A DNA stretch of 64,000 nt from Bacteroidales bacterium KHT7 (GTDB lineage: Bacteria > Bacteroidota > Bacteroidia > Bacteroidales > Bacteroidaceae): the NCBI GenBank assembly GCA_900102385.1, contig FNBQ01000021.1:1-64000 (forward strand), given 5' to 3'. The translations under genes were made by a program, and so were the position numbers. This document shows, piece by piece, positions 1-64,000 of the stretch. A model generated the notes under the pieces. That model saw nothing but the letters and a program-made list of their open reading frames with translations, did not search any database and was not told the DNA's origin. The stretch's first letter is position 1, and the number at the start of each line of letters is the position of its first letter.

Positions 1-171
1 TATCACGGAATCAAGGAGGAGTTTCTTCAAGAATACTTGAATGAATTCTGCTACAAATTCAACCGTAAATATTTCGGTGACAGGATGTTCGACCGATTAG
101 TTATCGCTGCCGTTTCGTATAAGCCTACGTTTGAGCACAAATTATATAACGGCAGGGCGAATTGCGGATAA
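1..171 (+). mobile_element. IS1595-family transposase, C-terminal fragment
   Basis: Frame 1 is open from the first base of the window to a TAA at 169-171 and encodes 56 residues. The peptide starts YHGIKEEFLQEYLNEFCYKF and continues with NRKYFGDRMFDRL. The pattern YHG-x5-LQ-x-YL-x-EF-x-Y-x-FNR is the hallmark of the C-terminal end of ISXO2-like/IS1595 DDE transposases. The rest of the element lies to the left, outside the window, so I cannot say whether it is intact. I did not find its terminal inverted repeat or a target duplication. The fragment runs antisense to the last 39 codons of the lipoprotein gene at 51-881, which suggests the insertion cut that gene. Recognition is from motif memory, not a search. 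Confidence 0.75.
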
Positions 172-881
172 TCATTTTCTTTAATTATTTCGTTTGTATC
201 AGTCAGTTTGAATTTTAGATTTTTACTAAATGGAATGTCAATCCAATAGCAATAATCTTCTTCATCAAAAATTGAATAAGGAATTGGACGGATAAGGATT
301 TTTCCAGAATCAATGCAGAATCCATATTCTGTACTTTCTGCCCAATATCTTGCACGGCAGTTCTCATCAAAACGTAATACTGCTCTTTCTACAATTTTTT
401 TAAGTTCTGGCGTAACAACCAGCGTAACTTCGTATACTTTATTACCTAAAACAATATAAGTGTAACAAATTTCATCGTATTGTCGATGGAAACTCCATGA
501 TGTGCATGTATATAAGAAACTTATAAATTCGTTACGTTTGTAATAGTTTACAGATATTTCTTCGACATATTCCCAATCCTTGTAGTTGGAGCACGTCGCC
601 GCTTTATGATTTGCTTCCGATACCAAGTTGAGTTTGTTAAGAAGAAAACTGCCGTCCTTTTTGAATGTCAAAAATTGTGATGTTTTGTTGGATATTGTGT
701 CGAGTTTAATTTTGGAACTTTTGTGAGTTTTACTCCAGTCAACAAAGGCTTCTATCTTTGATGATAGGGATTCTGTCTTTTGGGGAGCAGAAACCGTTCT
801 GTCAACATCTTTTATGCTTCTGTTTCTGCAACTTATCAGTAAAAGTGCAATCGTAAGAATGTATAAATAGTTTATTCTCAT
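51..881 (-). CDS. lipoprotein of unknown function, 3' end probably replaced by IS sequence
   Basis: A 276-residue reading frame that opens with a short positively charged stretch, a hydrophobic run and a lipobox-like LLIS-Cys18, so it is predicted to be an SPII lipoprotein. I recognise no domain. The body is rich in Lys, Tyr and Cys, with cysteines scattered through the middle third. The last 39 residues (about 238-276) are read from the strand opposite the IS1595 transposase tail, so they are very unlikely to belong to the original protein. The gene is best seen as truncated near residue 237, with a chimeric C-terminus. It sits 70 bp downstream of aspS on the same strand, beyond a good hairpin terminator, so it probably has its own promoter. 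Native function unknown. Confidence 0.6.
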   Translation of the reverse strand: MRINYLYILTIALLLISCRNRSIKDVDRTVSAPQKTESLSSKIEAFVDWSKTHKSSKIKLDTISNKTSQFLTFKKDGSFLLNKLNLVSEANHKAATCSNYKDWEYVEEISVNYYKRNEFISFLYTCTSWSFHRQYDEICYTYIVLGNKVYEVTLVVTPELKKIVERAVLRFDENCRARYWAESTEYGFCIDSGKILIRPIPYSIFDEEDYCYWIDIPFSKNLKFKLTDTNEIIKENDYPQFALPLYNLCSNVGLYETAAITNRSNILSPKYLRLNL

Positions 882-908
882 AAATGAATATTTTCAAAGA
901 AATCAAAA

Positions 909-940
909 GAATCTCCCAACAAAAGGATGTCGGGAGATTC
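909..940 (-). terminator. rho-independent terminator after aspS
   Basis: Perfect 9-bp stem GAATCTCCC (909-917) with GGGAGATTC (932-940). On the minus strand it is followed by a T-rich tract. It lies 11 bp past the aspS stop. Confidence 0.8.
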
Positions 941-951
941 CTGATATTTTA

Positions 952-2715
952 TTACTCGTTCTTCAGATTTAGGGCAAGCTGAAGTTCGTCGAGTTGCTTC
1001 TGGTCGATGAAGCCCGGAGCATCGAGCATTACATCGCGTCCGCTGTTGTTCTTAGGGAATGCGATGCAGTCGCGGATGCTGTCGAGACCTGCGAAGATGC
1101 TCACCCAACGGTCGAGACCGTAAGCCAGACCACCGTGAGGAGGCGCACCAAACTTGAATGCGTTCATCAAGAAGCCAAACTGCTCCTGAGCCTTTTCTGG
1201 AGTGAAGCCGAGAATCTCGAACATCTTAGCCTGCAATTCTTGGTCGTGGATACGGATTGAGCCACCGCCAACCTCGATACCGTTGCAGACCATATCGTAC
1301 GCATCGGCACGAACAGCAGCAGGGTCTGTGTCGAGCAACGGAATATCCTCGTCCTTTGGATGAGTGAATGGGTGGTGCATAGCCATCAAGCGGTTTTCCT
1401 CCTCGCTCCACTCGAACATTGGAAAGTCAACAACCCAAAGAAGAGCAAACTTGTTCTTGTCGCGAAGACCAAGGCGCTCACCCATCTCAAGACGGAGCTC
1501 GCAGAGTTGCTTGCGCACCTTCATTGTATCGTCGCCCGAAAGGATGAGAATCAAGTCACCCGGCTGAGCGTTCATCTGCTCCTTCAATCCTGCAAGAACC
1601 TCTGGAGTGTAGAACTTGTCTACCGATGACTTAACGCTGCCGTCTTCCTGAACGCGAGCGTAAACCAGACCCTTTGCGCCAATCTGAGGACGCTTAACGA
1701 AGTCGGTAAGCTGGTCGAGTTGCTTACGTGTGTAAGAAGCGCAACCCGTTGCGCAGATACCGCCGATGTAAGCAGCATCGTTGAATACGGCAAAGTCGCC
1801 CTTTCCTGCGAAGAAATCCTTCAACTCTACAAACTCCATGCCAAAACGCATATCTGGCTTGTCGCTACCGAAACGCTTCATTGCCTCAGCCCAAGGCATG
1901 CGCAAGAACGGCTCTGTAAGCTCAACGCCTCTGATAGTCTTGAACAAATGCTTTGCCATTCCCTCGAACAGGTTGATGATGTCGTCCTGCTCAACAAAGC
2001 TCATCTCGCAGTCAATCTGAGTAAACTCAGGCTGACGGTCTGCGCGAAGGTCCTCGTCGCGGAAGCACTTTACAATCTGGAAGTAGCGGTCCATGCCAGC
2101 AACCATCAAAAGTTGCTTCAATGTCTGAGGGCTCTGTGGAAGTGCGTAGAACTGTCCCGGATTCATGCGTGAAGGCACAACGAAGTCGCGTGCGCCCTCT
2201 GGCGTGCTACCGATAAGCATTGGAGTCTCAATCTCAAGGAAGCCTTTGCTGTCGAGATAACGGCGTACTTCCATCGTCATCTTGTGACGGAGTTCTATAT
2301 TTGCGCGTACATTTGAGCGGCGAAGGTCAAGATAGCGGTACTTCATTCTGATATCGTCGCCGCCGTCTGAGTTCTCCTCGATAGTGAAAGGAGGAGTGAG
2401 CGATTCGTTCAGGACATTCAGCTCTGATGCGATAATCTCTATCTCGCCTGTTGGAATCTTTGTGTTCTTGCTCTCACGTTCGTTTACTGTTCCTGAAATC
2501 TGAATAACGTATTCGCGACCAAGCTTGTTAGCCTTTTCGCACAACTCGGCATTCTTCTCCTCGTTGAACACGAGCTGAGTGATGCCGTAGCGGTCGCGTA
2601 GGTCAACAAACGTCATTCCTCCCATCTTGCGGGTTCTCTGCACCCAGCCCGCCAAGGTTACTGTTTTACCTGCGTCAGAGAGACGAAGCTCTCCACAAGT
2701 ATGTGTTCTATACAT
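952..2715 (-). CDS. aspS: aspartate--tRNA ligase
   Basis: Charges tRNA-Asp with aspartate in the cytoplasm. The 587 residues match the usual bacterial AspRS length. The N-terminal OB-fold anticodon-binding domain starts at [20 protein letters not shown], with the typical [19 protein letters not shown] segment. The class II core carries motif 2 ([20 protein letters not shown]) and the C-terminal motif 3 (AYGLDR). Between them lies the bacterial GAD insertion, with VYARVQEDG and the KFYTPEVL stretch. The start codon at 2715 gives the canonical N-terminus. It appears to be transcribed alone, with a hairpin terminator directly downstream. Whether it is discriminating or also acts on tRNA-Asn cannot be decided here. 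Confidence 0.97.
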
Positions 2716-2743
2716 CTTTTATATATTTAGTTTTTTTTATATT

Positions 2744-4513
2744 CTACTTTGATAGAATAGCGCGCGCATGATAGCTTGGCGCCTGTCCGAACCACTTGAG
2801 GTTGCGGTATGCAAGCGTTGTGCTGTAATTGTTTGGGTTATAGAAGAATGCGCGTCCTTTGTTTGATGCTGTCGATGTCCAATAGTTGTAATACTCGTGC
2901 TTTGTTCCGTTTTCGCTATAGCCGAATAGCGTTGCATCCGACAAAGCCTGAAGCGAGTACGAGAGGTCGGAAATTACATCCTTAGTCATGCAGCTCAACT
3001 CTCCCACCGATGGCAGATACCATTGTCCCTTATCCTGTGGACGGTCTTTAGGAGCGTAGTTGTGAGCCAAGCAAGCCTGCTCGTATATTGTGTAATCGCC
3101 CATCTGCTTGCAATAGTTAAACAGACTCTCGGTGTTGTCTCGTCCACATATATCGGTTGTAGTACCTACAACATTATCGAGTTCTTCAGCCACGTCGTTT
3201 TCGCTTCCGCACCAAAGGAATTCTGTGTTGCCGCTGGCATTTGCAAGGTCTTCGAGTGCGATTATTCGGCAATGAGGACCGTATGTGAGTGTTGGGTCGA
3301 TAGGACCATCCTTAGTCATGGAAAGTGCAAAGACGATGCCCACAGGGAAGTGCGCCTCTTCGGATATCGAGCCGTCGCGGTTGTAGAAATATCCCACTTT
3401 GTAGCGAGGCTGCTGCTTCATTTTAACCTTTGCCCAGCCGTCGGATGTTCCGATAAACTTGCCCGCCAGGCGGATGTTTGAACTTTCGGCATAAGAGCCT
3501 TCGTAGAATTGCACATCTTCGGTTCCAGGGTTGTTCATTAGCAGAAAGTCGATGGATTTTCTGTCCATATCAGGGAAGAACACGATGTCTACGTCACCGT
3601 AGTTTGTGTTGGCATCATCGGCACCATTGGTTGTGAAAATCAAATCCTTCGTTTCGGTATATTCCATTTCAGGATTCGAAGCTCCCGACGATGGATTAAC
3701 ATCAATCGGATCTTCGTCCATGTTGTAGAGAGCCTTAACCTTCTGATTCAGAACCGTAACCTGTGCATTCTTTAGGTTGATGCGCTTATTGTTAGAATCG
3801 TAGAAACGGAATGTTCCGATAGATACCAGCGGATAGAAACGGTCGTCGGAATTGTTCGGGTCGAGCTTCTGCAACTTGCCCGTTATTTTGTTGTATCTTC
3901 CAAGATAATACTGGTCGTACCAATCATCGTAAACGACGCTGTATCTCAGCGAACGCATATACATCAGCTCGTTTGTAAACTTTCCGTCTTTGCTGAATGA
4001 GCCGTTCTGCCCTGAGATATCGAGTTTCAGAATTGTCTGATGTGCCGTATTGATAGCCTCGTACTCGTTTTCGCGACCTACGGCAAGCATGTCGCCGTAC
4101 TTGTTTCGGCACTTGAAATCGTGAGGATAGAACATTCTCACCTCGTCGTTCACCTTGGCATGAACATATCCGCTGCAATGCGCATACTTGTCGTTCTGCG
4201 GATTGTTGTCGATTACGAGCGTATCGTGCGAATATCCGTAGTAGCGATGGTCGTACGACACATCCTTGACCATTATGCGGTTGCCTCTCTCCCAATAGAA
4301 GTCTGGCTTTTTCGCCTTGATTCCGTACATAAGTCCAATACGCGTGTCTTTCACATCCTCCTCTTCCGAGCCGCCGAAACTCATATCGAGGAAAATCTTG
4401 TCAAGACCATTCTGCTGGTTTTCGTTTTTCTGTTCGGTATCAATGTCGAGTTGCGAGCACGACTGAGTCATGATGCAACATGCAGCAAGGGCATAAACAA
4501 AAAATTTCTTCAT
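2744..4513 (-). CDS. fimbrillin-like lipoprotein with a C-terminal DUF1566-like region
   Basis: Predicted outer-surface lipoprotein of 589 residues from the MKKFF start at 4513. The frame is open further upstream, but that part overlaps the small gene at 4518-4706. The signal peptide ends in TQS-Cys19, a lipobox. The middle has the charged, beta-rich look of Bacteroidales fimbrillin/Mfa-like proteins. The last 130 residues contain GQWYLPSVGEL and YYNYWTSTAS, which resemble the WYLPS...YWSST signature of DUF1566/fibrobacter-paralog domains seen at the C-termini of such lipoproteins. It lies 4 bp after a small conserved-looking peptide gene and is probably translationally coupled to it. No adhesin partners (minor fimbrillins, anchors) are nearby, so it is more likely a stand-alone surface protein than a fimbrial major subunit. 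Exact family assignment is moderate. Confidence 0.7.
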   Translation of the reverse strand: MKKFFVYALAACCIMTQSCSQLDIDTEQKNENQQNGLDKIFLDMSFGGSEEEDVKDTRIGLMYGIKAKKPDFYWERGNRIMVKDVSYDHRYYGYSHDTLVIDNNPQNDKYAHCSGYVHAKVNDEVRMFYPHDFKCRNKYGDMLAVGRENEYEAINTAHQTILKLDISGQNGSFSKDGKFTNELMYMRSLRYSVVYDDWYDQYYLGRYNKITGKLQKLDPNNSDDRFYPLVSIGTFRFYDSNNKRINLKNAQVTVLNQKVKALYNMDEDPIDVNPSSGASNPEMEYTETKDLIFTTNGADDANTNYGDVDIVFFPDMDRKSIDFLLMNNPGTEDVQFYEGSYAESSNIRLAGKFIGTSDGWAKVKMKQQPRYKVGYFYNRDGSISEEAHFPVGIVFALSMTKDGPIDPTLTYGPHCRIIALEDLANASGNTEFLWCGSENDVAEELDNVVGTTTDICGRDNTESLFNYCKQMGDYTIYEQACLAHNYAPKDRPQDKGQWYLPSVGELSCMTKDVISDLSYSLQALSDATLFGYSENGTKHEYYNYWTSTASNKGRAFFYNPNNYSTTLAYRNLKWFGQAPSYHARAILSK

Positions 4514-4517
4514 GATT

Positions 4518-4706
4518 CTAAAAACCAATTCGTTTTGGAGTTGAAGGTTTTGAGTTAAAAATCTTATCGCCGGAAATGCCCGGAACATTTCCGTTAATAG
4601 GATTGCTTGGTAGGTTTCCAGCATAGCCGTCGCTTGCAGCCATAAGCTTAGCCTCTGTTATAAGGCACAATGTGCAGCAAGTTGGTTTAGTATATTTTTT
4701 CTTCAT
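4518..4706 (-). CDS. small peptide of the KKxYxxP...LMAAS type
   Basis: A 62-residue peptide from MKKKYTKP at 4706 (an in-frame ATG two codons earlier at 4712 is also possible). It begins with the Lys-rich MKKKYTKPTCCTL and has LMAASDG at about residues 22-28. The rest is Gly/Asn/Pro-rich and has no membrane segment. Short proteins with an N-terminal KKxYxKP and a central L(M/L)A(A/T)S are very common in Bacteroidales, usually just before fimbrillin-like or other surface-protein genes. That pattern is family knowledge recalled from memory; no function is known to me. Here the stop is 4 bp from the lipoprotein start, and a TACCTTTG promoter element lies about 50 bp upstream. Three cysteines fall within the first 15 residues. 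Confidence 0.6.
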   Translation of the reverse strand: MKKKYTKPTCCTLCLITEAKLMAASDGYAGNLPSNPINGNVPGISGDKIFNSKPSTPKRIGF

Positions 4707-4756
4707 TTGCAAATTCTTAGTACTTCTAACCTATAGATTCACTTAAATACTGATTG

Positions 4757-4764
4757 CAAAGGTA
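4757..4764 (-). promoter_or_regulatory. -7 promoter element, small peptide/lipoprotein operon
   Basis: TACCTTTG on the minus strand matches the Bacteroidota -7 box TAnnTTTG. The leader to the ATG at 4706 would be about 45 nt. No clear -33 TTTG is visible. Confidence 0.5.
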
Positions 4765-4786
4765 GTAAATGTTTAGTAATTGAGCA

Positions 4787-5317
4787 CTATTTGTCAATAA
4801 TTTTTTGCATCAGAATTACATTTTCGTAAGTTTTATCTACTCTGAACCAGTCTTTTAATAGTCCGCTCTGCTCAAAACCGCACCTACTGAACAGTCGTCT
4901 GCTCGCGTCGTTGCTCTCAAGGCAATAGGCATAAAGCTGATGAATGTTCAGACGAACTTCTGCATATTCTGCGAGAAGTATAATTGACTTATATCCAAAG
5001 TTTTGAGCTCTGTTATCTGGAGAAACGAATATGCCTACTTCTGCCTTGTTGCTGTATCGGTCGTAACTCGAAAGACTGCACATTCCGATGATTTTTTTTG
5101 TCTGCAGATTCTCGATGGCGAGTTTAACTTCTCCGTCTGAATAGAAATCGCCGTTGTTGTTCATTATATAGTCGATGATGCTCTGTCGCGATACAGGCAC
5201 CGTCATGTCCGACGAATGCCACTCGGTGCTGTCGTTGCACCAGTTGTAGTACTCGTCGATGTCGGACAACTCGAGTGCTCTCAGTCTTATTGTATCGTCT
5301 TGGAGAAGTTTCTTCAT
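4787..5317 (-). CDS. GNAT-family N-acetyltransferase (RimJ/RimL-like)
   Basis: 176 residues with the layout of the Acetyltransf_3 (RimJ/RimL/SpeG) group. The N-terminus DTIRLRALELSDIDEYYNWCND is the usual start. The centre has AEVGIFVSPDNRAQNFGYKSI, where the acetyl-CoA pyrophosphate loop consensus Q/R-x-x-G-x-G/A appears as RAQNFGYK. The C-terminal LESNDASRRLFSRCGFEQSG is the standard motif B. The acceptor cannot be told from the sequence; ribosomal protein N-termini, polyamines and small amines are all possible. It is the last gene of the recR-membrane-membrane-GNAT group and overlaps the preceding gene by 4 bp (start at 5317, stop at 5314), which indicates translational coupling. Confidence 0.85.
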   Translation of the reverse strand: MKKLLQDDTIRLRALELSDIDEYYNWCNDSTEWHSSDMTVPVSRQSIIDYIMNNNGDFYSDGEVKLAIENLQTKKIIGMCSLSSYDRYSNKAEVGIFVSPDNRAQNFGYKSIILLAEYAEVRLNIHQLYAYCLESNDASRRLFSRCGFEQSGLLKDWFRVDKTYENVILMQKIIDK

Positions 5318-5721
5318 TTAGTTGTTAATTGTTTGTTAAATGATTTTTCCGTAGGCCAAATCAGAAGATAAAGTAATACTGTAAATAAAACACATAAATG
5401 TATTGATTGCGAAAGAGATACGTAATAAACAAACGTGACAATTGCAAAGGTAAAGTATAATATTAAGAATCGGCATCTCATGTATTTTTGCAGAGATTTT
5501 TCGTCCTTTATTTTGTTACGGACAAACTTCAGACTGAAAAATCTATAGCAAATGTACAATGATACTATCGTGAGCGCAATCGTTACAATTTTTGCGACAT
5601 TTACAACTGCCGAATTTGATATGTAAACAGGTCCAGACACGGCAATTGTGGCTATGCCGATTAGCAGAATAACGCTCCACGCAATTCGGAGTTTCCTCAC
5701 GTTTTCTTTGCAATCAACCAT
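5314..5721 (-). CDS. small four-helix membrane protein (paralogue of the next gene)
   Basis: 135 residues with about four hydrophobic segments (near residues 13-32, 37-60, 87-106 and 110-126) joined by short Lys/Arg-rich loops, so an inner-membrane protein. A CYRFFSLKFVRNKI segment after helix 2 corresponds to CYKFFDSKFARKAI in the gene at 5732-6136. Both proteins end in LxIWPTEKxF, so the two are tandem paralogues. I recognise no named family. The position between recR and a GNAT gene, with gaps of 10 bp and a 4-bp overlap, places it in the recR transcript, but no repair role is implied. Confidence 0.7.
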   Translation of the reverse strand: MVDCKENVRKLRIAWSVILLIGIATIAVSGPVYISNSAVVNVAKIVTIALTIVSLYICYRFFSLKFVRNKIKDEKSLQKYMRCRFLILYFTFAIVTFVYYVSLSQSIHLCVLFTVLLYLLIWPTEKSFNKQLTTK

Positions 5722-5731
5722 AGCAGTATTT

Positions 5732-6136
5732 TTACTTTTCTACTTTGTCAAAATCCTTTTCTGTAGGCCAGATTGTCAGAGAGAACAAAAGTAAAATTCC
5801 GATGCAGAAAAGAGATGATTGCGAACCAGTCATGGGATAGAATATGGAATTTACCATGATAGGTAAAAATAGCGTGCTTACACGAATCGCTAATAAGCCA
5901 GGGGTTCTTTCTCCAGCTTCTTCTATTGCCTTGCGCGCAAATTTTGAATCGAAGAATTTGTAGCAAATAGGAATTGCTGCAACTGTTACGGCTATACCTA
6001 TAATTTGCAGAATATACACGGTTGTTGCATCATCCAAACGCATGTCTTTTAATATGAACAATAGAATGACTGGGTAAATCCACGTGAATATCCACAACAT
6101 TCTTAATGCTCTTAATTTTGGTTTTAAATCATCCAT
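5732..6136 (-). CDS. small four-helix membrane protein (paralogue of the neighbouring gene)
   Basis: 134 residues, predicted to be an inner-membrane protein with about four helices. It starts MDDLKPKLRALRMLWIFTWIYP and ends LLLFSLTIWPTEKDFDKVEK. The ending, the CYKFFDSKFARKAI loop and the N-terminal K-LR-L-R-WxxxW pattern are shared with the protein at 5314-5721, which indicates a local duplication followed by strong divergence. The start is 12 bp after the recR stop. Function unknown. It could be one half of a heteromeric membrane complex with its paralogue, but this is inference. Confidence 0.7.
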   Translation of the reverse strand: MDDLKPKLRALRMLWIFTWIYPVILLFILKDMRLDDATTVYILQIIGIAVTVAAIPICYKFFDSKFARKAIEEAGERTPGLLAIRVSTLFLPIMVNSIFYPMTGSQSSLFCIGILLLFSLTIWPTEKDFDKVEK

Positions 6137-6148
6137 AAATTATTGTTA

Positions 6149-6766
6149 TTAAGTGTTTCCTGTAAATGTTGTTCGGTTTATGATAGAACGGCCGAGTGTA
6201 ACCTCATCGGTATATTCGAGTTCGTCGCCGATGCTTATTCCGCGCGCAAGAACGCTGATTTTCACCCCCATGTCGGCAAGTTTGCGGAAAATGTAGAAGT
6301 TTGTCGTGTCGCCCTCCATCGTTGAACTTAGGGCGAGAATCACCTCGCTCACCCCGCCTGCCTTTACGCGCTCAACAAGCGAGTCAATTTCAAGGTCGCT
6401 CGGTCCGATGCCGTCGATTGGCGAGATGACGCCTCCCAAAACGTGGTACAATCCGTGGAACTGCTGTGTGTTTTCGATACTCATTACGTTGCGTATATTT
6501 TCCACAACGCAGATGAGCGACTTGTCCCGACGGCTGTCTGAACAAATCTGGCACACATCGGTATCTGAAATGTTGTGGCACACTTTGCAGTATTTCACTT
6601 CGTGCTTCAGCGTTACGAGCGCGTTTGCAAAGTTGTCTACCGATTCGTTTTCTTGCCTTAGCATGTGCAAGACAAGTCGCAGAGCCGTTTTTCGACCTAT
6701 GCCGGGAAGACGCGAGAACTCGCCCACTGCCTTCTCCAAAAGTATTGACGGATATTGTTGTTCCAC
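6149..6766 (-). CDS. recR: recombination mediator protein RecR
   Basis: Works with RecO (and RecF) to load RecA on SSB-coated DNA at gaps. From the GTG at 6766 it has 205 residues, the normal length, beginning [23 protein letters not shown] with the helix-hairpin-helix. A four-cysteine zinc finger follows (CKVC...CQIC), then the TOPRIM domain ([16 protein letters not shown] and [16 protein letters not shown]). The frame stays open to a TTG at 6793, but a TATTTTTG -7 promoter box covers 6791-6798, so that TTG cannot be in the mRNA; the GTG is the better start. First gene of a group with two membrane proteins and a GNAT enzyme. Confidence 0.95.
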
Positions 6767-6790
6767 TTTGTTATTTGCTGTTTCGGTTTG

Positions 6791-6798
6791 CAAAAATA
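6791..6798 (-). promoter_or_regulatory. -7 promoter element of recR
   Basis: TATTTTTG on the minus strand. Transcription would start near 6785, about 20 nt before the GTG start at 6766. This decides the recR start codon. Confidence 0.55.
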
Positions 6799-6950
6799 GT
6801 AATAAATATGTCAGTTCGGCATAAATTCAATAATATTCTTACTTTTGTAGCGGACTGCATGCTGATTTTAAGGATTCTATTCTGTCTGTTGATTTGTATG
6901 TGCGGCTTATTTGCGGCTTGGATGTTGCAATGCAGAAGCTACCTTCCGGC

Positions 6951-7160
6951 TTGCATTAGTATACGCATCTCGAACCTTTCCCGAACCTTTCCCGAACCTT
7001 TCGGCTTGTTTTCCCGTACCTTCCCCGTAGCTACTCCGTTCCTACCCCGTAGCTACCACGTACCTTGAACGTTGCTTTTGGGGCTATTCTTTGTATAATG
7101 ATTCATTGTTTTGTATATTGTTGCAGAATGTTCTTTATGCCAAATTCGCATAAATAATTA
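6951..7160 (+). repeat. intergenic repeat element, copy 1
   Basis: The 487-bp gap between recR and the symporter holds no convincing gene. Two blocks are shared with a second copy at 36471-36660. The first is TATACGCATCTCGAACCTT, exact over 19 bp (6960-6978 and 36479-36497). The second is a 28-bp block at 7102-7129 matching 36576-36603 at most positions, with a core like TTGTATATTnTTnCAGAAT. Between the two blocks lies the 11-bp repeat array. The distance between anchors is 142 bp here and 97 bp in the other copy, a difference close to four 11-bp units. Outer boundaries are approximate. Confidence 0.7.
6968..7077 (+). repeat. degenerate 11-bp tandem repeat, about 10 units
   Basis: From 6968 the sequence divides without gaps into ten 11-mers: tctcgaacctt, tcccgaacctt (twice), tcggcttgttt, tcccgtacctt, ccccgtagcta, ctccgttccta, ccccgtagcta, ccacgtacctt, gaacgttgctt. 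The consensus is about TCCCGTACCTT. A unit of 11 is not a multiple of three, so this is not a protein repeat, and it is close to one helical turn. Confidence 0.8.
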
Positions 7161-7226
7161 AATGAATATTTTTTTTGAGTTGCCAGAAAAGAAAGGCTTT
7201 TTCGGACGAAAATAAAATAAAAGAAC

Positions 7227-7234
7227 TATCTTTG
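7227..7234 (+). promoter_or_regulatory. -7 promoter element of the symporter gene
   Basis: TATCTTTG followed by CACC, with the ATG 20 bp downstream at 7254. The -33 region is weak. Confidence 0.55.
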
Positions 7235-7253
7235 CACCTAAAAATGTAAAAAA

Positions 7254-8717
7254 ATGAATGGCTTGTATATTCTACTTACAGTTTTGATTTATTTTGGCAT
7301 CCTTCTTTTGATTTCGACATTCACCAAAGGAAAGTCGGGCAATGCCGATTTCTTCAGAGGCGGCAAGCAGTCGCCGTGGTATCTGGTGGCATTCGGAATG
7401 ATTGGCGCATCGCTGTCGGGCGTGTCACTCGTGTCGTGCCCCGGATGGGTTCAGAGCATCGACATGACCTACATGCAGATGGTGTTCGGCTATTTTCCAG
7501 GTTATCTGTTAGTTGCCTTCGTTCTTCTGCCAGTTTACTACAAGCTGAATCTGACAAGCATTTACACATATCTCGAAAGACGCTTTGGGGCAGTTTCGTA
7601 TGCCACAGGCTCGGTTTTCTTCCTGCTTTCGAAGATGCTCGGTGCCGCTGCCCGACTCTATCTCGTATGCCTTATCTTGCAGATGTACGTTTTCGAGCAG
7701 TTTGGAATACCGTATGCTGCAACGGTGGTGGCAACGGTTCTGCTCATCTGGCTATACACGCGGCACAGCGGCATTAAGACTATCGTATGGACTGATACTT
7801 TGCAGACTTTTTGTCTGATTGCGGCAACGTGCATCATTATCTTTCAGACTATAAATCAGCTTGATATGAGTCTTGGTGAGGCGATTACGGCTATTGCCGA
7901 AGATTCACACTGTCGAATGTTCGAATTTTTCGACTGGAGTAGCAAACAGCATTTTGTGAAGCAGTTTCTGAGCGGAATTTTCATCGTAGTGGTGATGACA
8001 GGACTCGACCAAGACATGATGCAGAAAAACCTAACTTGCAAGAACTTGAGAGATGCGCAGAAGGATATGAGCGCGTACGGATTTTTCTTCATCCCGATGA
8101 ATCTTCTGTTCCTTTCGCTCGGCGTTCTGCTCATCATTCTTGCACAGAAAAACGGCATCGACCTGCCCGAAAAAGGCGACCAACTTCTGCCGCAGTTTGT
8201 GGTGAATGGAATGTTGGGCACATCGGCAATCATTTTCTTCTCTATCGGAATAATTTCGGCGGCATTCAGCAGCGCAGATTCTGCCCTTACCGCGCTGACG
8301 ACGAGCTTCTGTGTGGACATTCTTGGAAAGGGCGACGACACTCCGCAGAACAATAGCGTGCGAAAGCGCGTGCACATGGCGATGATGGCCGTTTTCTGCG
8401 GTTTCGTCCTGCTTTTCAAGGTGATAGACAACGAAAGCGTAATCGACACGATTTATCTGCTTGCCTCGTACACTTACGGTCCGCTTCTCGGAATGTTCTC
8501 GTTCGGACTTTTCACGAAGAGGAATCCGAAGGAGAATCTCGTACCTTTCATTGCCGTGGCATCGCCCGTTCTGTGCTATTTCATCGACATGATGGTAAAT
8601 AATGCCTTCGGATATAAATTCGGCTACGAGATGCTGATGATAAACGGTTTGATTACATTTGCAGGGCTGTTTTTGGCATCGAAGGCACAAAAACAAGACA
8701 AATCGGTGGTGGCATAG
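7254..8717 (+). CDS. sodium:solute symporter (SSS family)
   Basis: 487 residues with about 13 hydrophobic segments, an inner-membrane secondary transporter driven by sodium. The N-terminus shows the family pattern: a first helix, then TKGKSGNADFFRGGKQSPWYLVAFGMIGASLSGVSLVSCPGW, which contains the unwound TM1 region that helps form the sodium site. ISAAFSSADSALTALTTSFCVDI near residue 340 matches the conserved TM8 sodium-site region with its paired Ser residues. The substrate cannot be read from the sequence; members carry sugars, proline, pantothenate, iodide, sialic acid and others. The gene stands alone behind its own promoter. The next gene, engB, follows after 47 bp and has a weak promoter-like box. 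Confidence 0.9.
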   Translation: MNGLYILLTVLIYFGILLLISTFTKGKSGNADFFRGGKQSPWYLVAFGMIGASLSGVSLVSCPGWVQSIDMTYMQMVFGYFPGYLLVAFVLLPVYYKLNLTSIYTYLERRFGAVSYATGSVFFLLSKMLGAAARLYLVCLILQMYVFEQFGIPYAATVVATVLLIWLYTRHSGIKTIVWTDTLQTFCLIAATCIIIFQTINQLDMSLGEAITAIAEDSHCRMFEFFDWSSKQHFVKQFLSGIFIVVVMTGLDQDMMQKNLTCKNLRDAQKDMSAYGFFFIPMNLLFLSLGVLLIILAQKNGIDLPEKGDQLLPQFVVNGMLGTSAIIFFSIGIISAAFSSADSALTALTTSFCVDILGKGDDTPQNNSVRKRVHMAMMAVFCGFVLLFKVIDNESVIDTIYLLASYTYGPLLGMFSFGLFTKRNPKENLVPFIAVASPVLCYFIDMMVNNAFGYKFGYEMLMINGLITFAGLFLASKAQKQDKSVVA

Positions 8718-8764
8718 GCAAAATCTGCTTTATTTTTGTTAGTTTTGCAATCTAAAATATTGAC

Positions 8765-9373
8765 ATGGAAATAAAATCTGCAGAATTTGTAATCAGTAAT
8801 GCTGATGTGAAAAAATGTCCGGCCGACGGAAAGGTTGAATACGCCTTCATCGGACGCTCGAATGTTGGTAAGAGCAGTCTTATCAATATGCTTACGCGCA
8901 ACAAGAAACTTGCAATGACATCGGCAACTCCGGGAAAGACATTGCTGATAAACCATTTCCTGATAAACAAAAGCTGGTATCTCGTCGACCTTCCGGGCTA
9001 CGGATTTGCGCAACGCAACAAGAAAACTCAGGAGAAAATCACGAAGATAATAGAGGATTATATTCTCACGCGCGAGCAGATGGCAAACCTCTTTCTGCTC
9101 ATCGACATCAGACTTGAACCTCAGAAAATCGACCTCGAATTCATGGAATGGCTCGGCGAAAACGGAATTCCATTTGCCATCGTCTTTACGAAGGCTGATA
9201 AACTGACAAATGGAAAGAACAAGAGCAATGTCCAGAAATATCTGGCAAAGATTAAGCAGAGTTGGGAGGAACTTCCGCCTTACTTCATAACCTCGAGCGA
9301 ATCTCGCCTTGGACGCGACGAACTGCTTGATTATATCGACCAGATAAACAAATCAATCTCAGAAGAAAAATAG
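8765..9373 (+). CDS. engB: ribosome biogenesis GTPase YihA/EngB (YsxC)
   Basis: Essential GTPase that helps late assembly of the 50S subunit. The 202 residues match the family. The G1 loop GRSNVGKSS is at residues 30-38. G2/G3 is seen as [11 protein letters not shown] and DLPGYGFA, G4 as FTKADK and G5 near TSSE. The C-terminal helix ends [14 protein letters not shown]. It is the first gene of a run of seven on the plus strand, with 6 bp to the next start. A TAGTTTTG box at 8740-8747 could be the -7 element, but it lacks a good -33. Linkage of engB to menaquinone genes probably reflects simple co-transcription, not function. Confidence 0.96.
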
Positions 9374-9379
9374 AAAAAG

Positions 9380-9799
9380 ATGCTTACACAGGAATTTTGT
9401 GATGATGTAAATGAAAGGCTGAAAAACACGATGCTCGGTGCTATGGGCATCAGATTTTTGCCTACAGATGAGGATATAATTCTTGCAGAAATGCCGATTT
9501 GCGATGCCACCCGACAGTATTTTGGCATTCTGCATGGTGGAGCGTCGCTGGCAATGGCTGAATCGGTTGCTGGACTCGGCTCGCTCTATCTTGTAAACGA
9601 CGAGAAAATTGTGTGCGGAGCGCAGGTTACGGGCAATCACATAGCAATGTCGGCAACCGAAGGAAAGGTTTATGCTCGCGCCACTTGTCTGCACGCTGGC
9701 AGAACGAGTCATGTGTGGAACGTGGACATTGTCGGCGAGGACGGCAAACTTATTTCTACCGAGCGTGTTACGAATTATATTCTGCCTAAAAAACAATGA
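9380..9799 (+). CDS. menI: hotdog-fold thioesterase, likely 1,4-dihydroxy-2-naphthoyl-CoA hydrolase
   Basis: 139-residue PaaI/YdiI-type hotdog protein. The signature HGGASLAMAESVAGLGS, after RQYFGIL, holds the conserved His-Gly-Gly and the catalytic Glu of the AMAE stretch. VTGNHIAMSATEGKVYARA and SHVWNVDIVGEDGKLI form the later beta strands. Its position 6 bp after engB and with a 4-bp ATGA overlap into menF argues that it hydrolyses DHNA-CoA, the step after MenB in menaquinone synthesis. The YdiI family is promiscuous on acyl-CoAs, so the assignment rests on context. A phenylacetyl- or general acyl-CoA thioesterase is the alternative. Confidence 0.8.
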   Translation: MLTQEFCDDVNERLKNTMLGAMGIRFLPTDEDIILAEMPICDATRQYFGILHGGASLAMAESVAGLGSLYLVNDEKIVCGAQVTGNHIAMSATEGKVYARATCLHAGRTSHVWNVDIVGEDGKLISTERVTNYILPKKQ

Positions 9800-10830
9800 C
9801 CGAAGAGCAAAGAAACATAGCAGAACTGTTCGTGGCAGAAGAGTCGATTGCGCTCTATCGGTTGCCGTTTTCCGATGAATTTACGGTAGTGGTTCAAGAC
9901 CGTCGTAAGGCTACTTCGGAAACAGACGGATTTGTGATGATGCCATTTGCCGAGTCCGAAGTGCATCCGACCGTTGTAATTTCGCCCGACAGAACTGTAA
10001 ACTGCAAATATTGCATCGATGATTTTTCTAATCCTCCTGATAAAGAGATAAAAAGCACGACTTTGCCAGACGAATGCTACAACTCGGCTTTCGAAAAATT
10101 CAGCAAGGCATTGAACGATGGAATTTTTGAGAAACTCGTTCTTTCGCGATGCGAGAAAATTCCGTTTGAAAACATAGATGCTTTCGGCTCGTTTTTGAAA
10201 GCATGTGCAGCATATCCGCGAATGATGGTCTATCTTGCCAAGACTCCCGCTACGGGAATATGGCTCGGCTGCACTCCCGAGATTCTGCTTTCGGGCGAAA
10301 AATCGCACTATCGGACTGTGGCTCTTGCCGGAACGATGGCGGCAGACGACAATGATATCCGCAACCTTGTTTGGAGCGAGAAAAACAAAGAAGAACAGGC
10401 GGTTGTTGCAAGCTATATCCGCTCGCGCTTGAATGTGCTGGCAACGGTCATCGAGGAAGAAGGACCGTACACATCTAAAGCTGGAAATCTGGTGCATCTG
10501 AAAAGCGAATTTCACTTCTCGCCAAAGCCATCGTGTTCTCTTGCCGACATAATCGGCAGCCTCCATCCCACTCCTGCTGTGTGCGGATTGCCAAAGGACG
10601 AGGCTCTCGCCTTCATCTTGAAGAATGAGGGTTACGACCGTTCGTACTATTCTGGCATCGTTGGAATGCTCGATTCTTCGGGAACGACGAATCTTTACGT
10701 TAATCTTCGCTGCGCTAACCTCTCCGAAGGCATCGCCTACGCCGGTGGCGGATTGTTGCGCCAGTCCGACGTTCGGAGCGAGTGGAACGAGACCGAGGAA
10801 AAACTGAAAACGATAAAAAAGATACTCTAA
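9796..10830 (+). CDS. menF: isochorismate synthase
   Basis: Converts chorismate to isochorismate, the entry step of menaquinone synthesis. At 344 residues it is shorter than proteobacterial MenF, as is common in Bacteroidota. The chorismate-binding fold is seen in KLVLSRCEKI, WLGCTPEILLS, TVALAGTMAA, LVHLKSEF, LHPTPAVCGLPKDEAL and YYSGIVGM. The C-terminal YAGGGLLRQSDVRSEWNETEEKL carries the metal-ligand glutamates and the conserved Arg. The start overlaps the stop of the thioesterase gene by 4 bp. It could be called EntC-like, but the following menD-B-C-E genes settle the pathway. Confidence 0.93.
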   Translation: MTEEQRNIAELFVAEESIALYRLPFSDEFTVVVQDRRKATSETDGFVMMPFAESEVHPTVVISPDRTVNCKYCIDDFSNPPDKEIKSTTLPDECYNSAFEKFSKALNDGIFEKLVLSRCEKIPFENIDAFGSFLKACAAYPRMMVYLAKTPATGIWLGCTPEILLSGEKSHYRTVALAGTMAADDNDIRNLVWSEKNKEEQAVVASYIRSRLNVLATVIEEEGPYTSKAGNLVHLKSEFHFSPKPSCSLADIIGSLHPTPAVCGLPKDEALAFILKNEGYDRSYYSGIVGMLDSSGTTNLYVNLRCANLSEGIAYAGGGLLRQSDVRSEWNETEEKLKTIKKIL

Positions 10831-10832
10831 AT

Positions 10833-12536
10833 ATGTATTGCAACAAGAGGAACACTCTGCAACTTACGGCTCTTATGCTTAAGGCTGGCATAACCGATGT
10901 TGTTATCTGTCCAGGAAGCCGAAATTCGCCGTTGGCAAACAATTTCAGCGTTGCTGGAATGAACTGCATTCCGGTTACCGACGAGCGATGTGCAGGTTTC
11001 GTAGCCATCGGGCTTGCCCAGGCTCTTCGACGCGCCGTGGCTGTGTGCGTAACGTCGGGCAGCGCGGTGCTGAATCTTGCGCCTGCGGTTGCCGAGGCTT
11101 TCTATCAGAAAGTGCCGTTGCTCGTCATCACGGCCGACCGCCCGGAACGATGGCTCGACCAGATGGATGGGCAGACTCTTCCACAGCCGGGAGCGTTTGG
11201 CAGAATGGTTCACAAGTGCGTTCAACTTCCCGAACCTAATTGGGGCGATTCGCCTGAGAATAACGAGATTGCGTGGGCTTGTAACCGTCTGATAAACGAG
11301 GCTTTCATCGAGATGAACCGCAAGAATGGCCCCGTTCAGATAAATGTTCCGATTACTGAACCTTTCTTCGATTTCAGCATCGAAAATTTGCCTGATGAAA
11401 GGCTGATTTCTTATTCCGAGACTGATTTTTCGTCTGTAAAAGTTGATTTTTCTGTCGGAAAATCGACTAAGGCGATGGTGATAATTGGTCAATTAAGTGC
11501 CAAGGAAGCAGACGGATGTCGTTCTGCGCTCAAATCGCTTGTCGAAAAGCACAAAAATATCGTAGTCTGTGCCGAATATCTGTCGAATATCGGTTACGAC
11601 TGCCACAACGTTTTGCGCAATTTCGATGAGGTTCTGAGTGCCCATTCTGCCGACGATGCGCTGATGCCTGATGTGGTCTTCGTTCTCGGCGGACATGTTG
11701 TTTCCAAGAGGCTAAAGAATTTCATTCGCAACGCATCGCCCGAGCGGCTTGTTCAGTTTGTTCCCGACGATTATTCGCTGCCCGATACCTACAAATGCGT
11801 TACGCATTTTGTAAAAACATCTGCTGAAGACGCTTTCAAAATCATTGAACAACAACTAATTGATACAGATAAGACCTTCTTCGGACGCTGGAAGAATCTT
11901 TCGGATAATCTGAAGAAAAAAGCGGATAAATATTCGTTTTCATCGTTCTGCGACCTTTCTGCCCTGAAGTTCATTTCTGAAAATATCGACAGAAAATTTG
12001 CCGTTCATGTGGCAAACAGCAGTATGGTCAGAAATATTCAGATGTTCGATGCTTCGTATTCCGAAGTACTTTGCAATCGTGGTGTAAACGGCATTGAAGG
12101 CTGCGTTTCTGCTGCTCAAGGCTTCAGGCTTGGCGGAAAAGACACACTTCTTTTGGTTGGCGATCTTGCTTTTTTCTATGATAGCAATGCCCTTTGGATT
12201 GAGGATAGCATGAATACACAAAAATCGCGCAACAAATTACGAATCGTCGTGTTCAACAATCATCTCGGTCAGATTTTCAGAAATCTGAAAGGACTTGATA
12301 AAGCTTCGTCTTATCAGGAATACATTGCAGGAAAACATTCTGCCGGCGCGGAGCATATTGCCAAGGCATTCAACGCCCGATATTTTTGTGCGGAGAATCT
12401 TTCGGAACTAAAAGATGTTTTCCGCAAGTTTATGGACGACGTAGATTCTCACACCTCGATTCTCGAACTTTTTATCGACAGCGAGGCGAGCAAAAACGAA
12501 TTCAGCAAATATTTTGAACATATCTCTAAACAATAA
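10833..12536 (+). CDS. menD: 2-succinyl-5-enolpyruvyl-6-hydroxy-3-cyclohexene-1-carboxylate synthase
   Basis: Thiamine-diphosphate enzyme that joins isochorismate and 2-oxoglutarate to give SEPHCHC. 567 residues from the ATG at 10833, two bases after the menF stop; a longer in-frame start at 10782 lies inside menF and is not needed. The N-terminal pyrimidine-binding domain has [13 protein letters not shown] and [15 protein letters not shown] with its catalytic-type Glu, then [17 protein letters not shown] and [17 protein letters not shown]. The C-terminal pyrophosphate domain has [17 protein letters not shown] and [16 protein letters not shown], the GDxxFxxD-N metal-binding motif. Confidence 0.95.
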
Positions 12537-12540
12537 AAAT

Positions 12541-13400
<860 letters not shown>

Positions 13401-13401
<1 letters not shown>

Positions 13402-14459
13402 TGAGAGTTACTGTCAGACCATACACGCTCAATTTTAAGCAGCCGGCTGGAACATCGCGAGGCATTTACACCGTCAGAAAGGTGTGGTATGTCGAGGTTC
13501 GCGATGGCGAAAGACTGCTTGGCATTGGCGAATGTGCACCGCTTCCAAAACTGAGTTGCGATGATATTGTTGATTATGAGGATGTTCTTCGTTCTTTCGC
13601 GCAAAATTTTGAGGACGAAATCAACGCACAGAATACAAATTTCAGTCTTAGCAACGATTTGAAGGAAGAGATGCGTCCATATCCGTCCATGCTTTTCGGC
13701 TTCGAATCTGCCGTGATGCAGATGAACGCTGGCGGAAGCACGGCTCTATCATCAACTGCTTTTGCGCGCGGCGAAAGAGGCATAACTATCAACGGCTTGA
13801 TTTGGATGGGCACGTTCGACGAGATGAAGCATCGCATCGAAGAGAAAATGCGTCTCGGCTTCCGTTGCATCAAGCTGAAAATCGGTGCGATAGATTTCGA
13901 CAATGAGCTTTCGCTTATCAGAATGATTAGGGAGAGTTTCTCGCCCGAACAGATTGAGATTCGTGTAGATGCCAACGGCGCATTTGGCGATGATGCTATG
14001 CTGAAACTTCAACTTCTTGCAGAAAACCATCTTCATTCAATAGAGCAACCTATTAGGGCTGGCCAATGGCAGAAAATGGCTGGACTTTGTGCCGCCACTC
14101 CCCTTCCGATTGCTCTCGACGAGGAACTTATCGGCATTAACACGCTGAGCAAGAAAATCGAACTACTCGACACCATCAGACCACAATTTATCATTCTGAA
14201 ACCGTCGCTTCACGGCGGATTTTGCGGTGCTGAAGAATGGATTCGCCTTGCCGAAGAACGAGGCATCGGCTGGTGGGTAACGTCGGCTCTCGAAAGCAAC
14301 GTGGGACTGAATGCCATCGCCCATTGGTGCGCAGGTCTGCAAGAGGCGCGTTCTGACAAAACGCCTATGCCACAAGGACTTGGCACGGGAATGTTGTTTA
14401 CAAATAATATTGACTATCCGTTACACATCGAGGGCGAAAGACTTTATTACAAACCATGA
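13401..14459 (+). CDS. menC: o-succinylbenzoate synthase
   Basis: Enolase-superfamily dehydratase that makes o-succinylbenzoate from SHCHC. 352 residues. The capping domain begins MRVTVRPYTLNFKQPAGTSRG, with the WYVEV and LGIGECAPLP pattern of the family. The barrel shows the catalytic Lys pair in CIKLKIGAIDF, the metal ligands in IRVDANGAF, SIEQPI and LDEELIG, and the opposite Lys in IILKPSLHGGF. SALESNVGLNAIAHW closes the barrel. The start ATG shares one base with the menB stop (TAATG), a sign of coupled translation. The next start overlaps by 4 bp. Confidence 0.94.
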
Positions 14460-15436
14460 CATTATCAGACTTTTACAGCGAATGGAACGACGACAATGCG
14501 TTTATTAAGGTGCGTACATCGGGCTCTACTGGCAAACCGAAAGAGATGCTTGTCGAAAAGAAACGAATGCTTGCAAGTGCCCGTATAACATGCGATTTTC
14601 TTGGACTGAAGTCGGGCGATACAGCATTGCTATGTATGCCGCTCGATTACATTGCTGGGAAAATGGTCGTGGTGCGCAGCATAGAGCGCGGACTTCGCCT
14701 AATTGATGTCGAGCCGTCGTCTCATCCGCTTCGCGATGTTGCTGAAATTCCGACGTTTGCGGCTATGGTTCCGATGCAAGTTATTAAAAGCCTGCAAGTT
14801 CCCGAAGAGGTAGAAAAGTTAAAGCAGATAAAGCAGTTAATCATCGGCGGCGGAGCGATTGATTCTAATCTTGCCGAAGTCCTGAAAACATTCCCAAACA
14901 ACGTTTGGAGCACTTACGGAATGACTGAAACGCTGTCGCACATCGCTCTCAGAAAGCTGAACGGCGAAGAAGCCTCGCTTTGGTACACTCCGTTTCAAAG
15001 CGTAAAAATAAGCATCAGCCAAGACGGAACGCTCGTGATTGATGCTCCGTCCGTTTGCTCCGAAGAGTTGATAACCAACGATATAGCCGAAATCAACGAG
15101 CGTGGTCAGTTCAGAATCATCGGCCGAAAGGATAATACAATCAACACGGGCGGCGTAAAGGTTCAGATTGAGGAAGTTGAACTACTTTTGACCGAAGAAT
15201 CGGGTTTGAAAGATTGTTTCAGAATAAGTTGGCGCGAGCATCAAGTGCTTGGGCAAGAAGTCGTTATGCTTGTTGACACGAGCGTGACAGAACAGAAAAT
15301 GGCACTTTTGAGAAATGCCATTTCAACGTTGCCTAAATATTGGCAGCCAAAAGATATTGTTGCGGTCGATACCCTTCCGATGACTGAAACAGGAAAACCA
15401 GACAGAGCAAAGACTCGTCTTCTTCTTGAAAACTAA
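14456..15436 (+). CDS. menE: o-succinylbenzoate--CoA ligase (short form)
   Basis: Acyl-adenylate-forming enzyme that activates o-succinylbenzoate with CoA. The P-loop-like TSGSTGKPKEM is at residues 21-31, followed by TYGMTETLSHIALR (A5), the IIGRKDNTINTGGVKV hinge (A8) and a C-terminal PMTETGKPDRAKTR with the A10 Lys. At 326 residues it is much shorter than the roughly 450-490 residues of proteobacterial MenE. The missing part is N-terminal, as in other Bacteroidota. It ends the menaquinone operon. The stop overlaps the stop of the convergent SH3 gene within a shared CTAA. menA, menG and menH are not in this window. Confidence 0.92.
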   Translation: MTLSDFYSEWNDDNAFIKVRTSGSTGKPKEMLVEKKRMLASARITCDFLGLKSGDTALLCMPLDYIAGKMVVVRSIERGLRLIDVEPSSHPLRDVAEIPTFAAMVPMQVIKSLQVPEEVEKLKQIKQLIIGGGAIDSNLAEVLKTFPNNVWSTYGMTETLSHIALRKLNGEEASLWYTPFQSVKISISQDGTLVIDAPSVCSEELITNDIAEINERGQFRIIGRKDNTINTGGVKVQIEEVELLLTEESGLKDCFRISWREHQVLGQEVVMLVDTSVTEQKMALLRNAISTLPKYWQPKDIVAVDTLPMTETGKPDRAKTRLLLEN

Positions 15437-16041
15437 GGATTTACAGCTTTCAAAGTGTACGAATGTCCGTTGTATAAAAGGCATCCCTGAACGTACCAGA
15501 AAAGTTTGTGCGTTTTTTGTGCAGAGCCGTTTGCTGTCAATTTCTCCTCGCAAAGTAAAACGCAGGAATTCAGCATCTTTCCTCTGAAAACGGCTTGGTC
15601 GGCAAGTCTACCGTTTGTTGTTTTCTTATAGTTTACAATCACGACGTTTGCGCTATTCGCTGTCGAATCGGCTTTCAGCGTCCACGCAATTTCGATTTTT
15701 GCGCGCCTTCTTCCAACGCCTTCAACAAGATTTTTTGTGTATGTTCCTTCGGGAATCTGAATGCTGTCGCCGCGTACATCGAGCGATGCAACTTGCGATT
15801 TGTTAACATAATACCGGCAGTTTGTGTAGAATTCTTCTACTAAATACCAGTCGTCAAGTTTCTCTTTTATTCTGAAAGGAGTGTAGCGTGGTGCTCTCGT
15901 AATAAGCTCGCCGTTCTCGCTCGGCGTCAGGCGAAGAGCCGCGTTGTCTTCCGTAACGAAGACCGATTCGATCTTCTGCGCCAGCATAGAGTTGCAGCAC
16001 AAAAGCATTGCCAAGGTTATTTTTATTGCATATTTAGTCAT
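15433..16041 (-). CDS. secreted protein with an SH3-like domain
   Basis: 202 residues from the ATG at 16041, which gives a clean signal peptide (MTKYAIKITLAMLLCCNSMLAQ). The frame is open six codons further. After the signal, ESVFVTEDNAALRLTPSENGELITRAPRYTPFRIKEKLDDWYLVE is a bacterial SH3-type fold (residues about 25-90), common in periplasmic and cell-wall proteins. The second half, about 100 residues with VNYKKTTNGRLADQAVFRGKML, is of no family I know. It is convergent with menE, their stop codons overlap by 3 bp, and no terminator lies between. Downstream of dapA, but separated from it by a hairpin terminator, so probably its own unit. Confidence 0.75.
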   Translation of the reverse strand: MTKYAIKITLAMLLCCNSMLAQKIESVFVTEDNAALRLTPSENGELITRAPRYTPFRIKEKLDDWYLVEEFYTNCRYYVNKSQVASLDVRGDSIQIPEGTYTKNLVEGVGRRRAKIEIAWTLKADSTANSANVVIVNYKKTTNGRLADQAVFRGKMLNSCVLLCEEKLTANGSAQKTHKLFWYVQGCLLYNGHSYTLKAVNP

Positions 16042-16062
16042 AATCAATCTTATTGACAAAAA

Positions 16063-16088
16063 CTCCGATACCTTTGCTGATACCGGAG
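16063..16088 (-). terminator. terminator after dapA
   Basis: 8-bp stem ctccgata/taccggag with one G-U pair. On the minus strand it is followed by TTTTTG. It separates dapA from the SH3 gene. Confidence 0.65.
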
Positions 16089-16119
16089 CCTACTCATAAA
16101 AATAAAAATGTTAAAAAAA

Positions 16120-17013
16120 TCAGCACTTAATGTGCAATTCCCTTACTATTTTGCTTATTGCCGCCATTGTTGTGATTCTTGTCGGAACAAGTGGCAGACG
16201 CAAAACGTTTTCAATCATTCCCATGCTGTTAAGCATAGCCTTTACACCTGCCGGATTTCCGTCGACAAACAGAAGACTGAACAATTCTGTAAAGCGATGA
16301 TGTATGGTTCGTGCGCTGTCGTAGTCGCCGTTGAGCGCAAGTCTCACCATTCGGCTGAACTCTTTTGGAAGAGCGTTTCCTATAACGCTTATCACACCTG
16401 TTGCTCCGAGTGTGATGAGTGGGAATGTTATTCCGTCATCTCCAGAGAGAACGTCAAAGTCGGCAGGTTTGTTTTTTATAATATCGTCAATTTGGGTGAA
16501 GTTTCCTGAGGCTTCCTTTATCGCCACAATGTTCTCGCAGTCGCGTGCCAGTCTGAGTGTTGTTTCGGCTGCAAGATTGATGCCTGTGCGTCCCGGTACG
16601 TTGTAGAGAACAACTGGAAGGTTTGTGGCTGCCGCGATAGTCTTGAAGTGCTGGTACAAACCCTCTTGCGATGGCTTATTGTAGTATGGACAAACAGACA
16701 GAACTCCGTCTATGCCTTTGAAATCGCCGTTCTTCAGTTCCTCAACAACCGCCATTGTGTTGTTTCCGCCGCAGCCCATCAGAATAGGAATGCGTCCGGC
16801 AACCTTTTCAACAATCAGGTTCTTAACTTTTGACTTCTCTTCTGCAGAGAGACAAGGCGTTTCGCCTGTTGTTGCAAGGATGCACAAAAAATCTGCACCT
16901 TCGCTAATAAGATAGTCGAGCAAACGGTCAAGCGACTCATAATCAACACTAAAGTCTGCCTTAAAAGGAGTAATCAAGGCTACGCCCATACCCCTGAATA
17001 TATTTTTAACCAT
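16120..17013 (-). CDS. dapA: 4-hydroxy-tetrahydrodipicolinate synthase
   Basis: First committed step of lysine and diaminopimelate synthesis: condenses pyruvate with aspartate semialdehyde. 297 residues, normal length. It begins FRGMGVALITPF and has TTGETPCL, the Schiff-base Lys166 in IVAIKEASGN, Tyr137 in VVLYNVPGRTG (the catalytic triad Tyr with Thr49 in ATTGET), and VLSGDDGITFPLI. NAL and KDG aldolases share the fold, but GMGVALITPF and the VPxRTG motif favour DapA. It is transcribed alone, with a -7 box upstream at 17048-17055 and a hairpin terminator downstream. Confidence 0.95.
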   Translation of the reverse strand: MVKNIFRGMGVALITPFKADFSVDYESLDRLLDYLISEGADFLCILATTGETPCLSAEEKSKVKNLIVEKVAGRIPILMGCGGNNTMAVVEELKNGDFKGIDGVLSVCPYYNKPSQEGLYQHFKTIAAATNLPVVLYNVPGRTGINLAAETTLRLARDCENIVAIKEASGNFTQIDDIIKNKPADFDVLSGDDGITFPLITLGATGVISVIGNALPKEFSRMVRLALNGDYDSARTIHHRFTELFSLLFVDGNPAGVKAMLNSMGMIENVLRLPLVPTRITTMAAISKIVRELHIKC

Positions 17014-17047
17014 ACCTTGAAGTTACACTTTGTTATAAATTCGACGA

Positions 17048-17055
17048 CAAAAGTA
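17048..17055 (-). promoter_or_regulatory. -7 promoter element of dapA
   Basis: TACTTTTG on the minus strand, about 35 bp upstream of the ATG at 17013. Confidence 0.5.
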
Positions 17056-17083
17056 ATATATTTTTTTGTTATAGCCTATATAA

Positions 17084-19162
<2,079 letters not shown>

Positions 19163-21004
19163 CTATTGCGCTTCTACCGGCAGAATGTCTTTCTTGCCGT
19201 TGTTGCGCCATTTCATGTTCTTGCCGTTCTGATTTGTGCCGAATTTCTCCTCGGTACAGTTGTTGTTCTCGATAACGAAACCGTCTGTTGCCTCGTCGCA
19301 ATAGATGTAGAAGACTCTGTCGTTTGTGGCATAAGGCGCAGCACCGTATTCTTTTATTATATTGTTGCTGATGACCGAGTTAGGCTGATTACTAAGCGTG
19401 TAGATTCCGCCGGCATCGTGCAGCTGTTCGGCAAACAGTTTTATGATGTTATTGGTGATGCGGTTGTTCTTCATGTCCGATTTCAAAGCCGTCCAGCCCC
19501 AGCCAACGCAGATTCCGCTCCAGTTGCAATGGTTTATCGTGTTGCTGTCTATGTTGATGTCAGAAACATAACCGGCATTTATCGCCGCGCATCCCCAATC
19601 CTCGCCAGTCGCGCTGACTATCAGATTGTCTTTTATCGTTATTCCTGAGCAGATTTCGCCGGCGTTTGCGGCTTTGTACGGAACGTGAGTTTCGAATCCG
19701 CCCGACGGAAATGCTCCGACCATGATTGCCGTTCCGCCGATGCTTTCGAAGATGCAATTTTGGACGGTGGAATTCTTGCATCCCCACTCAAAGTCGATGG
19801 CGGTAGAGGCCATATAGTTGAAGTTGCAATTGCTGAATGTCACGTTGTTTGCTCCTCTCACCGAGATTGCCGCTCCCGGACGGCAAATCCACGCTTGGTT
19901 TTCGAGCGATGCCTTTTCCGGCAATCCCGGAACTTCGAGTTTGTAGGCATCGACAATCGGGAATCCACCTTGCAGAGTAACGTTTCCGAAGTAACTTGGA
20001 CGAAGCCATGCCGTATGGGCAAATGTCACGTTCTTGAAGACGATGTTGCTGACTTGACGAGAAAGCGTTCCGTCGATTTTTATAAGCGTCTGCAACGCTG
20101 GAGCGACAAGCCCATCAGGACATACATCTGCGTTTTCGCTCGTCTTTTTAAACAGTTTTTTTCCGAAGAAAGGCTCGGCGCAATAGTATATTTTGTGGGT
20201 AGAACGGTCTTGATACCATTCGCCAGGCTCGTCAACCAGACACAAGCCATTGTTCAGACTGAAGGCAGAACTTCCGTTTTCTCCGCCTACAACCGGTTGC
20301 GGCCACGGATGTTCAAATTCAATTCTGCTTTCCGGCTCGTGAAATGATACGCGAGTCTTCTCACCCTCGACAATCATGTCCTTAATGCGTAGGGTTGCCG
20401 TTGCCCACCGCTGAACGATGTGCATCTCTATCTGCTTTTCTTTTTTCAAATCCTCGATATTTGCCGGAGTAGGAATCACGATTTCACGCTTCTCCTTGTC
20501 AAAATCGATAATTCTGTCGTACGTTCCGTCGTTCTGAATATTTGATGCCCGGTTTATTCCCAGTCTGGCATAGTAAAGTTGCCTTATCTCGAGCGGATGA
20601 GTGCCTACAATCGGGGCATCAAACTCGTAGATATTCCCTTTTCTTTCGCCTTTTTTTAACTCAATTCCGCCGCTAATCCACGAGCCATCTCCGTCTACAA
20701 TCGTAGGCGAAGTCGTTGTGCCGCTGTCTTCTGGGCGGATAAACAGCGGTTCTGAAAGATAATGTATTCCCTTGCGCAGATGAATGGTTATGCCGTTGTT
20801 TGCCTCCGGCAACTTCAGCCTGCGCCATTCTCTTGCAATTCTAAATGCTTGTGCCAATGATTTTACTGGCTCATTAAAAGTGCCGTTTGCTTTGTCGTTT
20901 CCATTGGTTGCATCAACATAAATATCTCCGGCGGAAATGGAATTAAAAGAGATAAACAGACAACAAATCGATACGAATATACGTTTTAAATGAAGCCTTT
21001 TCAT
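19163..21004 (-). CDS. secreted right-handed beta-helix protein, probable carbohydrate-active enzyme
   Basis: 613 residues from the ATG at 21004, with a signal peptide ending near SISAGDIYVD. The first part (GDIYVDATNGNDKANGTFNEPVKSLAQA) is the usual opening of beta-helix glycosidases and lyases. A beta-sandwich-like insert contains RQLYYARLGINRAS. The second half is a run of beta-helix coils with Asn ladders (NNVTFSNCNFNYM, CSGITIKDNLIVS, SDINIDSNTINHC, NSVISNNIIKEYG). The layout recalls GH141-type enzymes, but GH110, GH120 and polysaccharide lyases share the fold, and I cannot fix the substrate or catalytic residues. It is divergent from the porin gene over a 59-bp promoter region and shows no other polysaccharide-utilisation genes next to it. 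Confidence 0.75.
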   Translation of the reverse strand: MKRLHLKRIFVSICCLFISFNSISAGDIYVDATNGNDKANGTFNEPVKSLAQAFRIAREWRRLKLPEANNGITIHLRKGIHYLSEPLFIRPEDSGTTTSPTIVDGDGSWISGGIELKKGERKGNIYEFDAPIVGTHPLEIRQLYYARLGINRASNIQNDGTYDRIIDFDKEKREIVIPTPANIEDLKKEKQIEMHIVQRWATATLRIKDMIVEGEKTRVSFHEPESRIEFEHPWPQPVVGGENGSSAFSLNNGLCLVDEPGEWYQDRSTHKIYYCAEPFFGKKLFKKTSENADVCPDGLVAPALQTLIKIDGTLSRQVSNIVFKNVTFAHTAWLRPSYFGNVTLQGGFPIVDAYKLEVPGLPEKASLENQAWICRPGAAISVRGANNVTFSNCNFNYMASTAIDFEWGCKNSTVQNCIFESIGGTAIMVGAFPSGGFETHVPYKAANAGEICSGITIKDNLIVSATGEDWGCAAINAGYVSDINIDSNTINHCNWSGICVGWGWTALKSDMKNNRITNNIIKLFAEQLHDAGGIYTLSNQPNSVISNNIIKEYGAAPYATNDRVFYIYCDEATDGFVIENNNCTEEKFGTNQNGKNMKWRNNGKKDILPVEAQ

Positions 21005-21026
21005 AATTTTACAAGTATTTGATTTA

Positions 21027-21054
21027 CAAATATAATTATTTTGCACTATCTTTG
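21027..21054. promoter_or_regulatory. overlapping divergent promoters (beta-helix protein / porin)
   Basis: Minus strand: TATATTTG at 21034-21027, 23 bp from the ATG at 21004. Plus strand: TATCTTTG at 21047-21054, with TTTA at 21023-21026 at the expected 20-bp spacing. The two promoters interleave, so polymerase bound at one would occlude the other. The porin ATG at 21064 is 9 bp past its -7 box, leaving a leader of only a few bases. Confidence 0.55.
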
Positions 21055-21063
21055 CACAGAAAT

Positions 21064-23211
21064 ATGAAGAATTTTTTTTATATATGTTTTTTTTGTGCCC
21101 TTGCGCCAGTCTCTGCAGCGGCACAAAGTTTGTTGAATAGTGACGGAACAGTCGTCACAGATCAGTATGGTGAACGTGTTGACAACGGAGACAGCCTTCG
21201 TCACGACGATGACAAAGTTGTTCCTGTTGATGTGAGGCAGTGGACTATCGACCGTCGTTTTGGCGACAGAACTGCTGTCGATGCCGACACAGCCCGAATA
21301 AACTTCTACAATACGGTCTTCCCCGAGGGGATGACGGGACACTACAACCATATCGGAACGCTCGGTTCTCCGCGCATTTCGCGCATTTACATGGAACGAG
21401 AGCATAACACTAACATGTTCTTCACCGACCCGCTCGACTTCTTCATGACAAAACCGACAAACTATCTGTTTTCTGATACGAAATCGCCATATACCAATAT
21501 AACCTATCATAGTGCAGGCGATAAGAACGATGGCGACGACTGGCTCACGATAAAGTTTGCCACAAGTGCAAATAAGTATTGGGGCGGCGGATTCAAGTTC
21601 GATTATCTGTACTCGCGAGGATTCTATGTAAGTCAGTCATCGTCATACATGAACGGCTCGCTGCATCTCTATCATCTTGGCGACAAGTATCAGATGCAGT
21701 TTCTTTACAGTCATAATCACATGAAAATGGCTGAAAATGGTGGACTTACCGACGATTATTACATCATCGACCCTTCGCGTTTTTCAAGGTCGTACAATAG
21801 TACAGACATCCCTACATATCTGGAACGAAACCTATGGCAGAGAAATGATAACAATCTGATTTTCTTGACTCATCGATACAACCTTGGATTTAATCGCGAG
21901 GTTGGCGATTCGGTAAACAAAAAACTTGAGTTCGTACCAGTTACGAGCTTTATTCATACGCTCGACATTCAGAATAACGACCACGTTTTGATTGGCGGCA
22001 ATATTCCTGCAAACTTCATAGACAGCATTTATAATCCGAGCAAACTTTTAGGCGATGACATCAACGATAAGGCAAAGACTCTGCTCGTTAAGAATACGTT
22101 TGCCATCAGTCTTCTCGAAGGATTCAATAAATATGCCGTGGCAGGAATAAAGGCTTTCATCTCACACGAGTTCCGCAGGTTCGGCTATCAGACTTGGAGA
22201 CAGACGAAAAGCGTTGAATATCTGTTCTCTGACTACACGGCAGATCATGTGTACGAATCGTACATCGACCCTACGATGAAATATGACACCCAGAACGATG
22301 TGAGAATAGGCGGTCAGTTGGTACGTGCACATGGTGAGCACGTAAACTACAATGTTACAGGCGAATATGCCATTACAGGCGATAACTTCGGCGAGTATAA
22401 CCTCAATGGAAATGCCGATTTGAACGTGAAGGTTCTGAACGATACGCTCGGACTTCATGTCAGCGGACTTATCGATAACTTTGCGCCGTCGTATTACATG
22501 ACGACGTTCAGCTCGCGCCTGAAATCTTGGGGAACAAGCAGAGATGCCAAGTTCTCGCTTGATAATATGACGAGAATGCGTTTGCAGGGAACTTTGTCGT
22601 CTGAGCGCACTCGCACCCGTCTGACAGCCGCTGTTGAGAACATCAAAAACTATGCTTATTTCTACAACGACAGCAATACGCAGCGCGACAACAATGGTCT
22701 GATTACCGCCTACAACAACAGCGTTGCCGTTGGACAGTACGACAAAAACATTCAGATTGTGAGTGCAAAACTCGAACAGAATTTCAAGCTCGGAGTGTTC
22801 CATCTCGACAACGAAGTAACGTATCAGTACACAAAAGACGACAATATTATTCCGCTGCCATCGTGGAATTTCTATCATAATTTTTATGTTGATGTAGCCT
22901 TGTCGCACAAGGTTCTGAAGTTGCAGATGGGCGTCGATTTAAAGTATTTCACGAAGTATTACGCTCTCGAATATTCGCCAATCGTCGGCCAGTACATGAA
23001 CCAGGGTCAGAACGAGGCAGACAGGGTTAAAATCGGCGGATTTCCGTTTGCAAACGCCTACATGAACTTCTTCTTGAAGCGTCTGCGCTTCTATGTAACA
23101 TACACCAACCTCTTCGAAGGTTCAGGCAACTCGATGAACTTTACCGTTCCACACTACGCCATGAACCCAAGCATGCTGAGGTTCGGTCTTTCTTGGAACT
23201 TCTATGATTGA
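21064..23211 (+). CDS. putative porin (Bacteroidota outer-membrane beta-barrel family)
   Basis: 715 residues from the ATG at 21064, with a signal peptide MKNFFYICFFCALAPVSAAAQ. The promoter position rules out the longer frame from 21019. The sequence fits the Bacteroidota putative-porin family (PF14121 type): an N-terminal segment about the substrate of a folded barrel (GTLGSPRISRIYMER, FFMTKPTNYLFSDTKSPYTNITYHSAGDK), followed by many amphipathic strands and ending in LRFGLSWNFYD with a C-terminal aromatic, as expected for a BAM substrate. It should sit in the outer membrane. It overlaps the next gene by 8 bp, so porin and solute-binding protein are co-translated and may act on one substrate. 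Confidence 0.85.
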   Translation: MKNFFYICFFCALAPVSAAAQSLLNSDGTVVTDQYGERVDNGDSLRHDDDKVVPVDVRQWTIDRRFGDRTAVDADTARINFYNTVFPEGMTGHYNHIGTLGSPRISRIYMEREHNTNMFFTDPLDFFMTKPTNYLFSDTKSPYTNITYHSAGDKNDGDDWLTIKFATSANKYWGGGFKFDYLYSRGFYVSQSSSYMNGSLHLYHLGDKYQMQFLYSHNHMKMAENGGLTDDYYIIDPSRFSRSYNSTDIPTYLERNLWQRNDNNLIFLTHRYNLGFNREVGDSVNKKLEFVPVTSFIHTLDIQNNDHVLIGGNIPANFIDSIYNPSKLLGDDINDKAKTLLVKNTFAISLLEGFNKYAVAGIKAFISHEFRRFGYQTWRQTKSVEYLFSDYTADHVYESYIDPTMKYDTQNDVRIGGQLVRAHGEHVNYNVTGEYAITGDNFGEYNLNGNADLNVKVLNDTLGLHVSGLIDNFAPSYYMTTFSSRLKSWGTSRDAKFSLDNMTRMRLQGTLSSERTRTRLTAAVENIKNYAYFYNDSNTQRDNNGLITAYNNSVAVGQYDKNIQIVSAKLEQNFKLGVFHLDNEVTYQYTKDDNIIPLPSWNFYHNFYVDVALSHKVLKLQMGVDLKYFTKYYALEYSPIVGQYMNQGQNEADRVKIGGFPFANAYMNFFLKRLRFYVTYTNLFEGSGNSMNFTVPHYAMNPSMLRFGLSWNFYD

Positions 23212-24055
23212 TATCGAAAAAATCCGAAAGCACAAGAAGGCGATAAAGATTGCGCTGCTATGTGCTGTTGTCCTTGCCTTTGCAGGAGTATTCCTTTTTG
23301 TGCAGAGAATTGCGCTGAACCGTGATTATGCACGCATTCAGAGAGCCGGCACGCTGAAAGTAACGTGCGAGTATGCCGACGGAGTTTTCTTTTCTGGCGA
23401 GAACGGCGAATCGGGTTTTCACTACGAGTTGATAAAGGCTTTTGCCGAGAGCCACGACCTTACGCTGAGCATCAATGCCTCGAGTTCGTACGAGCAGATG
23501 TACAAGCAACTGAAAGAAGGTGCGTGCGACCTCATCGCCTCGCCTATCCCGATGGTCGAGACGTCCGAGAAGGATTCGATTTTCGTGCTTACGAATCCGG
23601 TGTGCATAAACAGTATTGTGCTGGTTCAGAGAGCTTTCAATCCTGACGATTCGACAAAATACGTTAAAAGCGCGATGGAACTCGAAAACAGAACGCTCTA
23701 CATTCCGAAAAGTTCGCCTTACATTATGCGACTCGAAAATCTGCAAGACGAAATCGGGGCAAACGTAAATATCGGCAGAATAAACAAATACGGCACGGAA
23801 CAACTTCTTGCCCTTGTAGCCCACGATGATATCGACTACACCGTTTGCGATGCGAATATCGCCCGGCAATATTCAGCCGATTATCCTCAACTTGATTTTA
23901 GCAAAAAGCTGAGTTTCAATCAGTTCTATTCGTGGGCGGTACACAAGTCGAGCACGGGCCTGCTCAGAGAACTTAACGAATGGCTCGACAAGTACAAAAA
24001 GACTGACGAGTACCGGGAACTTCTGAAAAAATATGGCTTCACGGTTGTGGAATAA
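23204..24055 (+). CDS. membrane-anchored periplasmic solute-binding protein (SBP_bac_3 / MltF-N-like)
   Basis: 283 residues. A single hydrophobic anchor is at about 15-36 (IKIALLCAVVLAFAGVFLFV), then a type 3 solute-binding fold: GTLKVTCEYADGVFFSGENGESGFHYELIKAFAESHDLTLSI, LKEGACDLIASPIPM, DDIDYTVCDANIARQYSADYP and a C-terminal LRELNEWLDKYKKTDEYRELLKKYG. There is no ABC permease nearby. Bacteroidota encode such domains alone or as the N-terminus of MltF murein transglycosylases. This one lacks the lytic transglycosylase half, ending soon after the binding domain. It overlaps the porin by 8 bp. Ligand unknown; amino acids or muropeptide-derived compounds are plausible from the family. Confidence 0.75.
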   Translation: MIDIEKIRKHKKAIKIALLCAVVLAFAGVFLFVQRIALNRDYARIQRAGTLKVTCEYADGVFFSGENGESGFHYELIKAFAESHDLTLSINASSSYEQMYKQLKEGACDLIASPIPMVETSEKDSIFVLTNPVCINSIVLVQRAFNPDDSTKYVKSAMELENRTLYIPKSSPYIMRLENLQDEIGANVNIGRINKYGTEQLLALVAHDDIDYTVCDANIARQYSADYPQLDFSKKLSFNQFYSWAVHKSSTGLLRELNEWLDKYKKTDEYRELLKKYGFTVVE

Positions 24056-24065
24056 GACATTTTTT

Positions 24066-24100
24066 AAAGGGTTACGCTTCTTTTTTAGCCGTAACCTTTT
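24066..24100 (+). terminator. terminator after the porin/solute-binding operon
   Basis: 11-bp stem aaagggttacg/cgtaacctttt with one G-U pair, then ATTTTG. It lies 10 bp past the stop. Confidence 0.7.
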
Positions 24101-24163
24101 ATTTTGACCGGAAAATAAGGCACATAGAGATATGCCACCTAATTATAATTGAGTTTTTTTTAG

Positions 24164-24171
24164 TAACTTTG
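24164..24171 (+). promoter_or_regulatory. -7 promoter element of the TonB-dependent receptor gene
   Basis: TAACTTTG followed by CGC, giving a leader of about 32 nt to the ATG at 24210. I see no room for, or conserved box of, a cobalamin riboswitch. Confidence 0.45.
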
Positions 24172-24209
24172 CGCGCTCTTAAAAAGACAAAACACAATAC
24201 ACTTATTAT

Positions 24210-26480
24210 ATGAGATTTATTTTTTTGATTATTACCTCCCTTATGGCGATGACTGTGTTTGGTCAGGATGCACACATTTTAGGTCATGTGTCAGATGAGC
24301 AGGGAGAATGTATGCGTTACGTTACAATTAAGTTGAAGGGAACATCCATCGGCACAATATCAGATGAAACAGGACACTATTTTCTGAAAGATATTCCTAT
24401 AGGACAGCAGACCGTCGTGTTCTCGTACATGGGTTACATTACAGAAGAACGCACCGTGAATCTGAAGAAAGACCAGATGCTTGAACTGAACATAAAGATG
24501 CGCGAGGAATCTTTCTTGGTAGACAACGTTGTTGTTACGGCAAACAAATATCAGACTAAAAGCAAGGAGGCTGCAAGCATCGTAAACGTGGTATCGCCTG
24601 TTCTATTCGAGATGACCAATGCGCATAGCATGGCTGACGTTCTGAACTATCAGACTGGCTTGAGAGTTGAACAGACTTGCTCGAACTGCGGATTGCCACA
24701 ACTCCGCATCAACGGTCTTGAGGGGCAGTATTCGCAGATTCTGATGGATTCGCGTCCGATCTTCTCGTCGCTTGCATCGGTCTACGGACTTGAGCAGATT
24801 CCGGCAGGAATGGTTGACCGCGTTGAAATTATCCGCGGAGGCGGCTCGGCTCTCTACGGCGCAAATGCCATCGGTGGAGTTGTGAACATCATCACAAAAG
24901 AGCCTACGCGCAACTTCGTAAATGTGCAGCACAACTCGTCGCTTGTGGGAAAAGACAGTTACGACATCAACACCGCTTTCAATGCATCGGTAATTACCGA
25001 CAACAGCAATATGGGTCTGTTTGTGTTCGGTGTTCAGCGCAATCGCAAGCAGTACGACCATAACGGCGACGGATTCTCGAATATTCCGTTGCTTAACAGC
25101 ACTACGGCAGGACTCAGAAGTTTCTTCAAGACATCTGATTATGCAAAAATCACAGCCGAATATCATCATGTCGGCGAATATCGAAGAGGCGGATGCAACA
25201 TCGACCTTCCCGCTCATGAGACAGACCTTGCCGAGCAGTTGCGACACAATATCGATGCTGGCTCGCTGCGATGGGACTATTATTCGCCAGACGACCGCCA
25301 TTACCTGTCTCTCTATAGTAGCCTTCAGCACATAGGTCGCGAAAGTTACTTCGGAACAAACAAGAATCTTGACGCCTACGGAAGCACGCAAGACTTCACG
25401 GCAGTTGGCGGAACGCAATACCGATATTCGTATCCTTTTGTAAAAGAACTAAAGGGCGATATCAGCGCAGGACTCGAATACACTTTCAATCACCTGCACG
25501 ACCGTATTCTTGGCTACGGACGCGATATGAGGCAGGATGTAAAGATTGCAGGCGGATATCTTCAGAATGAATGGAAAAAACAGCAGATAAGCATTCTTAT
25601 GGGTGCGCGAATAGAGAAGCACAACATGCTTCATAACGTGGTGCTATCGCCAAGAGCCAACGTCAGATATACTCCTGTCGAAGATATGATTTTCCGCGTT
25701 TCGTACGCAAGCGGATACAGAGCACCACAGGCATACGACGAGGATTTGCACGTCGGAGCCGTGGGCGGAGAGGTTTCTCTCATCAGCATCGACCCAAATC
25801 TGAAGCCTGAATATTCGCACAGCATCAGCGGTAGCGCAGACCTTTATCATCACTTCGGAAAGTGGGACACAAACCTTACTATTGAGGGCTTCTACACCCG
25901 TTTGAACGATGTCTTTGCCTTGACTGAAAACGGTCACGACGAAAAGGGAAATCTGCTACTCACTCGCGTAAACTCAGCAGGAGCATACGTTGGCGGCATA
26001 AACATCGAAGGAAAAGTTGGCTATCGCAAGACTTTCATGCTTCAGGGAGGCGTAACGTTGCAGAGAAGCCGCTATCTCGCCGATTTCACTTGGAGTAACA
26101 ACCCGAACATAGAGCCGCAGCGCAGAATGTTCCGCACTCCAGACAAATACGGTTATTTCCTTGTCAGATACAGCCCTATTCACCCGCTCTCGTTCACGGT
26201 TGACGGAAAGGTTACTGGCGACATGCTTGTGCAGCATATGGCTGGATATATTGCTGAGGACGAAGAAGTGCAGTCCGAAAGTTTCTTCGAGATGGGTGCA
26301 AAGATTTCATACGAAGTTCATCTTTACAAGCACTACACTCTTGAGTTCAGCACGGGAGTAAAAAACATGTTCAACCAGTATCAGAAAGACTTAGACAGAG
26401 GCATGGATAAGGATGCCGGATACATCTACGGTCCTGCCCTTCCAAGAACATTCTACCTCGGTTTCAATCTGAAGATTTAA
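24210..26480 (+). CDS. TonB-dependent outer-membrane receptor (BtuB/CirA-like)
   Basis: 756 residues. A signal peptide ends near MTVFGQDA. Residues about 22-100 are a carboxypeptidase-regulatory-like domain (HILGHVSDEQGECMRYVTIKLKGTSIGTISDETGHYFLKDIP). The plug follows at about 115-225 (LVDNVVVTANKYQTKSKEAASIVNVVSP, then IPAGMVDRVEIIRGGGSALYGANAIGGVVNIITK), then a 22-stranded barrel that includes FRVSYASGYRAPQAYDEDLHVG and ends with FYLGFNLKI. A CSNCG motif sits in the plug just before LPQLRINGLEGQYSQILMDS. The size and lack of a SusD partner point to a metal, siderophore, heme or cobalamin receptor and not a glycan one. The gene is monocistronic with a strong terminator. The substrate cannot be assigned. 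Confidence 0.88.
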   Translation: MRFIFLIITSLMAMTVFGQDAHILGHVSDEQGECMRYVTIKLKGTSIGTISDETGHYFLKDIPIGQQTVVFSYMGYITEERTVNLKKDQMLELNIKMREESFLVDNVVVTANKYQTKSKEAASIVNVVSPVLFEMTNAHSMADVLNYQTGLRVEQTCSNCGLPQLRINGLEGQYSQILMDSRPIFSSLASVYGLEQIPAGMVDRVEIIRGGGSALYGANAIGGVVNIITKEPTRNFVNVQHNSSLVGKDSYDINTAFNASVITDNSNMGLFVFGVQRNRKQYDHNGDGFSNIPLLNSTTAGLRSFFKTSDYAKITAEYHHVGEYRRGGCNIDLPAHETDLAEQLRHNIDAGSLRWDYYSPDDRHYLSLYSSLQHIGRESYFGTNKNLDAYGSTQDFTAVGGTQYRYSYPFVKELKGDISAGLEYTFNHLHDRILGYGRDMRQDVKIAGGYLQNEWKKQQISILMGARIEKHNMLHNVVLSPRANVRYTPVEDMIFRVSYASGYRAPQAYDEDLHVGAVGGEVSLISIDPNLKPEYSHSISGSADLYHHFGKWDTNLTIEGFYTRLNDVFALTENGHDEKGNLLLTRVNSAGAYVGGINIEGKVGYRKTFMLQGGVTLQRSRYLADFTWSNNPNIEPQRRMFRTPDKYGYFLVRYSPIHPLSFTVDGKVTGDMLVQHMAGYIAEDEEVQSESFFEMGAKISYEVHLYKHYTLEFSTGVKNMFNQYQKDLDRGMDKDAGYIYGPALPRTFYLGFNLKI

Positions 26481-26499
26481 ATCAGCTTCATAAGAAAAA

Positions 26500-26539
26500 A
26501 ATAACGTCGGATTTTCGTATTTGAAAGTCCGACGTTATT
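26500..26539 (+). terminator. terminator after the TonB-dependent receptor
   Basis: Perfect 12-bp stem AATAACGTCGGA/TCCGACGTTATT with a T run directly after. The A run on the 5' side would allow it to work in both directions. Confidence 0.85.
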
Positions 26540-26641
26540 TTTTATGTCACATTTCTGTCTTCTAAAAGTATATAAAAAATATGTGGACTGATGCCAGCCC
26601 ACATGTCAAACTCTTCTAAGAACGGTATCAAACTAACGATA

Positions 26642-29600
26642 TTATCGTTGCAATGTGATGCCCATCAGTCCGGCAACGACATTGTTGCTTAGCGTGCGTA
26701 ATCTGATGTATTTCAGTCGCTTCGATTTGTCCAGCGGAACATCAAGAAGAATTCCTGCGCCGCCGTCAATCATAACCTGAGCACCTTTTGCGCCAAGTTC
26801 GTTTTGCAGATTATTGCTAACTTTTCCACTCTTCAGACAGAGGCGGTATTGCGACTCGGCATTTCGGTTGAATGCCAGTCCGTCCTCGTAGAACGCCTGC
26901 TCTATCGGAGCCCAGTTTACAGGACTGTAGAGTGGATATTTCTGTATCGTTCCATCGGTATAAAGAAACTCCACAACGGCATTGTTAATGTTACATTGCA
27001 TCGGATTTGTAGAGCCTGCCATCATCAGGTAGGCGTGCGATGCCTTTCCGCTTACGCTTATGAGCGATTCGTTTGGATAATTATCGAACAACGAGGTGTA
27101 GACAATATTGTTTCCTTCCTTCGGAGAAAGCCATTTTATGCCGTTTGGCGCAGTAAATATGCTATCATTTATCGCCTTGCGCAGACCGCTGTCGTCAATG
27201 TTTACAGTATCTTTAGGATGGCACCACTCCGAATATCCGTGGATAGGAATCGTAAGCGTGGTATAAGGCGAACGCGGCGATTCGTATCTGTTTCTGAATA
27301 TGTCGGTTACCTTTGCGTTAAAGTGCTTGCTGATGTCGATAGGCTCGAGCGCATCGACGTTGATATCGCTGAATTGGCCGGCTATAAGCGACGATTTGTC
27401 TCGCTCGCTCTCGTCGAGTGCGGTAGAAATCCACCACGCTCTGTTTTCTTGCTGAAGAAGAGCCAAGCCCGTGTTCAGTCTCACGACCTTTGCCTTGCTC
27501 TTGCTAATCTCGCTGCCCTTGCCTTTCAGTTCGATGCTCACCTTCTGTCCTGCTTTTGCAAGCAATTTGAATATAACATGAGGCATGTCGAAACTCTCGT
27601 TGTCGCATCTGTAGTCAAGAATCTGACAGCCGTTTTTGATGTCGAACTTTGTGTATCTTGCAGGAATTCTTAGCGTTACGGTATCAACGTTTGCAAAGTT
27701 ATGCTTTATCTCGTACTTGTCCGATGCTCCCTCGCGTTTGAAACTGTAAAAGATGTCGGGCGTGGTGATGTCGGCATTTGCCCAATCTTTCGGAAAGCCC
27801 GGATTTATGGTTAGTCTGCGATGCAAGGCATCTGGCTTTATGCCGAAAAGTCCTTGAACAACCAAGCGCGATGCTACTCCTACTGGGTCGCCGAAATCGC
27901 GGTAGCACTCGCCTCTCGCTGCGTCATAATAACTTATCTGACCGATATTTCCGGGACTACAGCCCATGTACATTCCGTCGAGAATGCAGCCCTTCATCAG
28001 TTTGAAACCAGCCTCTTTGTTGCCTGCCTGAAAGAATGCGAGCGCGGTGTGCATAACCTCGGCAAAAGCCACATTATTTACGCTCCAATCGTATGGCATC
28101 CAATTAGACGACGAGATTGTGGCATAATCGCCGGCGTTAATCATCTCATCATCCTTCGTAATTCCGTTCGATTTTATTGGAATATGCGGAATGTTGTTTG
28201 TTACATATTCGGTTGCACGATAAGCCTGATGCGGCGTTGCGATGTCGCTGTCTATGGCGTGATAAACTGTCCAGACAGCAGGCGCGTCATGCTGACGTTT
28301 CAGACCAATATTATCGTTGTATTCAGCCCACACGCCGCGGTCGTTCATCCACAGTTTGCTGTTTATCGCCTTCAGAATTTCCTCCGCCTCGGTGCGGTAT
28401 GGAGTTGCGTCCTCGCCTATCAGTTCGGCAATTTCGGCTGCCATCTTGTTGGCTCGATAATTATATGCTGTTGAGTGAGTTACGTCACCACTATCGTAAT
28501 AGAGACCGTCGCTTGCCCAGATGCACGCATATGCGTCATAAAGATGATTGTTATCGGGGTCGAAGTTTCGTTTTTCCCATGCCAGATGCAGCTTAAGTTT
28601 TTGCCACATCTCTCGGGCAAAATCGAGGTCGCCAGTCCAGTTTAGATGCCACAGAAGTTCGTCTATGTAGCACAGATTCATGTCGTAATGATTCATGTTG
28701 TCAGCCTTGTTCGGATAGCGGCAGATGTAGCCGTTGCTATACATAGGCGAACCCCACTTTTTCTCGGCACGCGCGGAATTCAAGGCAGCATCCTGCATCG
28801 GATGACTGAATTTTTGCTCAACATTTGTAACCATGCTTTCGGCATAGTTGCTGAAATGCGTTCTTGCGCGGTCGTGCCAGCCAAGAAAGTCGCCCGAGTA
28901 ACCCGCTCTCCACCCCGGAAGTTGAACACGCCATCCCACAGCCCCGTGCAACCACACTTTTTCATCCCAAATACCGTCGGCAGCAGATGTAAGGACGCCG
29001 CCAAGAGTGTTAAGAAATTTATCTGGAGTATTTATAACTACTTGATTGGCAAGATGGTTGCTTTGTAACTGAGTAACGGCAAAGAGCATTTTCCCATCGT
29101 TAAGAGGCATCTTTGCAACCGAACCATCGTTATATCTTATATATATTTCCTTTTCTGGCTTTATCTCGGTTGTCATTAGCGGTTCGTGCTCCTTCGAAGC
29201 CTCAAAAAAGTTGGGCGTGGTTTCTACGCCCATGTCGCCATTTCGGTAAAGATGTTTCGCCTCAATCATCGAAACAACACAGCTTATATACGAGCCTTCG
29301 GGCATTTTGTTGCAGACAATCCGCCAGATAGCCTCGTCGTTGTCGTAACAGCACATAGCCGTCATGTCAATATCGATTCCGAGCGATGAGTTTCTTATGT
29401 AATATTTTCTCTGTCCGGGAAAGTAGTATGCTGTACAAAGTTCCAGTTCGTCGAAGTTCAGCCTCTTGCCGTCTGCCAGATGCAGAAAGAACTGGATGTT
29501 TCTCTTTTCTTTTTTTGTGAAGGTGGCAAACACAGGTCGGTCGCTTGTCTCGAGTCTGAAATCGGAGTGTCCGCCATATAGAGCGCGAGTGTATCTGTTT

Positions 29601-29737
29601 TTTCCGTTATAAGAGGCAAATCCTCTGCCTTCTGGAAAATACTGAAGACTACGCTCAGCCCTTTGTGCATATATGTCAGATGATGACGCTAAAGTTAATA
29701 AGAATGTTAGTGTGTATCCAAATCTGTTTATCCTCAT
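26642..29737 (-). CDS. DUF4450 protein, probable secreted (alpha/alpha)6 glycoside hydrolase
   Basis: 1031 residues with an N-terminal signal peptide (FLLTLASSSDIYAQ). The opening ERSLQYFPEGRGFASYNGKNRYTRALYGGHSDFRLETSDRPVFA is what I recall as DUF4450. A middle region of helical-hairpin type follows (WLHGAVGWRVQLPGWRAGYSGDFLGWHDRART, WASDGLYYDSGDVTHSTAYNYRANKMAAEIAELIGED, MPYDWSVNNVAFAEVMHTALAFFQAGN), as in (alpha/alpha)6-barrel hydrolases of the rhamnosidase or GH95/GH65 type. The C-terminal third looks beta-rich. Substrate unknown. An AraC regulator lies 7 bp upstream on the same strand and probably controls it. No SusC/SusD pair is present. Confidence 0.75.
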   Translation of the reverse strand: MRINRFGYTLTFLLTLASSSDIYAQRAERSLQYFPEGRGFASYNGKNRYTRALYGGHSDFRLETSDRPVFATFTKKEKRNIQFFLHLADGKRLNFDELELCTAYYFPGQRKYYIRNSSLGIDIDMTAMCCYDNDEAIWRIVCNKMPEGSYISCVVSMIEAKHLYRNGDMGVETTPNFFEASKEHEPLMTTEIKPEKEIYIRYNDGSVAKMPLNDGKMLFAVTQLQSNHLANQVVINTPDKFLNTLGGVLTSAADGIWDEKVWLHGAVGWRVQLPGWRAGYSGDFLGWHDRARTHFSNYAESMVTNVEQKFSHPMQDAALNSARAEKKWGSPMYSNGYICRYPNKADNMNHYDMNLCYIDELLWHLNWTGDLDFAREMWQKLKLHLAWEKRNFDPDNNHLYDAYACIWASDGLYYDSGDVTHSTAYNYRANKMAAEIAELIGEDATPYRTEAEEILKAINSKLWMNDRGVWAEYNDNIGLKRQHDAPAVWTVYHAIDSDIATPHQAYRATEYVTNNIPHIPIKSNGITKDDEMINAGDYATISSSNWMPYDWSVNNVAFAEVMHTALAFFQAGNKEAGFKLMKGCILDGMYMGCSPGNIGQISYYDAARGECYRDFGDPVGVASRLVVQGLFGIKPDALHRRLTINPGFPKDWANADITTPDIFYSFKREGASDKYEIKHNFANVDTVTLRIPARYTKFDIKNGCQILDYRCDNESFDMPHVIFKLLAKAGQKVSIELKGKGSEISKSKAKVVRLNTGLALLQQENRAWWISTALDESERDKSSLIAGQFSDINVDALEPIDISKHFNAKVTDIFRNRYESPRSPYTTLTIPIHGYSEWCHPKDTVNIDDSGLRKAINDSIFTAPNGIKWLSPKEGNNIVYTSLFDNYPNESLISVSGKASHAYLMMAGSTNPMQCNINNAVVEFLYTDGTIQKYPLYSPVNWAPIEQAFYEDGLAFNRNAESQYRLCLKSGKVSNNLQNELGAKGAQVMIDGGAGILLDVPLDKSKRLKYIRLRTLSNNVVAGLMGITLQR

Positions 29738-29744
29738 GTACTTT

Positions 29745-30641
29745 TTAATGTTTACTGTTCTTAAAATCCGTTGGCGTCTGCCCAGTAAACCGCTTGAAGT
29801 TGCTCAAAAACAGTTCGGGAGACGGGAATCCCAACTCATAAGCCACCTCCTTTGCCGTAAGTCTTTCTTCTGCAAGCAGTTTTTGGGCTTTTTTAATCTT
29901 CAAGGCGGCGAAATATTTGGCAGGCGATTCGCCGGTAATCAGTTTAAATTCCTTTCTGAACCACGAATAACTTACGCCAAGTTCTCTCGAAAGCACGTCC
30001 CAGTCTATCATTTCAGAGATGTGCTCGTTCATGTAAATCTTGCTCTGCTCAATTTTCTGCTTTGTCGAGAAACTAACGTCATCGGTATTGTCGGCTGCGA
30101 TGAACAGCAATCCGAAGATGTGGAACGTAATTCCCACAAGACAGTCCTGAAAATGCGAGAACTTGTTCTCTGCCATCGACAAGGCATTCAGAAACAACTG
30201 AATTATTTCAGAATTCAGACCAATGTTGAAGCAGCAGTTCTTCTGCTCCGGATATGTTCTTTTTATCAGATTGAAGAAGAAATCGCCCTCGAATCCGATG
30301 AAATATTCCTTCCATCCGGTTTTCTGAAGCGGATAATAGGTGTGCCGCTGTCCGGGATAAAGCAGGATGATTGTACCTTTCTTAATGTGTATCTCCTCGC
30401 AATCGGGGTCGTCGAGATTAGGAATAAAGATGCCCTCGCCGTCGGTTATGTACACAAGCTGATACTCGTTGAGCACTCTGCCCTTCTTAACGCTGAACAG
30501 ATAGCTTGCCGGATGCTCGCTTACCGGATAGTTGCTTCCGGCAGGAATCTCCTGAAAGCCGACGGTATTTATCCACGCACCAAGTCTCTTCTCATCGTCG
30601 TGGTTTGTCAGATAAAAATAATTCGATTTAATAGTACACAT
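29745..30641 (-). CDS. AraC-family transcriptional regulator
   Basis: 298 residues. The N-terminal cupin-like effector domain includes FQEIPAGSNYPVSEHPASYLFSVKKGRVLNEYQLVYITDGEGIF and IKKGTIILLYPGQRHTYYP, the typical beta-barrel ending. The C-terminal double HTH (about 205-295) has WDVLSRELGVSYSWFRKEFKLITGESPAKYFAALKIKKAQKLLAEE and VAYELGFPSPELFLSNFKRFTGQTPTDFK. It is likely a sugar-responsive activator of the DUF4450 gene that starts 7 bp after its stop. Having the regulator first in the same transcript allows positive feedback. A TATCTTTG -7 box lies about 40 bp upstream of the start. Confidence 0.93.
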   Translation of the reverse strand: MCTIKSNYFYLTNHDDEKRLGAWINTVGFQEIPAGSNYPVSEHPASYLFSVKKGRVLNEYQLVYITDGEGIFIPNLDDPDCEEIHIKKGTIILLYPGQRHTYYPLQKTGWKEYFIGFEGDFFFNLIKRTYPEQKNCCFNIGLNSEIIQLFLNALSMAENKFSHFQDCLVGITFHIFGLLFIAADNTDDVSFSTKQKIEQSKIYMNEHISEMIDWDVLSRELGVSYSWFRKEFKLITGESPAKYFAALKIKKAQKLLAEERLTAKEVAYELGFPSPELFLSNFKRFTGQTPTDFKNSKH

Positions 30642-30681
30642 TATAGTTAGCAGTACAAGTTTTTAATGATATAGAGTGCCA

Positions 30682-30689
30682 CAAAGATA
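30682..30689 (-). promoter_or_regulatory. -7 promoter element of the AraC/DUF4450 operon
   Basis: TATCTTTG on the minus strand, with a CTTG at 30713-30710, 20 bp further upstream, as a near-consensus -33 element. The spacing is right. Confidence 0.55.
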
Positions 30690-30728
30690 CGAATTGTTTT
30701 GAATAAAAACAAGAAAACAAAAGAAAAA

Positions 30729-30753
30729 GGCAGACGTTATGCGCGTCTGCCTC
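30729..30753 (-). terminator. terminator after the TPR gene
   Basis: Perfect 9-bp stem AGGCAGACG/CGTCTGCCT with a 7-nt loop. On the minus strand it is followed by a T-rich run. Confidence 0.85.
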
Positions 30754-30779
30754 ATGATGTTATCGTTGTTAAACAAATA

Positions 30780-31979
30780 TTAATTGTTGATAAGAGCCTC
30801 GTACTCCTTAGTCTTAGCCTCGTTGTCTGTGTTGTAGTAAACACGATAGAGAGCCTGAATAAGAGTCTTGTCTTCTGGATTCAAAGCGCGAGCCTGCTCG
30901 TAGAATGGCTGAGCCTTGATGAAGAACTCCTTGAACTCCTTTCTGTCATACTTGTTTGTTGGAGTCTTGTCGCCATACTCCTGAGCCAAGAACTCGTAGC
31001 AGTTACCGATGCAAGTGTAGGCTGTACCGAAGTCGTCCTTAGCGTCGATAGACTTCTTGTAGTAAGAGATAGCCTCCTCGTACTTCTTGTTTGACTGCAA
31101 CAGGTAACCCTTGATGAACAAGTTGTAGTAGTCGTTAGGGTTAGAAGCAAGCATGTCGTCGGCAAGCTTCATAGCCTTCTCCGGCTGGTTCTTTGAGTTG
31201 TAGTAGTCGACCATGCTACCGAAGAAGAACTGAGCCTCCTTAGGGAATGCCTTCATACCCTCGATAAGAGTCTCGGTATACTTAGCCTCGTCTTCCTGCT
31301 GCTTGTATGACTCAGCCTTGAACTGGATACTGTTCTTAGCCTCGTCTGCATTCTTTGACTTTGCACCATAAGCGGCATACTTGATAGCAGCATCGTAGTC
31401 CTTGTTGTTCATTGCTGCCATAGTAGCGTAGTAGCCGATAGTTGCAAGAAGTGTATCGGTTGCAGCAAGATTGTCCTTCTCGAACATCTTCAAGTTAACC
31501 TCGTCAACGTATGCGCCGAAGAACTTCTGTGCCTCTGGATACTTGTGAGCGTTGAAATAGTGGATACCACCGTTGATAAGGTTGCCACGGTCTGCCTTCA
31601 TGCGGGCTGCGTTGTCCTTTCTGTGCTTGAACTTAACCTTTCCCTTTGCATCTGGAACAGCCTCAAGTTCGTCGCACTTAGACCAGAACTCATACATCTT
31701 TACAACGCTGTTGTAGAACTTAGTTGTGTCGTAAGGCTTGCGAAGATACATCTTCTGGTTTTCCTCGTCGTTGATTTTTGACTGAACATAGCCAGCAATG
31801 TGCCATGCTTCTGCATTACTCTTAGTTTCAGGGCTGTTTGTTGCATCGAGGATAAGAGATTCTGCCTTGGCAAAGTTCTTGCCGTCGGCTTCTGCCTTAG
31901 CCTGCTTGATATTTGCAACCTGTGCGAAAGATACACCAGCAAGCATCATTAGAGATGCTGACAATAATACTTTCTTCAT
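30780..31979 (-). CDS. secreted/periplasmic TPR protein
   Basis: 399 residues with a signal peptide MKKVLLSASLMMLAGVSFAQ. The rest is helical and contains tetratricopeptide repeats, the clearest at about residues 270-325: PEKAMKLADDMLASNPNDYYNLFIKGYLLQSNKKYEEAISYYKKSIDAKDDFGTAYTCIGNCY, followed by FFIKAQPFYEQARALNPEDKTLIQALYRVYY. Such proteins are common scaffolds in the Bacteroidota envelope, and no enzymatic motif is seen. It lies downstream of gyrA on the same strand after 87 bp. It ends in a strong terminator. Use of very regular, optimal-looking codons (many GAG, AAG, CTC) hints at high expression. Confidence 0.85.
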   Translation of the reverse strand: MKKVLLSASLMMLAGVSFAQVANIKQAKAEADGKNFAKAESLILDATNSPETKSNAEAWHIAGYVQSKINDEENQKMYLRKPYDTTKFYNSVVKMYEFWSKCDELEAVPDAKGKVKFKHRKDNAARMKADRGNLINGGIHYFNAHKYPEAQKFFGAYVDEVNLKMFEKDNLAATDTLLATIGYYATMAAMNNKDYDAAIKYAAYGAKSKNADEAKNSIQFKAESYKQQEDEAKYTETLIEGMKAFPKEAQFFFGSMVDYYNSKNQPEKAMKLADDMLASNPNDYYNLFIKGYLLQSNKKYEEAISYYKKSIDAKDDFGTAYTCIGNCYEFLAQEYGDKTPTNKYDRKEFKEFFIKAQPFYEQARALNPEDKTLIQALYRVYYNTDNEAKTKEYEALINN

Positions 31980-32066
31980 TTTTAGATTTATTAAATTAAA
32001 CGTTTTTTTTCTATTATGTCAAGCGGCAGGCGGCATGTCTCAACCGCCTTTCGCCTGTTTCTTAAT

Positions 32067-34619
32067 TTATTCTTCGATATTCTCTGTTGTTGTATCCTGA
32101 GAAGTCTCGTTCTGAGCGTTGTCGTCGGCAATCTCATTTGGGTCGATGTCTTCCTCGAGTTCTTCCTCCTCGTCGGCAGCAGAAACCTTGCAGATGCTGC
32201 TGATGTGGTCGTTACGCTTCAAGAGGTCGATGAGTTTGACACCCTGAGTTGCGCGTCCCATGATGCGCACGTCGGCAACCTTCAGACGGATTGTTACGCC
32301 GCTCTTGTTGATAATCATCAAGTCGTTGTCGTTAGTAACCGCCTTGATTGCCACAACCTTACCTGTCTTATCTGTGATGTTCAGAGTCTTCACGCCCTTT
32401 GCGCCACGGTTGGTAATGCGGTAATCCTCAATCTCGCTTCTCTTTCCGAATCCCTTCTCGCTCACAACCATAACGGTCTGATTCTGAGGATCGTCAAGAC
32501 AAATCATTCCTACAACTTCGTCCTCGCCGTCATCGTCAAGAACGATACCCTTAACACCTGTTGATACACGACCGAGCGAGCGGCATGTGTTCTCGTTGAA
32601 TCTTATTGTTCGGCCGTTGCGATTTGCAATCATCAACTCGTTGTCGCCGTTTGTCAGAACAACATCAACAACGCGGTCGTCTTCGCGGATATTGATTGCT
32701 ATCACACCATTTGCACGCGGACGAGAGTACTGCTCAAGGCTTGTCTTCTTTATGATACCGTTCTTTGTACAGAATACCAAGTTGTGGCTCTTTACATATT
32801 CGGTATCGTTAAGGTTCTTGACGTTGATGAATGCGTTTACGGCATCATCAGCCTCGATGTTGAGCATATTCTGGATGGCGCGTCCCATTGATGTGCGGTT
32901 GCCCTCCGGAATCTCCCAGACCTTAAGCCAGTAGCAGCGTCCCTTCTTGGTGAAGAACATCATCGTGTTGTGGGTTGTAGCCTGATAGATGTACTCTATG
33001 AAGTCGCTGTTGCGCGTTGTGCTTGCCTTGGCACCTACACCGCCGCGAGCCTGCGATCTGAACTCGGCAAGCGGAGTACGCTTGATATAGCCGAGGTGTG
33101 ATATTGTGATGACCATATCGTCATCTGCGTAGAAGTCTTCTGGGTTGAACTCATCGGCAGAAAGAACGATTTCTGAACGGCGGCTGTCGCCATACTTGTC
33201 CTTAACCTCAAGAAGTTCGTCCTTGATAACCTTCATACACAAGTCGTTGTCCGAAAGAATCTGCTGATAGTAAGCAATCATCTTCAACAACTCTTCATAC
33301 TCAGCGTGCAACTGCTCCATCTGCAAACCTGTGAGCTGACGCAGACGCATCTCGACGATTGCCTTAGCCTGAATCTCATCGAGTTCGAAGCGGCTCATCA
33401 AGCCTGATACGGCTGCCGCTGCATCGCGCGATGCACGGATTATGTGAACAACCTCGTCGATATTGTCGCAGGCGATAATCAAGCCTTCCAAGATGTGTGC
33501 TCTCTCCTGAGCCTTGCGCAAATCGTACTGAGTGCGGCGGATAACCACATCGTGACGATGTTCAACGAAGTTGCTGATACACTCTTTCAAAGAAAGCAAG
33601 CGTGGACGGCCGTGAACAAGGGCGATGCAGTTTACGCTGAAACTGCTCTGCAAAGCAGTCATCTTGAACAACTTGTTCAGGACGACATTTGCGTTTGCGT
33701 CGCGCTTAACGTCTACTACGATACGCATACCCTCGCGGTCGGACTCATCGTTTACATTGCTGATGCCGTCGATGCGCTTGTCTATAACCATCTCGGCAAT
33801 ATTCTTGATGAGTTCAGCCTTGTTTACGCCGTAAGGAATCTCTGTTACTACGATTTTGTCGTGAGCAACATCGCTCTCTATCTCAGCCTTGGCGCGCATT
33901 ACCACGCGACCTCTACCAGTCTCGTAGGCATCGCGAACGCCGCCCATACCATATATATATCCTCCTGTTGGGAAGTCTGGAGCCTTGATGTACTGCATCA
34001 AACCGTCAACGTCGATGTCGCGGTTGTCGATGAATGCAACGCATCCGTCAATAACCTCGCAGAGGTTGTGTGTAGGGATGTTTGTAGCCATACCTACGGC
34101 AATACCGTTAGCGCCGTTTACCAGAAGGTTCGGAATGCGTGTCGGCATTACTGTTGGCTCTTTCAATGTATCATCGAAGTTTGGAGCCATGTCTACAGTC
34201 TCTTTCTCAAGATCCTGCATCATTGCCTCGCCAAGTTCAGACAGACGCGCCTCGGTGTAACGCATTGCTGCTGCGCCGTCGCCGTCTACCGAACCAAAGT
34301 TACCCTGACCGTCAACAAGAGTGTATCTCATGTTCCAGTTCTGAGCCATACGCACCAGCGCACCATAAACAGAAGAGTCGCCGTGTGGATGGTACTTACC
34401 GAGTACCTCACCTACGATACGCGCACTTTTCTTGTATGGTTTGTCATGTGTGTTGCCCAACTCGCCCATTCCGTAGAGGATACGGCGATGAACAGGTTTG
34501 AATCCGTCTCTTACATCCGGCAATGCTCGCGCTACGATTACCGACATAGAGTAGTCGATGTAAGAGGACTTCATCTCCTCCTCAATGTTGACTTTTCTAA
34601 TTCTGTCTACTTCAGCCAT
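32067..34619 (-). CDS. gyrA: DNA gyrase subunit A
   Basis: Breakage-reunion subunit of DNA gyrase, 850 residues. The active-site Tyr121 is in [18 protein letters not shown]. The quinolone-determining region reads [20 protein letters not shown] with Ser82 conserved (E. coli Ser83) and Gly86 where E. coli has Asp87. The C-terminal beta-pinwheel starts after about residue 500 and carries a poor GyrA box (QARGGVG, where the E. coli form is QRRGGKG). The end is a strongly acidic tail ([18 protein letters not shown]). A TATCTTTG promoter box at 34703-34710 gives a leader of about 75 nt. The poor box still favours gyrase over ParC by overall pattern. Confidence 0.95.
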
Positions 34620-34702
34620 TTATTATTTCGTTTTTAGTATTTTTAATGCCTTAAAAACCGTAAAATCCGTTTTAAGCGGCTTTTCGGCTCGTTTTTAGCG
34701 TC

Positions 34703-34710
34703 CAAAGATA
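34703..34710 (-). promoter_or_regulatory. -7 promoter element of gyrA
   Basis: TATCTTTG on the minus strand, about 83 bp upstream of the gyrA ATG. A TTTG lies 16 bp further upstream, a short spacing. The rest of the 500-bp gap (34620-35119) is AT-rich and holds the 11-bp repeats at 35020-35063 and the LRR-gene promoter region, but no gene I can support. Confidence 0.5.
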
Positions 34711-35019
34711 TTTATTTTGCGCGAATCAAAGTGTTAAAAAATGTAAAGAAATGTTAATTTGATGTTAAATTTTGCTTAATCTATGGCTTCAGAAACTCTT
34801 TTTTTTGCTCTTCAGCCAAAATCGATGCAAATGTAACCCATAAGGTTTATTTAGCCAAATATATTTGTCTGTATTTAATTAGGTGTAACATTTTTTAACT
34901 TTCGCGCTATGGGCTTGGCTGTTTGTGCCCCAAAAAAGCCGAAGAGTGACTTTTGCCAAAACATTCTTTTGAAAAGTTGTTTCGATTTCGATTTTTGTTG
35001 TACCTTTACATGGCATTTC

Positions 35020-35063
35020 TCCCGAACGAAACCCGAAGGAATCCCGAACAAGGTTTGGACGAT
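35020..35063 (+). repeat. 11-bp tandem repeat units before the LRR gene
   Basis: Four contiguous 11-mers: tcccgaacgaa, acccgaaggaa, tcccgaacaag, gtttggacgat. The first three share the CCCGAA core and 11-bp phase of the arrays at 6968-7077 and 36487-36552. A TACCTTTA box at 35001-35008 would put these units in the 5' leader of the LRR gene. The flanks do not match the other two copies. Confidence 0.6.
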
Positions 35064-35119
35064 TCTTAATGGCAGAGTTTGCAAATTCTCCAAGCGAGTA
35101 TAATCTAAAAAACAAGGAA

Positions 35120-36385
35120 ATGAACAAATACAAGAAGGCAATAGAACGAAATGAAGTCAGGGATTTTTTCTTTGGCTATGGTGAGTATTATCACCATGAT
35201 CGCGATTGGGGAACTCATGATAACATCTCTACTTTTATAGATATACTTGAATATGGCGAGGAAATAGGTCGGAATAAACTGTCTGAACGATTCGATGCCG
35301 ATATTATCGCCATCTTGGAAACAAGTGAAATTGGGTTGGAGGAGTTTGGTGATTTGTTGTGTTTTGTAAGATACTCCTTTATTTCTCTTGGCGGAAAACG
35401 TCCATTTAATTGGATTCCATCTGAAAGGTTGCGTGAACTGTACCGTCAAAGCTATGTTAGGAAGGTAAAGGACTTGAATAAAATTGGAAACGATAATTGT
35501 GAACAATTTTCTGAGGAACTCCACGAACTGTATCGTTTGAATAATGAACGCATTAACTTATGTGGTGAGGATTATTTGAAATATTATAATCGGATAATCA
35601 CCGAGTTAAAAAATAGATTCAATTACTACCTCATTGATGATGCCCCTTATGAGCGGAATAGCAAGAATACATTGTTCGAAGTGCCGCAAGATACTGTCGG
35701 TGAATATATAGTGCCAGAGGGTATAACAAGTATCCGCAATTATGCTTTTGATGGTTGCAGGCATATAACTTCTGTCAAGATGCCCGATTCTGTTAGAAGT
35801 ATAGAATGGTATGCCTTCAAAGACTGTACATCGTTGGAGTCTGTATCCATTTCTCCTAATGTAGATTTTATAGGAGATGGCGCGTTTAAGGGTTGTTCAA
35901 AACTAAAATCTCTTTTTATACCTGTAAATGTAAGAATATTAGATAGATGGGCATTTGATGAATGTACTTCGCTTTCAAGAATTGAAGTGGCTGAAGCCAA
36001 CAAGTTTTTTGCATCAAAAGATGGCATGCTGTACAGCAAGGATATGACAAATTTAATTATGTGCCCGCCTAAAATAGAAACGCGTAATCTTGTTATTCCT
36101 GAAGGAGTTGTTTCAATTAAAAGTGGGGCTATTTATGAATGCCCAGAGATAAGGAGTATCCACTTTCCTGCAAGCATAAAGGCGATAGAAATGTCTTCGA
36201 TATACGATTGTCCTAAACTGAGAGAAATTCATTTTTGTGGCAAAGAGATTTCGTCAAGTAAGATGGTAATAGATGGTTTGTTGAATCTCGATAGAAAATG
36301 TAAGCTTTATGTTCCTTCAGAAACTATTGTTGGAAAGAAGTTGCGCGGTTTGTATAAAATATGTCGGGTGGGCAGTTTTTCATAA
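35120..36385 (+). CDS. BspA-type leucine-rich-repeat protein without signal peptide
   Basis: 421 residues from the ATG at 35120, preceded by AAGGA; the frame is open 51 bp further to 35069. The first 190 residues are a charged, mostly helical domain I do not recognise. From about residue 195 come BspA/TpLRR (LRR_5) repeats of about 23 residues: VPEGITSIRNYAFDGCRHITSVKMPDSVRSIEWYAFKDCTSLESVSIS and on through FIGDGAFKGCSKLKSLFIP, LDRWAFDECTSLSRIEV and VIPEGVVSIKSGAIYECPEIRSIHFP. There is no signal peptide or lipobox, unlike most BspA proteins, which are on the surface. Base usage is more AT-rich than in the gyrA and clpC genes either side, and 11-bp repeats flank it on both sides, which suggests an acquired cassette. 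Confidence 0.75.
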   Translation: MNKYKKAIERNEVRDFFFGYGEYYHHDRDWGTHDNISTFIDILEYGEEIGRNKLSERFDADIIAILETSEIGLEEFGDLLCFVRYSFISLGGKRPFNWIPSERLRELYRQSYVRKVKDLNKIGNDNCEQFSEELHELYRLNNERINLCGEDYLKYYNRIITELKNRFNYYLIDDAPYERNSKNTLFEVPQDTVGEYIVPEGITSIRNYAFDGCRHITSVKMPDSVRSIEWYAFKDCTSLESVSISPNVDFIGDGAFKGCSKLKSLFIPVNVRILDRWAFDECTSLSRIEVAEANKFFASKDGMLYSKDMTNLIMCPPKIETRNLVIPEGVVSIKSGAIYECPEIRSIHFPASIKAIEMSSIYDCPKLREIHFCGKEISSSKMVIDGLLNLDRKCKLYVPSETIVGKKLRGLYKICRVGSFS

Positions 36386-36470
36386 TGCTCCTTATTTTTG
36401 GCAACGGGATATATGAACTTTACAATCTTGATTGTCTTTGCAATTGCAATAAAGAAACGGCCTTCGTAAT

Positions 36471-36660
36471 TGCATCAATATACGCATCTCGAACCTTCCG
36501 TCTTGCTACCATCTTGCTTGCCCGAACCTTTTCCCTACCTTAAAAGCCACTTTTTGCCGTTTTTCTGCATGATAATTCATCTCATTGTATATTATTACAG
36601 AATTACTGATTGTATTACGGTTTTACACACAAAAAAAATATTTGTGTCGAATTTGCGCAT
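36471..36660 (+). repeat. intergenic repeat element, copy 2
   Basis: This is the second copy of the element described at 6951-7160, in the same orientation. It shares the exact 19-bp anchor TATACGCATCTCGAACCTT (36479-36497) and a 28-bp downstream block (36576-36603), with a shorter 11-bp array between them. It fills most of the 450-bp gap between the LRR gene and clpC. Nothing else coding is supported in the gap. Boundaries are approximate. Confidence 0.7.
36487..36552 (+). repeat. degenerate 11-bp tandem repeat, about 6 units
   Basis: Six contiguous 11-mers: tctcgaacctt, ccgtcttgcta, ccatcttgctt, gcccgaacctt, ttccctacctt, aaaagccactt. Same phase and ending (-ACCTT, -GCTA/GCTT) as the ten-unit array at 6968-7077. 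Confidence 0.7.
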
Positions 36661-36799
36661 TAAACAAATAAATACAAGCCTGCAAACAAAGTTCAAACAA
36701 AATATCTGGATTAAACTAAACAAACACATCATCCAACGTCCGCAATCAAAAATAAGTTGAACAAATTCGGCAAAATTTTCACATCTAAAATAATAGTGC

Positions 36800-36807
36800 T
36801 ATCTTTG
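36800..36807 (+). promoter_or_regulatory. -7 promoter element of clpC
   Basis: TATCTTTG followed by CAG, about 30 bp before the ATG at 36837. A TTTT lies at the -33 position with 20-bp spacing. Confidence 0.55.
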
Positions 36808-36836
36808 CAGTTCACAAAATTACAAAGCGAAATAAA

Positions 36837-39458
36837 ATGGAAGCAAAATATACTCCGGAGTGTATAACTCTGCTCGAACAAAGCAAGGAAACAGCAAAGA
36901 CTTTTGGTGGCGGCGGAATAAAGCCGGAACACATTTTCTACACGCTTCTGACGATGAAAAATCAGTATATCAACAGTATACTCGAGTCGTTCGGCGTTAA
37001 TATCCCCGATGTGATTAGCAACATGGAGAGCCATCTGCACACGTCAAACGTGCTTGAGGTTGGCAACAGCGGCGAAGAAGGCGTTCTCACGTCAGAGTCT
37101 ATGCGATACATCTCTGCTGCCGAGGACGAGGCTTACGTTCTTGGCGATGAGTTTACCGACCTCATACATGTCCTCCTGGCATCGCTCAAATTCACGATGT
37201 TCATCGGCACATTCTTGCTTAGCAAATACAATCTGACATACGAATCTCTGTCTACTTTTATCGAAAATGAGGGTACGGAAGATGAGATGCACCTGTCCGA
37301 CGATTCGTCTTACGACTACGAAGAAGATGATATTGACGACGAGGACGAACTCTTCGACGACAACGACGACGCCTTCTCGAAGAACGCTGGACAGCCGATG
37401 TTCGGAAACGGCTCTGCACCTGCTCAGAAAAGCGTGAAGCAGGCAAAGGCAACCCCTACCCTAAACAAGTATGCCGTTAATCTGTCGCAAAAGGCAGCCG
37501 AAGGCAAACTCGACAACGTAATTGGTCGCGAGAAAGAAATTGAACGCGTTATTCAGATTCTCTGCCGCCGAAAGAAGAACAATCCGATTCTTATTGGCGA
37601 AGCAGGCGTTGGAAAAAGTGCCATCGTCGAGGGATTGGCGCAAAAGATAGCATCGAAGCACATCGTTCCACAGTTGCTCGACAAGAAAATCTACACGCTC
37701 GACCTCTCGCTCGTGGTTGCCGGAACAAAGTACCGCGGACAGTTTGAGGAGCGTATGCAAGCCATAATGAAGGAGATGAAGCAGAATACCGACATCATCC
37801 TTTTCATCGACGAGATTCATACGCTTGTAGGCTCGGGCGCAGGCGGCGGAAGCATGGATGGGGCAAACATTCTGAAGCCGGCTCTTGCTCGCGGCGAGAT
37901 ACGCTGCATCGGAGCAACCACCACAAAGGAGTACAAATTGAGCATCGAGAAAGACGGCGCTCTGGAACGTCGTTTCCAGAAGGTAATGGTAGAGCCAACA
38001 AGCATCGAGGAGACAATAGAGATTCTGAATAAGACAAAGGAATATTACGAGAAGCATCATAACGTTAAATATACCGATGCTGCCATAGAGGCGTGCGTAA
38101 AACTGACTGAGCGCTACATCACAAACCGATGTCTGCCCGACAAGGCCATCGACGCCCTCGACGAGGCAGGCTCACGCCTTCAGATTCATATCGACGACAT
38201 TCCAAGTTCTATAATAAAGAAGGAGGAGGAATTGGCGCAGGTTATGAAGATGAAGAATAATGCTGCAGAGGAACAGAATTTCGAACTCGCAGCAAGCTTC
38301 CGCGACCGTGGAATTATGCTCGAAAACGAGATTCAGCAAGAGAAGAACAGATGGAAGGAAAATCTGTCGAAAAAGCGCATGACGGTAGACGCAGACACCA
38401 TAGCCGAAACCGTTTCGCTTATGAGCGGAATACCAATCCAGCGACTTGCAAAGGACGAGAGCGTGCGCATTAAGGATATGCGCCAGACGCTTAAATCGCA
38501 CGTCATAGCGCAAGATACAGCCATCGACAATCTGGTGAACGCAATCCAGCGCAGCCGCGTGGGACTGAAAGACCCTAACCGACCTATCGGCTCGTTCCTC
38601 TTCATCGGTCCTACTGGTATCGGAAAGACTTATCTTGCCAAAGAACTTGCAAAATGTATGTTCGGCACGGAAGATGCGCTAATCCGCATAGACATGAGCG
38701 AATACATGGACAAATATAACGTTAGCCGAATGGTTGGCGCGGCTCCGGGATATGTTGGCTATGAAGAGGGCGGACAACTGACCGAGAAAGTGCGCCGTCA
38801 TCCCTACTCTATCGTGCTTTTCGACGAGATTGAGAAAGCGCATCCCGACATCTTCAACATCCTTCTTCAGGTGATGGACGACGGCCGTCTGACCGACAGC
38901 GAAGGCCGTACGGTAAACTTTAAGAATACCGTAATCATCATGACATCGAATGTGGGAACACGCAAACTGAAGGATTTCAGCCACCAACTCGGATTCTCAT
39001 TCAACTACGGCGAACTGAACAAGGAACAGGCCGACGAGGTTATCAAAAAAGCCGTGAACAAACAGTTCTCGCCTGAGTTCATAAACCGAATAGACAAGAT
39101 TATCCAGTTCCAGCAACTCGACGAGGCTGCAATTCTGAAGATTGTAGACCTTGAATTGTCTAAACTCCATAAGCGCATCTTCGATATGAAGTTTGCCCTG
39201 CGTGTGTCTGATGCGGCAAAGAAATTCATAGCAAAGAAGGGCTACGACGTTCAGTTCGGAGCGCGTCCGTTACGTCGCGCCATCGAAAACTACATCGAAG
39301 ACGACGTTGCAGACTTGCTTGTAAACAACAATCTGCCGGAATGGTCAACCATCTCTGCCGACTACAACGAAGGCGACGACAGACTGACCATCAAAGTTGA
39401 AAATGAAAAAAGCAAAGATGAACAGGACGCATCTGCGCAGCAAACAAATTTAAATTGA
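36837..39458 (+). CDS. clpC: ATP-dependent Clp protease ATP-binding subunit ClpC
   Basis: Hsp100 unfoldase that feeds substrates to ClpP. 873 residues. A Clp N-domain (1 to about 140) is followed by a long acidic linker at about 143-183 rich in Asp/Glu ([20 protein letters not shown]). AAA1 has its Walker [10 protein letters not shown] near 254 and Walker [10 protein letters not shown] near 322. The short middle segment ([32 protein letters not shown]) has the UVR-type look of ClpC, shorter than in ClpB. AAA2 has IGPTGIGKT near 591 and [22 protein letters not shown] resembles the LGF loop that docks on ClpP. No McsA/McsB adaptor genes are nearby. It has its own promoter and no obvious terminator before the small RNA region. 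Confidence 0.93.
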
Positions 39459-39504
39459 TTTAAATCAATAAATACTAAATATCATGCTAAAAAACATTGT
39501 TTTA

Positions 39505-39536
39505 TTTGCATAAAAAGCACAGATGTCATATCTTTG
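39505..39536 (+). promoter_or_regulatory. promoter of the candidate small RNA
   Basis: TTTG at 39505-39508, 20-bp spacer, TATCTTTG at 39529-39536: a full match to the Bacteroidota consensus, about 50 bp after the clpC stop. No gene starts within 300 bp downstream. Confidence 0.7.
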
Positions 39537-39542
39537 CACCAA

Positions 39543-39783
39543 CAAAAAGAGATAAAGGTAAAGATTGTATACAAAAAAAGGATAATATTACTGGTGTTAC
39601 AAAGGTTAAAGATTGTAAGGATAATTAAAAAGGAAAGTTTAGTTTTAATTGAAGAGGTTAAAGATTGAACAGAAAAGATTCAAAGGGTAACAGAGAATAA
39701 AGATTGAATGAATAATTTTCGAGAAAGAACAAATTACTTGAGTAATGAGAAAAAGAGTCGCTTATTGTAAGTGGCTCTTTTTT
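39543..39783 (+). ncRNA. candidate small RNA with four TAAAGATTG repeats
   Basis: Predicted transcript of about 240 nt between a consensus promoter (39505-39536) and an intrinsic terminator (39752-39783). It is A- and G-rich with little secondary structure apart from the terminator and a small ATTACT/AGTAAT hairpin. The 9-mer TAAAGATTG occurs exactly four times (39559, 39607, 39659, 39698), and the surroundings are alike, for example AAGGTTAAAGATTGTAAGGATAAT for the second and third copies in part. The repeats would be exposed single-stranded. It matches no RNA family I know (not tmRNA, SRP RNA, RNase P or a recognised 6S form). The 3' end lies just before the GH25 promoter. An alternative is a long leader or decayed DNA; a 20-codon frame at 39708-39770 looks accidental. 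Confidence 0.5.
39752..39783 (+). terminator. terminator of the candidate small RNA
   Basis: Stem AAAGAGTCGCTT/AAGTGGCTCTTT (12 bp with two G-U pairs), 5-nt loop, then TTT. Confidence 0.8.
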
Positions 39784-39792
39784 CGTTATTTA

Positions 39793-39824
39793 TTTGGTGA
39801 TAACTGCGCTTTTTGCTATATTTG
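39793..39824 (+). promoter_or_regulatory. promoter of the GH25 lysozyme gene
   Basis: TTTG at 39793-39796, 20-bp spacer, TATATTTG at 39817-39824, then CAC. Full consensus. It overlaps the longer in-frame start at 39794, so translation must begin at 39845. Confidence 0.7.
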
Positions 39825-39844
39825 CACGAATTTTTTATACGAGC

Positions 39845-40558
39845 ATGAGATTCAGAATTGCAAAATATATTTTCACCGTTATACTTTGTCTGCTTTCATT
39901 CCTTACGCTGAACGCACAAAAAAGAACGAAAAATAAACTAACTGCTCCAATCCCGAGCAGCAATTATAGCGGAATAGATGTATCGCACCACAATGGCAAA
40001 ATTGACTGGAATAAAGTAAAGAAAAACCGCAGGATAAAATTCGTTTACATAAAGGCAACAGAGGGCGCAGACTTCGTAGACCCTGAATACAACCGCAACC
40101 TGAAAGGCGCGCGCAAGGCTGGTTTCAAAGTTGGAAGTTACCACTACTTTCACATGACATCATCGCCCGAATGGCAGTTCAAGAACTTCATAAAACATGC
40201 TCCGAAGAAAAAGCAAGACCTTGTGCCGATGGTCGACTTTGAGACGTGCGACGGCTATAGCATAAAGCGCACACGCAAGGCTCTGAAAAAATTCGTGTCT
40301 CTACTCGAAAAATATTACGGCAAAAAACCTATTATATATAGCACGATGTCTCACTATAACGACATCCTCGCTCCCGAATTCAACAGATATCACCTATATA
40401 TAGGCAGATATAGCGACTGTCCGCCTGTGATTAGAGGAAAGGGCACGTACACGATTTGGCAGTATAGCGAAACAGGAAGAGTGAAGGGCATAAAACGCTA
40501 CGTCGACCTTGCCAGATTCCATGACAAGCACAATCTGAAGGAACTTTATCTGCGCTAA
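39845..40558 (+). CDS. glycoside hydrolase family 25 lysozyme (muramidase)
   Basis: Secreted or periplasmic N-acetylmuramidase, 237 residues from the ATG at 39845, with signal peptide MRFRIAKYIFTVILCLLSFLTLNAQ. The GH25 TIM barrel starts GIDVSHHNGKIDWNKVK with Asp45, has FVYIKATEGADFVDP with Glu73, KVGSYHYFH, and the catalytic pair MVDFETC with Asp131 and Glu133. The end YTIWQYSETGRVKG is the typical final strand. It could act in wall turnover or against competitors; no holin, immunity or phage genes are nearby, which makes a phage origin unlikely. It has its own consensus promoter. Confidence 0.92.
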   Translation: MRFRIAKYIFTVILCLLSFLTLNAQKRTKNKLTAPIPSSNYSGIDVSHHNGKIDWNKVKKNRRIKFVYIKATEGADFVDPEYNRNLKGARKAGFKVGSYHYFHMTSSPEWQFKNFIKHAPKKKQDLVPMVDFETCDGYSIKRTRKALKKFVSLLEKYYGKKPIIYSTMSHYNDILAPEFNRYHLYIGRYSDCPPVIRGKGTYTIWQYSETGRVKGIKRYVDLARFHDKHNLKELYLR

Positions 40559-40636
40559 AACATAGAATCGACCAATAAAATACCTTAATAGCACAATATT
40601 TTCTTTAAAAAGATTACATTTTTTTTAATTTATTTG

Positions 40637-40644
40637 TATATTTG
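40637..40644 (+). promoter_or_regulatory. -7 promoter element of the TonB-domain gene
   Basis: TATATTTG followed by CACC, about 50 bp upstream of the ATG at 40696. No clear -33. Confidence 0.45.
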
Positions 40645-40695
40645 CACCGAATAGTAAAAGTTGAGTTTTATTAAAAACTTTAATCTTGATCAAAA

Positions 40696-41088
40696 ATGAA
40701 ATTTAAAGTAATAGCATTACTTCTTGCAGGCCTTTTTTCTTGCACTTCTGTGTCGTTGGCACAGACAGATGACAAGGTCTACCAGATTGTAGACATTCCA
40801 GCTACATTTCCGGGAGGGACTGAAAGTTGTATGAAATATATAGCATCACACCTTGAATACCCACAGAAAGCATTGGAGAAAGGAGTTCAGGGTAAAGTAA
40901 CCGTTGGTTTCACGGTAGAGATTGACGGCTCAATTACAGATATTGGCGTTGTAAAATCGGTAGACCCTGATCTTGACGCAGAGGCTATGCGTATCTTTTC
41001 AAAAATGCCAAACTGGCAGCCGGGCGAGTTGAACGGACAAAAGGTAAGATGCGAATGTTATTTCCCTGTGATTTTCAAGTTAAGATAA
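40696..41088 (+). CDS. stand-alone TonB C-terminal-domain protein
   Basis: 130 residues: signal peptide MKFKVIALLLAGLFSCTSVSLAQ, then one TonB C-terminal domain (residues about 45-130): FPGGTESCMKYIASHLEYPQKALEKGVQGKVTVGFTVEIDGSITDIGVVKSVDPDLDAEAMRIFSKMPNWQPG. It lacks the N-terminal transmembrane anchor and Pro-rich spacer of true TonB, so it cannot couple to ExbBD in the classic way. Bacteroidota encode many such secreted one-domain versions of unknown role. The signal contains a Cys near residue 16 (GLFSC), which could alternatively be a lipobox. It stands alone and ends in a bidirectional terminator. Confidence 0.85.
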   Translation: MKFKVIALLLAGLFSCTSVSLAQTDDKVYQIVDIPATFPGGTESCMKYIASHLEYPQKALEKGVQGKVTVGFTVEIDGSITDIGVVKSVDPDLDAEAMRIFSKMPNWQPGELNGQKVRCECYFPVIFKLR

Positions 41089-41110
41089 TACATAATGTTA
41101 GCATAACATA

Positions 41111-41141
41111 AAAGGCGGAATCTTTATTTGATTCCGCCTTT
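41111..41141. terminator. bidirectional terminator between the TonB-domain and lipid-kinase genes
   Basis: Perfect 11-bp stem AAAGGCGGAAT/ATTCCGCCTTT between convergent genes. Confidence 0.85.
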
Positions 41142-41149
41142 TATGTTTA

Positions 41150-42208
41150 TTACTGCTTATTCTGCTGTTTCGTAAGTTTTCTGAGAATGTCTCGGTTAAG
41201 AATGAGAATCTTACGGTTTGTCCTGACAATCTCCGACCTTACCTTGTCGATAACTTCGGTATGAAAAGCGTCGAGATTGACATATTCGAAGAATGTCTTC
41301 ACAAAGTTGAAAACCATCGGTTTGGCTTCGGTATTTACAACAACCTTGAGTCCGCCGCTAATCATCTCGACCTCAACATCGGCATCACTCATTACAGGGT
41401 CTCCGTCGTAGTGGATAACGCCGGGTTTGCTGCGATGGATAGTCAGTTTCTTGCATCTGAACGACTTGATGCAGCTGTTCTTCTCTATCGTTTTTGTAAA
41501 AAGCTGAAGGGCAATAGCCGTTGCCTCCAGCATATTGAAAGGTTCCATTACCGTAACGTCCATAAGTCCGTCGCTCATAGATGCATTTGGGGCGATGTAA
41601 GCATTATTTCCGTATTGAGAAGCGTTGGCACAAGCTATCAGAAAGGCTTTGTATTTGTGCGTGCCAGCCTCGTCTTCAATCTCGTAAGTCTCAGGCTTGT
41701 ATCTTACGCCCTCGCGAAGCGTGTTCTCGAGATAAGTAAGCGGTCCTCGCTTTCCTGCCTGAGCAAACTTTGCGCTAATAAAAGCATCGAAGCCAACTCC
41801 GCATGTGCAAAAGAACGGCAATCCGTTTATCTTGCCATAATCAACACTTTCAACCACACCTTTATTTATGATGTCGATGGCTTTCTTTGCCTCCATCGAA
41901 ATCTGCAAGTGCCTTGCCAGTCCGTTTCCCGAACCGCACGGAATAATGCCGAGCGCCGTATTGGTGTGCGTAAGCGAGCGTGCAACCTCGTTTACTGTTC
42001 CGTCTCCGCCAATGGCAACGACAATATCAATGCCGTCTTTCGCTGCCTGCTCGGCAAGTATCGCCGCATGTCCTGCGTATTCAGTCTTCTTAATCTCGTA
42101 TGTGTACTTGTTCTTGTCGAGTGATGACTCAATCTGTTTCAGGATTGCTTCCTTGCCTTTTGTTCCGGATATAGGATTGACAATAAAGACTACCTTTTTT
42201 ATAATCAT
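41150..42208 (-). CDS. diacylglycerol/sphingoid-base kinase-like protein (DAGK_cat family)
   Basis: 352 residues from the ATG at 42208. A TAATTTTG box at 42243-42236 removes the longer start at 42238. The DAGK catalytic domain opens IIKKVVFIVNPISGTKGK (the NPxSG nucleotide loop) and has VVAIGGDGTVNEVARSL, the GGDGT signature, then LGIIPCGSGNGLARHL. The C-terminal half has MSDGLMDVTVMEP and ends with VIHYDGDPV. YegS/DgkB and sphingosine kinases share this fold. It is divergent from serine palmitoyltransferase, the first enzyme of sphingolipid synthesis, so a sphingoid-base or ceramide kinase role is attractive, but it is inference. Soluble or peripheral to the inner membrane. Confidence 0.88.
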   Translation of the reverse strand: MIIKKVVFIVNPISGTKGKEAILKQIESSLDKNKYTYEIKKTEYAGHAAILAEQAAKDGIDIVVAIGGDGTVNEVARSLTHTNTALGIIPCGSGNGLARHLQISMEAKKAIDIINKGVVESVDYGKINGLPFFCTCGVGFDAFISAKFAQAGKRGPLTYLENTLREGVRYKPETYEIEDEAGTHKYKAFLIACANASQYGNNAYIAPNASMSDGLMDVTVMEPFNMLEATAIALQLFTKTIEKNSCIKSFRCKKLTIHRSKPGVIHYDGDPVMSDADVEVEMISGGLKVVVNTEAKPMVFNFVKTFFEYVNLDAFHTEVIDKVRSEIVRTNRKILILNRDILRKLTKQQNKQ

Positions 42209-42235
42209 ATATGAGTTGATATCTTTTTGAGGTGA

Positions 42236-42243
42236 CAAAATTA
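42236..42243 (-). promoter_or_regulatory. -7 promoter element of the lipid-kinase gene
   Basis: TAATTTTG on the minus strand, giving a leader of about 20 nt to the ATG at 42208. Confidence 0.45.
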
Positions 42244-42337
42244 TAACAAAATAAGTGAATAGACGAAAAAAGGGGCTGACTTTTAGTCGCTATTGTATTT
42301 TTTTCTACATTTTTATTCGACAAGTCAGATTTCTTAC

Positions 42338-42345
42338 TATCTTTG
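42338..42345 (+). promoter_or_regulatory. -7 promoter element of spt
   Basis: TATCTTTG followed by CACAG. The leader to the ATG at 42418 would be about 65 nt. Confidence 0.55.
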
Positions 42346-42417
42346 CACAGTTTTTTGTGTTCGTAAAAATGTACACAGCGGAAAAACAACGGGTTTGTCC
42401 CGACAGAAAATTGATTT

Positions 42418-43608
42418 ATGGGTTTATTACAAGAAAAATTAAGTAAATATACCGAGCCTCAAAAATATAAGGATTTAGGTATATATCCATACTTCCGCGA
42501 AATTGATAGTCCACAGGACACGGAAGTTAACATGGACGGTCATAAGGTTCTTATGTTTGGTTCAAACTCATACATGGGCTTGACATACGACCAGAGAATT
42601 ATCAACGCTTCAATCGAAGCAACAAAGAAGTACGGAACAGGTTGCGCCGGTTCAAGATTTCTGAACGGAACACTTGACATCCACGTTTCTCTTGAGAAAG
42701 AGTTTGCAGAGTTCCTTCACAAGGACGAGGCAATGGTATTCTCAACAGGTTTTTCAGTTAACGCAGGTGTCATCTCTGCCATCGGTAGAGACCGCCACGC
42801 TACTTTAATCTGTGATGACCGCGACCACGCTTCTATCGTTGACGGTTGTTCAAACTCGTTTGCCAAGACACTCAAGTACAAGCACAACGACATGGATGCT
42901 CTTGAGAGATTGCTTGCGAACTTGCCAGAAGACCAGATTAAGCTCATCATCGTTGATGGTGTCTTCTCTATGGAAGGTGACCTTGCTCCGCTCGACAAGA
43001 TTGTTGAGTTGAAGAAGAAGTACAATGCCAGTCTGATGGTTGACGAGGCTCACGGCTTCGGTGTATTCGGTAAGCAAGGTAGAGGTGTTTGCGACCACTT
43101 TGGCGTTACCGACGATGTTGATATCATTATGGGTACATTCTCGAAGTCGCTCGCTTCAATCGGTGGTTTCTGTGCTGCGGACAAGTACACAATGAACTAT
43201 TTGCGTCACACAACTCGTACGTACATCTTTACAGCAAGTGCAACTCCGGGTGCTACGGCAGCAGCTCGCGAGGCTCTTCACATTATCCAGAACGAGCCTG
43301 AGCGTCAGCAGCACTTGTGGGATGTTACCAACTACGCTTTGAAGCGTTTCCGCGAGGAGGGCTTCGAGATTGGTGAGACTGAGTCTCCTATCATCCCATT
43401 GTATGTTCGCGACCCTATAAAGACTTTTGAGGTAACAAAGATGGCTTTCGAAGAAGGTGTGTTCATCAACCCTGTTGTTCCGCCAGCATGTGCTCCTCAG
43501 GATACTTTGGTTCGCTTTGCACTTATGGCAACTCACACAAAAGAGCAGGTTGACCTCGGTGTTGATCGCTTGAAGAAGTGTTTCAAAGCACTTGAGATTA
43601 TTAAGTAA
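42418..43608 (+). CDS. spt: serine palmitoyltransferase (alpha-oxoamine synthase family)
   Basis: PLP enzyme that condenses L-serine with a fatty acyl-CoA to 3-ketosphinganine, first step of sphingolipid synthesis. 396 residues. Motifs: FGSNSYMGLT near 47, GTGCAGSRFLNGT near 73, His137 in DDRDHASIVDG (stacks on PLP), Asp209-x2-His212 in VDEAHGFGVFG, and Lys243 in GTFSKSLASIGGF (internal aldimine). KBL and BioF share these motifs. The choice of SPT rests on the overall match to the Bacteroidales enzyme, which I recall begins GLLQEKLxKY and has YFREIDSPQDTEV. 2-amino-3-ketobutyrate CoA ligase is the main alternative. It is divergent from a lipid-kinase-like gene and transcribed alone. Confidence 0.85.
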   Translation: MGLLQEKLSKYTEPQKYKDLGIYPYFREIDSPQDTEVNMDGHKVLMFGSNSYMGLTYDQRIINASIEATKKYGTGCAGSRFLNGTLDIHVSLEKEFAEFLHKDEAMVFSTGFSVNAGVISAIGRDRHATLICDDRDHASIVDGCSNSFAKTLKYKHNDMDALERLLANLPEDQIKLIIVDGVFSMEGDLAPLDKIVELKKKYNASLMVDEAHGFGVFGKQGRGVCDHFGVTDDVDIIMGTFSKSLASIGGFCAADKYTMNYLRHTTRTYIFTASATPGATAAAREALHIIQNEPERQQHLWDVTNYALKRFREEGFEIGETESPIIPLYVRDPIKTFEVTKMAFEEGVFINPVVPPACAPQDTLVRFALMATHTKEQVDLGVDRLKKCFKALEIIK

Positions 43609-43628
43609 AAGAGAAATTTCTTGATATA

Positions 43629-43663
43629 AAAAAGTCCGTAATCGCTGATGATTACGGACTTTT
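43629..43663 (+). terminator. terminator after spt
   Basis: Perfect 13-bp stem AAAAGTCCGTAAT/ATTACGGACTTTT with a 9-nt loop. Confidence 0.85.
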
Positions 43664-43727
43664 TCATTTTCTGCCGTTGAAGATTGTGCCATCGGATGAT
43701 TTTTCAGATGCACAAACTTTGAAAAAA

Positions 43728-43766
43728 CACTCCGATTCGCCTTTTATTCAAACGAATCGGAGTGTC
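43728..43766 (-). terminator. terminator after the two-receiver PEP-binding gene
   Basis: Perfect 13-bp stem ACACTCCGATTCG/CGAATCGGAGTGT. On the minus strand a T run follows. Confidence 0.85.
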
Positions 43767-43776
43767 TATTTTATTG

Positions 43777-46740
43777 TCAATCTTTCTCTGGAAGCATCAC
43801 TACGCCCTCGCTATGCAGACCGTCCATCTTGATAACGGCAGGTTTGCTGAAGTGAACATGGCGGAGATACTGGGTTTCTTCGACGGCAGGCAGACTGTCG
43901 AGGTACTTCTGATTGTACACTCCGTCGCCAAGATAGTCGTTTATCGTGAAGTAGCCCACGCCGAGCGATGTCAGATTCTGGAAGAAATGCGTTCCCTGAC
44001 TCGGGTCAATTCGATAGTCGGTCAGACCTGCTTCGACTATGACTTTTGCACACGAGATGTGCGGCCATTTTACAGGAATTCCGAGCCAGTCGTCGCTGCT
44101 GCCCCATCGTCCCGGACCGACAAGAACATAATGCGTATCGCTCTCGAGGAACTTGCGGTTCATCTTCTCAATGTCGTAGGCAATCAGTTGATTGTTAGAT
44201 GGATTGTAGCCTTCTGTCTTGACGTAAACAACATCGAAAACATCGTCGATGATGCCGTGACCGAGCGACTTATGCGAACGTAGCAGCACATCTCCGTCGC
44301 TTATCTTTGTCAAATCTTCCTTCAACTCCTTCTTTGCATCGACAATCGGGCGCACCTGAAGAAGGTAGAATGTGCCGGTCTTGTCGGGATTCAGTTTTAC
44401 TGCAAACTCTATTTCAACCGGGCGGCGCATCTCGCTCTGGCAATATTCCTGCGCAAGTTGGAGAAGTTTCGGCAACGGGAATACATCGTATTTCAGCACG
44501 CCGCTGAACGATACAATCTTTCGTCCGCCTTCGTAGAATCCGTCGCGAATAACCTGGTCGTATGGGTCGAAAGTGCTTGTAATGTAGTTGAGCGAGCCGT
44601 CTTTTTCTGCCTCTCTGACAAGTATTCGTTTGATGTTGAAGCCATCGTTCACTTTGAAATCCTTGGCAACATCGTTCATGTCGAGGGCATAGAACGATGT
44701 CTGAGTCTCGCGAAGCGCAAATTCAGTCTCGCTGAGTTGCATTATATGGTCGGGATGATAGGCATTCACCCTGAGTGTCATTCCGCCGTCTACAATATAT
44801 TTTCCAAGACCGAGAGCAAGGCTCACAACGCCTTCCTCGGGCTTCTCGTCGTCGATTGTATAGTAGTTAAGCGAGCGAGCCACGCCCGAGATGTGCGGAT
44901 AGAAGAGGTTTCCGAACTGAGTTCCGACAACCTCCTGAAGAATTACCGCCATCTTTTCTTGGTCGATGACGTTTCGGGTAGCAGTCATGTAGTCCTTGCT
45001 GTCCTGATAGTAGACCGATGCGTAGACACTCTTGACGGCATCGCTCAACATTCGCACCATCTCGTACTTGTCGTTTACATAGGGAATCATGTAGGTTGAA
45101 TAGATTCCGGCAAACGGCTGATAATGTGAATCTTCCAAAAGACTTGACGAACGGATGGCGATTGGCGACTTAACGACATCGATGAAGGCGAACAAATCGT
45201 CGAGGAGTTTCTGTGGAAGTTTTCCGCGAAGAAAATGAGCCAGAATATTCTCGTCGGAAGTGTCGTTCAAGGCAATCTGATACAGATTGTTGCTCTCCAT
45301 GAACTCATCGAAAATATCGGTACAGAGAACCACAGTCTTAGGAATGGCAACCTGAGCATTATCGAAACTCTGGAACTCCTCGTGGCGTATAACCATATTG
45401 TCGATGAACGCCAAGCCACGTCCCTTTCCGCCCAGCGAACCGTCGCCGATGCGCGCAAAGTTCGAGAAACGGTCGAAACGGTCGCTCTTGAACTCGGCAA
45501 CAACTCCCCTGTTTCGCATCTTGCGGTATTTAACGATGGCATCGTAGATAATCTGACGATGCGCATCCACATCCTGAAGGCTCTTCCAAGTGATGTGCTT
45601 CAGAAATTCAGAAATCGGGAAAAGGGCTCGCGAGCAAAGCCAGCGTGAGACGTTGTTCCTCGAAATATGATAGAGAAGCGACTCTTTTGGAAGGGTGAAA
45701 ATATTATCCTGAAGTTCCTTCAGATTGTGGATTCGGGCAACTTCCTCCATCGTTTCGGGATTGCGAAGAACGAGGTCGCCAAAGCCGAAACGACGGGAAA
45801 TGATGCGTTGCAAATCCTGAGCCATCGCCTTTGAGTTCTTGTCTACAAAATCGATGTTCTTGCTGTAGGCAATATCAACATTCTTGCTCTCGCTGCTCTG
45901 CAAGATGCGCGGAATGTACTCGTCCTGACTGTGGACGTATTCGAGAAATTCGAAGCCTGCCTCGGGATCTTCAACTCCGTCGTGAGGGAATCGCGCATCG
46001 GAGATTACTCCGAGAGTGCAATCCTTGTACTCGTCGAAAATCTCCTTCGCCTCCTCGTAGTTTCGGGCAAGCACGATTTTTGGTCTGCCTCGCATTCGCA
46101 ACGTAGCCTGATGCGCGTTCAGAGCCTCGGTTGCAAAGTTCTGGCTCTGCTTCAGAATAAATTTGTACAGGTTTGGCAAAACAGACGAATAGAAGCGAAT
46201 GCTGTCCTCGACGAGCAGAATCATCTGTACGCCGCCAACCTCGGTATCGTGCTTCAGGTTCTGCTTATCCTCTATAAGTTTGATGATTGAGAGCAGAAGG
46301 TCGGTATTGCCGAGCCAGCAGAATACGTAGTCGAACATGCTGAGGTCCTCGTCCTGCATACGTCGTGTGATGCCGTGTGAGAACGGCGTGAGCACCACCA
46401 GCGTGATATCGGGAAACTGCTGTTTGATTGGTCGTGCAATATCGAACGCATCGTTATTGTCAGTTCCCGGCATACATATAACAAGGTCGAACGAGATTGT
46501 CTCGAGCACCTTTTTGGCTTCCTCGGCAGTAGAGACCTGCGTGAACCGAGGCGGATATCTTAGTCCAAGTTCGGAATATTCTATGAAAATCTTCTCGTCT
46601 ATTCGCCCGTCGTCCTCGAGCATGAAGGCATCGTACGGATTGGCGATGAGAAGGATATTGAAGATGCGCTTGTTCATCAGATTGACGAATGACACATCTT
46701 TGAGATAGAATTGATTAAATTCCAGTTTATTTTCCGGCAT
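43777..46740 (-). CDS. two receiver-like domains fused to a PEP/pyruvate-binding (PPDK N-terminal) domain
   Basis: 987 residues, cytoplasmic. Residues about 26-160 form a degenerate receiver-like domain (RIFNILLIANPYDAFML ... FDLVICMPGT). Residues about 172-315 form a second one with a plausible acidic pocket Glu178-Asp179 (ILLVEDS) and phosphoacceptor Asp248 (LGVISDARFP). From about 430, IGDGSLGGKGRGLAFIDNM starts an ATP-grasp PPDK_N/PEP-synthase domain, with AIRSSSLLEDS and EIEFAVKLNPDKTGTFYLLQVRPI at its end. The phospho-His swivelling domain and the PEP-binding barrel of real PEP synthase are absent. In their place is a 190-residue C-terminus with VGPGRWGSSDDWLGIPVKW. It is often annotated as phosphoenolpyruvate synthase in Bacteroides, but it cannot do that reaction alone. 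Signalling or phosphotransfer to a partner is inference. Confidence 0.85.
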   Translation of the reverse strand: MPENKLEFNQFYLKDVSFVNLMNKRIFNILLIANPYDAFMLEDDGRIDEKIFIEYSELGLRYPPRFTQVSTAEEAKKVLETISFDLVICMPGTDNNDAFDIARPIKQQFPDITLVVLTPFSHGITRRMQDEDLSMFDYVFCWLGNTDLLLSIIKLIEDKQNLKHDTEVGGVQMILLVEDSIRFYSSVLPNLYKFILKQSQNFATEALNAHQATLRMRGRPKIVLARNYEEAKEIFDEYKDCTLGVISDARFPHDGVEDPEAGFEFLEYVHSQDEYIPRILQSSESKNVDIAYSKNIDFVDKNSKAMAQDLQRIISRRFGFGDLVLRNPETMEEVARIHNLKELQDNIFTLPKESLLYHISRNNVSRWLCSRALFPISEFLKHITWKSLQDVDAHRQIIYDAIVKYRKMRNRGVVAEFKSDRFDRFSNFARIGDGSLGGKGRGLAFIDNMVIRHEEFQSFDNAQVAIPKTVVLCTDIFDEFMESNNLYQIALNDTSDENILAHFLRGKLPQKLLDDLFAFIDVVKSPIAIRSSSLLEDSHYQPFAGIYSTYMIPYVNDKYEMVRMLSDAVKSVYASVYYQDSKDYMTATRNVIDQEKMAVILQEVVGTQFGNLFYPHISGVARSLNYYTIDDEKPEEGVVSLALGLGKYIVDGGMTLRVNAYHPDHIMQLSETEFALRETQTSFYALDMNDVAKDFKVNDGFNIKRILVREAEKDGSLNYITSTFDPYDQVIRDGFYEGGRKIVSFSGVLKYDVFPLPKLLQLAQEYCQSEMRRPVEIEFAVKLNPDKTGTFYLLQVRPIVDAKKELKEDLTKISDGDVLLRSHKSLGHGIIDDVFDVVYVKTEGYNPSNNQLIAYDIEKMNRKFLESDTHYVLVGPGRWGSSDDWLGIPVKWPHISCAKVIVEAGLTDYRIDPSQGTHFFQNLTSLGVGYFTINDYLGDGVYNQKYLDSLPAVEETQYLRHVHFSKPAVIKMDGLHSEGVVMLPEKD

Positions 46741-46767
46741 TATATTGGTTGTTTAACATTAGCAGAG

Positions 46768-46775
46768 CAAAATTA
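46768..46775 (-). promoter_or_regulatory. -7 promoter element of the two-receiver PEP-binding gene
   Basis: TAATTTTG on the minus strand, 27 bp upstream of the ATG at 46740. It overlaps the region of the divergent promoter at 46785-46815. Confidence 0.45.
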
Positions 46776-46784
46776 GTTTTTTTA

Positions 46785-46815
46785 TTTGACAGAACCAAAG
46801 TTTTTTGTACTTTTG
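46785..46815 (+). promoter_or_regulatory. promoter of the DUF3237-GH43-GH43 operon
   Basis: TTTG at 46785-46788, 19-bp spacer, TACTTTTG at 46808-46815, then CGCC. Full consensus. It excludes the longer in-frame start at 46786. Confidence 0.65.
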
Positions 46816-46863
46816 CGCCGACATACGAAAATACAAATACTAAATAACAGCAGAGAAATACCA

Positions 46864-47349
46864 ATGAAAAATTACATTCTGTTAATTGTGCTTGTGCTTA
46901 CAGGCTCGGCATCGATGAATGCGCAGAAAAGTTCTCCGAAACTCGAATATGCCTTCGAACTGAAGGTTACTTGCAGCGCACCCTACTCCGTTGGGCAGAC
47001 ATCGCACGGCGAACGCGTGGTGATTCCGATTACAGGAGGAACATTCGAAGGACCTTCGATTAAAGGAAAAGTGATTGGCGGAGGGGCTGACTATCAACTT
47101 GTAGACCGCAAGAACGGACGCACCGAATTGGAGGCAATTTACAGCATTCAGACTGATGACGATGTGTTTATCCACGTCCGCAACGTAGGAATTCTTATCG
47201 GAAGGCAGAACGAATTTTACTTCCGTACCGTTCCGAAGTTCGAGGCTCCGCAAGACAGCAAGTACAACTGGCTCAACGATGCCATTTTCATCTGCGAACC
47301 GCAGGTTACGAAAGACTACATCTCCCTGAAAATCTGGAAAGTTAACTAA
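46864..47349 (+). CDS. secreted DUF3237 protein
   Basis: 161 residues from the ATG at 46864, with signal peptide MKNYILLIVLVLTGSASMNAQ. The mature part matches the DUF3237 pattern I recall: LEYAFELKVTCSAPYSVGQTSHGERVVIPITGGTFEGPSIKGKVIGGGADYQLV, then RTELEAIYSIQTDDDVFIHVRNVGIL and FYFRTVPKFEAPQDSKYNWLNDAIFI. This is a small beta-barrel family with no established biochemical function known to me. It is the first gene of an operon with two GH43 enzymes, 26 bp before the first, so a role with plant cell-wall side-chain breakdown is suggested by context only. Confidence 0.85.
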   Translation: MKNYILLIVLVLTGSASMNAQKSSPKLEYAFELKVTCSAPYSVGQTSHGERVVIPITGGTFEGPSIKGKVIGGGADYQLVDRKNGRTELEAIYSIQTDDDVFIHVRNVGILIGRQNEFYFRTVPKFEAPQDSKYNWLNDAIFICEPQVTKDYISLKIWKVN

Positions 47350-47375
47350 CCCAAAATAAAATAATACCTATCAGC

Positions 47376-49298
47376 ATGAAAAAAATTCTGATGCCCGTAT
47401 TGGCTGTGCTGGCTTCGACCGCGGCCATAGCACAAAATCCAATCATCACGAATCAGTTTACTGCCGACCCAACAGCACGAGTGTTTAACGGTAGGCTGTA
47501 TCTGTTTCCGTCGCACGACATTATCAGTCCGGTTGAGCCGAAGAAAAAATGGTTCAGCATTGCTGATTATCACATGTTTTCATCTACCGACCTTACGGAA
47601 TGGACCGACCACGGCGTAATCCTTTCGCAAGAGCAAGTGCCTTGGGGCAAGCCCGACGGCTACTCTATGTGGGCGCCCGACTGCGTTGAGAAAGACGGGA
47701 AATACTATTTCTTCTTCCCCGATGCTCCGAAGGAAGGACGCGGATTTAACATCGGCGTGGCTATTGCCAACAACCTTTTCTGGCCTAAGTTCGAGCCGCA
47801 GCAAAAGCCTATCGAGGGCGTGATGGGCATCGACCCGTGCGTTTTGCAGACGAGCAAGGGCGAGAGCTATTTGTTCTGGGGCGGAGGCGGTCTGGTGGTC
47901 GCAAAGATGTCAGACGACCTTCTGAGCATCGAAGGCAAGCCGCAACGCATAGCCAACCTGCCGGAAGGCTTCAAAGAAGGGCCTTTCGCCTTTGAGCGTA
48001 ACGGAAAGTTCTACCTTACCTATCCTTGGGTGCGCGAGAAGGAAGGCACGGAGTGTCTGGCATACGCCATGAGCGACAATCCGATGGGACCTTACGAATA
48101 CAAGGGAATCATCATGAAAGAGTCGAAAACCGGATGCTGGACAAACCATCATTCAATCGTCGAGTTCAACGACCAATGGTATCTGTTCTATCATCACAAC
48201 GACTATTCGCCATCGTTCGACAAGAACCGCTCGGTATGCGTCGATTCGCTCTTCTTCAACACCGACGGAACGATTCAGGAAGTTATTCCAACCTTGCGCG
48301 GCGTGGGCGTGAGCGATGCCCGAAAGCCTGTTCAGATTGACCGCTATTCTGAAATCGGCGGTGGAGCAAGCATCGACTATCTCGACAAGAAGAACTGTTT
48401 CCTTGGATGGAAGACCCAGTTCCCATCTGCTGGCGCTTGGGTTCGATACAATAAGGTTAACATGAAGAGTTCGTGCGCAAAGAACGTATGTCTGCGCATG
48501 AAATCATCGGGAAAGGCTGTCTTTACGCTAACCCTCGGCAATTTCAAGACCGATTTGGCGGTAGAAAGCACGGGCAACAAGTGGGAAGATGTGAACATCG
48601 AAACCCGAACGCTTCCCGAAGGCATCTCGGACATAACGCTTACGTTGAAGTCGAATGATGCATCTGTTGAGGTCGATTGGCTGTCGCTTACCAACGACCC
48701 TCGCCCTATTTATTTCAAGAAGCCGACTGAGGCTAAATCTGCGCCCGATGCCGACGGATTCATCCGTCGATGGAGCATTCTTGAACCTGAAAAGATGGAC
48801 ATCCGCAGCAACATCGTCTTTACCGACAGTTATCTGAAGGAGACATTCGCAAAGCACATCGTGCCTCTGAAGAAACTGCCAGCCGACAAGCAGACAACGG
48901 TCGTATCGGGTCAGAAACTGATGTGGCACCACCTCGAGAGCAACAGTTACAACGCAAAACTGTTCCGCTTCTCAACGATGCTTGGAAAGCCCGAATACGG
49001 CGTATTCTTCAACGTGGTAACGGTAATCAACTGCACCGAAGATATTGACAACGTGCGCCTTGCCGTTGGCTCTAACGGAGCGTCGCAATGGCTGCTGAAC
49101 AATTCTGAAATCCTCACTCTTACGGGCGACCGCCGAATGGTTAAGGACGACGGCACGTCAAAGCGCATCTCGCTAAAGAAGGGTGCGAACATTCTTCGCG
49201 GAATGATTATCAACGGTCCGGGAATGAGCGAATTCTGCGTCCGCTTCATCGACGAAAACGGCAAACCTATCACAAATTTCACAATAACTAACAAGTAG
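47376..49298 (+). CDS. glycoside hydrolase family 43 enzyme with CBM6-like domain
   Basis: 640 residues with signal peptide MKKILMPVLAVLASTAAIAQ. The five-bladed propeller of GH43 follows: catalytic-base Asp31 in TADPTARVFNGRLYLF, the pKa-tuning Asp in MGIDPCVL near 150, and the acid Glu in KEGPFAFERNGKFYLTYP near 205. Residues about 335-460 look like a CBM6 carbohydrate-binding module (IGGGASIDYLDKKNCFLGW ... VWVRYNKVNMKSS ... SNDASVEVDWLSL). The last 170 residues are beta-rich and unassigned. Likely a xylosidase or alpha-L-arabinofuranosidase on arabinoxylan or pectin side chains, in the periplasm or outside. 6 bp separate it from the next GH43 gene. Confidence 0.88.
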   Translation: MKKILMPVLAVLASTAAIAQNPIITNQFTADPTARVFNGRLYLFPSHDIISPVEPKKKWFSIADYHMFSSTDLTEWTDHGVILSQEQVPWGKPDGYSMWAPDCVEKDGKYYFFFPDAPKEGRGFNIGVAIANNLFWPKFEPQQKPIEGVMGIDPCVLQTSKGESYLFWGGGGLVVAKMSDDLLSIEGKPQRIANLPEGFKEGPFAFERNGKFYLTYPWVREKEGTECLAYAMSDNPMGPYEYKGIIMKESKTGCWTNHHSIVEFNDQWYLFYHHNDYSPSFDKNRSVCVDSLFFNTDGTIQEVIPTLRGVGVSDARKPVQIDRYSEIGGGASIDYLDKKNCFLGWKTQFPSAGAWVRYNKVNMKSSCAKNVCLRMKSSGKAVFTLTLGNFKTDLAVESTGNKWEDVNIETRTLPEGISDITLTLKSNDASVEVDWLSLTNDPRPIYFKKPTEAKSAPDADGFIRRWSILEPEKMDIRSNIVFTDSYLKETFAKHIVPLKKLPADKQTTVVSGQKLMWHHLESNSYNAKLFRFSTMLGKPEYGVFFNVVTVINCTEDIDNVRLAVGSNGASQWLLNNSEILTLTGDRRMVKDDGTSKRISLKKGANILRGMIINGPGMSEFCVRFIDENGKPITNFTITNK

Positions 49299-49304
49299 AC
49301 GGAA

Positions 49305-50771
49305 ATGAACCTTTATAAAATATCATTAGCAGCATTATTGCTTGCTTCGGCAGCAAGCATAAACAAGGCATTTGCACAGGCTGGACAGCCATACATTCAC
49401 GACCCATCGACCATTGCCGAGAGTAACGGAAAATACTTTACCTTCGGAACTGGCGGAGGCGGACTGATTTCGGAAGACGGATGGTCGTGGCACGGCGGAG
49501 CAGAGCGTCCCGGAGGCGGAGCAGCACCCGATGTTATTAAGATTGGCGACCGCTATCTGGTAATCTACGGAGCAACAGGCGGCGGACTTGGCGGTGGACA
49601 CAACGGAAGGATTCTGACGATGTGGAACAAATCGCTCGACCCGAAATCGCCCGACTTTAAATATACCGAGCCTATCGAGGTGGCTTCGTCGGATGGTCTT
49701 GAAGACTGCGATGCCATCGATCCCGGCGTTCTTCTCGACCCAACCGACGGCAGAATGTGGCTGTCATACGGCACATACTTCGGAAACATACGCCTTATCG
49801 AGCTCGACCCTAAGACCGGCGAGCGCGTAAAGGGCAACAAGGAACTCGACATCGCCATAGACTGCGAGGCTACCGACCTCATCTATCGCGACGGATATTA
49901 CTATCTGCTTGGAACTCATGGCACTTGCTGCGACGGCGTAAACTCAACCTACAACATCGTTTGCGGACGAAGCAAGAAAGTAACAGGTCCTTACATCGAC
50001 AATGTTGGTCGCGACATGAAGAACGGCGGCGGAAAGATGGTTATAGCCGCCGGAAAGAGAGTCTGCGGGCCGGGACACTTTGGCAGAACCGTAATAGATG
50101 AAGGCGTTGAGATTATGTCGTGCCATTTCGAGGCTGATTTCGACCGCAGCGGACGAAGCGTGCTTGGAATCCGTCCTCTGCTATGGCGCAACGGCTGGCC
50201 TGTGGCTGGCGAGAGTTTCAAGGAAGGAACATACCAGATTTCGTCGGAAAGACGCGGCTATAGCCTCGAACTTGCCGTCGACTTTGTCAGAATGAATCAG
50301 GAACGCGCGGCTTGGCATCACATCGACCTTAACGAGCCGCTGAAGCAGATTCCAAACCAGACACTCGACGAGGTTAAGCAAACTTGGGGCTCTGGAAACA
50401 TCGACGTACGTGCCGGAGACTACATGTATCGCCCTCACCAGCATTGGACTATCATTGCCGTTCCTGAGGCTGGCGGATATCTGTCTAACCCTTATTTCGC
50501 CATAAAGATTAGCGGAACTGACAGAGCGTTGGCTTCGACCAAGGACATGGAGGTTACAACCGAGGAGAAATTTACGGGAGCCGACAACCAACTGTGGCGC
50601 ATAGAACAACTTACCGACGGCACTTTCAGAATAATGCCTAAGGTTATTCCGGGAAAGGACGGTGTGAATACCGAATACTGCCTCTATTCAGTAGCCGACA
50701 GCACTCCTACCCTTGCAAAATACGACTTTAAGAGCGACAACAGCAAATGGAACTTTATTTCGGCTGAATAA
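49305..50771 (+). CDS. glycoside hydrolase family 43 enzyme (endo-arabinanase-like) with C-terminal ricin-type lectin domain
   Basis: 488 residues, with a signal peptide ending near KAFAQ. The GH43 propeller shows Asp33 in YIHDPSTIAESNGKYFTFGTG, Asp139 in DCDAIDPGVLLD and Glu188 in IDCEATDLIYRDGYYYLLG. The pattern HDPS...FGTG and the closing CGPGHFGRTVIDEG resemble arabinan endo-1,5-alpha-L-arabinosidases. The last 100 residues (PYFAIKISGTDRALAST ... GADNQLWRIEQLTDGTFRIMP) form a ricin-like beta-trefoil, a sugar-binding module. A run Gly-rich between 50 and 100 (GTGGGGLIS, ATGGGLGGGHNG) is unusual for the blade loops. Operon partner of the preceding GH43. A terminator follows. Confidence 0.87.
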   Translation: MNLYKISLAALLLASAASINKAFAQAGQPYIHDPSTIAESNGKYFTFGTGGGGLISEDGWSWHGGAERPGGGAAPDVIKIGDRYLVIYGATGGGLGGGHNGRILTMWNKSLDPKSPDFKYTEPIEVASSDGLEDCDAIDPGVLLDPTDGRMWLSYGTYFGNIRLIELDPKTGERVKGNKELDIAIDCEATDLIYRDGYYYLLGTHGTCCDGVNSTYNIVCGRSKKVTGPYIDNVGRDMKNGGGKMVIAAGKRVCGPGHFGRTVIDEGVEIMSCHFEADFDRSGRSVLGIRPLLWRNGWPVAGESFKEGTYQISSERRGYSLELAVDFVRMNQERAAWHHIDLNEPLKQIPNQTLDEVKQTWGSGNIDVRAGDYMYRPHQHWTIIAVPEAGGYLSNPYFAIKISGTDRALASTKDMEVTTEEKFTGADNQLWRIEQLTDGTFRIMPKVIPGKDGVNTEYCLYSVADSTPTLAKYDFKSDNSKWNFISAE

Positions 50772-50777
50772 CAGATA

Positions 50778-50815
50778 AAAAAGAGGCACACATCGAAAAA
50801 TGTATGCCTCTTTTT
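50778..50815. terminator. terminator between the GH43 operon and the TlpA cluster
   Basis: Stem gaggcacacat/atgtatgcctc (one mismatch) flanked by A and T runs, so it can work in both directions. Its right half is repeated at 53240-53270 by the tandem duplication. Confidence 0.8.
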
Positions 50816-50834
50816 TTTATGCGCTCGCGCGAAG

Positions 50835-53162
50835 TTATTTCTTCAGTTTATCAAGAATCCGTTTTGTGGCTTCAAAATCGCGAGCATCAACGTCAAAGTC
50901 GATAATGTTTCCTTCGGTATCAATAATTCTGTACGATGGGTAACTATGAATTTTCAGGAAATTCTCGATGGCAGACTGCTGGTCGGCTGGCAGATTGTAG
51001 TGAGCCACGTTGTCGCCCATAACATTGTATACGTTTATCACGTTTTTCCAAACCTTCTCTGGACTTTTGTTTGCAAGATACAGATACACGATGTCATAAT
51101 CCTTGAATGCCTCGAACTCGTCCTTGCTGTGCGAGAGCGCAGCTTTACATGGACCGCACCATGTGCCCCAAACATCGAGCAGAATAATCTTGCCCTTGTA
51201 AGGCTCTATTATCTTGCGGAGAATCTTCTCGCCGTCAGTCATGTTTGCAACATTGTCTGCCGACTTGAAGACTGGCAGATTTACTTCATTCTGCTCGAAT
51301 GCGAGGTATTTCTTGTGCTGCTCCATCAGAAATCTCTTTGCTGAAGGAAGTTGAATTTCCTTATCGACATATTCTTGAAGCCACGGATTCAGAGACGTTT
51401 GTTTAGAAGTGAATGCATTGCTGTAAATATGCTGAGTTATGCAAACATCACGAAAAATCTTGTCGCTGCCACAAACAGAATCGATTAAGGCAAAAGTGTT
51501 TTTGTAGCACATAAGAGAAATCTGTTCGTCATATTTTTTCAACAGCGAATCTACAACTGCAATCTCTTTCGAAGATTTGTAGAAATTCATCCATTTCCTA
51601 TATTCTTCATCGGTTTTTGCAGCATAGATTTTATCAACAATATTCTTAAAAATCTCGGGGTATTCATCGATTATTTTGTTTTCCTCGTCCGTAAAGGTTA
51701 CGCCTTCCTCTTTCAAGGATTTAAGCATCGCTGGTCTGTTGTTGCTGTTAGCGTTTTGATACATTAAGAATGGGCGTATGAATTCAGCATACATGCTACC
51801 TATAATGTACTTTCTGTTCCACAACTCGTTGGTTACAAAATCGACATACTCTTGTGGCAACGTACTCATGCGAGTGATAAATAACATCAACAAATAACCC
51901 TGCTCCGCTTTCATATTTCTGGTATAGTAATTGATATATCGCTGCGAGATGTTTGGATGTTGTTCTGCATATTTCTGAAAATTAGCTAAATCACTCGCTA
52001 TCAGACTGTCAATTTGATGTTTGTATGCCATTGCACCGTTTTTCGAAGACTCAAAAGAACCACAATAAAGATTTTTTGGAAGAGAATGAAAGATTTTATA
52101 TCCGGCATCCTCGTTCTGCAATCGTACATCGTCGCCCATAAAGAGTATCTGGTTATTCATAAAATCCTTCAGAAAAAAGTAAGTCTTTCCCGGCTCTACC
52201 ACAGTTGAATGCCAGTCCGTATTCCAGTCCATACAAACTGTGGTTGTATATACAAGCGGAAACTTCAGGGTGAATCTGCCAAGAGAATCCACTTTTGTAT
52301 AGAATGTCTCTTGCTCGCTGGTAAAGATGTTATCAAAGCGTATCTTAAACTCCCTTCCTGCATTCCATTCGTGTTGCGGCATATCTTTAAGCCAGCCCAC
52401 AATTGTAACGCTGTCGCCATCGGCAAAATCGTTATCTACAAAATCCTCGCGGTTGTCTTTCTGCGGATAATCGGGCAGACTTTTTGTTACAATAGGGCTG
52501 CACACAACAGGCTTTCTGCCGTCGATGGCGAAGGTGCGAACGCCTTTCTTCAGCTTTCCTATCTTGACAGTCTTGCCGTCGGTCGTCTTTATTGTGTAGC
52601 CGCCTTTCTCCGCGGTTCTGCTCTTGATGTCCCAAACCTTGCTGTCGAAAATTAGATGGTGCTTTGCTATGCCAATGAGCCAGTCGCCAGTGGCATTGTT
52701 GCGCCAGTAAGTGTTCGTGATGCCTTCGGGAATGAAATCGGCGTTGCGAATATTGGTTATGACGAATCCCCATTTCTTATCAACAATCGTAAGCATCTTT
52801 GCATCAGCAGGAACTGGCTCGAAAGAAATTGCAAAATTCAGCGTGTCGGATGTCATCTTGTACGGCTTGTCGAGTTCAATCACGGTAGCCGACTTTGCTT
52901 TGTACGCCTTCTTCTCGTCGTCGTTGACATAGAGCGATATGTCTTTCGAGAAGAAACCAATCTCACGCCGTTCTCCGTTAAAGTAGAGAGAAAAAGATAC
53001 TTCAGTACGGTCGTCGAACATCGCCACATTGGTGATTTTCACGTATTCGCCTGCATTCGAATAGCCGTTCTGCACATTGTTCCAGATAATCTGTTTTTTG
53101 TTTTGTGCCCCTGCTGCTATAGCAGCAATGGCAAACATTAGAATCAAAAGTGTTTTTTTCAT
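50835..53162 (-). CDS. TlpA-like thioredoxin-domain protein, tandem copy A (CGPC)
   Basis: 775 residues, signal peptide MKKTLLILMFAIAAIAAGAQ, periplasmic or envelope-associated. The first 250 residues are beta-rich and unassigned. A region at about 250-330 has the look of a carboxypeptidase-regulatory-like/DUF4369 domain (DGDSVTIVGWLKD ... VDSLGRFTLKFPL). A helical region at about 340-640 follows, then a C-terminal thioredoxin fold (about 640-775) with active site WCGPC, Cys669/Cys672, in LLDVWGTWCGPCKAALSH, and the cis-Pro in HSYPSYRI. It is close kin of the protein at 53279-55603: long blocks are nearly identical, while the helical middle is diverged. Last gene of a three-TlpA cluster. Substrates of such reductases are usually unknown. 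Confidence 0.85.
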   Translation of the reverse strand: MKKTLLILMFAIAAIAAGAQNKKQIIWNNVQNGYSNAGEYVKITNVAMFDDRTEVSFSLYFNGERREIGFFSKDISLYVNDDEKKAYKAKSATVIELDKPYKMTSDTLNFAISFEPVPADAKMLTIVDKKWGFVITNIRNADFIPEGITNTYWRNNATGDWLIGIAKHHLIFDSKVWDIKSRTAEKGGYTIKTTDGKTVKIGKLKKGVRTFAIDGRKPVVCSPIVTKSLPDYPQKDNREDFVDNDFADGDSVTIVGWLKDMPQHEWNAGREFKIRFDNIFTSEQETFYTKVDSLGRFTLKFPLVYTTTVCMDWNTDWHSTVVEPGKTYFFLKDFMNNQILFMGDDVRLQNEDAGYKIFHSLPKNLYCGSFESSKNGAMAYKHQIDSLIASDLANFQKYAEQHPNISQRYINYYTRNMKAEQGYLLMLFITRMSTLPQEYVDFVTNELWNRKYIIGSMYAEFIRPFLMYQNANSNNRPAMLKSLKEEGVTFTDEENKIIDEYPEIFKNIVDKIYAAKTDEEYRKWMNFYKSSKEIAVVDSLLKKYDEQISLMCYKNTFALIDSVCGSDKIFRDVCITQHIYSNAFTSKQTSLNPWLQEYVDKEIQLPSAKRFLMEQHKKYLAFEQNEVNLPVFKSADNVANMTDGEKILRKIIEPYKGKIILLDVWGTWCGPCKAALSHSKDEFEAFKDYDIVYLYLANKSPEKVWKNVINVYNVMGDNVAHYNLPADQQSAIENFLKIHSYPSYRIIDTEGNIIDFDVDARDFEATKRILDKLKK

Positions 53163-53210
53163 TTAAGTTATATTTTATAAATGGTTTAGTTGTCAAAATG
53201 GTTTATTTTG

Positions 53211-53258
53211 AAAGAGGCTCATCGATTAACTTTTACATTTTTCGATGTATGCCTCTTT
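53211..53258 (-). terminator. terminator after TlpA-like copy B
   Basis: Two nested stems on the minus strand, AAAGAGGC/GCCTCTTT and CATCGA/TCGATG, then a T-rich stretch. The right half duplicates the one at 50795-50835. Confidence 0.6.
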
Positions 53259-53278
53259 TTTTATGCGCTCGCGCGAAG

Positions 53279-55603
53279 TTATTTCTTCAGTTTTTCAAGA
53301 ATCCGTTTTGTGGCTTCAAAATCGCGGGCATCAACGTCAAGGTCGATAATGTTTCCATCGGTATCAATAATTCTAAACGATGGGAATTTATGAATTTTCA
53401 GGAAATTCTCGACGGCAGACTGCTGGTCGGCTGGCAGATTGTAGTGAGCCACGTTGTCGCCCGTAACATTATACTCGTTTATCACGTTCTTCCAAGACTG
53501 CTCGGGACTCTTATTGGCAAAATACAGATACTGAATATCGTAATCCTTCAGAGCCTCAAACTCTTCCTGGCTATTTTTGAGAGCCATTTTACACGGAACG
53601 CACCATGTGCCCCAAACATCGAGCAAAACAATCTTGCCTTTGTAAGGCTCTATTATCTTGCGGAGAATCTTCTCGCCGTCGGTCATGTTTGCAACATTGT
53701 CTGCCGACTTGAAGACTGGCAGATTTGCCCCCTTCTGCTCGAATACGAGGTATTTGTTGTGCTGCTCCATCAGGAATTTCTTTGCTGAAGGAAGCTGGAT
53801 TTCTTTTTCGGCAAATGCCAGAAGCGACGGATTCAGAGACTTTCGCTGATTAAAGATTGCATCGCCGTAAATAAGCTGAGTTATGCAGATGTCGCGTAAA
53901 ATCTTGTCGTTGCCACATACAGAATCGGCTATGGCAAGAATGTTTTTGTAGCCCAAAACTGAAATCTGTTCGTCGTATTTCTGCAACAGCGAATTTACGA
54001 CTGTAACGTGTTCCGAAGTGTTAAAGGCATTAGCCAATTTTCTCTTTTCGTCATCGCTTTTTGCGGCATCGATTTCAGCAATAATATTCTTTAATTTCTC
54101 GGGATATTCTTCGATTATTCTGTTTTCCTTGTCCGTAAAGGTTACGCCCTTCTCTTTCAAGAACTTAAGCATCGCAGGAGCCGACCTGTCGTTATAATTA
54201 TCGTTCTGGTATTCAAAGAAGTAGCGCATGAATGTAGCATACCCGCTACCGATAATGTACTTTCTGTCCCACAACTCGTTGGTTACAAAATCGACATACT
54301 CTTGTGGCAGCGTCCTCATGCGATAGTGGAATAGCATGAGTTTTTCAGCCTGCTTCGATTTCAGTTCTTTGGTAAAGCGATTGATATATCGCTGCGAGAT
54401 GTTTGGATGCTGTTCCGCATATTTCTGCAAATTAGCAAAAGCCTTCGCCGTCAGGCTGTCAATCTGATGCTTGTATGCCATTGCACCGTTTTCCGAAGCC
54501 TCAAAAGATTCATCACGAAGATTGATTGAACCAAAGTGTTGACATGCGGCAATCTCGTTCTGCAATCGCACATCGTCGCCCATAAAGAGTATCTGATTAT
54601 TCATAAAATCCTTCAGAAAAAAGTAAGTCTTTCCCGGCTCTACCACCGTTGAATGCGTTGTTCGTTTCCAGTCCATAAGAATCGTTGTTGTATTTACAAG
54701 AGGAAACTTCAAGGTGAATCTGCCAAGAGAATCCATTTTTGCATAAAATGACTCTTGCTCGCGGGTAAAGATGTTGTCAAAGTATATCTTAAACTCCTTT
54801 CCTACCTTCCATTCATTTTGCGGCATATCCTTAAGCCAGCCCACAATTGTAACGCTGTCGCCATCGGCAAAATCGTTATCTACAAAATCCTCGCGGTTGT
54901 CTTTCTGCGGATAGTCGGGCAGACCGTTTGTAACAATTGGGCTGCACACAACAGGCTTTCTGCCGTCTATGGCAATGGTGCGGACGCCTTTCTTCAGCTT
55001 TCCTATCTTAACAGTCTTGCCGTCGGTCGTCTTTATTGTGTAGCCGCCTTTCTCCTCGGTTCTGCTCTCGATGTCCCAAACCTTGCTGTCGAAAATTAGA
55101 TGGTGCTTTGCTATGCCAATAAGCCAGTCGCCCGTGGCATTGTTGCGCCAGTAAGTGTTCGTGATGCCTTCGGGAATGAAATCGGCGTTGCGAATATTGG
55201 TTATGCCGAATCCAAATTTCTTATCAAAAATCGTAAACATCTTTGTATCAGCAGGAACTGGTTCGAAAGTAATTGCAAAATTCAGCGTGTCTGATGTCAT
55301 CTTGTACGGCTTGTCAAGTTCAATCACGGTAGCCGACTTTGCTTTGTACGCCTTCTTTTCGTCATCGTTGACATAGATTGATATGTCTTTCGAGAAACCA
55401 ATCTCACGCCGGTCTCCGTAAAAGTTGAGAGAAAAAGAAACCTCCGTACGGTCGTCGTACATCGCCACGTTGGTTACTTTCAAAAAATCGCGTGCAACCG
55501 AATAGCCAGTCTGCACATTGTTCCAGATAATCTGTTTTTTGTTTTGCGCCCCTACTGCAATAGCAGTAAGGGCAAGCATTAGAATCAAGAATTTTTTTTT
55601 CAT
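53279..55603 (-). CDS. TlpA-like thioredoxin-domain protein, tandem copy B (CVPC)
   Basis: 774 residues with signal peptide MKKKFLILMLALTAIAVGAQ and the same layout as copy A at 50835-53162. The N-terminal 330 residues and the thioredoxin domain are very similar between the two, and the helical middle is much less so. The active site reads WCVPC (Cys668/Cys671), with Val where copy A has Gly, and the cis-Pro motif is HKFPSFRI. The downstream noncoding sequence, including part of a terminator, is duplicated too, so the event covered about 2.44 kb. It lies 39 bp after the DUF4369-TlpA lipoprotein gene and 116 bp before copy A. Confidence 0.85.
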   Translation of the reverse strand: MKKKFLILMLALTAIAVGAQNKKQIIWNNVQTGYSVARDFLKVTNVAMYDDRTEVSFSLNFYGDRREIGFSKDISIYVNDDEKKAYKAKSATVIELDKPYKMTSDTLNFAITFEPVPADTKMFTIFDKKFGFGITNIRNADFIPEGITNTYWRNNATGDWLIGIAKHHLIFDSKVWDIESRTEEKGGYTIKTTDGKTVKIGKLKKGVRTIAIDGRKPVVCSPIVTNGLPDYPQKDNREDFVDNDFADGDSVTIVGWLKDMPQNEWKVGKEFKIYFDNIFTREQESFYAKMDSLGRFTLKFPLVNTTTILMDWKRTTHSTVVEPGKTYFFLKDFMNNQILFMGDDVRLQNEIAACQHFGSINLRDESFEASENGAMAYKHQIDSLTAKAFANLQKYAEQHPNISQRYINRFTKELKSKQAEKLMLFHYRMRTLPQEYVDFVTNELWDRKYIIGSGYATFMRYFFEYQNDNYNDRSAPAMLKFLKEKGVTFTDKENRIIEEYPEKLKNIIAEIDAAKSDDEKRKLANAFNTSEHVTVVNSLLQKYDEQISVLGYKNILAIADSVCGNDKILRDICITQLIYGDAIFNQRKSLNPSLLAFAEKEIQLPSAKKFLMEQHNKYLVFEQKGANLPVFKSADNVANMTDGEKILRKIIEPYKGKIVLLDVWGTWCVPCKMALKNSQEEFEALKDYDIQYLYFANKSPEQSWKNVINEYNVTGDNVAHYNLPADQQSAVENFLKIHKFPSFRIIDTDGNIIDLDVDARDFEATKRILEKLKK

Positions 55604-55642
55604 TTAATCTATTATGTTTATGATATTAGTTGTCGGGATGGT

Positions 55643-56770
55643 TTATTTGGAGAGAAGTTCGTCGATGAACTTGTACATCTGCGGATCTTCGCCAACAAAC
55701 ACCTTTACCACCTTGCCCTCTGGCGAAAGGATAATCTTTGTAGGGAAGCCTTGGATAGAGTATTTTGCAAGGATGTCGCTGCCCTCGTCTGCCCTCACGT
55801 TAATCCACGGAAGTTTATGCTTTGCCACGGCATTTTTCCAGCGGTCGACAGGATCGTTGCAGTCTATGCCCAGAATCTCGAGTTTATCCTTGTGCTTTGC
55901 ATAGCAAGCCTTCATGTCGGGAATTCCCTTTATGCACCATCCACACCACGAGCCCCAGAAATCGAGCATCACATATTTTCCTCTCAGGCTAGACAGCGAG
56001 ATGTTCTTACCGTTGATAGACTTCAGCGTAAAGTCGGGAGCCACATCGCCCTCATGCATTTTTCCAGCCTCCTCGCGCTCCTTCTGCTCGGCATTCTGCT
56101 TAATAGCCTTTACAAAATTGCGGCAACGGCCGTTTCGCACCTTGTCAGAAATCAGTCCGAGGGCTTCCTTGGCCGCCTTGTAGTCGTAGATTCGCGTAAG
56201 AACGATGGCAGAAACATCGTTGTCGGCATGAGCCTTGATGTAGCCGATTGCCTTCTCATCCGATTTTGCCATAAGTTCGTTCAGTTTGCCTTCAACCTCG
56301 GCTGCAAGAGCGGCTCTGTCCTCACCTTTGCGAAGTCGGCTCATCGCATCTTGCTGAATCTCGGCCATCTGCACATTCAGATCGTAGAAACCTTCCATCA
56401 TCTGCATCAAGTCCTTGTAGAAGGTTGAGCCGTCGTATTTTCCTAAGGTGATGTTTGCCGAATAAGTTCCGTTCTCGCCCGGCACAAGATAGAGGATTCC
56501 GTTGTTCTGCCCCCCGCCTGTTTTTGTTGCGTACGAGAAGTAAGCTATGCGTGCCACATCCGATTTTTCGGGCAAAGAATATGAAAACTTGCCATCTTTG
56601 GCAATAATTATCTCGGGCGTACGCGATTCGGCATCGCTCAAATCAGCCTTTAACATTTGTACACGAACGGTATCGTTGGCTGCATCTTCGAGAGTAACCG
56701 TGATGGTTGGCTGTGCCTTACAACTGCATAGTAGCGCGGTAATTGCAAAGAATAATAATGTTTTTTTCAT
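55643..56770 (-). CDS. TlpA/DUF4369 thiol-disulfide oxidoreductase lipoprotein (CGWC)
   Basis: 375 residues from the ATG at 56770, with the SPII signal MKKTLLFFAITALLCSC, so membrane-anchored in the periplasm; the frame is open 51 codons further. Residues about 22-115 form a DUF4369-like beta domain (TITVTLEDAANDTVRVQMLK ... GILYLVPGENGTYSANITLG). A helical spacer follows, and residues about 235-375 are a TlpA-like thioredoxin domain: VAPDFTLKSINGKNISLSSLRGKYVMLDFWGSWCGWCIKGIP with Cys276/Cys279, and cis-Pro in IQGFPTKIIL. First gene of the three-TlpA cluster. A TATTTTTG -7 box lies 31 bp upstream. Confidence 0.92.
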   Translation of the reverse strand: MKKTLLFFAITALLCSCKAQPTITVTLEDAANDTVRVQMLKADLSDAESRTPEIIIAKDGKFSYSLPEKSDVARIAYFSYATKTGGGQNNGILYLVPGENGTYSANITLGKYDGSTFYKDLMQMMEGFYDLNVQMAEIQQDAMSRLRKGEDRAALAAEVEGKLNELMAKSDEKAIGYIKAHADNDVSAIVLTRIYDYKAAKEALGLISDKVRNGRCRNFVKAIKQNAEQKEREEAGKMHEGDVAPDFTLKSINGKNISLSSLRGKYVMLDFWGSWCGWCIKGIPDMKACYAKHKDKLEILGIDCNDPVDRWKNAVAKHKLPWINVRADEGSDILAKYSIQGFPTKIILSPEGKVVKVFVGEDPQMYKFIDELLSK

Positions 56771-56800
56771 TTTGATGTCTGTTTTAATTTGTAAACTATG

Positions 56801-56808
56801 CAAAAATA
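56801..56808 (-). promoter_or_regulatory. -7 promoter element of the TlpA cluster
   Basis: TATTTTTG on the minus strand, 30 bp upstream of the ATG at 56770. Confidence 0.45.
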
Positions 56809-56853
56809 ATAATTTTTCTCGACTGAAAATATTTTTCATGACATTTTTGTCAG

Positions 56854-56871
56854 TTGGCACGGCTCTTGCAT
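56854..56871 (+). promoter_or_regulatory. sigma-54 (RpoN) promoter of hsp20
   Basis: TTGGCACGGCTCTTGCAT matches the sigma-54 -24/-12 consensus TGGCACG-N4-TTGCW at every defined position, with GG at 56856-56857 and GC at 56868-56869, exactly 10 bp apart. Start of transcription would be near 56881, a leader of about 90 nt. A 15-bp palindrome TGAAAATATTTTTCA sits just upstream at 56824-56838. Confidence 0.8.
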
Positions 56872-56969
56872 AATTTGTTGTGAAAGGTTGAAAGACCAGT
56901 CCCCAACAAGGCAACAGATCCACAACAACCCTAACTAAATGTTTAACAATTTAACAGGAGGATTTAACT

Positions 56970-57413
56970 ATGATGCCTACAATTTATTCAACACGCAATC
57001 AAGAGTGGTTACCGTCAATCTTCAACGATTTTCTTAACGACAACTGGGTTTCTGTACCAAAGTTCAGCGGCACGACGCCAGCCATCAACGTTACAGAAAA
57101 CGAGCAGAACTACGAGATTGAGGTTGCTGCTCCGGGAATGTGCAAGGAAGACTTCAACATTTCGCTTACAAAAGATGGCGACATCGTAATTGCAATGGAG
57201 AAGAAAAGCGACAACAAGGAGGAGGAAAAGGACAAGAAGTATCTGCGTCGCGAGTTCAGTTACAGCAAGTACGAACAATGCCTTACTCTTCCAGACAATG
57301 CCGACAAAGAAAACATCTCGGCTTCGATGAACAACGGAATCCTTGACATAAAGATTCCGAAACTAACTGAAGAGGAGAAGGAAAAAGAGACTAAGTTTAT
57401 TGAGATTAAATAA
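56970..57413 (+). CDS. hsp20: small heat-shock protein, Hsp20/alpha-crystallin family
   Basis: ATP-independent holdase chaperone, cytoplasmic, 147 residues. A short N-terminal arm (MMPTIYSTRNQEWLPSIFNDFLND) precedes the alpha-crystallin domain (about 35-135): PAINVTENEQNYEIEVAAPGMCKEDFNISLTKDGDIVIAMEKK, RREFSYSKYEQCLTLPDNADKENISASMNNGILDIKIPK. The last strand has the GILxIxIPK signature. The C-terminal IxI/V anchor is weak. Preceded by GGAGGA, a Shine-Dalgarno-like stretch that is unusual in this phylum. The promoter is of sigma-54 type, so expression should need an enhancer-binding activator and not simple heat induction through the housekeeping factor. Confidence 0.95.
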   Translation: MMPTIYSTRNQEWLPSIFNDFLNDNWVSVPKFSGTTPAINVTENEQNYEIEVAAPGMCKEDFNISLTKDGDIVIAMEKKSDNKEEEKDKKYLRREFSYSKYEQCLTLPDNADKENISASMNNGILDIKIPKLTEEEKEKETKFIEIK

Positions 57414-57427
57414 CACTTTCTGATAGA

Positions 57428-57460
57428 AAAAGGGGGCAGACCGTAAAAAGTTTGCTCCCT
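57428..57460 (+). terminator. terminator after hsp20
   Basis: Stem AAAGGGGGCA/TGCTCCCTTT with one G-T pair, then a T run. Confidence 0.75.
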
Positions 57461-57542
57461 TTTTCTGTTTTTGTCTTATATCAACACAATTTAAATATAT
57501 CATTATCAGCACAAAGCCTATGGTGCTTCATACAAAAAAGAG

Positions 57543-57953
57543 TTATTTGTAATTTCTGCTTACAAACTCCCGAAGAGACTGCAGGTCGTCGGCGTTGGGA
57601 TGTCCGCCATAAATAGGTCCCATAGAGCCGTGGCAAGAGAATGACTCTGTGGCTACGCTGAAGCCCAAATCCTCGAATATACTGCGCAACTGAGGCACGG
57701 GAGAGTTAACGATTGCCGACGAGCCGAAACACACCACCTTCTTTACTTTCTGCGGATTGAGCGAGCGGGCAAAATCCTTGATACCACCATTAACTTTGCC
57801 AAGAAACAAGCCTGCACCAACAAAGAGAATATCCACTTCTTCGGTCAACGGTGTTTCTATGCTTTCGGGCTTCACGCCCATTACATCGCCAATTACCTGC
57901 GCCATCTGGGCTGAATGACCGAACTTGCTATAATAACGGATTGCTATTTTCAT
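57543..57953 (-). CDS. flavodoxin-family protein
   Basis: 136 residues. IAIRYYSKFGHSAQMAQVIGDVMG is the FMN phosphate loop, in a variant form: the usual T/S-x-T-G-x-T appears as SKFGHS. VDILFVGAGLFLGKVNGGIKDF and VVCFGSSAIVNSPVPQLRSIFEDLGF are the later strands and loops that cradle the isoalloxazine. The ending is short for a classic flavodoxin (140-180 residues). It starts 15 bp after the radical SAM gene, which makes it a candidate electron donor for that enzyme. Other roles such as NADPH-dependent FMN reductase or menaquinone reduction are possible. Confidence 0.8.
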   Translation of the reverse strand: MKIAIRYYSKFGHSAQMAQVIGDVMGVKPESIETPLTEEVDILFVGAGLFLGKVNGGIKDFARSLNPQKVKKVVCFGSSAIVNSPVPQLRSIFEDLGFSVATESFSCHGSMGPIYGGHPNADDLQSLREFVSRNYK

Positions 57954-57968
57954 ATTCTTACTTTGTTT

Positions 57969-59072
57969 TTAAACTATCATATTCTCTATTTCTTCTCTAT
58001 GCTCAAAGAGCGTGCATCCGCCTGTATGTTCCCAGCCGAGTGCCTTGGCTGCACGAATCTTGCGGAACAGAGGCGACTGGAGTGCCTTTCGGATGCCCAT
58101 AGTGGCAACATTGCTGTCGCTGAAAGGCGAGAACGGACAAGGTTCAGCCGAGCCGTCAGGACCGATGTGAAAGAATCCACGACCAGATGCAAGACATCCG
58201 CCAAGAGCCTTCTCGTCGCCGGGGAACGACAGGAAGATAATGTCGGCATAGGCATTACGACGCTCTTCCAAAATGGACTCCATTTCTGCCACATGCTCAT
58301 CGTCGAAAGCAAGATGTTCAGTACCCTTTTCTGTCGGGACATATTCTACATAAAACACGATTTTGCAGCCATATCCTCGCAACGTGTCGATAAATTGCAG
58401 CGAAGTCACAAGACGATAATTCTCTGTGGTTACCGTGATGCTCGTGCCGAAAAAGAGGTCTTCCTCCTTCAGCATTTCCATAGAGTGCATGGCACGCTTG
58501 AAAACTCCCTGACCTCGGCGCTCGTCTGTACCCATAGCCGTTCCTTCGATGCTGATGATGGGCACCATGTTAAGATGCTCCTTCAGAAATTTCATGTAAG
58601 AAGGACCAATGAGCGTTCCGTTGGTGAAAATCGGGAAAATCATGTCTTTCACCTCGGCAATTTTTTCAAGAATGTCTTTCCTCATGAAAGGCTCGCCGCC
58701 GGCAATAAGCGAGAAGTTAATGCCCAAGTCGGCAGCCTCGTTGAAGATGGTTTGCCATTGTTCGGGAGTCAGAGTTGCTTTCTGATTTGCCTCCTCGTCC
58801 TCGGCAATTCCGTTGCTGCGCGCATAGCATCCTTTGCAATGCAGGTTGCAGGTGGTAGAGATGCTGCTGATGAGGAATGGCGGCACTTCAAGTTCTTCCT
58901 GCTCCAGCATTTTCTTGCGCCGCTTCTCCGACTTCTGAAAGAGCGTCTGCATGCGGTAGGCGAACTTTGCCTCGCGCGGATTTGACAGCACGCTTTTATA
59001 GGCTTTCGCCATGATGTTGCGTATGCTGTTGCTCATATAGGCTCTTAAATCAAGTGTCTCGTTTGTTGCCAT
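57969..59072 (-). CDS. radical SAM protein with a short SPASM-like tail
   Basis: 367 residues. The SAM-radical [4Fe-4S] motif CNLHCKGC is at Cys75, Cys79 and Cys82, after an unusually long N-terminal stretch of about 65 residues that is basic and helical. The barrel follows with SLIAGGEPFMRKDILEKI (the GGEP SAM-binding motif), FPIFTNGTLI and IISIEGTAMGTDERRG. The C-terminus has GGCLASGRGFFHIGPDGSAEPCPFSPFSD and later GGCTLFEH, with cysteines placed like a partial SPASM domain for an extra cluster. No small precursor peptide is visible next to it, so the substrate is unknown. It sits between gpx and a flavodoxin gene in the same direction, probably one transcript. Confidence 0.85.
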   Translation of the reverse strand: MATNETLDLRAYMSNSIRNIMAKAYKSVLSNPREAKFAYRMQTLFQKSEKRRKKMLEQEELEVPPFLISSISTTCNLHCKGCYARSNGIAEDEEANQKATLTPEQWQTIFNEAADLGINFSLIAGGEPFMRKDILEKIAEVKDMIFPIFTNGTLIGPSYMKFLKEHLNMVPIISIEGTAMGTDERRGQGVFKRAMHSMEMLKEEDLFFGTSITVTTENYRLVTSLQFIDTLRGYGCKIVFYVEYVPTEKGTEHLAFDDEHVAEMESILEERRNAYADIIFLSFPGDEKALGGCLASGRGFFHIGPDGSAEPCPFSPFSDSNVATMGIRKALQSPLFRKIRAAKALGWEHTGGCTLFEHREEIENMIV

Positions 59073-59145
59073 TTTTATCCTGTTTTTTATGTTTCGATTA
59101 TTAAATCGGGTTTATCTTGTGCCGTCGTGCTGTTCGCACTCTCAA

Positions 59146-59691
59146 TTATGCCAACATAGTTTCAACATCCTTCTCAAAGTCCTTAGGCTCTGTGGTTGGA
59201 GCGTAACGCTTGATTGTCTCGCCGTCCTTTGAGATAAGGAACTTAGTGAAATTCCACTTGATGTCGTTGTCCTTCTCCACACTATTGCTGATGGTCTTGA
59301 AGAGAGCCTTGGCTGCCTTTGCCTTCAAACCGTTATACTCCTCGGTTGGAGCCTGTGCCTTAAGGTACTCGAAAATCGGTTCTGCATTTGCGCCATTCAC
59401 GTCGGTCTTCTTCATAATCTGGAAGGTAACGCCGTAATTTATCTGGCAGAACTCCTCAATCTGTCCGTCTGTACCCGGATCTTGCTCCTTAAACTGGTTG
59501 CATGGGAAGCCGATGATTACCAGACCTTTGTCTTTGTACTTCTGGTTCAACTCCTCCAGTCCTGCAAACTGAGGTGTGAATCCGCACTTGCTTGCTGTGT
59601 TTACAATCAGCAGCACCTTACCTTCAAACTGAGAGAAATCAATCTCCTTTCCTTTGCTTGTTAAAGCCTTGAAATCATAAATCTTTGCCAT
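59146..59691 (-). CDS. gpx: glutathione peroxidase-family thiol peroxidase
   Basis: Reduces hydrogen peroxide or lipid hydroperoxides. 181 residues, all of one domain. The peroxidatic Cys36 is in LLIVNTASKCGFTPQ, and no selenocysteine is involved. The tetrad partners are Gln66 in IGFPCNQFKEQDPG and Trp in IKWNFTKFLI. Bacterial enzymes of this type usually draw electrons from thioredoxin and not glutathione. Cys64 in the GFPCNQF motif is a usual feature. Promoter and three palindromic operators lie upstream. The radical SAM and flavodoxin genes follow on the same strand after 73 bp with no terminator or promoter that I can see. Confidence 0.95.
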   Translation of the reverse strand: MAKIYDFKALTSKGKEIDFSQFEGKVLLIVNTASKCGFTPQFAGLEELNQKYKDKGLVIIGFPCNQFKEQDPGTDGQIEEFCQINYGVTFQIMKKTDVNGANAEPIFEYLKAQAPTEEYNGLKAKAAKALFKTISNSVEKDNDIKWNFTKFLISKDGETIKRYAPTTEPKDFEKDVETMLA

Positions 59692-59706
59692 ATCTTATAA
59701 TTTTAT

Positions 59707-59718
59707 ATCGTTTGCGAT
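59707..59718. promoter_or_regulatory. palindromic operator 1 upstream of gpx
   Basis: ATCGTTTGCGAT: arms ATCG/CGAT. Lies in the predicted 5' leader of gpx, just downstream of the -7 box. Confidence 0.6.
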
Positions 59719-59730
59719 GTTTTCTGGTTG

Positions 59731-59738
59731 CAAATATA
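59731..59738 (-). promoter_or_regulatory. -7 promoter element of gpx
   Basis: TATATTTG on the minus strand, about 40 bp upstream of the ATG at 59691. The -33 position falls inside operator 2. Confidence 0.6.
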
Positions 59739-59753
59739 AGAGAAATAATTTAT

Positions 59754-59765
59754 ATCGCAAGCGAT
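59754..59765. promoter_or_regulatory. palindromic operator 2 over the gpx -33 region
   Basis: ATCGCAAGCGAT, arms ATCG/CGAT with the same half-site spacing as operators 1 and 3. It covers the place where the -33 box should be, so bound protein would block polymerase. Confidence 0.65.
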
Positions 59766-59799
59766 TTATTTAAATATTTTAGTCTGATTCGAAAAATAC

Positions 59800-59811
59800 G
59801 TCGTTTGCGAC
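59800..59811. promoter_or_regulatory. palindromic operator 3 upstream of gpx
   Basis: GTCGTTTGCGAC, arms GTCG/CGAC, with the same TTTG centre as operator 1. Starts are 47 and 46 bp apart across the three sites. Confidence 0.6.
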
Positions 59812-59842
59812 AATAAAAACGGCAAAATATTAGCAAATATTC

Positions 59843-59874
59843 TTTGCTTCTACCCTCTTTTTCTGTTAGATTTG
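59843..59874 (+). promoter_or_regulatory. promoter of the small secreted protein gene
   Basis: TTTG at 59843-59846, 20-bp spacer, TAGATTTG at 59867-59874, then CATCAC. Full consensus. The leader to 60030 is about 150 nt and includes a 28-codon reading frame (see the pseudogene entry). The 338-bp gap from gpx holds only this and the gpx control region. Confidence 0.65.
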
Positions 59875-59915
59875 CATCACGATAGCGGAGTAATCTGCTT
59901 AGAAACTTTCTGATA

Positions 59916-60002
59916 TGAAAAATTTCTCACATTCTCGTAGTTTTATTGATACTGGCAATATCTTCGCGCTAGCACAAGACTGCCGAATTGGGAAAAAATA
60001 GA
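59916..60002 (+). pseudogene. possible frameshifted signal-peptide remnant in the leader
   Basis: ATGAAAAATTTC opens a 28-codon frame ending in TAG. Switching by one base after the first three codons instead gives SHILVVLLILAISSR, a very typical hydrophobic signal-peptide core, then a stop. This looks like the decayed start of a secreted protein just before the intact one at 60030. It could equally be a short leader peptide or chance. Coordinates are to within a few bases. Confidence 0.25.
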
Positions 60003-60029
60003 TACGAATACTAACAAAATCAAATAACA

Positions 60030-60473
60030 ATGAAGTGCCTTATTTTACTCCTAACGCTTTGTGCAACCGTTTTCTGCAAGACAGAAGCACAATCCGTTTA
60101 CAAAGACTGCTATGGAATCATTGCTGAATGTTCGGATGATTCGGTAGTCTATCATACGAAAAACGGCAAAGAAATCAGATTAAAAACCAACGAGATAAAA
60201 TATGACGGTGGCTTAGATTCGTTGAAGCAAGATATTTACCGTTCGCTGTCGCAAGACCACGAAGACAACGAACGTACTATATTTTTCGTTCTATTCGACA
60301 AAAAACATAGAATCAGCGAGATAAGAATGTGTAGTTTGCTAAACAAAGAGCCAATAACCCCACTTCCATACGCCGATGACTACATCCGAGCAATAGCCAA
60401 AACAGAAAAGAAATGGAAAACCGAGAACCATAACAACTGGTATGTTGCAGTCTTTGGTCTACATGTTTTCTAA
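60030..60473 (+). CDS. small secreted protein of unknown function
   Basis: 147 residues with signal peptide MKCLILLLTLCATVFCKTEAQ. The mature protein has a charged middle, then ERTIFFVLFDKKHRISEIRMCSLLNKEP, which has the strand-turn-strand feel of a degenerate TonB C-terminal or similar domain (compare the TonB-domain pattern VxFTVxxDGSIxDIxVV). I do not assign it. It ends WYVAVFGLHVF, a hydrophobic aromatic tail. Monocistronic: consensus promoter 155 bp upstream, hairpin terminator 8 bp downstream, convergent with fmt. The AT-rich base use and short spacing suggest a lineage-specific gene. Confidence 0.7.
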   Translation: MKCLILLLTLCATVFCKTEAQSVYKDCYGIIAECSDDSVVYHTKNGKEIRLKTNEIKYDGGLDSLKQDIYRSLSQDHEDNERTIFFVLFDKKHRISEIRMCSLLNKEPITPLPYADDYIRAIAKTEKKWKTENHNNWYVAVFGLHVF

Positions 60474-60480
60474 GAAAAAG

Positions 60481-60518
60481 CAATCCGCCAGAATTTCTTT
60501 CGGAATACTGACGGATTG
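60481..60518. terminator. terminator between the small secreted protein gene and fmt
   Basis: Stem caatccgccag/ctgacggattg, 10 pairs with one mismatch, with A-rich 5' and T-rich 3' flanks, so it may serve both convergent genes. Confidence 0.7.
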
Positions 60519-60550
60519 ATTTTATTTTTATTCGGGATAATCCGAGAACT

Positions 60551-61525
60551 TTATTTCACTTTAAATTCGTTGCTAAGTTTAAATCCGCGGAGGAAACTCT
60601 CAACATCCATGCGCTTCTTTCCTGCAATCTGAAGTTCTTTTATGCGGAGATAGCCGTCGTTCAGAGCAATATCAAACGATTTCTTCCCGTCTGTACGAAC
60701 CGAGCCGACCGTTCCGCCCTCGCCTATCAGTTTTTCGGTTGCAAATAGTTTCATAACCAATTCCTTACCATCTGGGGCAACAAGTGTTGTCCATGCGGCT
60801 GGGTATGGCGACAAGCCTCTCACAAAGTCGTAAACTTGCTTTGTTGTCTTGTTCCAGTCAATCATGCAAGTTTCCTTGAATATTTTTGGAGCAGGACGAA
60901 GTTCGGTACAATCACACATCTCGCTCTGTGGAATGGACTTTACCGTGCCTGCGATTATGTTGTCGACTGTTTCGAGAACAAGGTCACCACTCAAAGCCAT
61001 CAGTTTGTCGTGAACAACCTCCACGTTATCGTCATCGGCAATCGGAATCTTAACTTGCTGGATAACATCGCCAGTATCAATCTCGTGCTTCAGGAAGAAT
61101 GTTGTCATACCCGTTTCTGTATCGCCGTTAATCACCGCCCAGTTTATCGGGGCTGCTCCGCGATAGTGAGGCAGAAGCGATGCGTGAGCGTTGAACGTGC
61201 CGAAACGTGGCATGCTCCACACAACTTCGGGCAACATTCTAAAGGCTACAACAATCTGCAAATCGGCCTTTAGAGAGCGAAGTTCCTCAACGAAAGCCTC
61301 GTCCTTCAGTTTTACAGGTTGCATCACCTTCAAGCCCTTCTCTACGGCATATTTCTTTACTGCACTTTCCGAAAGCACATCCTGATGGCGACCCATCGGC
61401 TTGTCGGGCATCGTAACAACACCAACAACGTTATATCCGCCTTCAACAAGGCGTTTTAGGCTCTCAACGGCAAATTCGGGAGTGCCCATATATACTATAC
61501 GCAAATCTTCTTTCGTCATGTTCAA
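60551..61525 (-). CDS. fmt: methionyl-tRNA formyltransferase
   Basis: Formylates initiator Met-tRNA with 10-formyl-tetrahydrofolate. 324 residues from 61525 (an ATG two codons later is equally possible). The Rossmann-like domain opens RIVYMGTPEFAVESLKRLVEGG. The active site is FGTFNAHASLLPHYRGAAPINWAVINGDTETGMTTF, with the Asn and His catalytic residues. IDTGDVIQQVKIPI follows, and the C-terminal OB-fold tRNA-binding part begins near VYDFVRGLSPYPAAWT. It is followed on the promoter side by a CLC gene with 19 bp between them. The order tsaC-CLC-fmt is, as I recall, common in Bacteroidales. No def gene is adjacent. Confidence 0.96.
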   Translation of the reverse strand: MNMTKEDLRIVYMGTPEFAVESLKRLVEGGYNVVGVVTMPDKPMGRHQDVLSESAVKKYAVEKGLKVMQPVKLKDEAFVEELRSLKADLQIVVAFRMLPEVVWSMPRFGTFNAHASLLPHYRGAAPINWAVINGDTETGMTTFFLKHEIDTGDVIQQVKIPIADDDNVEVVHDKLMALSGDLVLETVDNIIAGTVKSIPQSEMCDCTELRPAPKIFKETCMIDWNKTTKQVYDFVRGLSPYPAAWTTLVAPDGKELVMKLFATEKLIGEGGTVGSVRTDGKKSFDIALNDGYLRIKELQIAGKKRMDVESFLRGFKLSNEFKVK

Positions 61526-61544
61526 GTGTTTTTAGGGGTTAATA

Positions 61545-63347
61545 CTAATCTTCTGACATATCGGCAAGAACTTGTCTGTAAGTACTGAATATCTGCGACT
61601 TAGACACAAAGCCGACATACTTGTCATCTCCGTCGACAACTGGCAGATGCCATACCTTGCTCTTCTCGAATTTCTGCATAACTTCTTCCATCGTGTCGGT
61701 TGTAAGAAGTTTTTCGGGACAAGAAATCATCAGTCCCTCAACGCGGAAACGCTGATAGAGTTCGGTTCGGAACATAAGATGGCGAATCTGGTCCATCTTT
61801 ACCATTCCAAGCAGATGTCCTGCGCCGTCTACGACTGGATAAATATTTCGTTTACTGTTACTTATCACCTTTACGAGATCGCCCAAGTTCATTCCAACTG
61901 TAACCGGGTCATACACATGTTCGATAACCGTATCGAGGCTCATCAGAGTCCATATTGCGCGGTCTTTGTTGTGCGTAAGCAGTTCGCCCTTCTTGGCCAA
62001 TCGCATCGAGTAGATACTATGAGGCTCGAAGATGATGATGGTGAGATATGCGCACACCGCAACAATCATCAACGGCATGAAGAGGTCGTATCCGCCTGTC
62101 AGTTCGGCAATCAGAAAGACGCCTGTCAGAGGCGCGTGCATAACGCCGCTCATCAGTCCTGCCATGCCAAGAAGCGCGTAGTTTTTCTCCTGAATGAAGA
62201 ACCACCCGCCGATGTACGAGTTCCACATTCGCGAGAAAATGAAACCCGAAACGCAGCCGAGGAACAGACTTGGCGCGAAGATTCCACCGCAACCGCCCGC
62301 GCCGTTGGTAGAACTCGAAGCGTAGACCTTAAAAAGCACAATCAGAATAAGATACAGAATCAGTAATCGCGCGCTGCCGGCAAAGAGCGAGTTTTTCATT
62401 ACTTCGTTCCAGTCGTCCAGATTCGTTCCGTTAAGCAAAAGTTCGATAGTCTCATAACCTTCGCCGTAGAGCGGTGGAAAGAGGAAGATGAGAGCCGCCA
62501 GAACAACCGAACCAATGGCAAACTTGACGTACCACTTCTTCAGTTTGCGGAAGATATCCTCGTAGGCATTCATCGCTCTCGTAAAGTAGAGCGAAACCAG
62601 TCCGCACACGATGCCGAGCAATACACACGCCGGAATGTGGCTTACCTGAAACGGGTCGTCCAAGTGGAAGCGAAACATCGCCTCCGTTCCGTTGAAGAGA
62701 TATGTGAAACTTGCAGCCGTTACGCACGATACGAGCAGTGGCAAGAGCGATGCCATCGTCAAGTCAATCATAAGCACCTCGAGGGTGAAGACGAGTCCGG
62801 CAATCGGCGCTTTGAAGATTCCCGAAACAGCACCAGCCGCACCGCATCCGATGAGGAGCATCAGCGTCTTGTGCTCAAGTTTGAAGATGCTTCCAAGGTT
62901 TGAGCCGATGGCAGAACCCGTAAGCACGATTGGCGCCTCGGCTCCGACCGAACCGCCGAAACCAATGGTTATGGCACTGGCAATGACGCTCGTCCAAGTA
63001 TTGTGCCGCTTAATCTTTCCCTGATTTCGAGAAATGGCATAGAGAATCTTGGTTACTCCATGCCCGATATCATCCCTGACAATGTATCTGATAAAGCAAC
63101 TTGTGATGTAAATACCCACTATCGGGTAAACCAGATACAACCAGTTCGCTCCTGTCGAATCGAAGCGTTCTGTAAGCAAATGCTCTATGTTACCAATAAG
63201 AGTCTTCAGTATAAGCGCAGCAAGAGCCGTTCCTATACCCACAATGAAACTAAGGAGAAGAATGAACCTCTTTTCGGGTATATTCTTCTCGCGCCACTGG
63301 ATGAATCTCTCCAGCCTTGTCAACTCAGTTTGGTCTTCAATCGTCAT
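61545..63347 (-). CDS. CLC-family chloride channel/transporter with paired CBS domains
   Basis: 600 residues, inner membrane. About 18 CLC helices (residues 28-435) are followed by two CBS domains (about 455-590: YDPVTVGMNLGDLVKVISNSKRNIYPVVDGAGHLLGMV and TTDTMEEVMQKFEKSKVWHLPVVDGDDKYVGFVSKSQIF). Selectivity-filter loops: GHGVT at 95-99 (E. coli GSGIP), GGSVGAEAP with gating Glu137, and GGIFAPSLFLG near 355. The proton-pathway position (E. coli Glu203) reads Val191 in FTLEVLM, as in eukaryotic CLC channels and not exchangers. It may therefore be a passive anion path, gated through CBS domains by adenine nucleotides. Between tsaC and fmt. Confidence 0.92.
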   Translation of the reverse strand: MTIEDQTELTRLERFIQWREKNIPEKRFILLLSFIVGIGTALAALILKTLIGNIEHLLTERFDSTGANWLYLVYPIVGIYITSCFIRYIVRDDIGHGVTKILYAISRNQGKIKRHNTWTSVIASAITIGFGGSVGAEAPIVLTGSAIGSNLGSIFKLEHKTLMLLIGCGAAGAVSGIFKAPIAGLVFTLEVLMIDLTMASLLPLLVSCVTAASFTYLFNGTEAMFRFHLDDPFQVSHIPACVLLGIVCGLVSLYFTRAMNAYEDIFRKLKKWYVKFAIGSVVLAALIFLFPPLYGEGYETIELLLNGTNLDDWNEVMKNSLFAGSARLLILYLILIVLFKVYASSSTNGAGGCGGIFAPSLFLGCVSGFIFSRMWNSYIGGWFFIQEKNYALLGMAGLMSGVMHAPLTGVFLIAELTGGYDLFMPLMIVAVCAYLTIIIFEPHSIYSMRLAKKGELLTHNKDRAIWTLMSLDTVIEHVYDPVTVGMNLGDLVKVISNSKRNIYPVVDGAGHLLGMVKMDQIRHLMFRTELYQRFRVEGLMISCPEKLLTTDTMEEVMQKFEKSKVWHLPVVDGDDKYVGFVSKSQIFSTYRQVLADMSED

Positions 63348-63400
63348 TGTTTAAGAATGATTATATTTTTTCGGGAATTATTGTTTCTTTGATGATTTTT

Positions 63401-63970
63401 TTATTCTCTTATCACCTGCACCACTCCGCCAGCGCCGAGTTTTATGATGCTCGACGGCTTCACGCCGCCTTTCTCGTTCTGCCTAGCACCAACTATATAG
63501 TCGACTGCACTCTTAATCTCGTCGCTGATGTCGGCAAAACTCTTTGGCGAAGGCTCTCCGCTGATATTCGCGCTCGTTGAGACAACCGCCTTGCGGAATC
63601 TAAAGCACAGTTGCTTGCTGAATTCCTCGTTTGTAACGCGGATGCCCACGCTTCCGTCCTCGGCCAGAAGATTTGGAGCAAGATTACGCGCGCCGTCGTA
63701 GATTACAGTAAGCGGTTTGGTTGAGAGCTCTATCAAATCCCACGCTACTGGCGGAACATCCTTTACATAGAAATCAATTTTCGCCTCGCTGTCTACAAGG
63801 CAGATAAGTGCCTTTGAATCAGCACGTTTTTTTATCTCATAGACTTTCTTCACAGCCTCCTCGTTGGTGGCATCGCAGCCGATGCCCCAGATGGTATCTG
63901 TTGGGTAGAGAATGACGCCGCCATTACGCATCACCTCTACCGCTTTCTTTATTTCTTCGTTATAATTCAT
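63401..63970 (-). CDS. tsaC: L-threonylcarbamoyladenylate synthase (YrdC/Sua5 domain)
   Basis: Makes threonylcarbamoyl-AMP for the t6A37 modification of ANN-decoding tRNAs. 189 residues, the one-domain TsaC form without the Sua5 extension. ILYPTDTIWGIGCDATNEEAVKKVYEIKKRADSKALICLV is the N-terminal signature with the KxR...K/S-x2 ATP and threonine site. VGIRVTNEEFSKQLCFRFRKAVVSTSANISGEPSP has the conserved STSAN-SG. The start at 63970 gives the usual MNYNEEIKKAVEVMRNGG. It is the first gene of a probable tsaC-CLC-fmt transcript, with 53 bp to the CLC start. Confidence 0.94.
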   Translation of the reverse strand: MNYNEEIKKAVEVMRNGGVILYPTDTIWGIGCDATNEEAVKKVYEIKKRADSKALICLVDSEAKIDFYVKDVPPVAWDLIELSTKPLTVIYDGARNLAPNLLAEDGSVGIRVTNEEFSKQLCFRFRKAVVSTSANISGEPSPKSFADISDEIKSAVDYIVGARQNEKGGVKPSSIIKLGAGGVVQVIRE

Positions 63971-64000
63971 CAGAACTCACTTGTAAAGTGGAACTTTATA

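Follow-up and report, generated by a model that had tools for sequence, protein, structure and literature searches.

Genomic context and organisation of the locus

The window considered throughout is the whole stretch of 64,000 nucleotides analysed from Bacteroidales bacterium KHT7. Between a chaperone gene and a lysozyme-like gene it holds a predicted transcription unit, hereafter the window RNA, whose features and neighbours are the following:

36837–39458, + strand: ClpB/ClpC-type AAA+ chaperone gene (clpC), upstream neighbour, with Pfam domains AAA_2, ClpB_D2-small and UVR
39455–39468, + strand: palindrome TTGATTTAAATCAA, a CRP/FNR-type operator, overlapping the clpC stop codon
39484–39497, + strand: second palindrome ATGCTAAAAAACAT, like the core of the Cur (BT4338) operator with two mismatches
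39505–39508, + strand: -33 element, of sequence TTTG
39529–39537, + strand: -7 box TATCTTTGC of Bacteroidota sigma-A type, kept in the sister species
39541–39783, + strand: predicted noncoding RNA of about 240 nt, its start placed by prediction to within a few bases
39557–39567, + strand: box 1, GGTAAAGATTG, whose duplexes with three of the four complementary sRNAs are better than 95% of those of shuffled boxes
39602–39615, + strand: box 2, AAGGTTAAAGATTG, then AAGGATAAT at 39617–39625
39655–39667, + strand: box 3, AGGTTAAAGATTG, passing the 5% shuffle test with three of the four complementary sRNAs
39698–39706, + strand: box 4, TAAAGATTG, the weakest, without a preceding GGT, passing with one of the four complementary sRNAs
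39708–39770, + strand: 20-codon ORF, probably not a gene, the sole ATG ORF of note, overlapping the terminator
39749–39783, + strand: intrinsic terminator, a 16-pair stem followed by a T run
39817–39825, + strand: separate -7 box of the GH25 gene, TATATTTGC, 3' of the window RNA terminator
39848–40558, + strand: GH25 lysozyme-like gene, downstream neighbour (Pfam Glyco_hydro_25, 6.8e-44)

The layout given in the preliminary description, a promoter followed by an intrinsic terminator with no gene between them, is borne out by a Bacteroidota promoter at 39505–39537, with a spacer of 20 nt between its -33 element and its -7 box, and by the terminator at 39749–39783. The four identical 9-mers that had been noticed there at 48, 52 and 39 nt from each other were also located, as four exact copies of TAAAGATTG starting at 39559, 39607, 39659 and 39698. 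Over the whole window, both strands included, TAAAGATTG is present in seven copies for 0.94 expected. When the 246-nt body was dinucleotide-shuffled 5000 times, a 9-mer in four non-overlapping copies never arose and one in three copies did so 17 times; with overlaps and simple runs allowed, 72 of 3000 shuffles of the window RNA body contained a 9-mer in at least four copies.

The body had likewise been described as unstructured, in agreement with its folding, which without the terminator is no better than that of shuffled sequences (z -0.54). Its C content is 4.8%, a value equally low in about one in 6000 same-length tiles of both strands of the window. The absence of a recognised RNA family was confirmed by an Rfam search of the whole window, in which no family reached its gathering score; the best sub-threshold match was GibS (RF04182), with 21.6 bits for the 115 needed. 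The KHT7 genome carries one full-length copy of the window RNA.

Two other elements came to our attention in this genome. At 6971–7001 of the window, an 11-nt unit (CGAACCTTTCC) is present in three tandem copies inside a putative 87-codon frame. A possible further RNA of about 80 nt, with TATATTTGC, GTAAAGATTGAATG and a strong terminator, lies on another contig (L399:11350-11470, G000:C41 near 91404); it is devoid of the TTGAYnTAnRTCAA operator described below and gave no Rfam match of note.

Conservation of the RNA and of its boxes

A search with the DNA of the window RNA among 150 genomes, including that of KHT7, retrieved a near-whole copy in one other genome, G001, which belongs to another member of the genus (the sister species); the remaining matches were short, most of them chance or promoter-only matches. 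When the body (39541–39750) is aligned with the sister copy, 203 columns match, 4 differ and 6 are gaps. Substitutions thus affect 4 of 207 aligned body bases versus 67 of 333 third codon positions of clpC (Fisher p 2e-11), the body rate being about one tenth of the clpC third-codon-position rate. On the flanks, the clpC tail and the GH25 gene are each 90.2% identical between the two species. Within the promoter, 14 of 14 operator positions are kept, as are 20 of 22 in the stretch with the second palindrome and 9 of 9 in the -7 box, for 63% and 71% identity in the two spacers, and 34 of the 35 bases of the terminator region (39751–39785) are retained. The preliminary description had made its candidate depend on conservation of the repeats in relatives that keep the promoter: the sister species keeps both this promoter and all four TAAAGATTG repeats. 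The view of the locus as a small RNA, independent and under selection, is well supported.

Other genera retain the promoter with anything from 0 to 4 exact boxes seen, four being present in a leader of Segatella copri (L116). Eight box-bearing loci of other genera were checked, and no clpC or GH25 homolog was found within 1.4–4 kb around them.

A CRP-type operator shared by a wide regulon

The operator of the window RNA starts 74 bp before the start of its -7 box. The same arrangement marks a regulon, with TTGAYnTAnRTCAA placed 74–75 bp before a -7 box. When searched as TTGAYNNNNRTCAA 57–63 nt before TANNTTTGC, it was present in 128 of 201 genomes of the family, for 2 with the reversed-pattern control. 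Eleven promoters of the KHT7 genome have the operator at this distance, and eight of these eleven also bear a Cur-like core, as compared with the consensus of the Cur (BT4338) operator printed in excerpts of PMC6989115. A set of 139 distinct promoters was pooled from several searches and includes 80 of at least 120 loci (L150–L269), the rest of which were scanned for complementary sRNAs only. With distances of 71 to 77 allowed, 88 of these promoters have an operator-to--7 distance of 74 and another 38 one of 75 (126/139).

Classified by simple criteria, the 139 transcripts comprise 26 terminator-bearing noncoding ones (among them the window RNA and its sister copy), 21 FopS-like RNAs, 10 with a terminator and an ORF, 76 without a terminator within 330 nt and 6 that were too short; some of the 26 noncoding terminator-bearing transcripts are probably leaders. 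Of the ten other regulon members of the KHT7 genome, six encode proteins of about 119 residues that are paralogous and begin, by eye, with a signal-like sequence; the remaining ones encode tiny and other proteins. The paralogous family filling six of these ten places includes L092, L094, L098, L099 and L100. One of its KHT7 members and a 117-residue protein of genus g3 matched no Pfam family above cut-off. DUF3836, considered as a name for these proteins, was set aside: no paper on it was found, and five regulon proteins were without a Pfam match above cut-off and four of these five without an NCBIfam match. Across genomes, tiny proteins of 25–48 residues, several of them hydrophobic by eye, follow the same promoters and box-rich leaders (L059, L080, L082, L087, L088, L101, L103, L106, L109, L116, L153, L168, L216 and L227).

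The search for CRP-type HTH proteins in the KHT7 genome returned one above the Pfam cut-off and a second scoring 22.2 of 27 bits. The nearest solved structure by sequence to the CRP-type HTH protein is 2GAU (E 7e-66), that of CrpPg, a P. gingivalis global regulator described in excerpts of PMC12040651 as independent of cAMP. This protein may be the one that binds the TTGAYnTAnRTCAA operator. HcpR/SnoA was also considered and not supported, the excerpts of the literature concerned showing no operator match. On sequence evidence, the window RNA is a real, selected and unannotated RNA belonging to a wide CRP-type regulon.

Boxes across regulon transcripts

The distribution of the boxes was analysed in 47 promoter-selected transcripts, from loci of which 10 were hand-picked, some from genomes already known to have boxes, 9 came from the KHT7 genome and the rest were chosen by program, some loci being closely related to each other. 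In this set, AAAGATTG is present 14 times in sense and once in antisense orientation (shuffled mean 0.7, maximum 4), and GGTATTA 31 times in sense and never in antisense (shuffled mean 1.2, maximum 4). The boxes are strand-specific features of regulon transcripts. A GGT[AT]A lies at most 14 nt upstream of AAAGATTG in 58 of 136 copies (shuffled mean 30, maximum 39), in a set that is enriched for AAAGATTG by construction. A role of the box as a translation-start element was discarded, boxes standing before ATG in 17 of 137 cases (12.4%) versus 935 of 5560 random positions (16.8%).

The KHT7 genome was sampled through 60 stretches totalling 1.17 Mb, about one third of the genome, of which ORFs cover 90%. 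GG[TA]TAAAGATTG or GGTTA.{0,4}AAGRTTG was found three times in these stretches, twice in FopS and once inside a 316-codon ORF. The second of these patterns has two copies in the window RNA, and any copy was present in one of 2000 shuffles. TAAAGATTG itself occurs 38 times in the 60 stretches and the window, 30 times in ORFs and 8 times outside; the latter consist of the four copies of the window RNA, one in a FopS/GibS-like RNA and three elsewhere.

Comparison with the FopS sRNAs

The FopS sRNAs of Bacteroides (RF04319) have in common with the window RNA a related box in the same sense, AAGGTTA(n)AAGRTTG. They are multicopy RNAs of 65–70 nt with the seed TTTTTCATAGTATTAG, whereas the window RNA is a single-copy RNA of about 240 nt without this seed. 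The RF04319 model gave no match on the window at its threshold of 56 bits, and it scored 73–78 bits on the four FopS copies of the KHT7 genome. The seed pattern TTTTTCAT[AG]GTATTAGATTNAAGG, with up to two mismatches, was found at four places of this genome, none of them on the contig of the window (C13). The window RNA is therefore not a FopS, in view of its lack of the seed, its length, its copy number and its model score.

Many loci among L150–L269 specify RNAs of about 65 nt beginning with GTGTTTTTCAT[AG]GTATTAGATTTAAGGTTAACAAAGATTG; the FopS R1' consensus is printed as GTGTTTTTCATAGTATTAGATTTAAGGTTAACAAA in excerpts of PMC11697453. RF04319 confirmed all six of the loci of this kind that were submitted (L107, L150, L163, L171, L210 and L219). 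FopS-like RNAs are driven by operator-bearing promoters in 23 of the 139 cases, in genomes of Prevotella type (e.g. L150, L154, L158), and the operator was found within 150 nt of FopS in none of 24 copies from the genus of KHT7, genus g3 and two other genera. Excerpts of PMC11697453 suggest that an unidentified regulator acts on fopS.

Some further features of FopS were observed. In the two KHT7 copies with CATGGTATTAG (G000:C35:12182 and G000:C35:135312), a Cur-like palindrome precedes the seed by about 40 nt; the other two copies lack it. FopS-core matches with up to two mismatches are present in genomes in which no RRM_1 protein was detected, eight in G014 and ten in G207, and in the KHT7 genome as well. 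FopS-like matches also occur in five phage records (PQ571285.1, MT836368.1 and three more), one from a phage of Bacteroides xylanisolvens; a phage copy of FopS is mentioned in excerpts of PMC11697453.

Predicted complementary sRNAs in the same genome

GGTWAN{0,6}AAAGATTG is a looser pattern of the box that cannot match the tighter boxes of the window RNA. It was found at 10 places of the KHT7 genome (none with the reversed control) and 9 of the sister genome (2 with the control). The ten KHT7 places correspond to four sRNAs complementary to the boxes, one FopS, one further sense-box RNA (L301), one mRNA leader (L318) and three positions in ORFs. Seven of the ten thus lie outside ORFs, although these make up 90% of the sampled sequence, and all seven non-ORF loci were found again in the sister species. 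The sense-box RNA has a promoter and a terminator in both species of the genus (L301:145-260, G000:C5 near 214, and L316).

The four predicted complementary sRNAs, named here after their contigs, are encoded on the reverse complement of the pattern at G000 C35:488, C41:126718, C22:14721 and C23:64347. By reading, all four are immediately preceded by a -7 box of Bacteroidota type and immediately followed by a terminator hairpin, in the layout -7 box, (A)TCGTTATCC..CAATCTTTTTACC (in one of them ..AACAACAATCTTTTTACC) and hairpin. The complement of the box that they carry is GTTATCC..CAATCTTTTTACC, or GUUAUCC..CAAUCUUUUUACC as RNA. Three of them match the Rfam family BTnc060 (RF04184) with E values of 4e-8, 9e-7 and 4e-5 (63.9, 57.2 and 49.1 bits), the alignments having in common the box-complement segment and the terminator; the gathering score of 228.9 bits was reached by none of the four, and the fourth had no match at E 0.1. 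The boxes are complementary to the BTnc060 consensus, GUUAUCCUGAAAACAAUCUUUUUACCUU..CUAAUACCUAUUG. BTnc060 is a proposed partner of the window RNA and not a relative. In a Prevotella MAG, a BTnc060-like sRNA (57.4 bits; L250:2308-2692) adjoins a FopS gene and is convergent with it. Matches of BTnc231 (RF04180) on L051, L104, L311, L300 and L325 were not retained, being far below the gathering score.

Predicted pairing

Duplex energies were computed by RNAduplex, which ignores internal folding and proteins. Among the 16 box-by-sRNA duplexes, 11 passed a 5% test, in which no more than 10 of 200 shuffled boxes could do as well. Box 2 reached -19.9, -21.0 and -19.2 kcal/mol with C35, C41 and C22 (1, 0 and 0 of 200 shuffles as good), and 10 of 200 shuffled boxes were as good with C23. 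With the whole body and two shuffle controls, C41 reached -24.2 kcal/mol (2 and 1 of 200 as good) and C23 passed both controls (8 and 10 of 200), and C35 (29 and 39 of 200) and C22 (33 and 26) did no better than shuffles. The pattern used in the sRNA search contained the core of the box, and the pairing is therefore in part by construction; the promoters, terminators, orthology, Rfam resemblance and GGAUAA:UUAUCC extension of the complementary sRNAs are not.

A test independent of this search pattern combined the segment of the published BTnc060 consensus with the 47 promoter-selected transcripts. Its mean energy was -26.7 kcal/mol, versus -16.4 to -19.7 for 12 shuffled segments, and it beat all 12 shuffles on 28 of the 47 transcripts, for 3.6 expected; the C41 and L250 sRNAs did so on 22 of 47 each. 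With the window RNA body the segment reached -26.2 (15 and 3 of 200 shuffles as good), and with the FopS RNAs of KHT7 and the FopS consensus -23.6 to -26.5 kcal/mol (0–2 of 200). The C35 and C22 sRNAs also pair with FopS (0–5 of 200) and C41 does not; the sense-box RNA L301 pairs with C22 and C23 (0–1 of 200), not with C35 or C41.

Pairing of C41 with the leaders of the KHT7 regulon was clear for L092 (1 and 3 of 200) and near for L093 (9 and 6), the eight others of the ten leaders failing or being marginal. As clear or near pairing with C41 is predicted for only two of these ten leaders, the window RNA, FopS, L301 and L318 are better candidate partners. Against 921 start regions of the KHT7 genome, the tenth best energy of the C41 seed was -19.8 (shuffles -17.4 to -19.5) and the best -24.9 (-22.3 to -25.8), suggesting a slight excess at most.

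A predicted multi-site sponge and its alternatives

sRNA sponges are RNAs that soak up regulatory sRNAs. The window RNA carries several unfolded sites for sRNAs of the same genome, with both sides conserved in the genus, and is therefore read as such a sponge. Titration of BTnc060-like sRNAs at multiple sites is predicted to be the most likely mechanism, to which we attach somewhat less than an even chance. The promoter, with its CRP/FNR-type operator and Cur-like site, would drive an RNA of about 240 nt that stops at its own terminator and exposes four single-stranded boxes, (AAGGUU)AAAGAUUG, some of them followed by GGAUAA. The window RNA would be made when a CRP-type, perhaps Cur-like, regulator is active and would pair at up to four sites with BTnc060-like sRNAs, which would be taken from their other partners, predicted to include the FopS sRNAs and box-bearing leaders. 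The layout of the locus, its conservation and place in the regulon, the complementary sRNAs with their own conservation and the computed duplexes are shown here, and we infer the transcription of both sides, their pairing in the cell, the titration and the effect on FopS.

Several accessible sites for an sRNA on one RNA are a property of sRNA sponges that the window RNA is predicted to share; it differs from other sponges as a stand-alone gene of a CRP-type regulon with four sites of one box, its titration being predicted. Protein-sponging RNAs of the CsrB/RsmZ type carry a repeated motif, and the window RNA similarly repeats an identical motif, but it has no GGA hairpin loops and its proposed partner is an RNA. 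Other box-bearing transcripts with an operator of this class share its spacing, the boxes and often a terminator of their own; they differ in box number and spacing, and many of them lead into proteins of 25–48 residues. Excerpts of PMC11697453 describe the host taxa as being without classical RNA chaperone homologs.

Titration of an RNA-binding protein and pairing with many targets through a repeated seed had both been raised in the preliminary description. A sponge for a box-recognising protein that also binds FopS is conceivable because the box is shared with FopS, which RbpB binds in B. thetaiotaomicron (a 55-nt site on FopS-10, according to excerpts of PMC11697453), and it would be compatible with the unstructured body. 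However, no RRM_1 protein was detected in the KHT7 genome, nor in 29 of 45 genomes, KHT7, its sister species and FopS-rich genomes among these 29, the Bacteroides ihuae control being positive, and the RNAs of this genome that are complementary to the box offer a simpler partner. Titration of RbpB or an RRM protein as such was thus rejected, and a protein sponge is unlikely, while deserving some weight. Pairing through the repeated motif has gained support, with four sRNAs of the same genome instead of 5' leaders as predicted partners. A base-pairing sRNA acting by its repeated seed on mRNAs that bear a CAAUCUUUAACCU-like site at the start codon would parallel FopS, which, according to excerpts of PMC11697453, pairs with the start regions of susC by means of a segment including AAGGTTAACAAA. 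The complement had been expected in 5' leaders, and no clear excess came out of 921 start regions covering about one third of the genome: five complementary 9-mers occur 7 times there versus twice in 830 mid-gene windows, for 4 versus 2 for the sense 9-mers, AT-rich words occurring more often in start regions whatever the strand (AATCTTT 17 versus 6, AAAGATT 42 versus 13). Duplex energies of the box unit fell within those of 12 shuffled copies (tenth best -15.6 versus -15.3 to -17.4). This test is weak because both FopS-type control queries failed to stand out on the same regions (tenth best -19.8 versus -18.8 to -20.1 and -21.1 versus -19.2 to -21.5). We regard pairing with mRNAs as improbable.

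The boxes could be general leader elements of the regulon, acting on stability, elongation or ribosome recruitment, in a leader-like locus with no role in trans, as many box-bearing regulon transcripts do lead into tiny proteins. Such a reading is rather unlikely, given a body more conserved than the flanking coding genes and boxes that are not preferred before ATG (17/137 versus 935/5560 random positions). That the transcript is the mRNA of a 20-residue protein, MNNFRERTNYLSNEKKSRLL (39708–39770), appears quite improbable: the frame is open in both species of the genus and the regulon includes genes for proteins of 25–48 residues, but the ORF extends into the terminator stem and no counterpart was seen by eye in the other multi-box RNAs compared. 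The frame shows one silent and one replacement change relative to the sister species, too few to reveal coding selection. Conditional termination in a 5' leader of the GH25 gene, suggested by the common strand and close spacing, is very improbable in view of the strong terminator and the separate -7 box TATATTTGC of that gene at 39817–39825.

Implications for the Bacteroidaceae

In open-licence PubMed Central, we found no description of the window RNA, of the TTGAYnTAnRTCAA operator class or of BTnc060 pairing, and no paper on BTnc060, which is an Rfam family. Extended from the predicted sponge to the whole family, the complementarity raises the possibility, which we consider doubtful, of a box/anti-box RNA network in the Bacteroidaceae, in which sense boxes produced when the regulon is on would soak up BTnc060-like sRNAs and thereby change the control of glycan uptake by FopS, the window RNA, with its four boxes and no coding role, being a dedicated sponge. 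In gut Bacteroides, glycan uptake is regulated by the FopS sRNAs. If such a network is real, a global regulator would be tied to the sRNAs of glycan uptake through RNA-RNA pairing, and RbpB, not detected in the KHT7 genome, would not be required.
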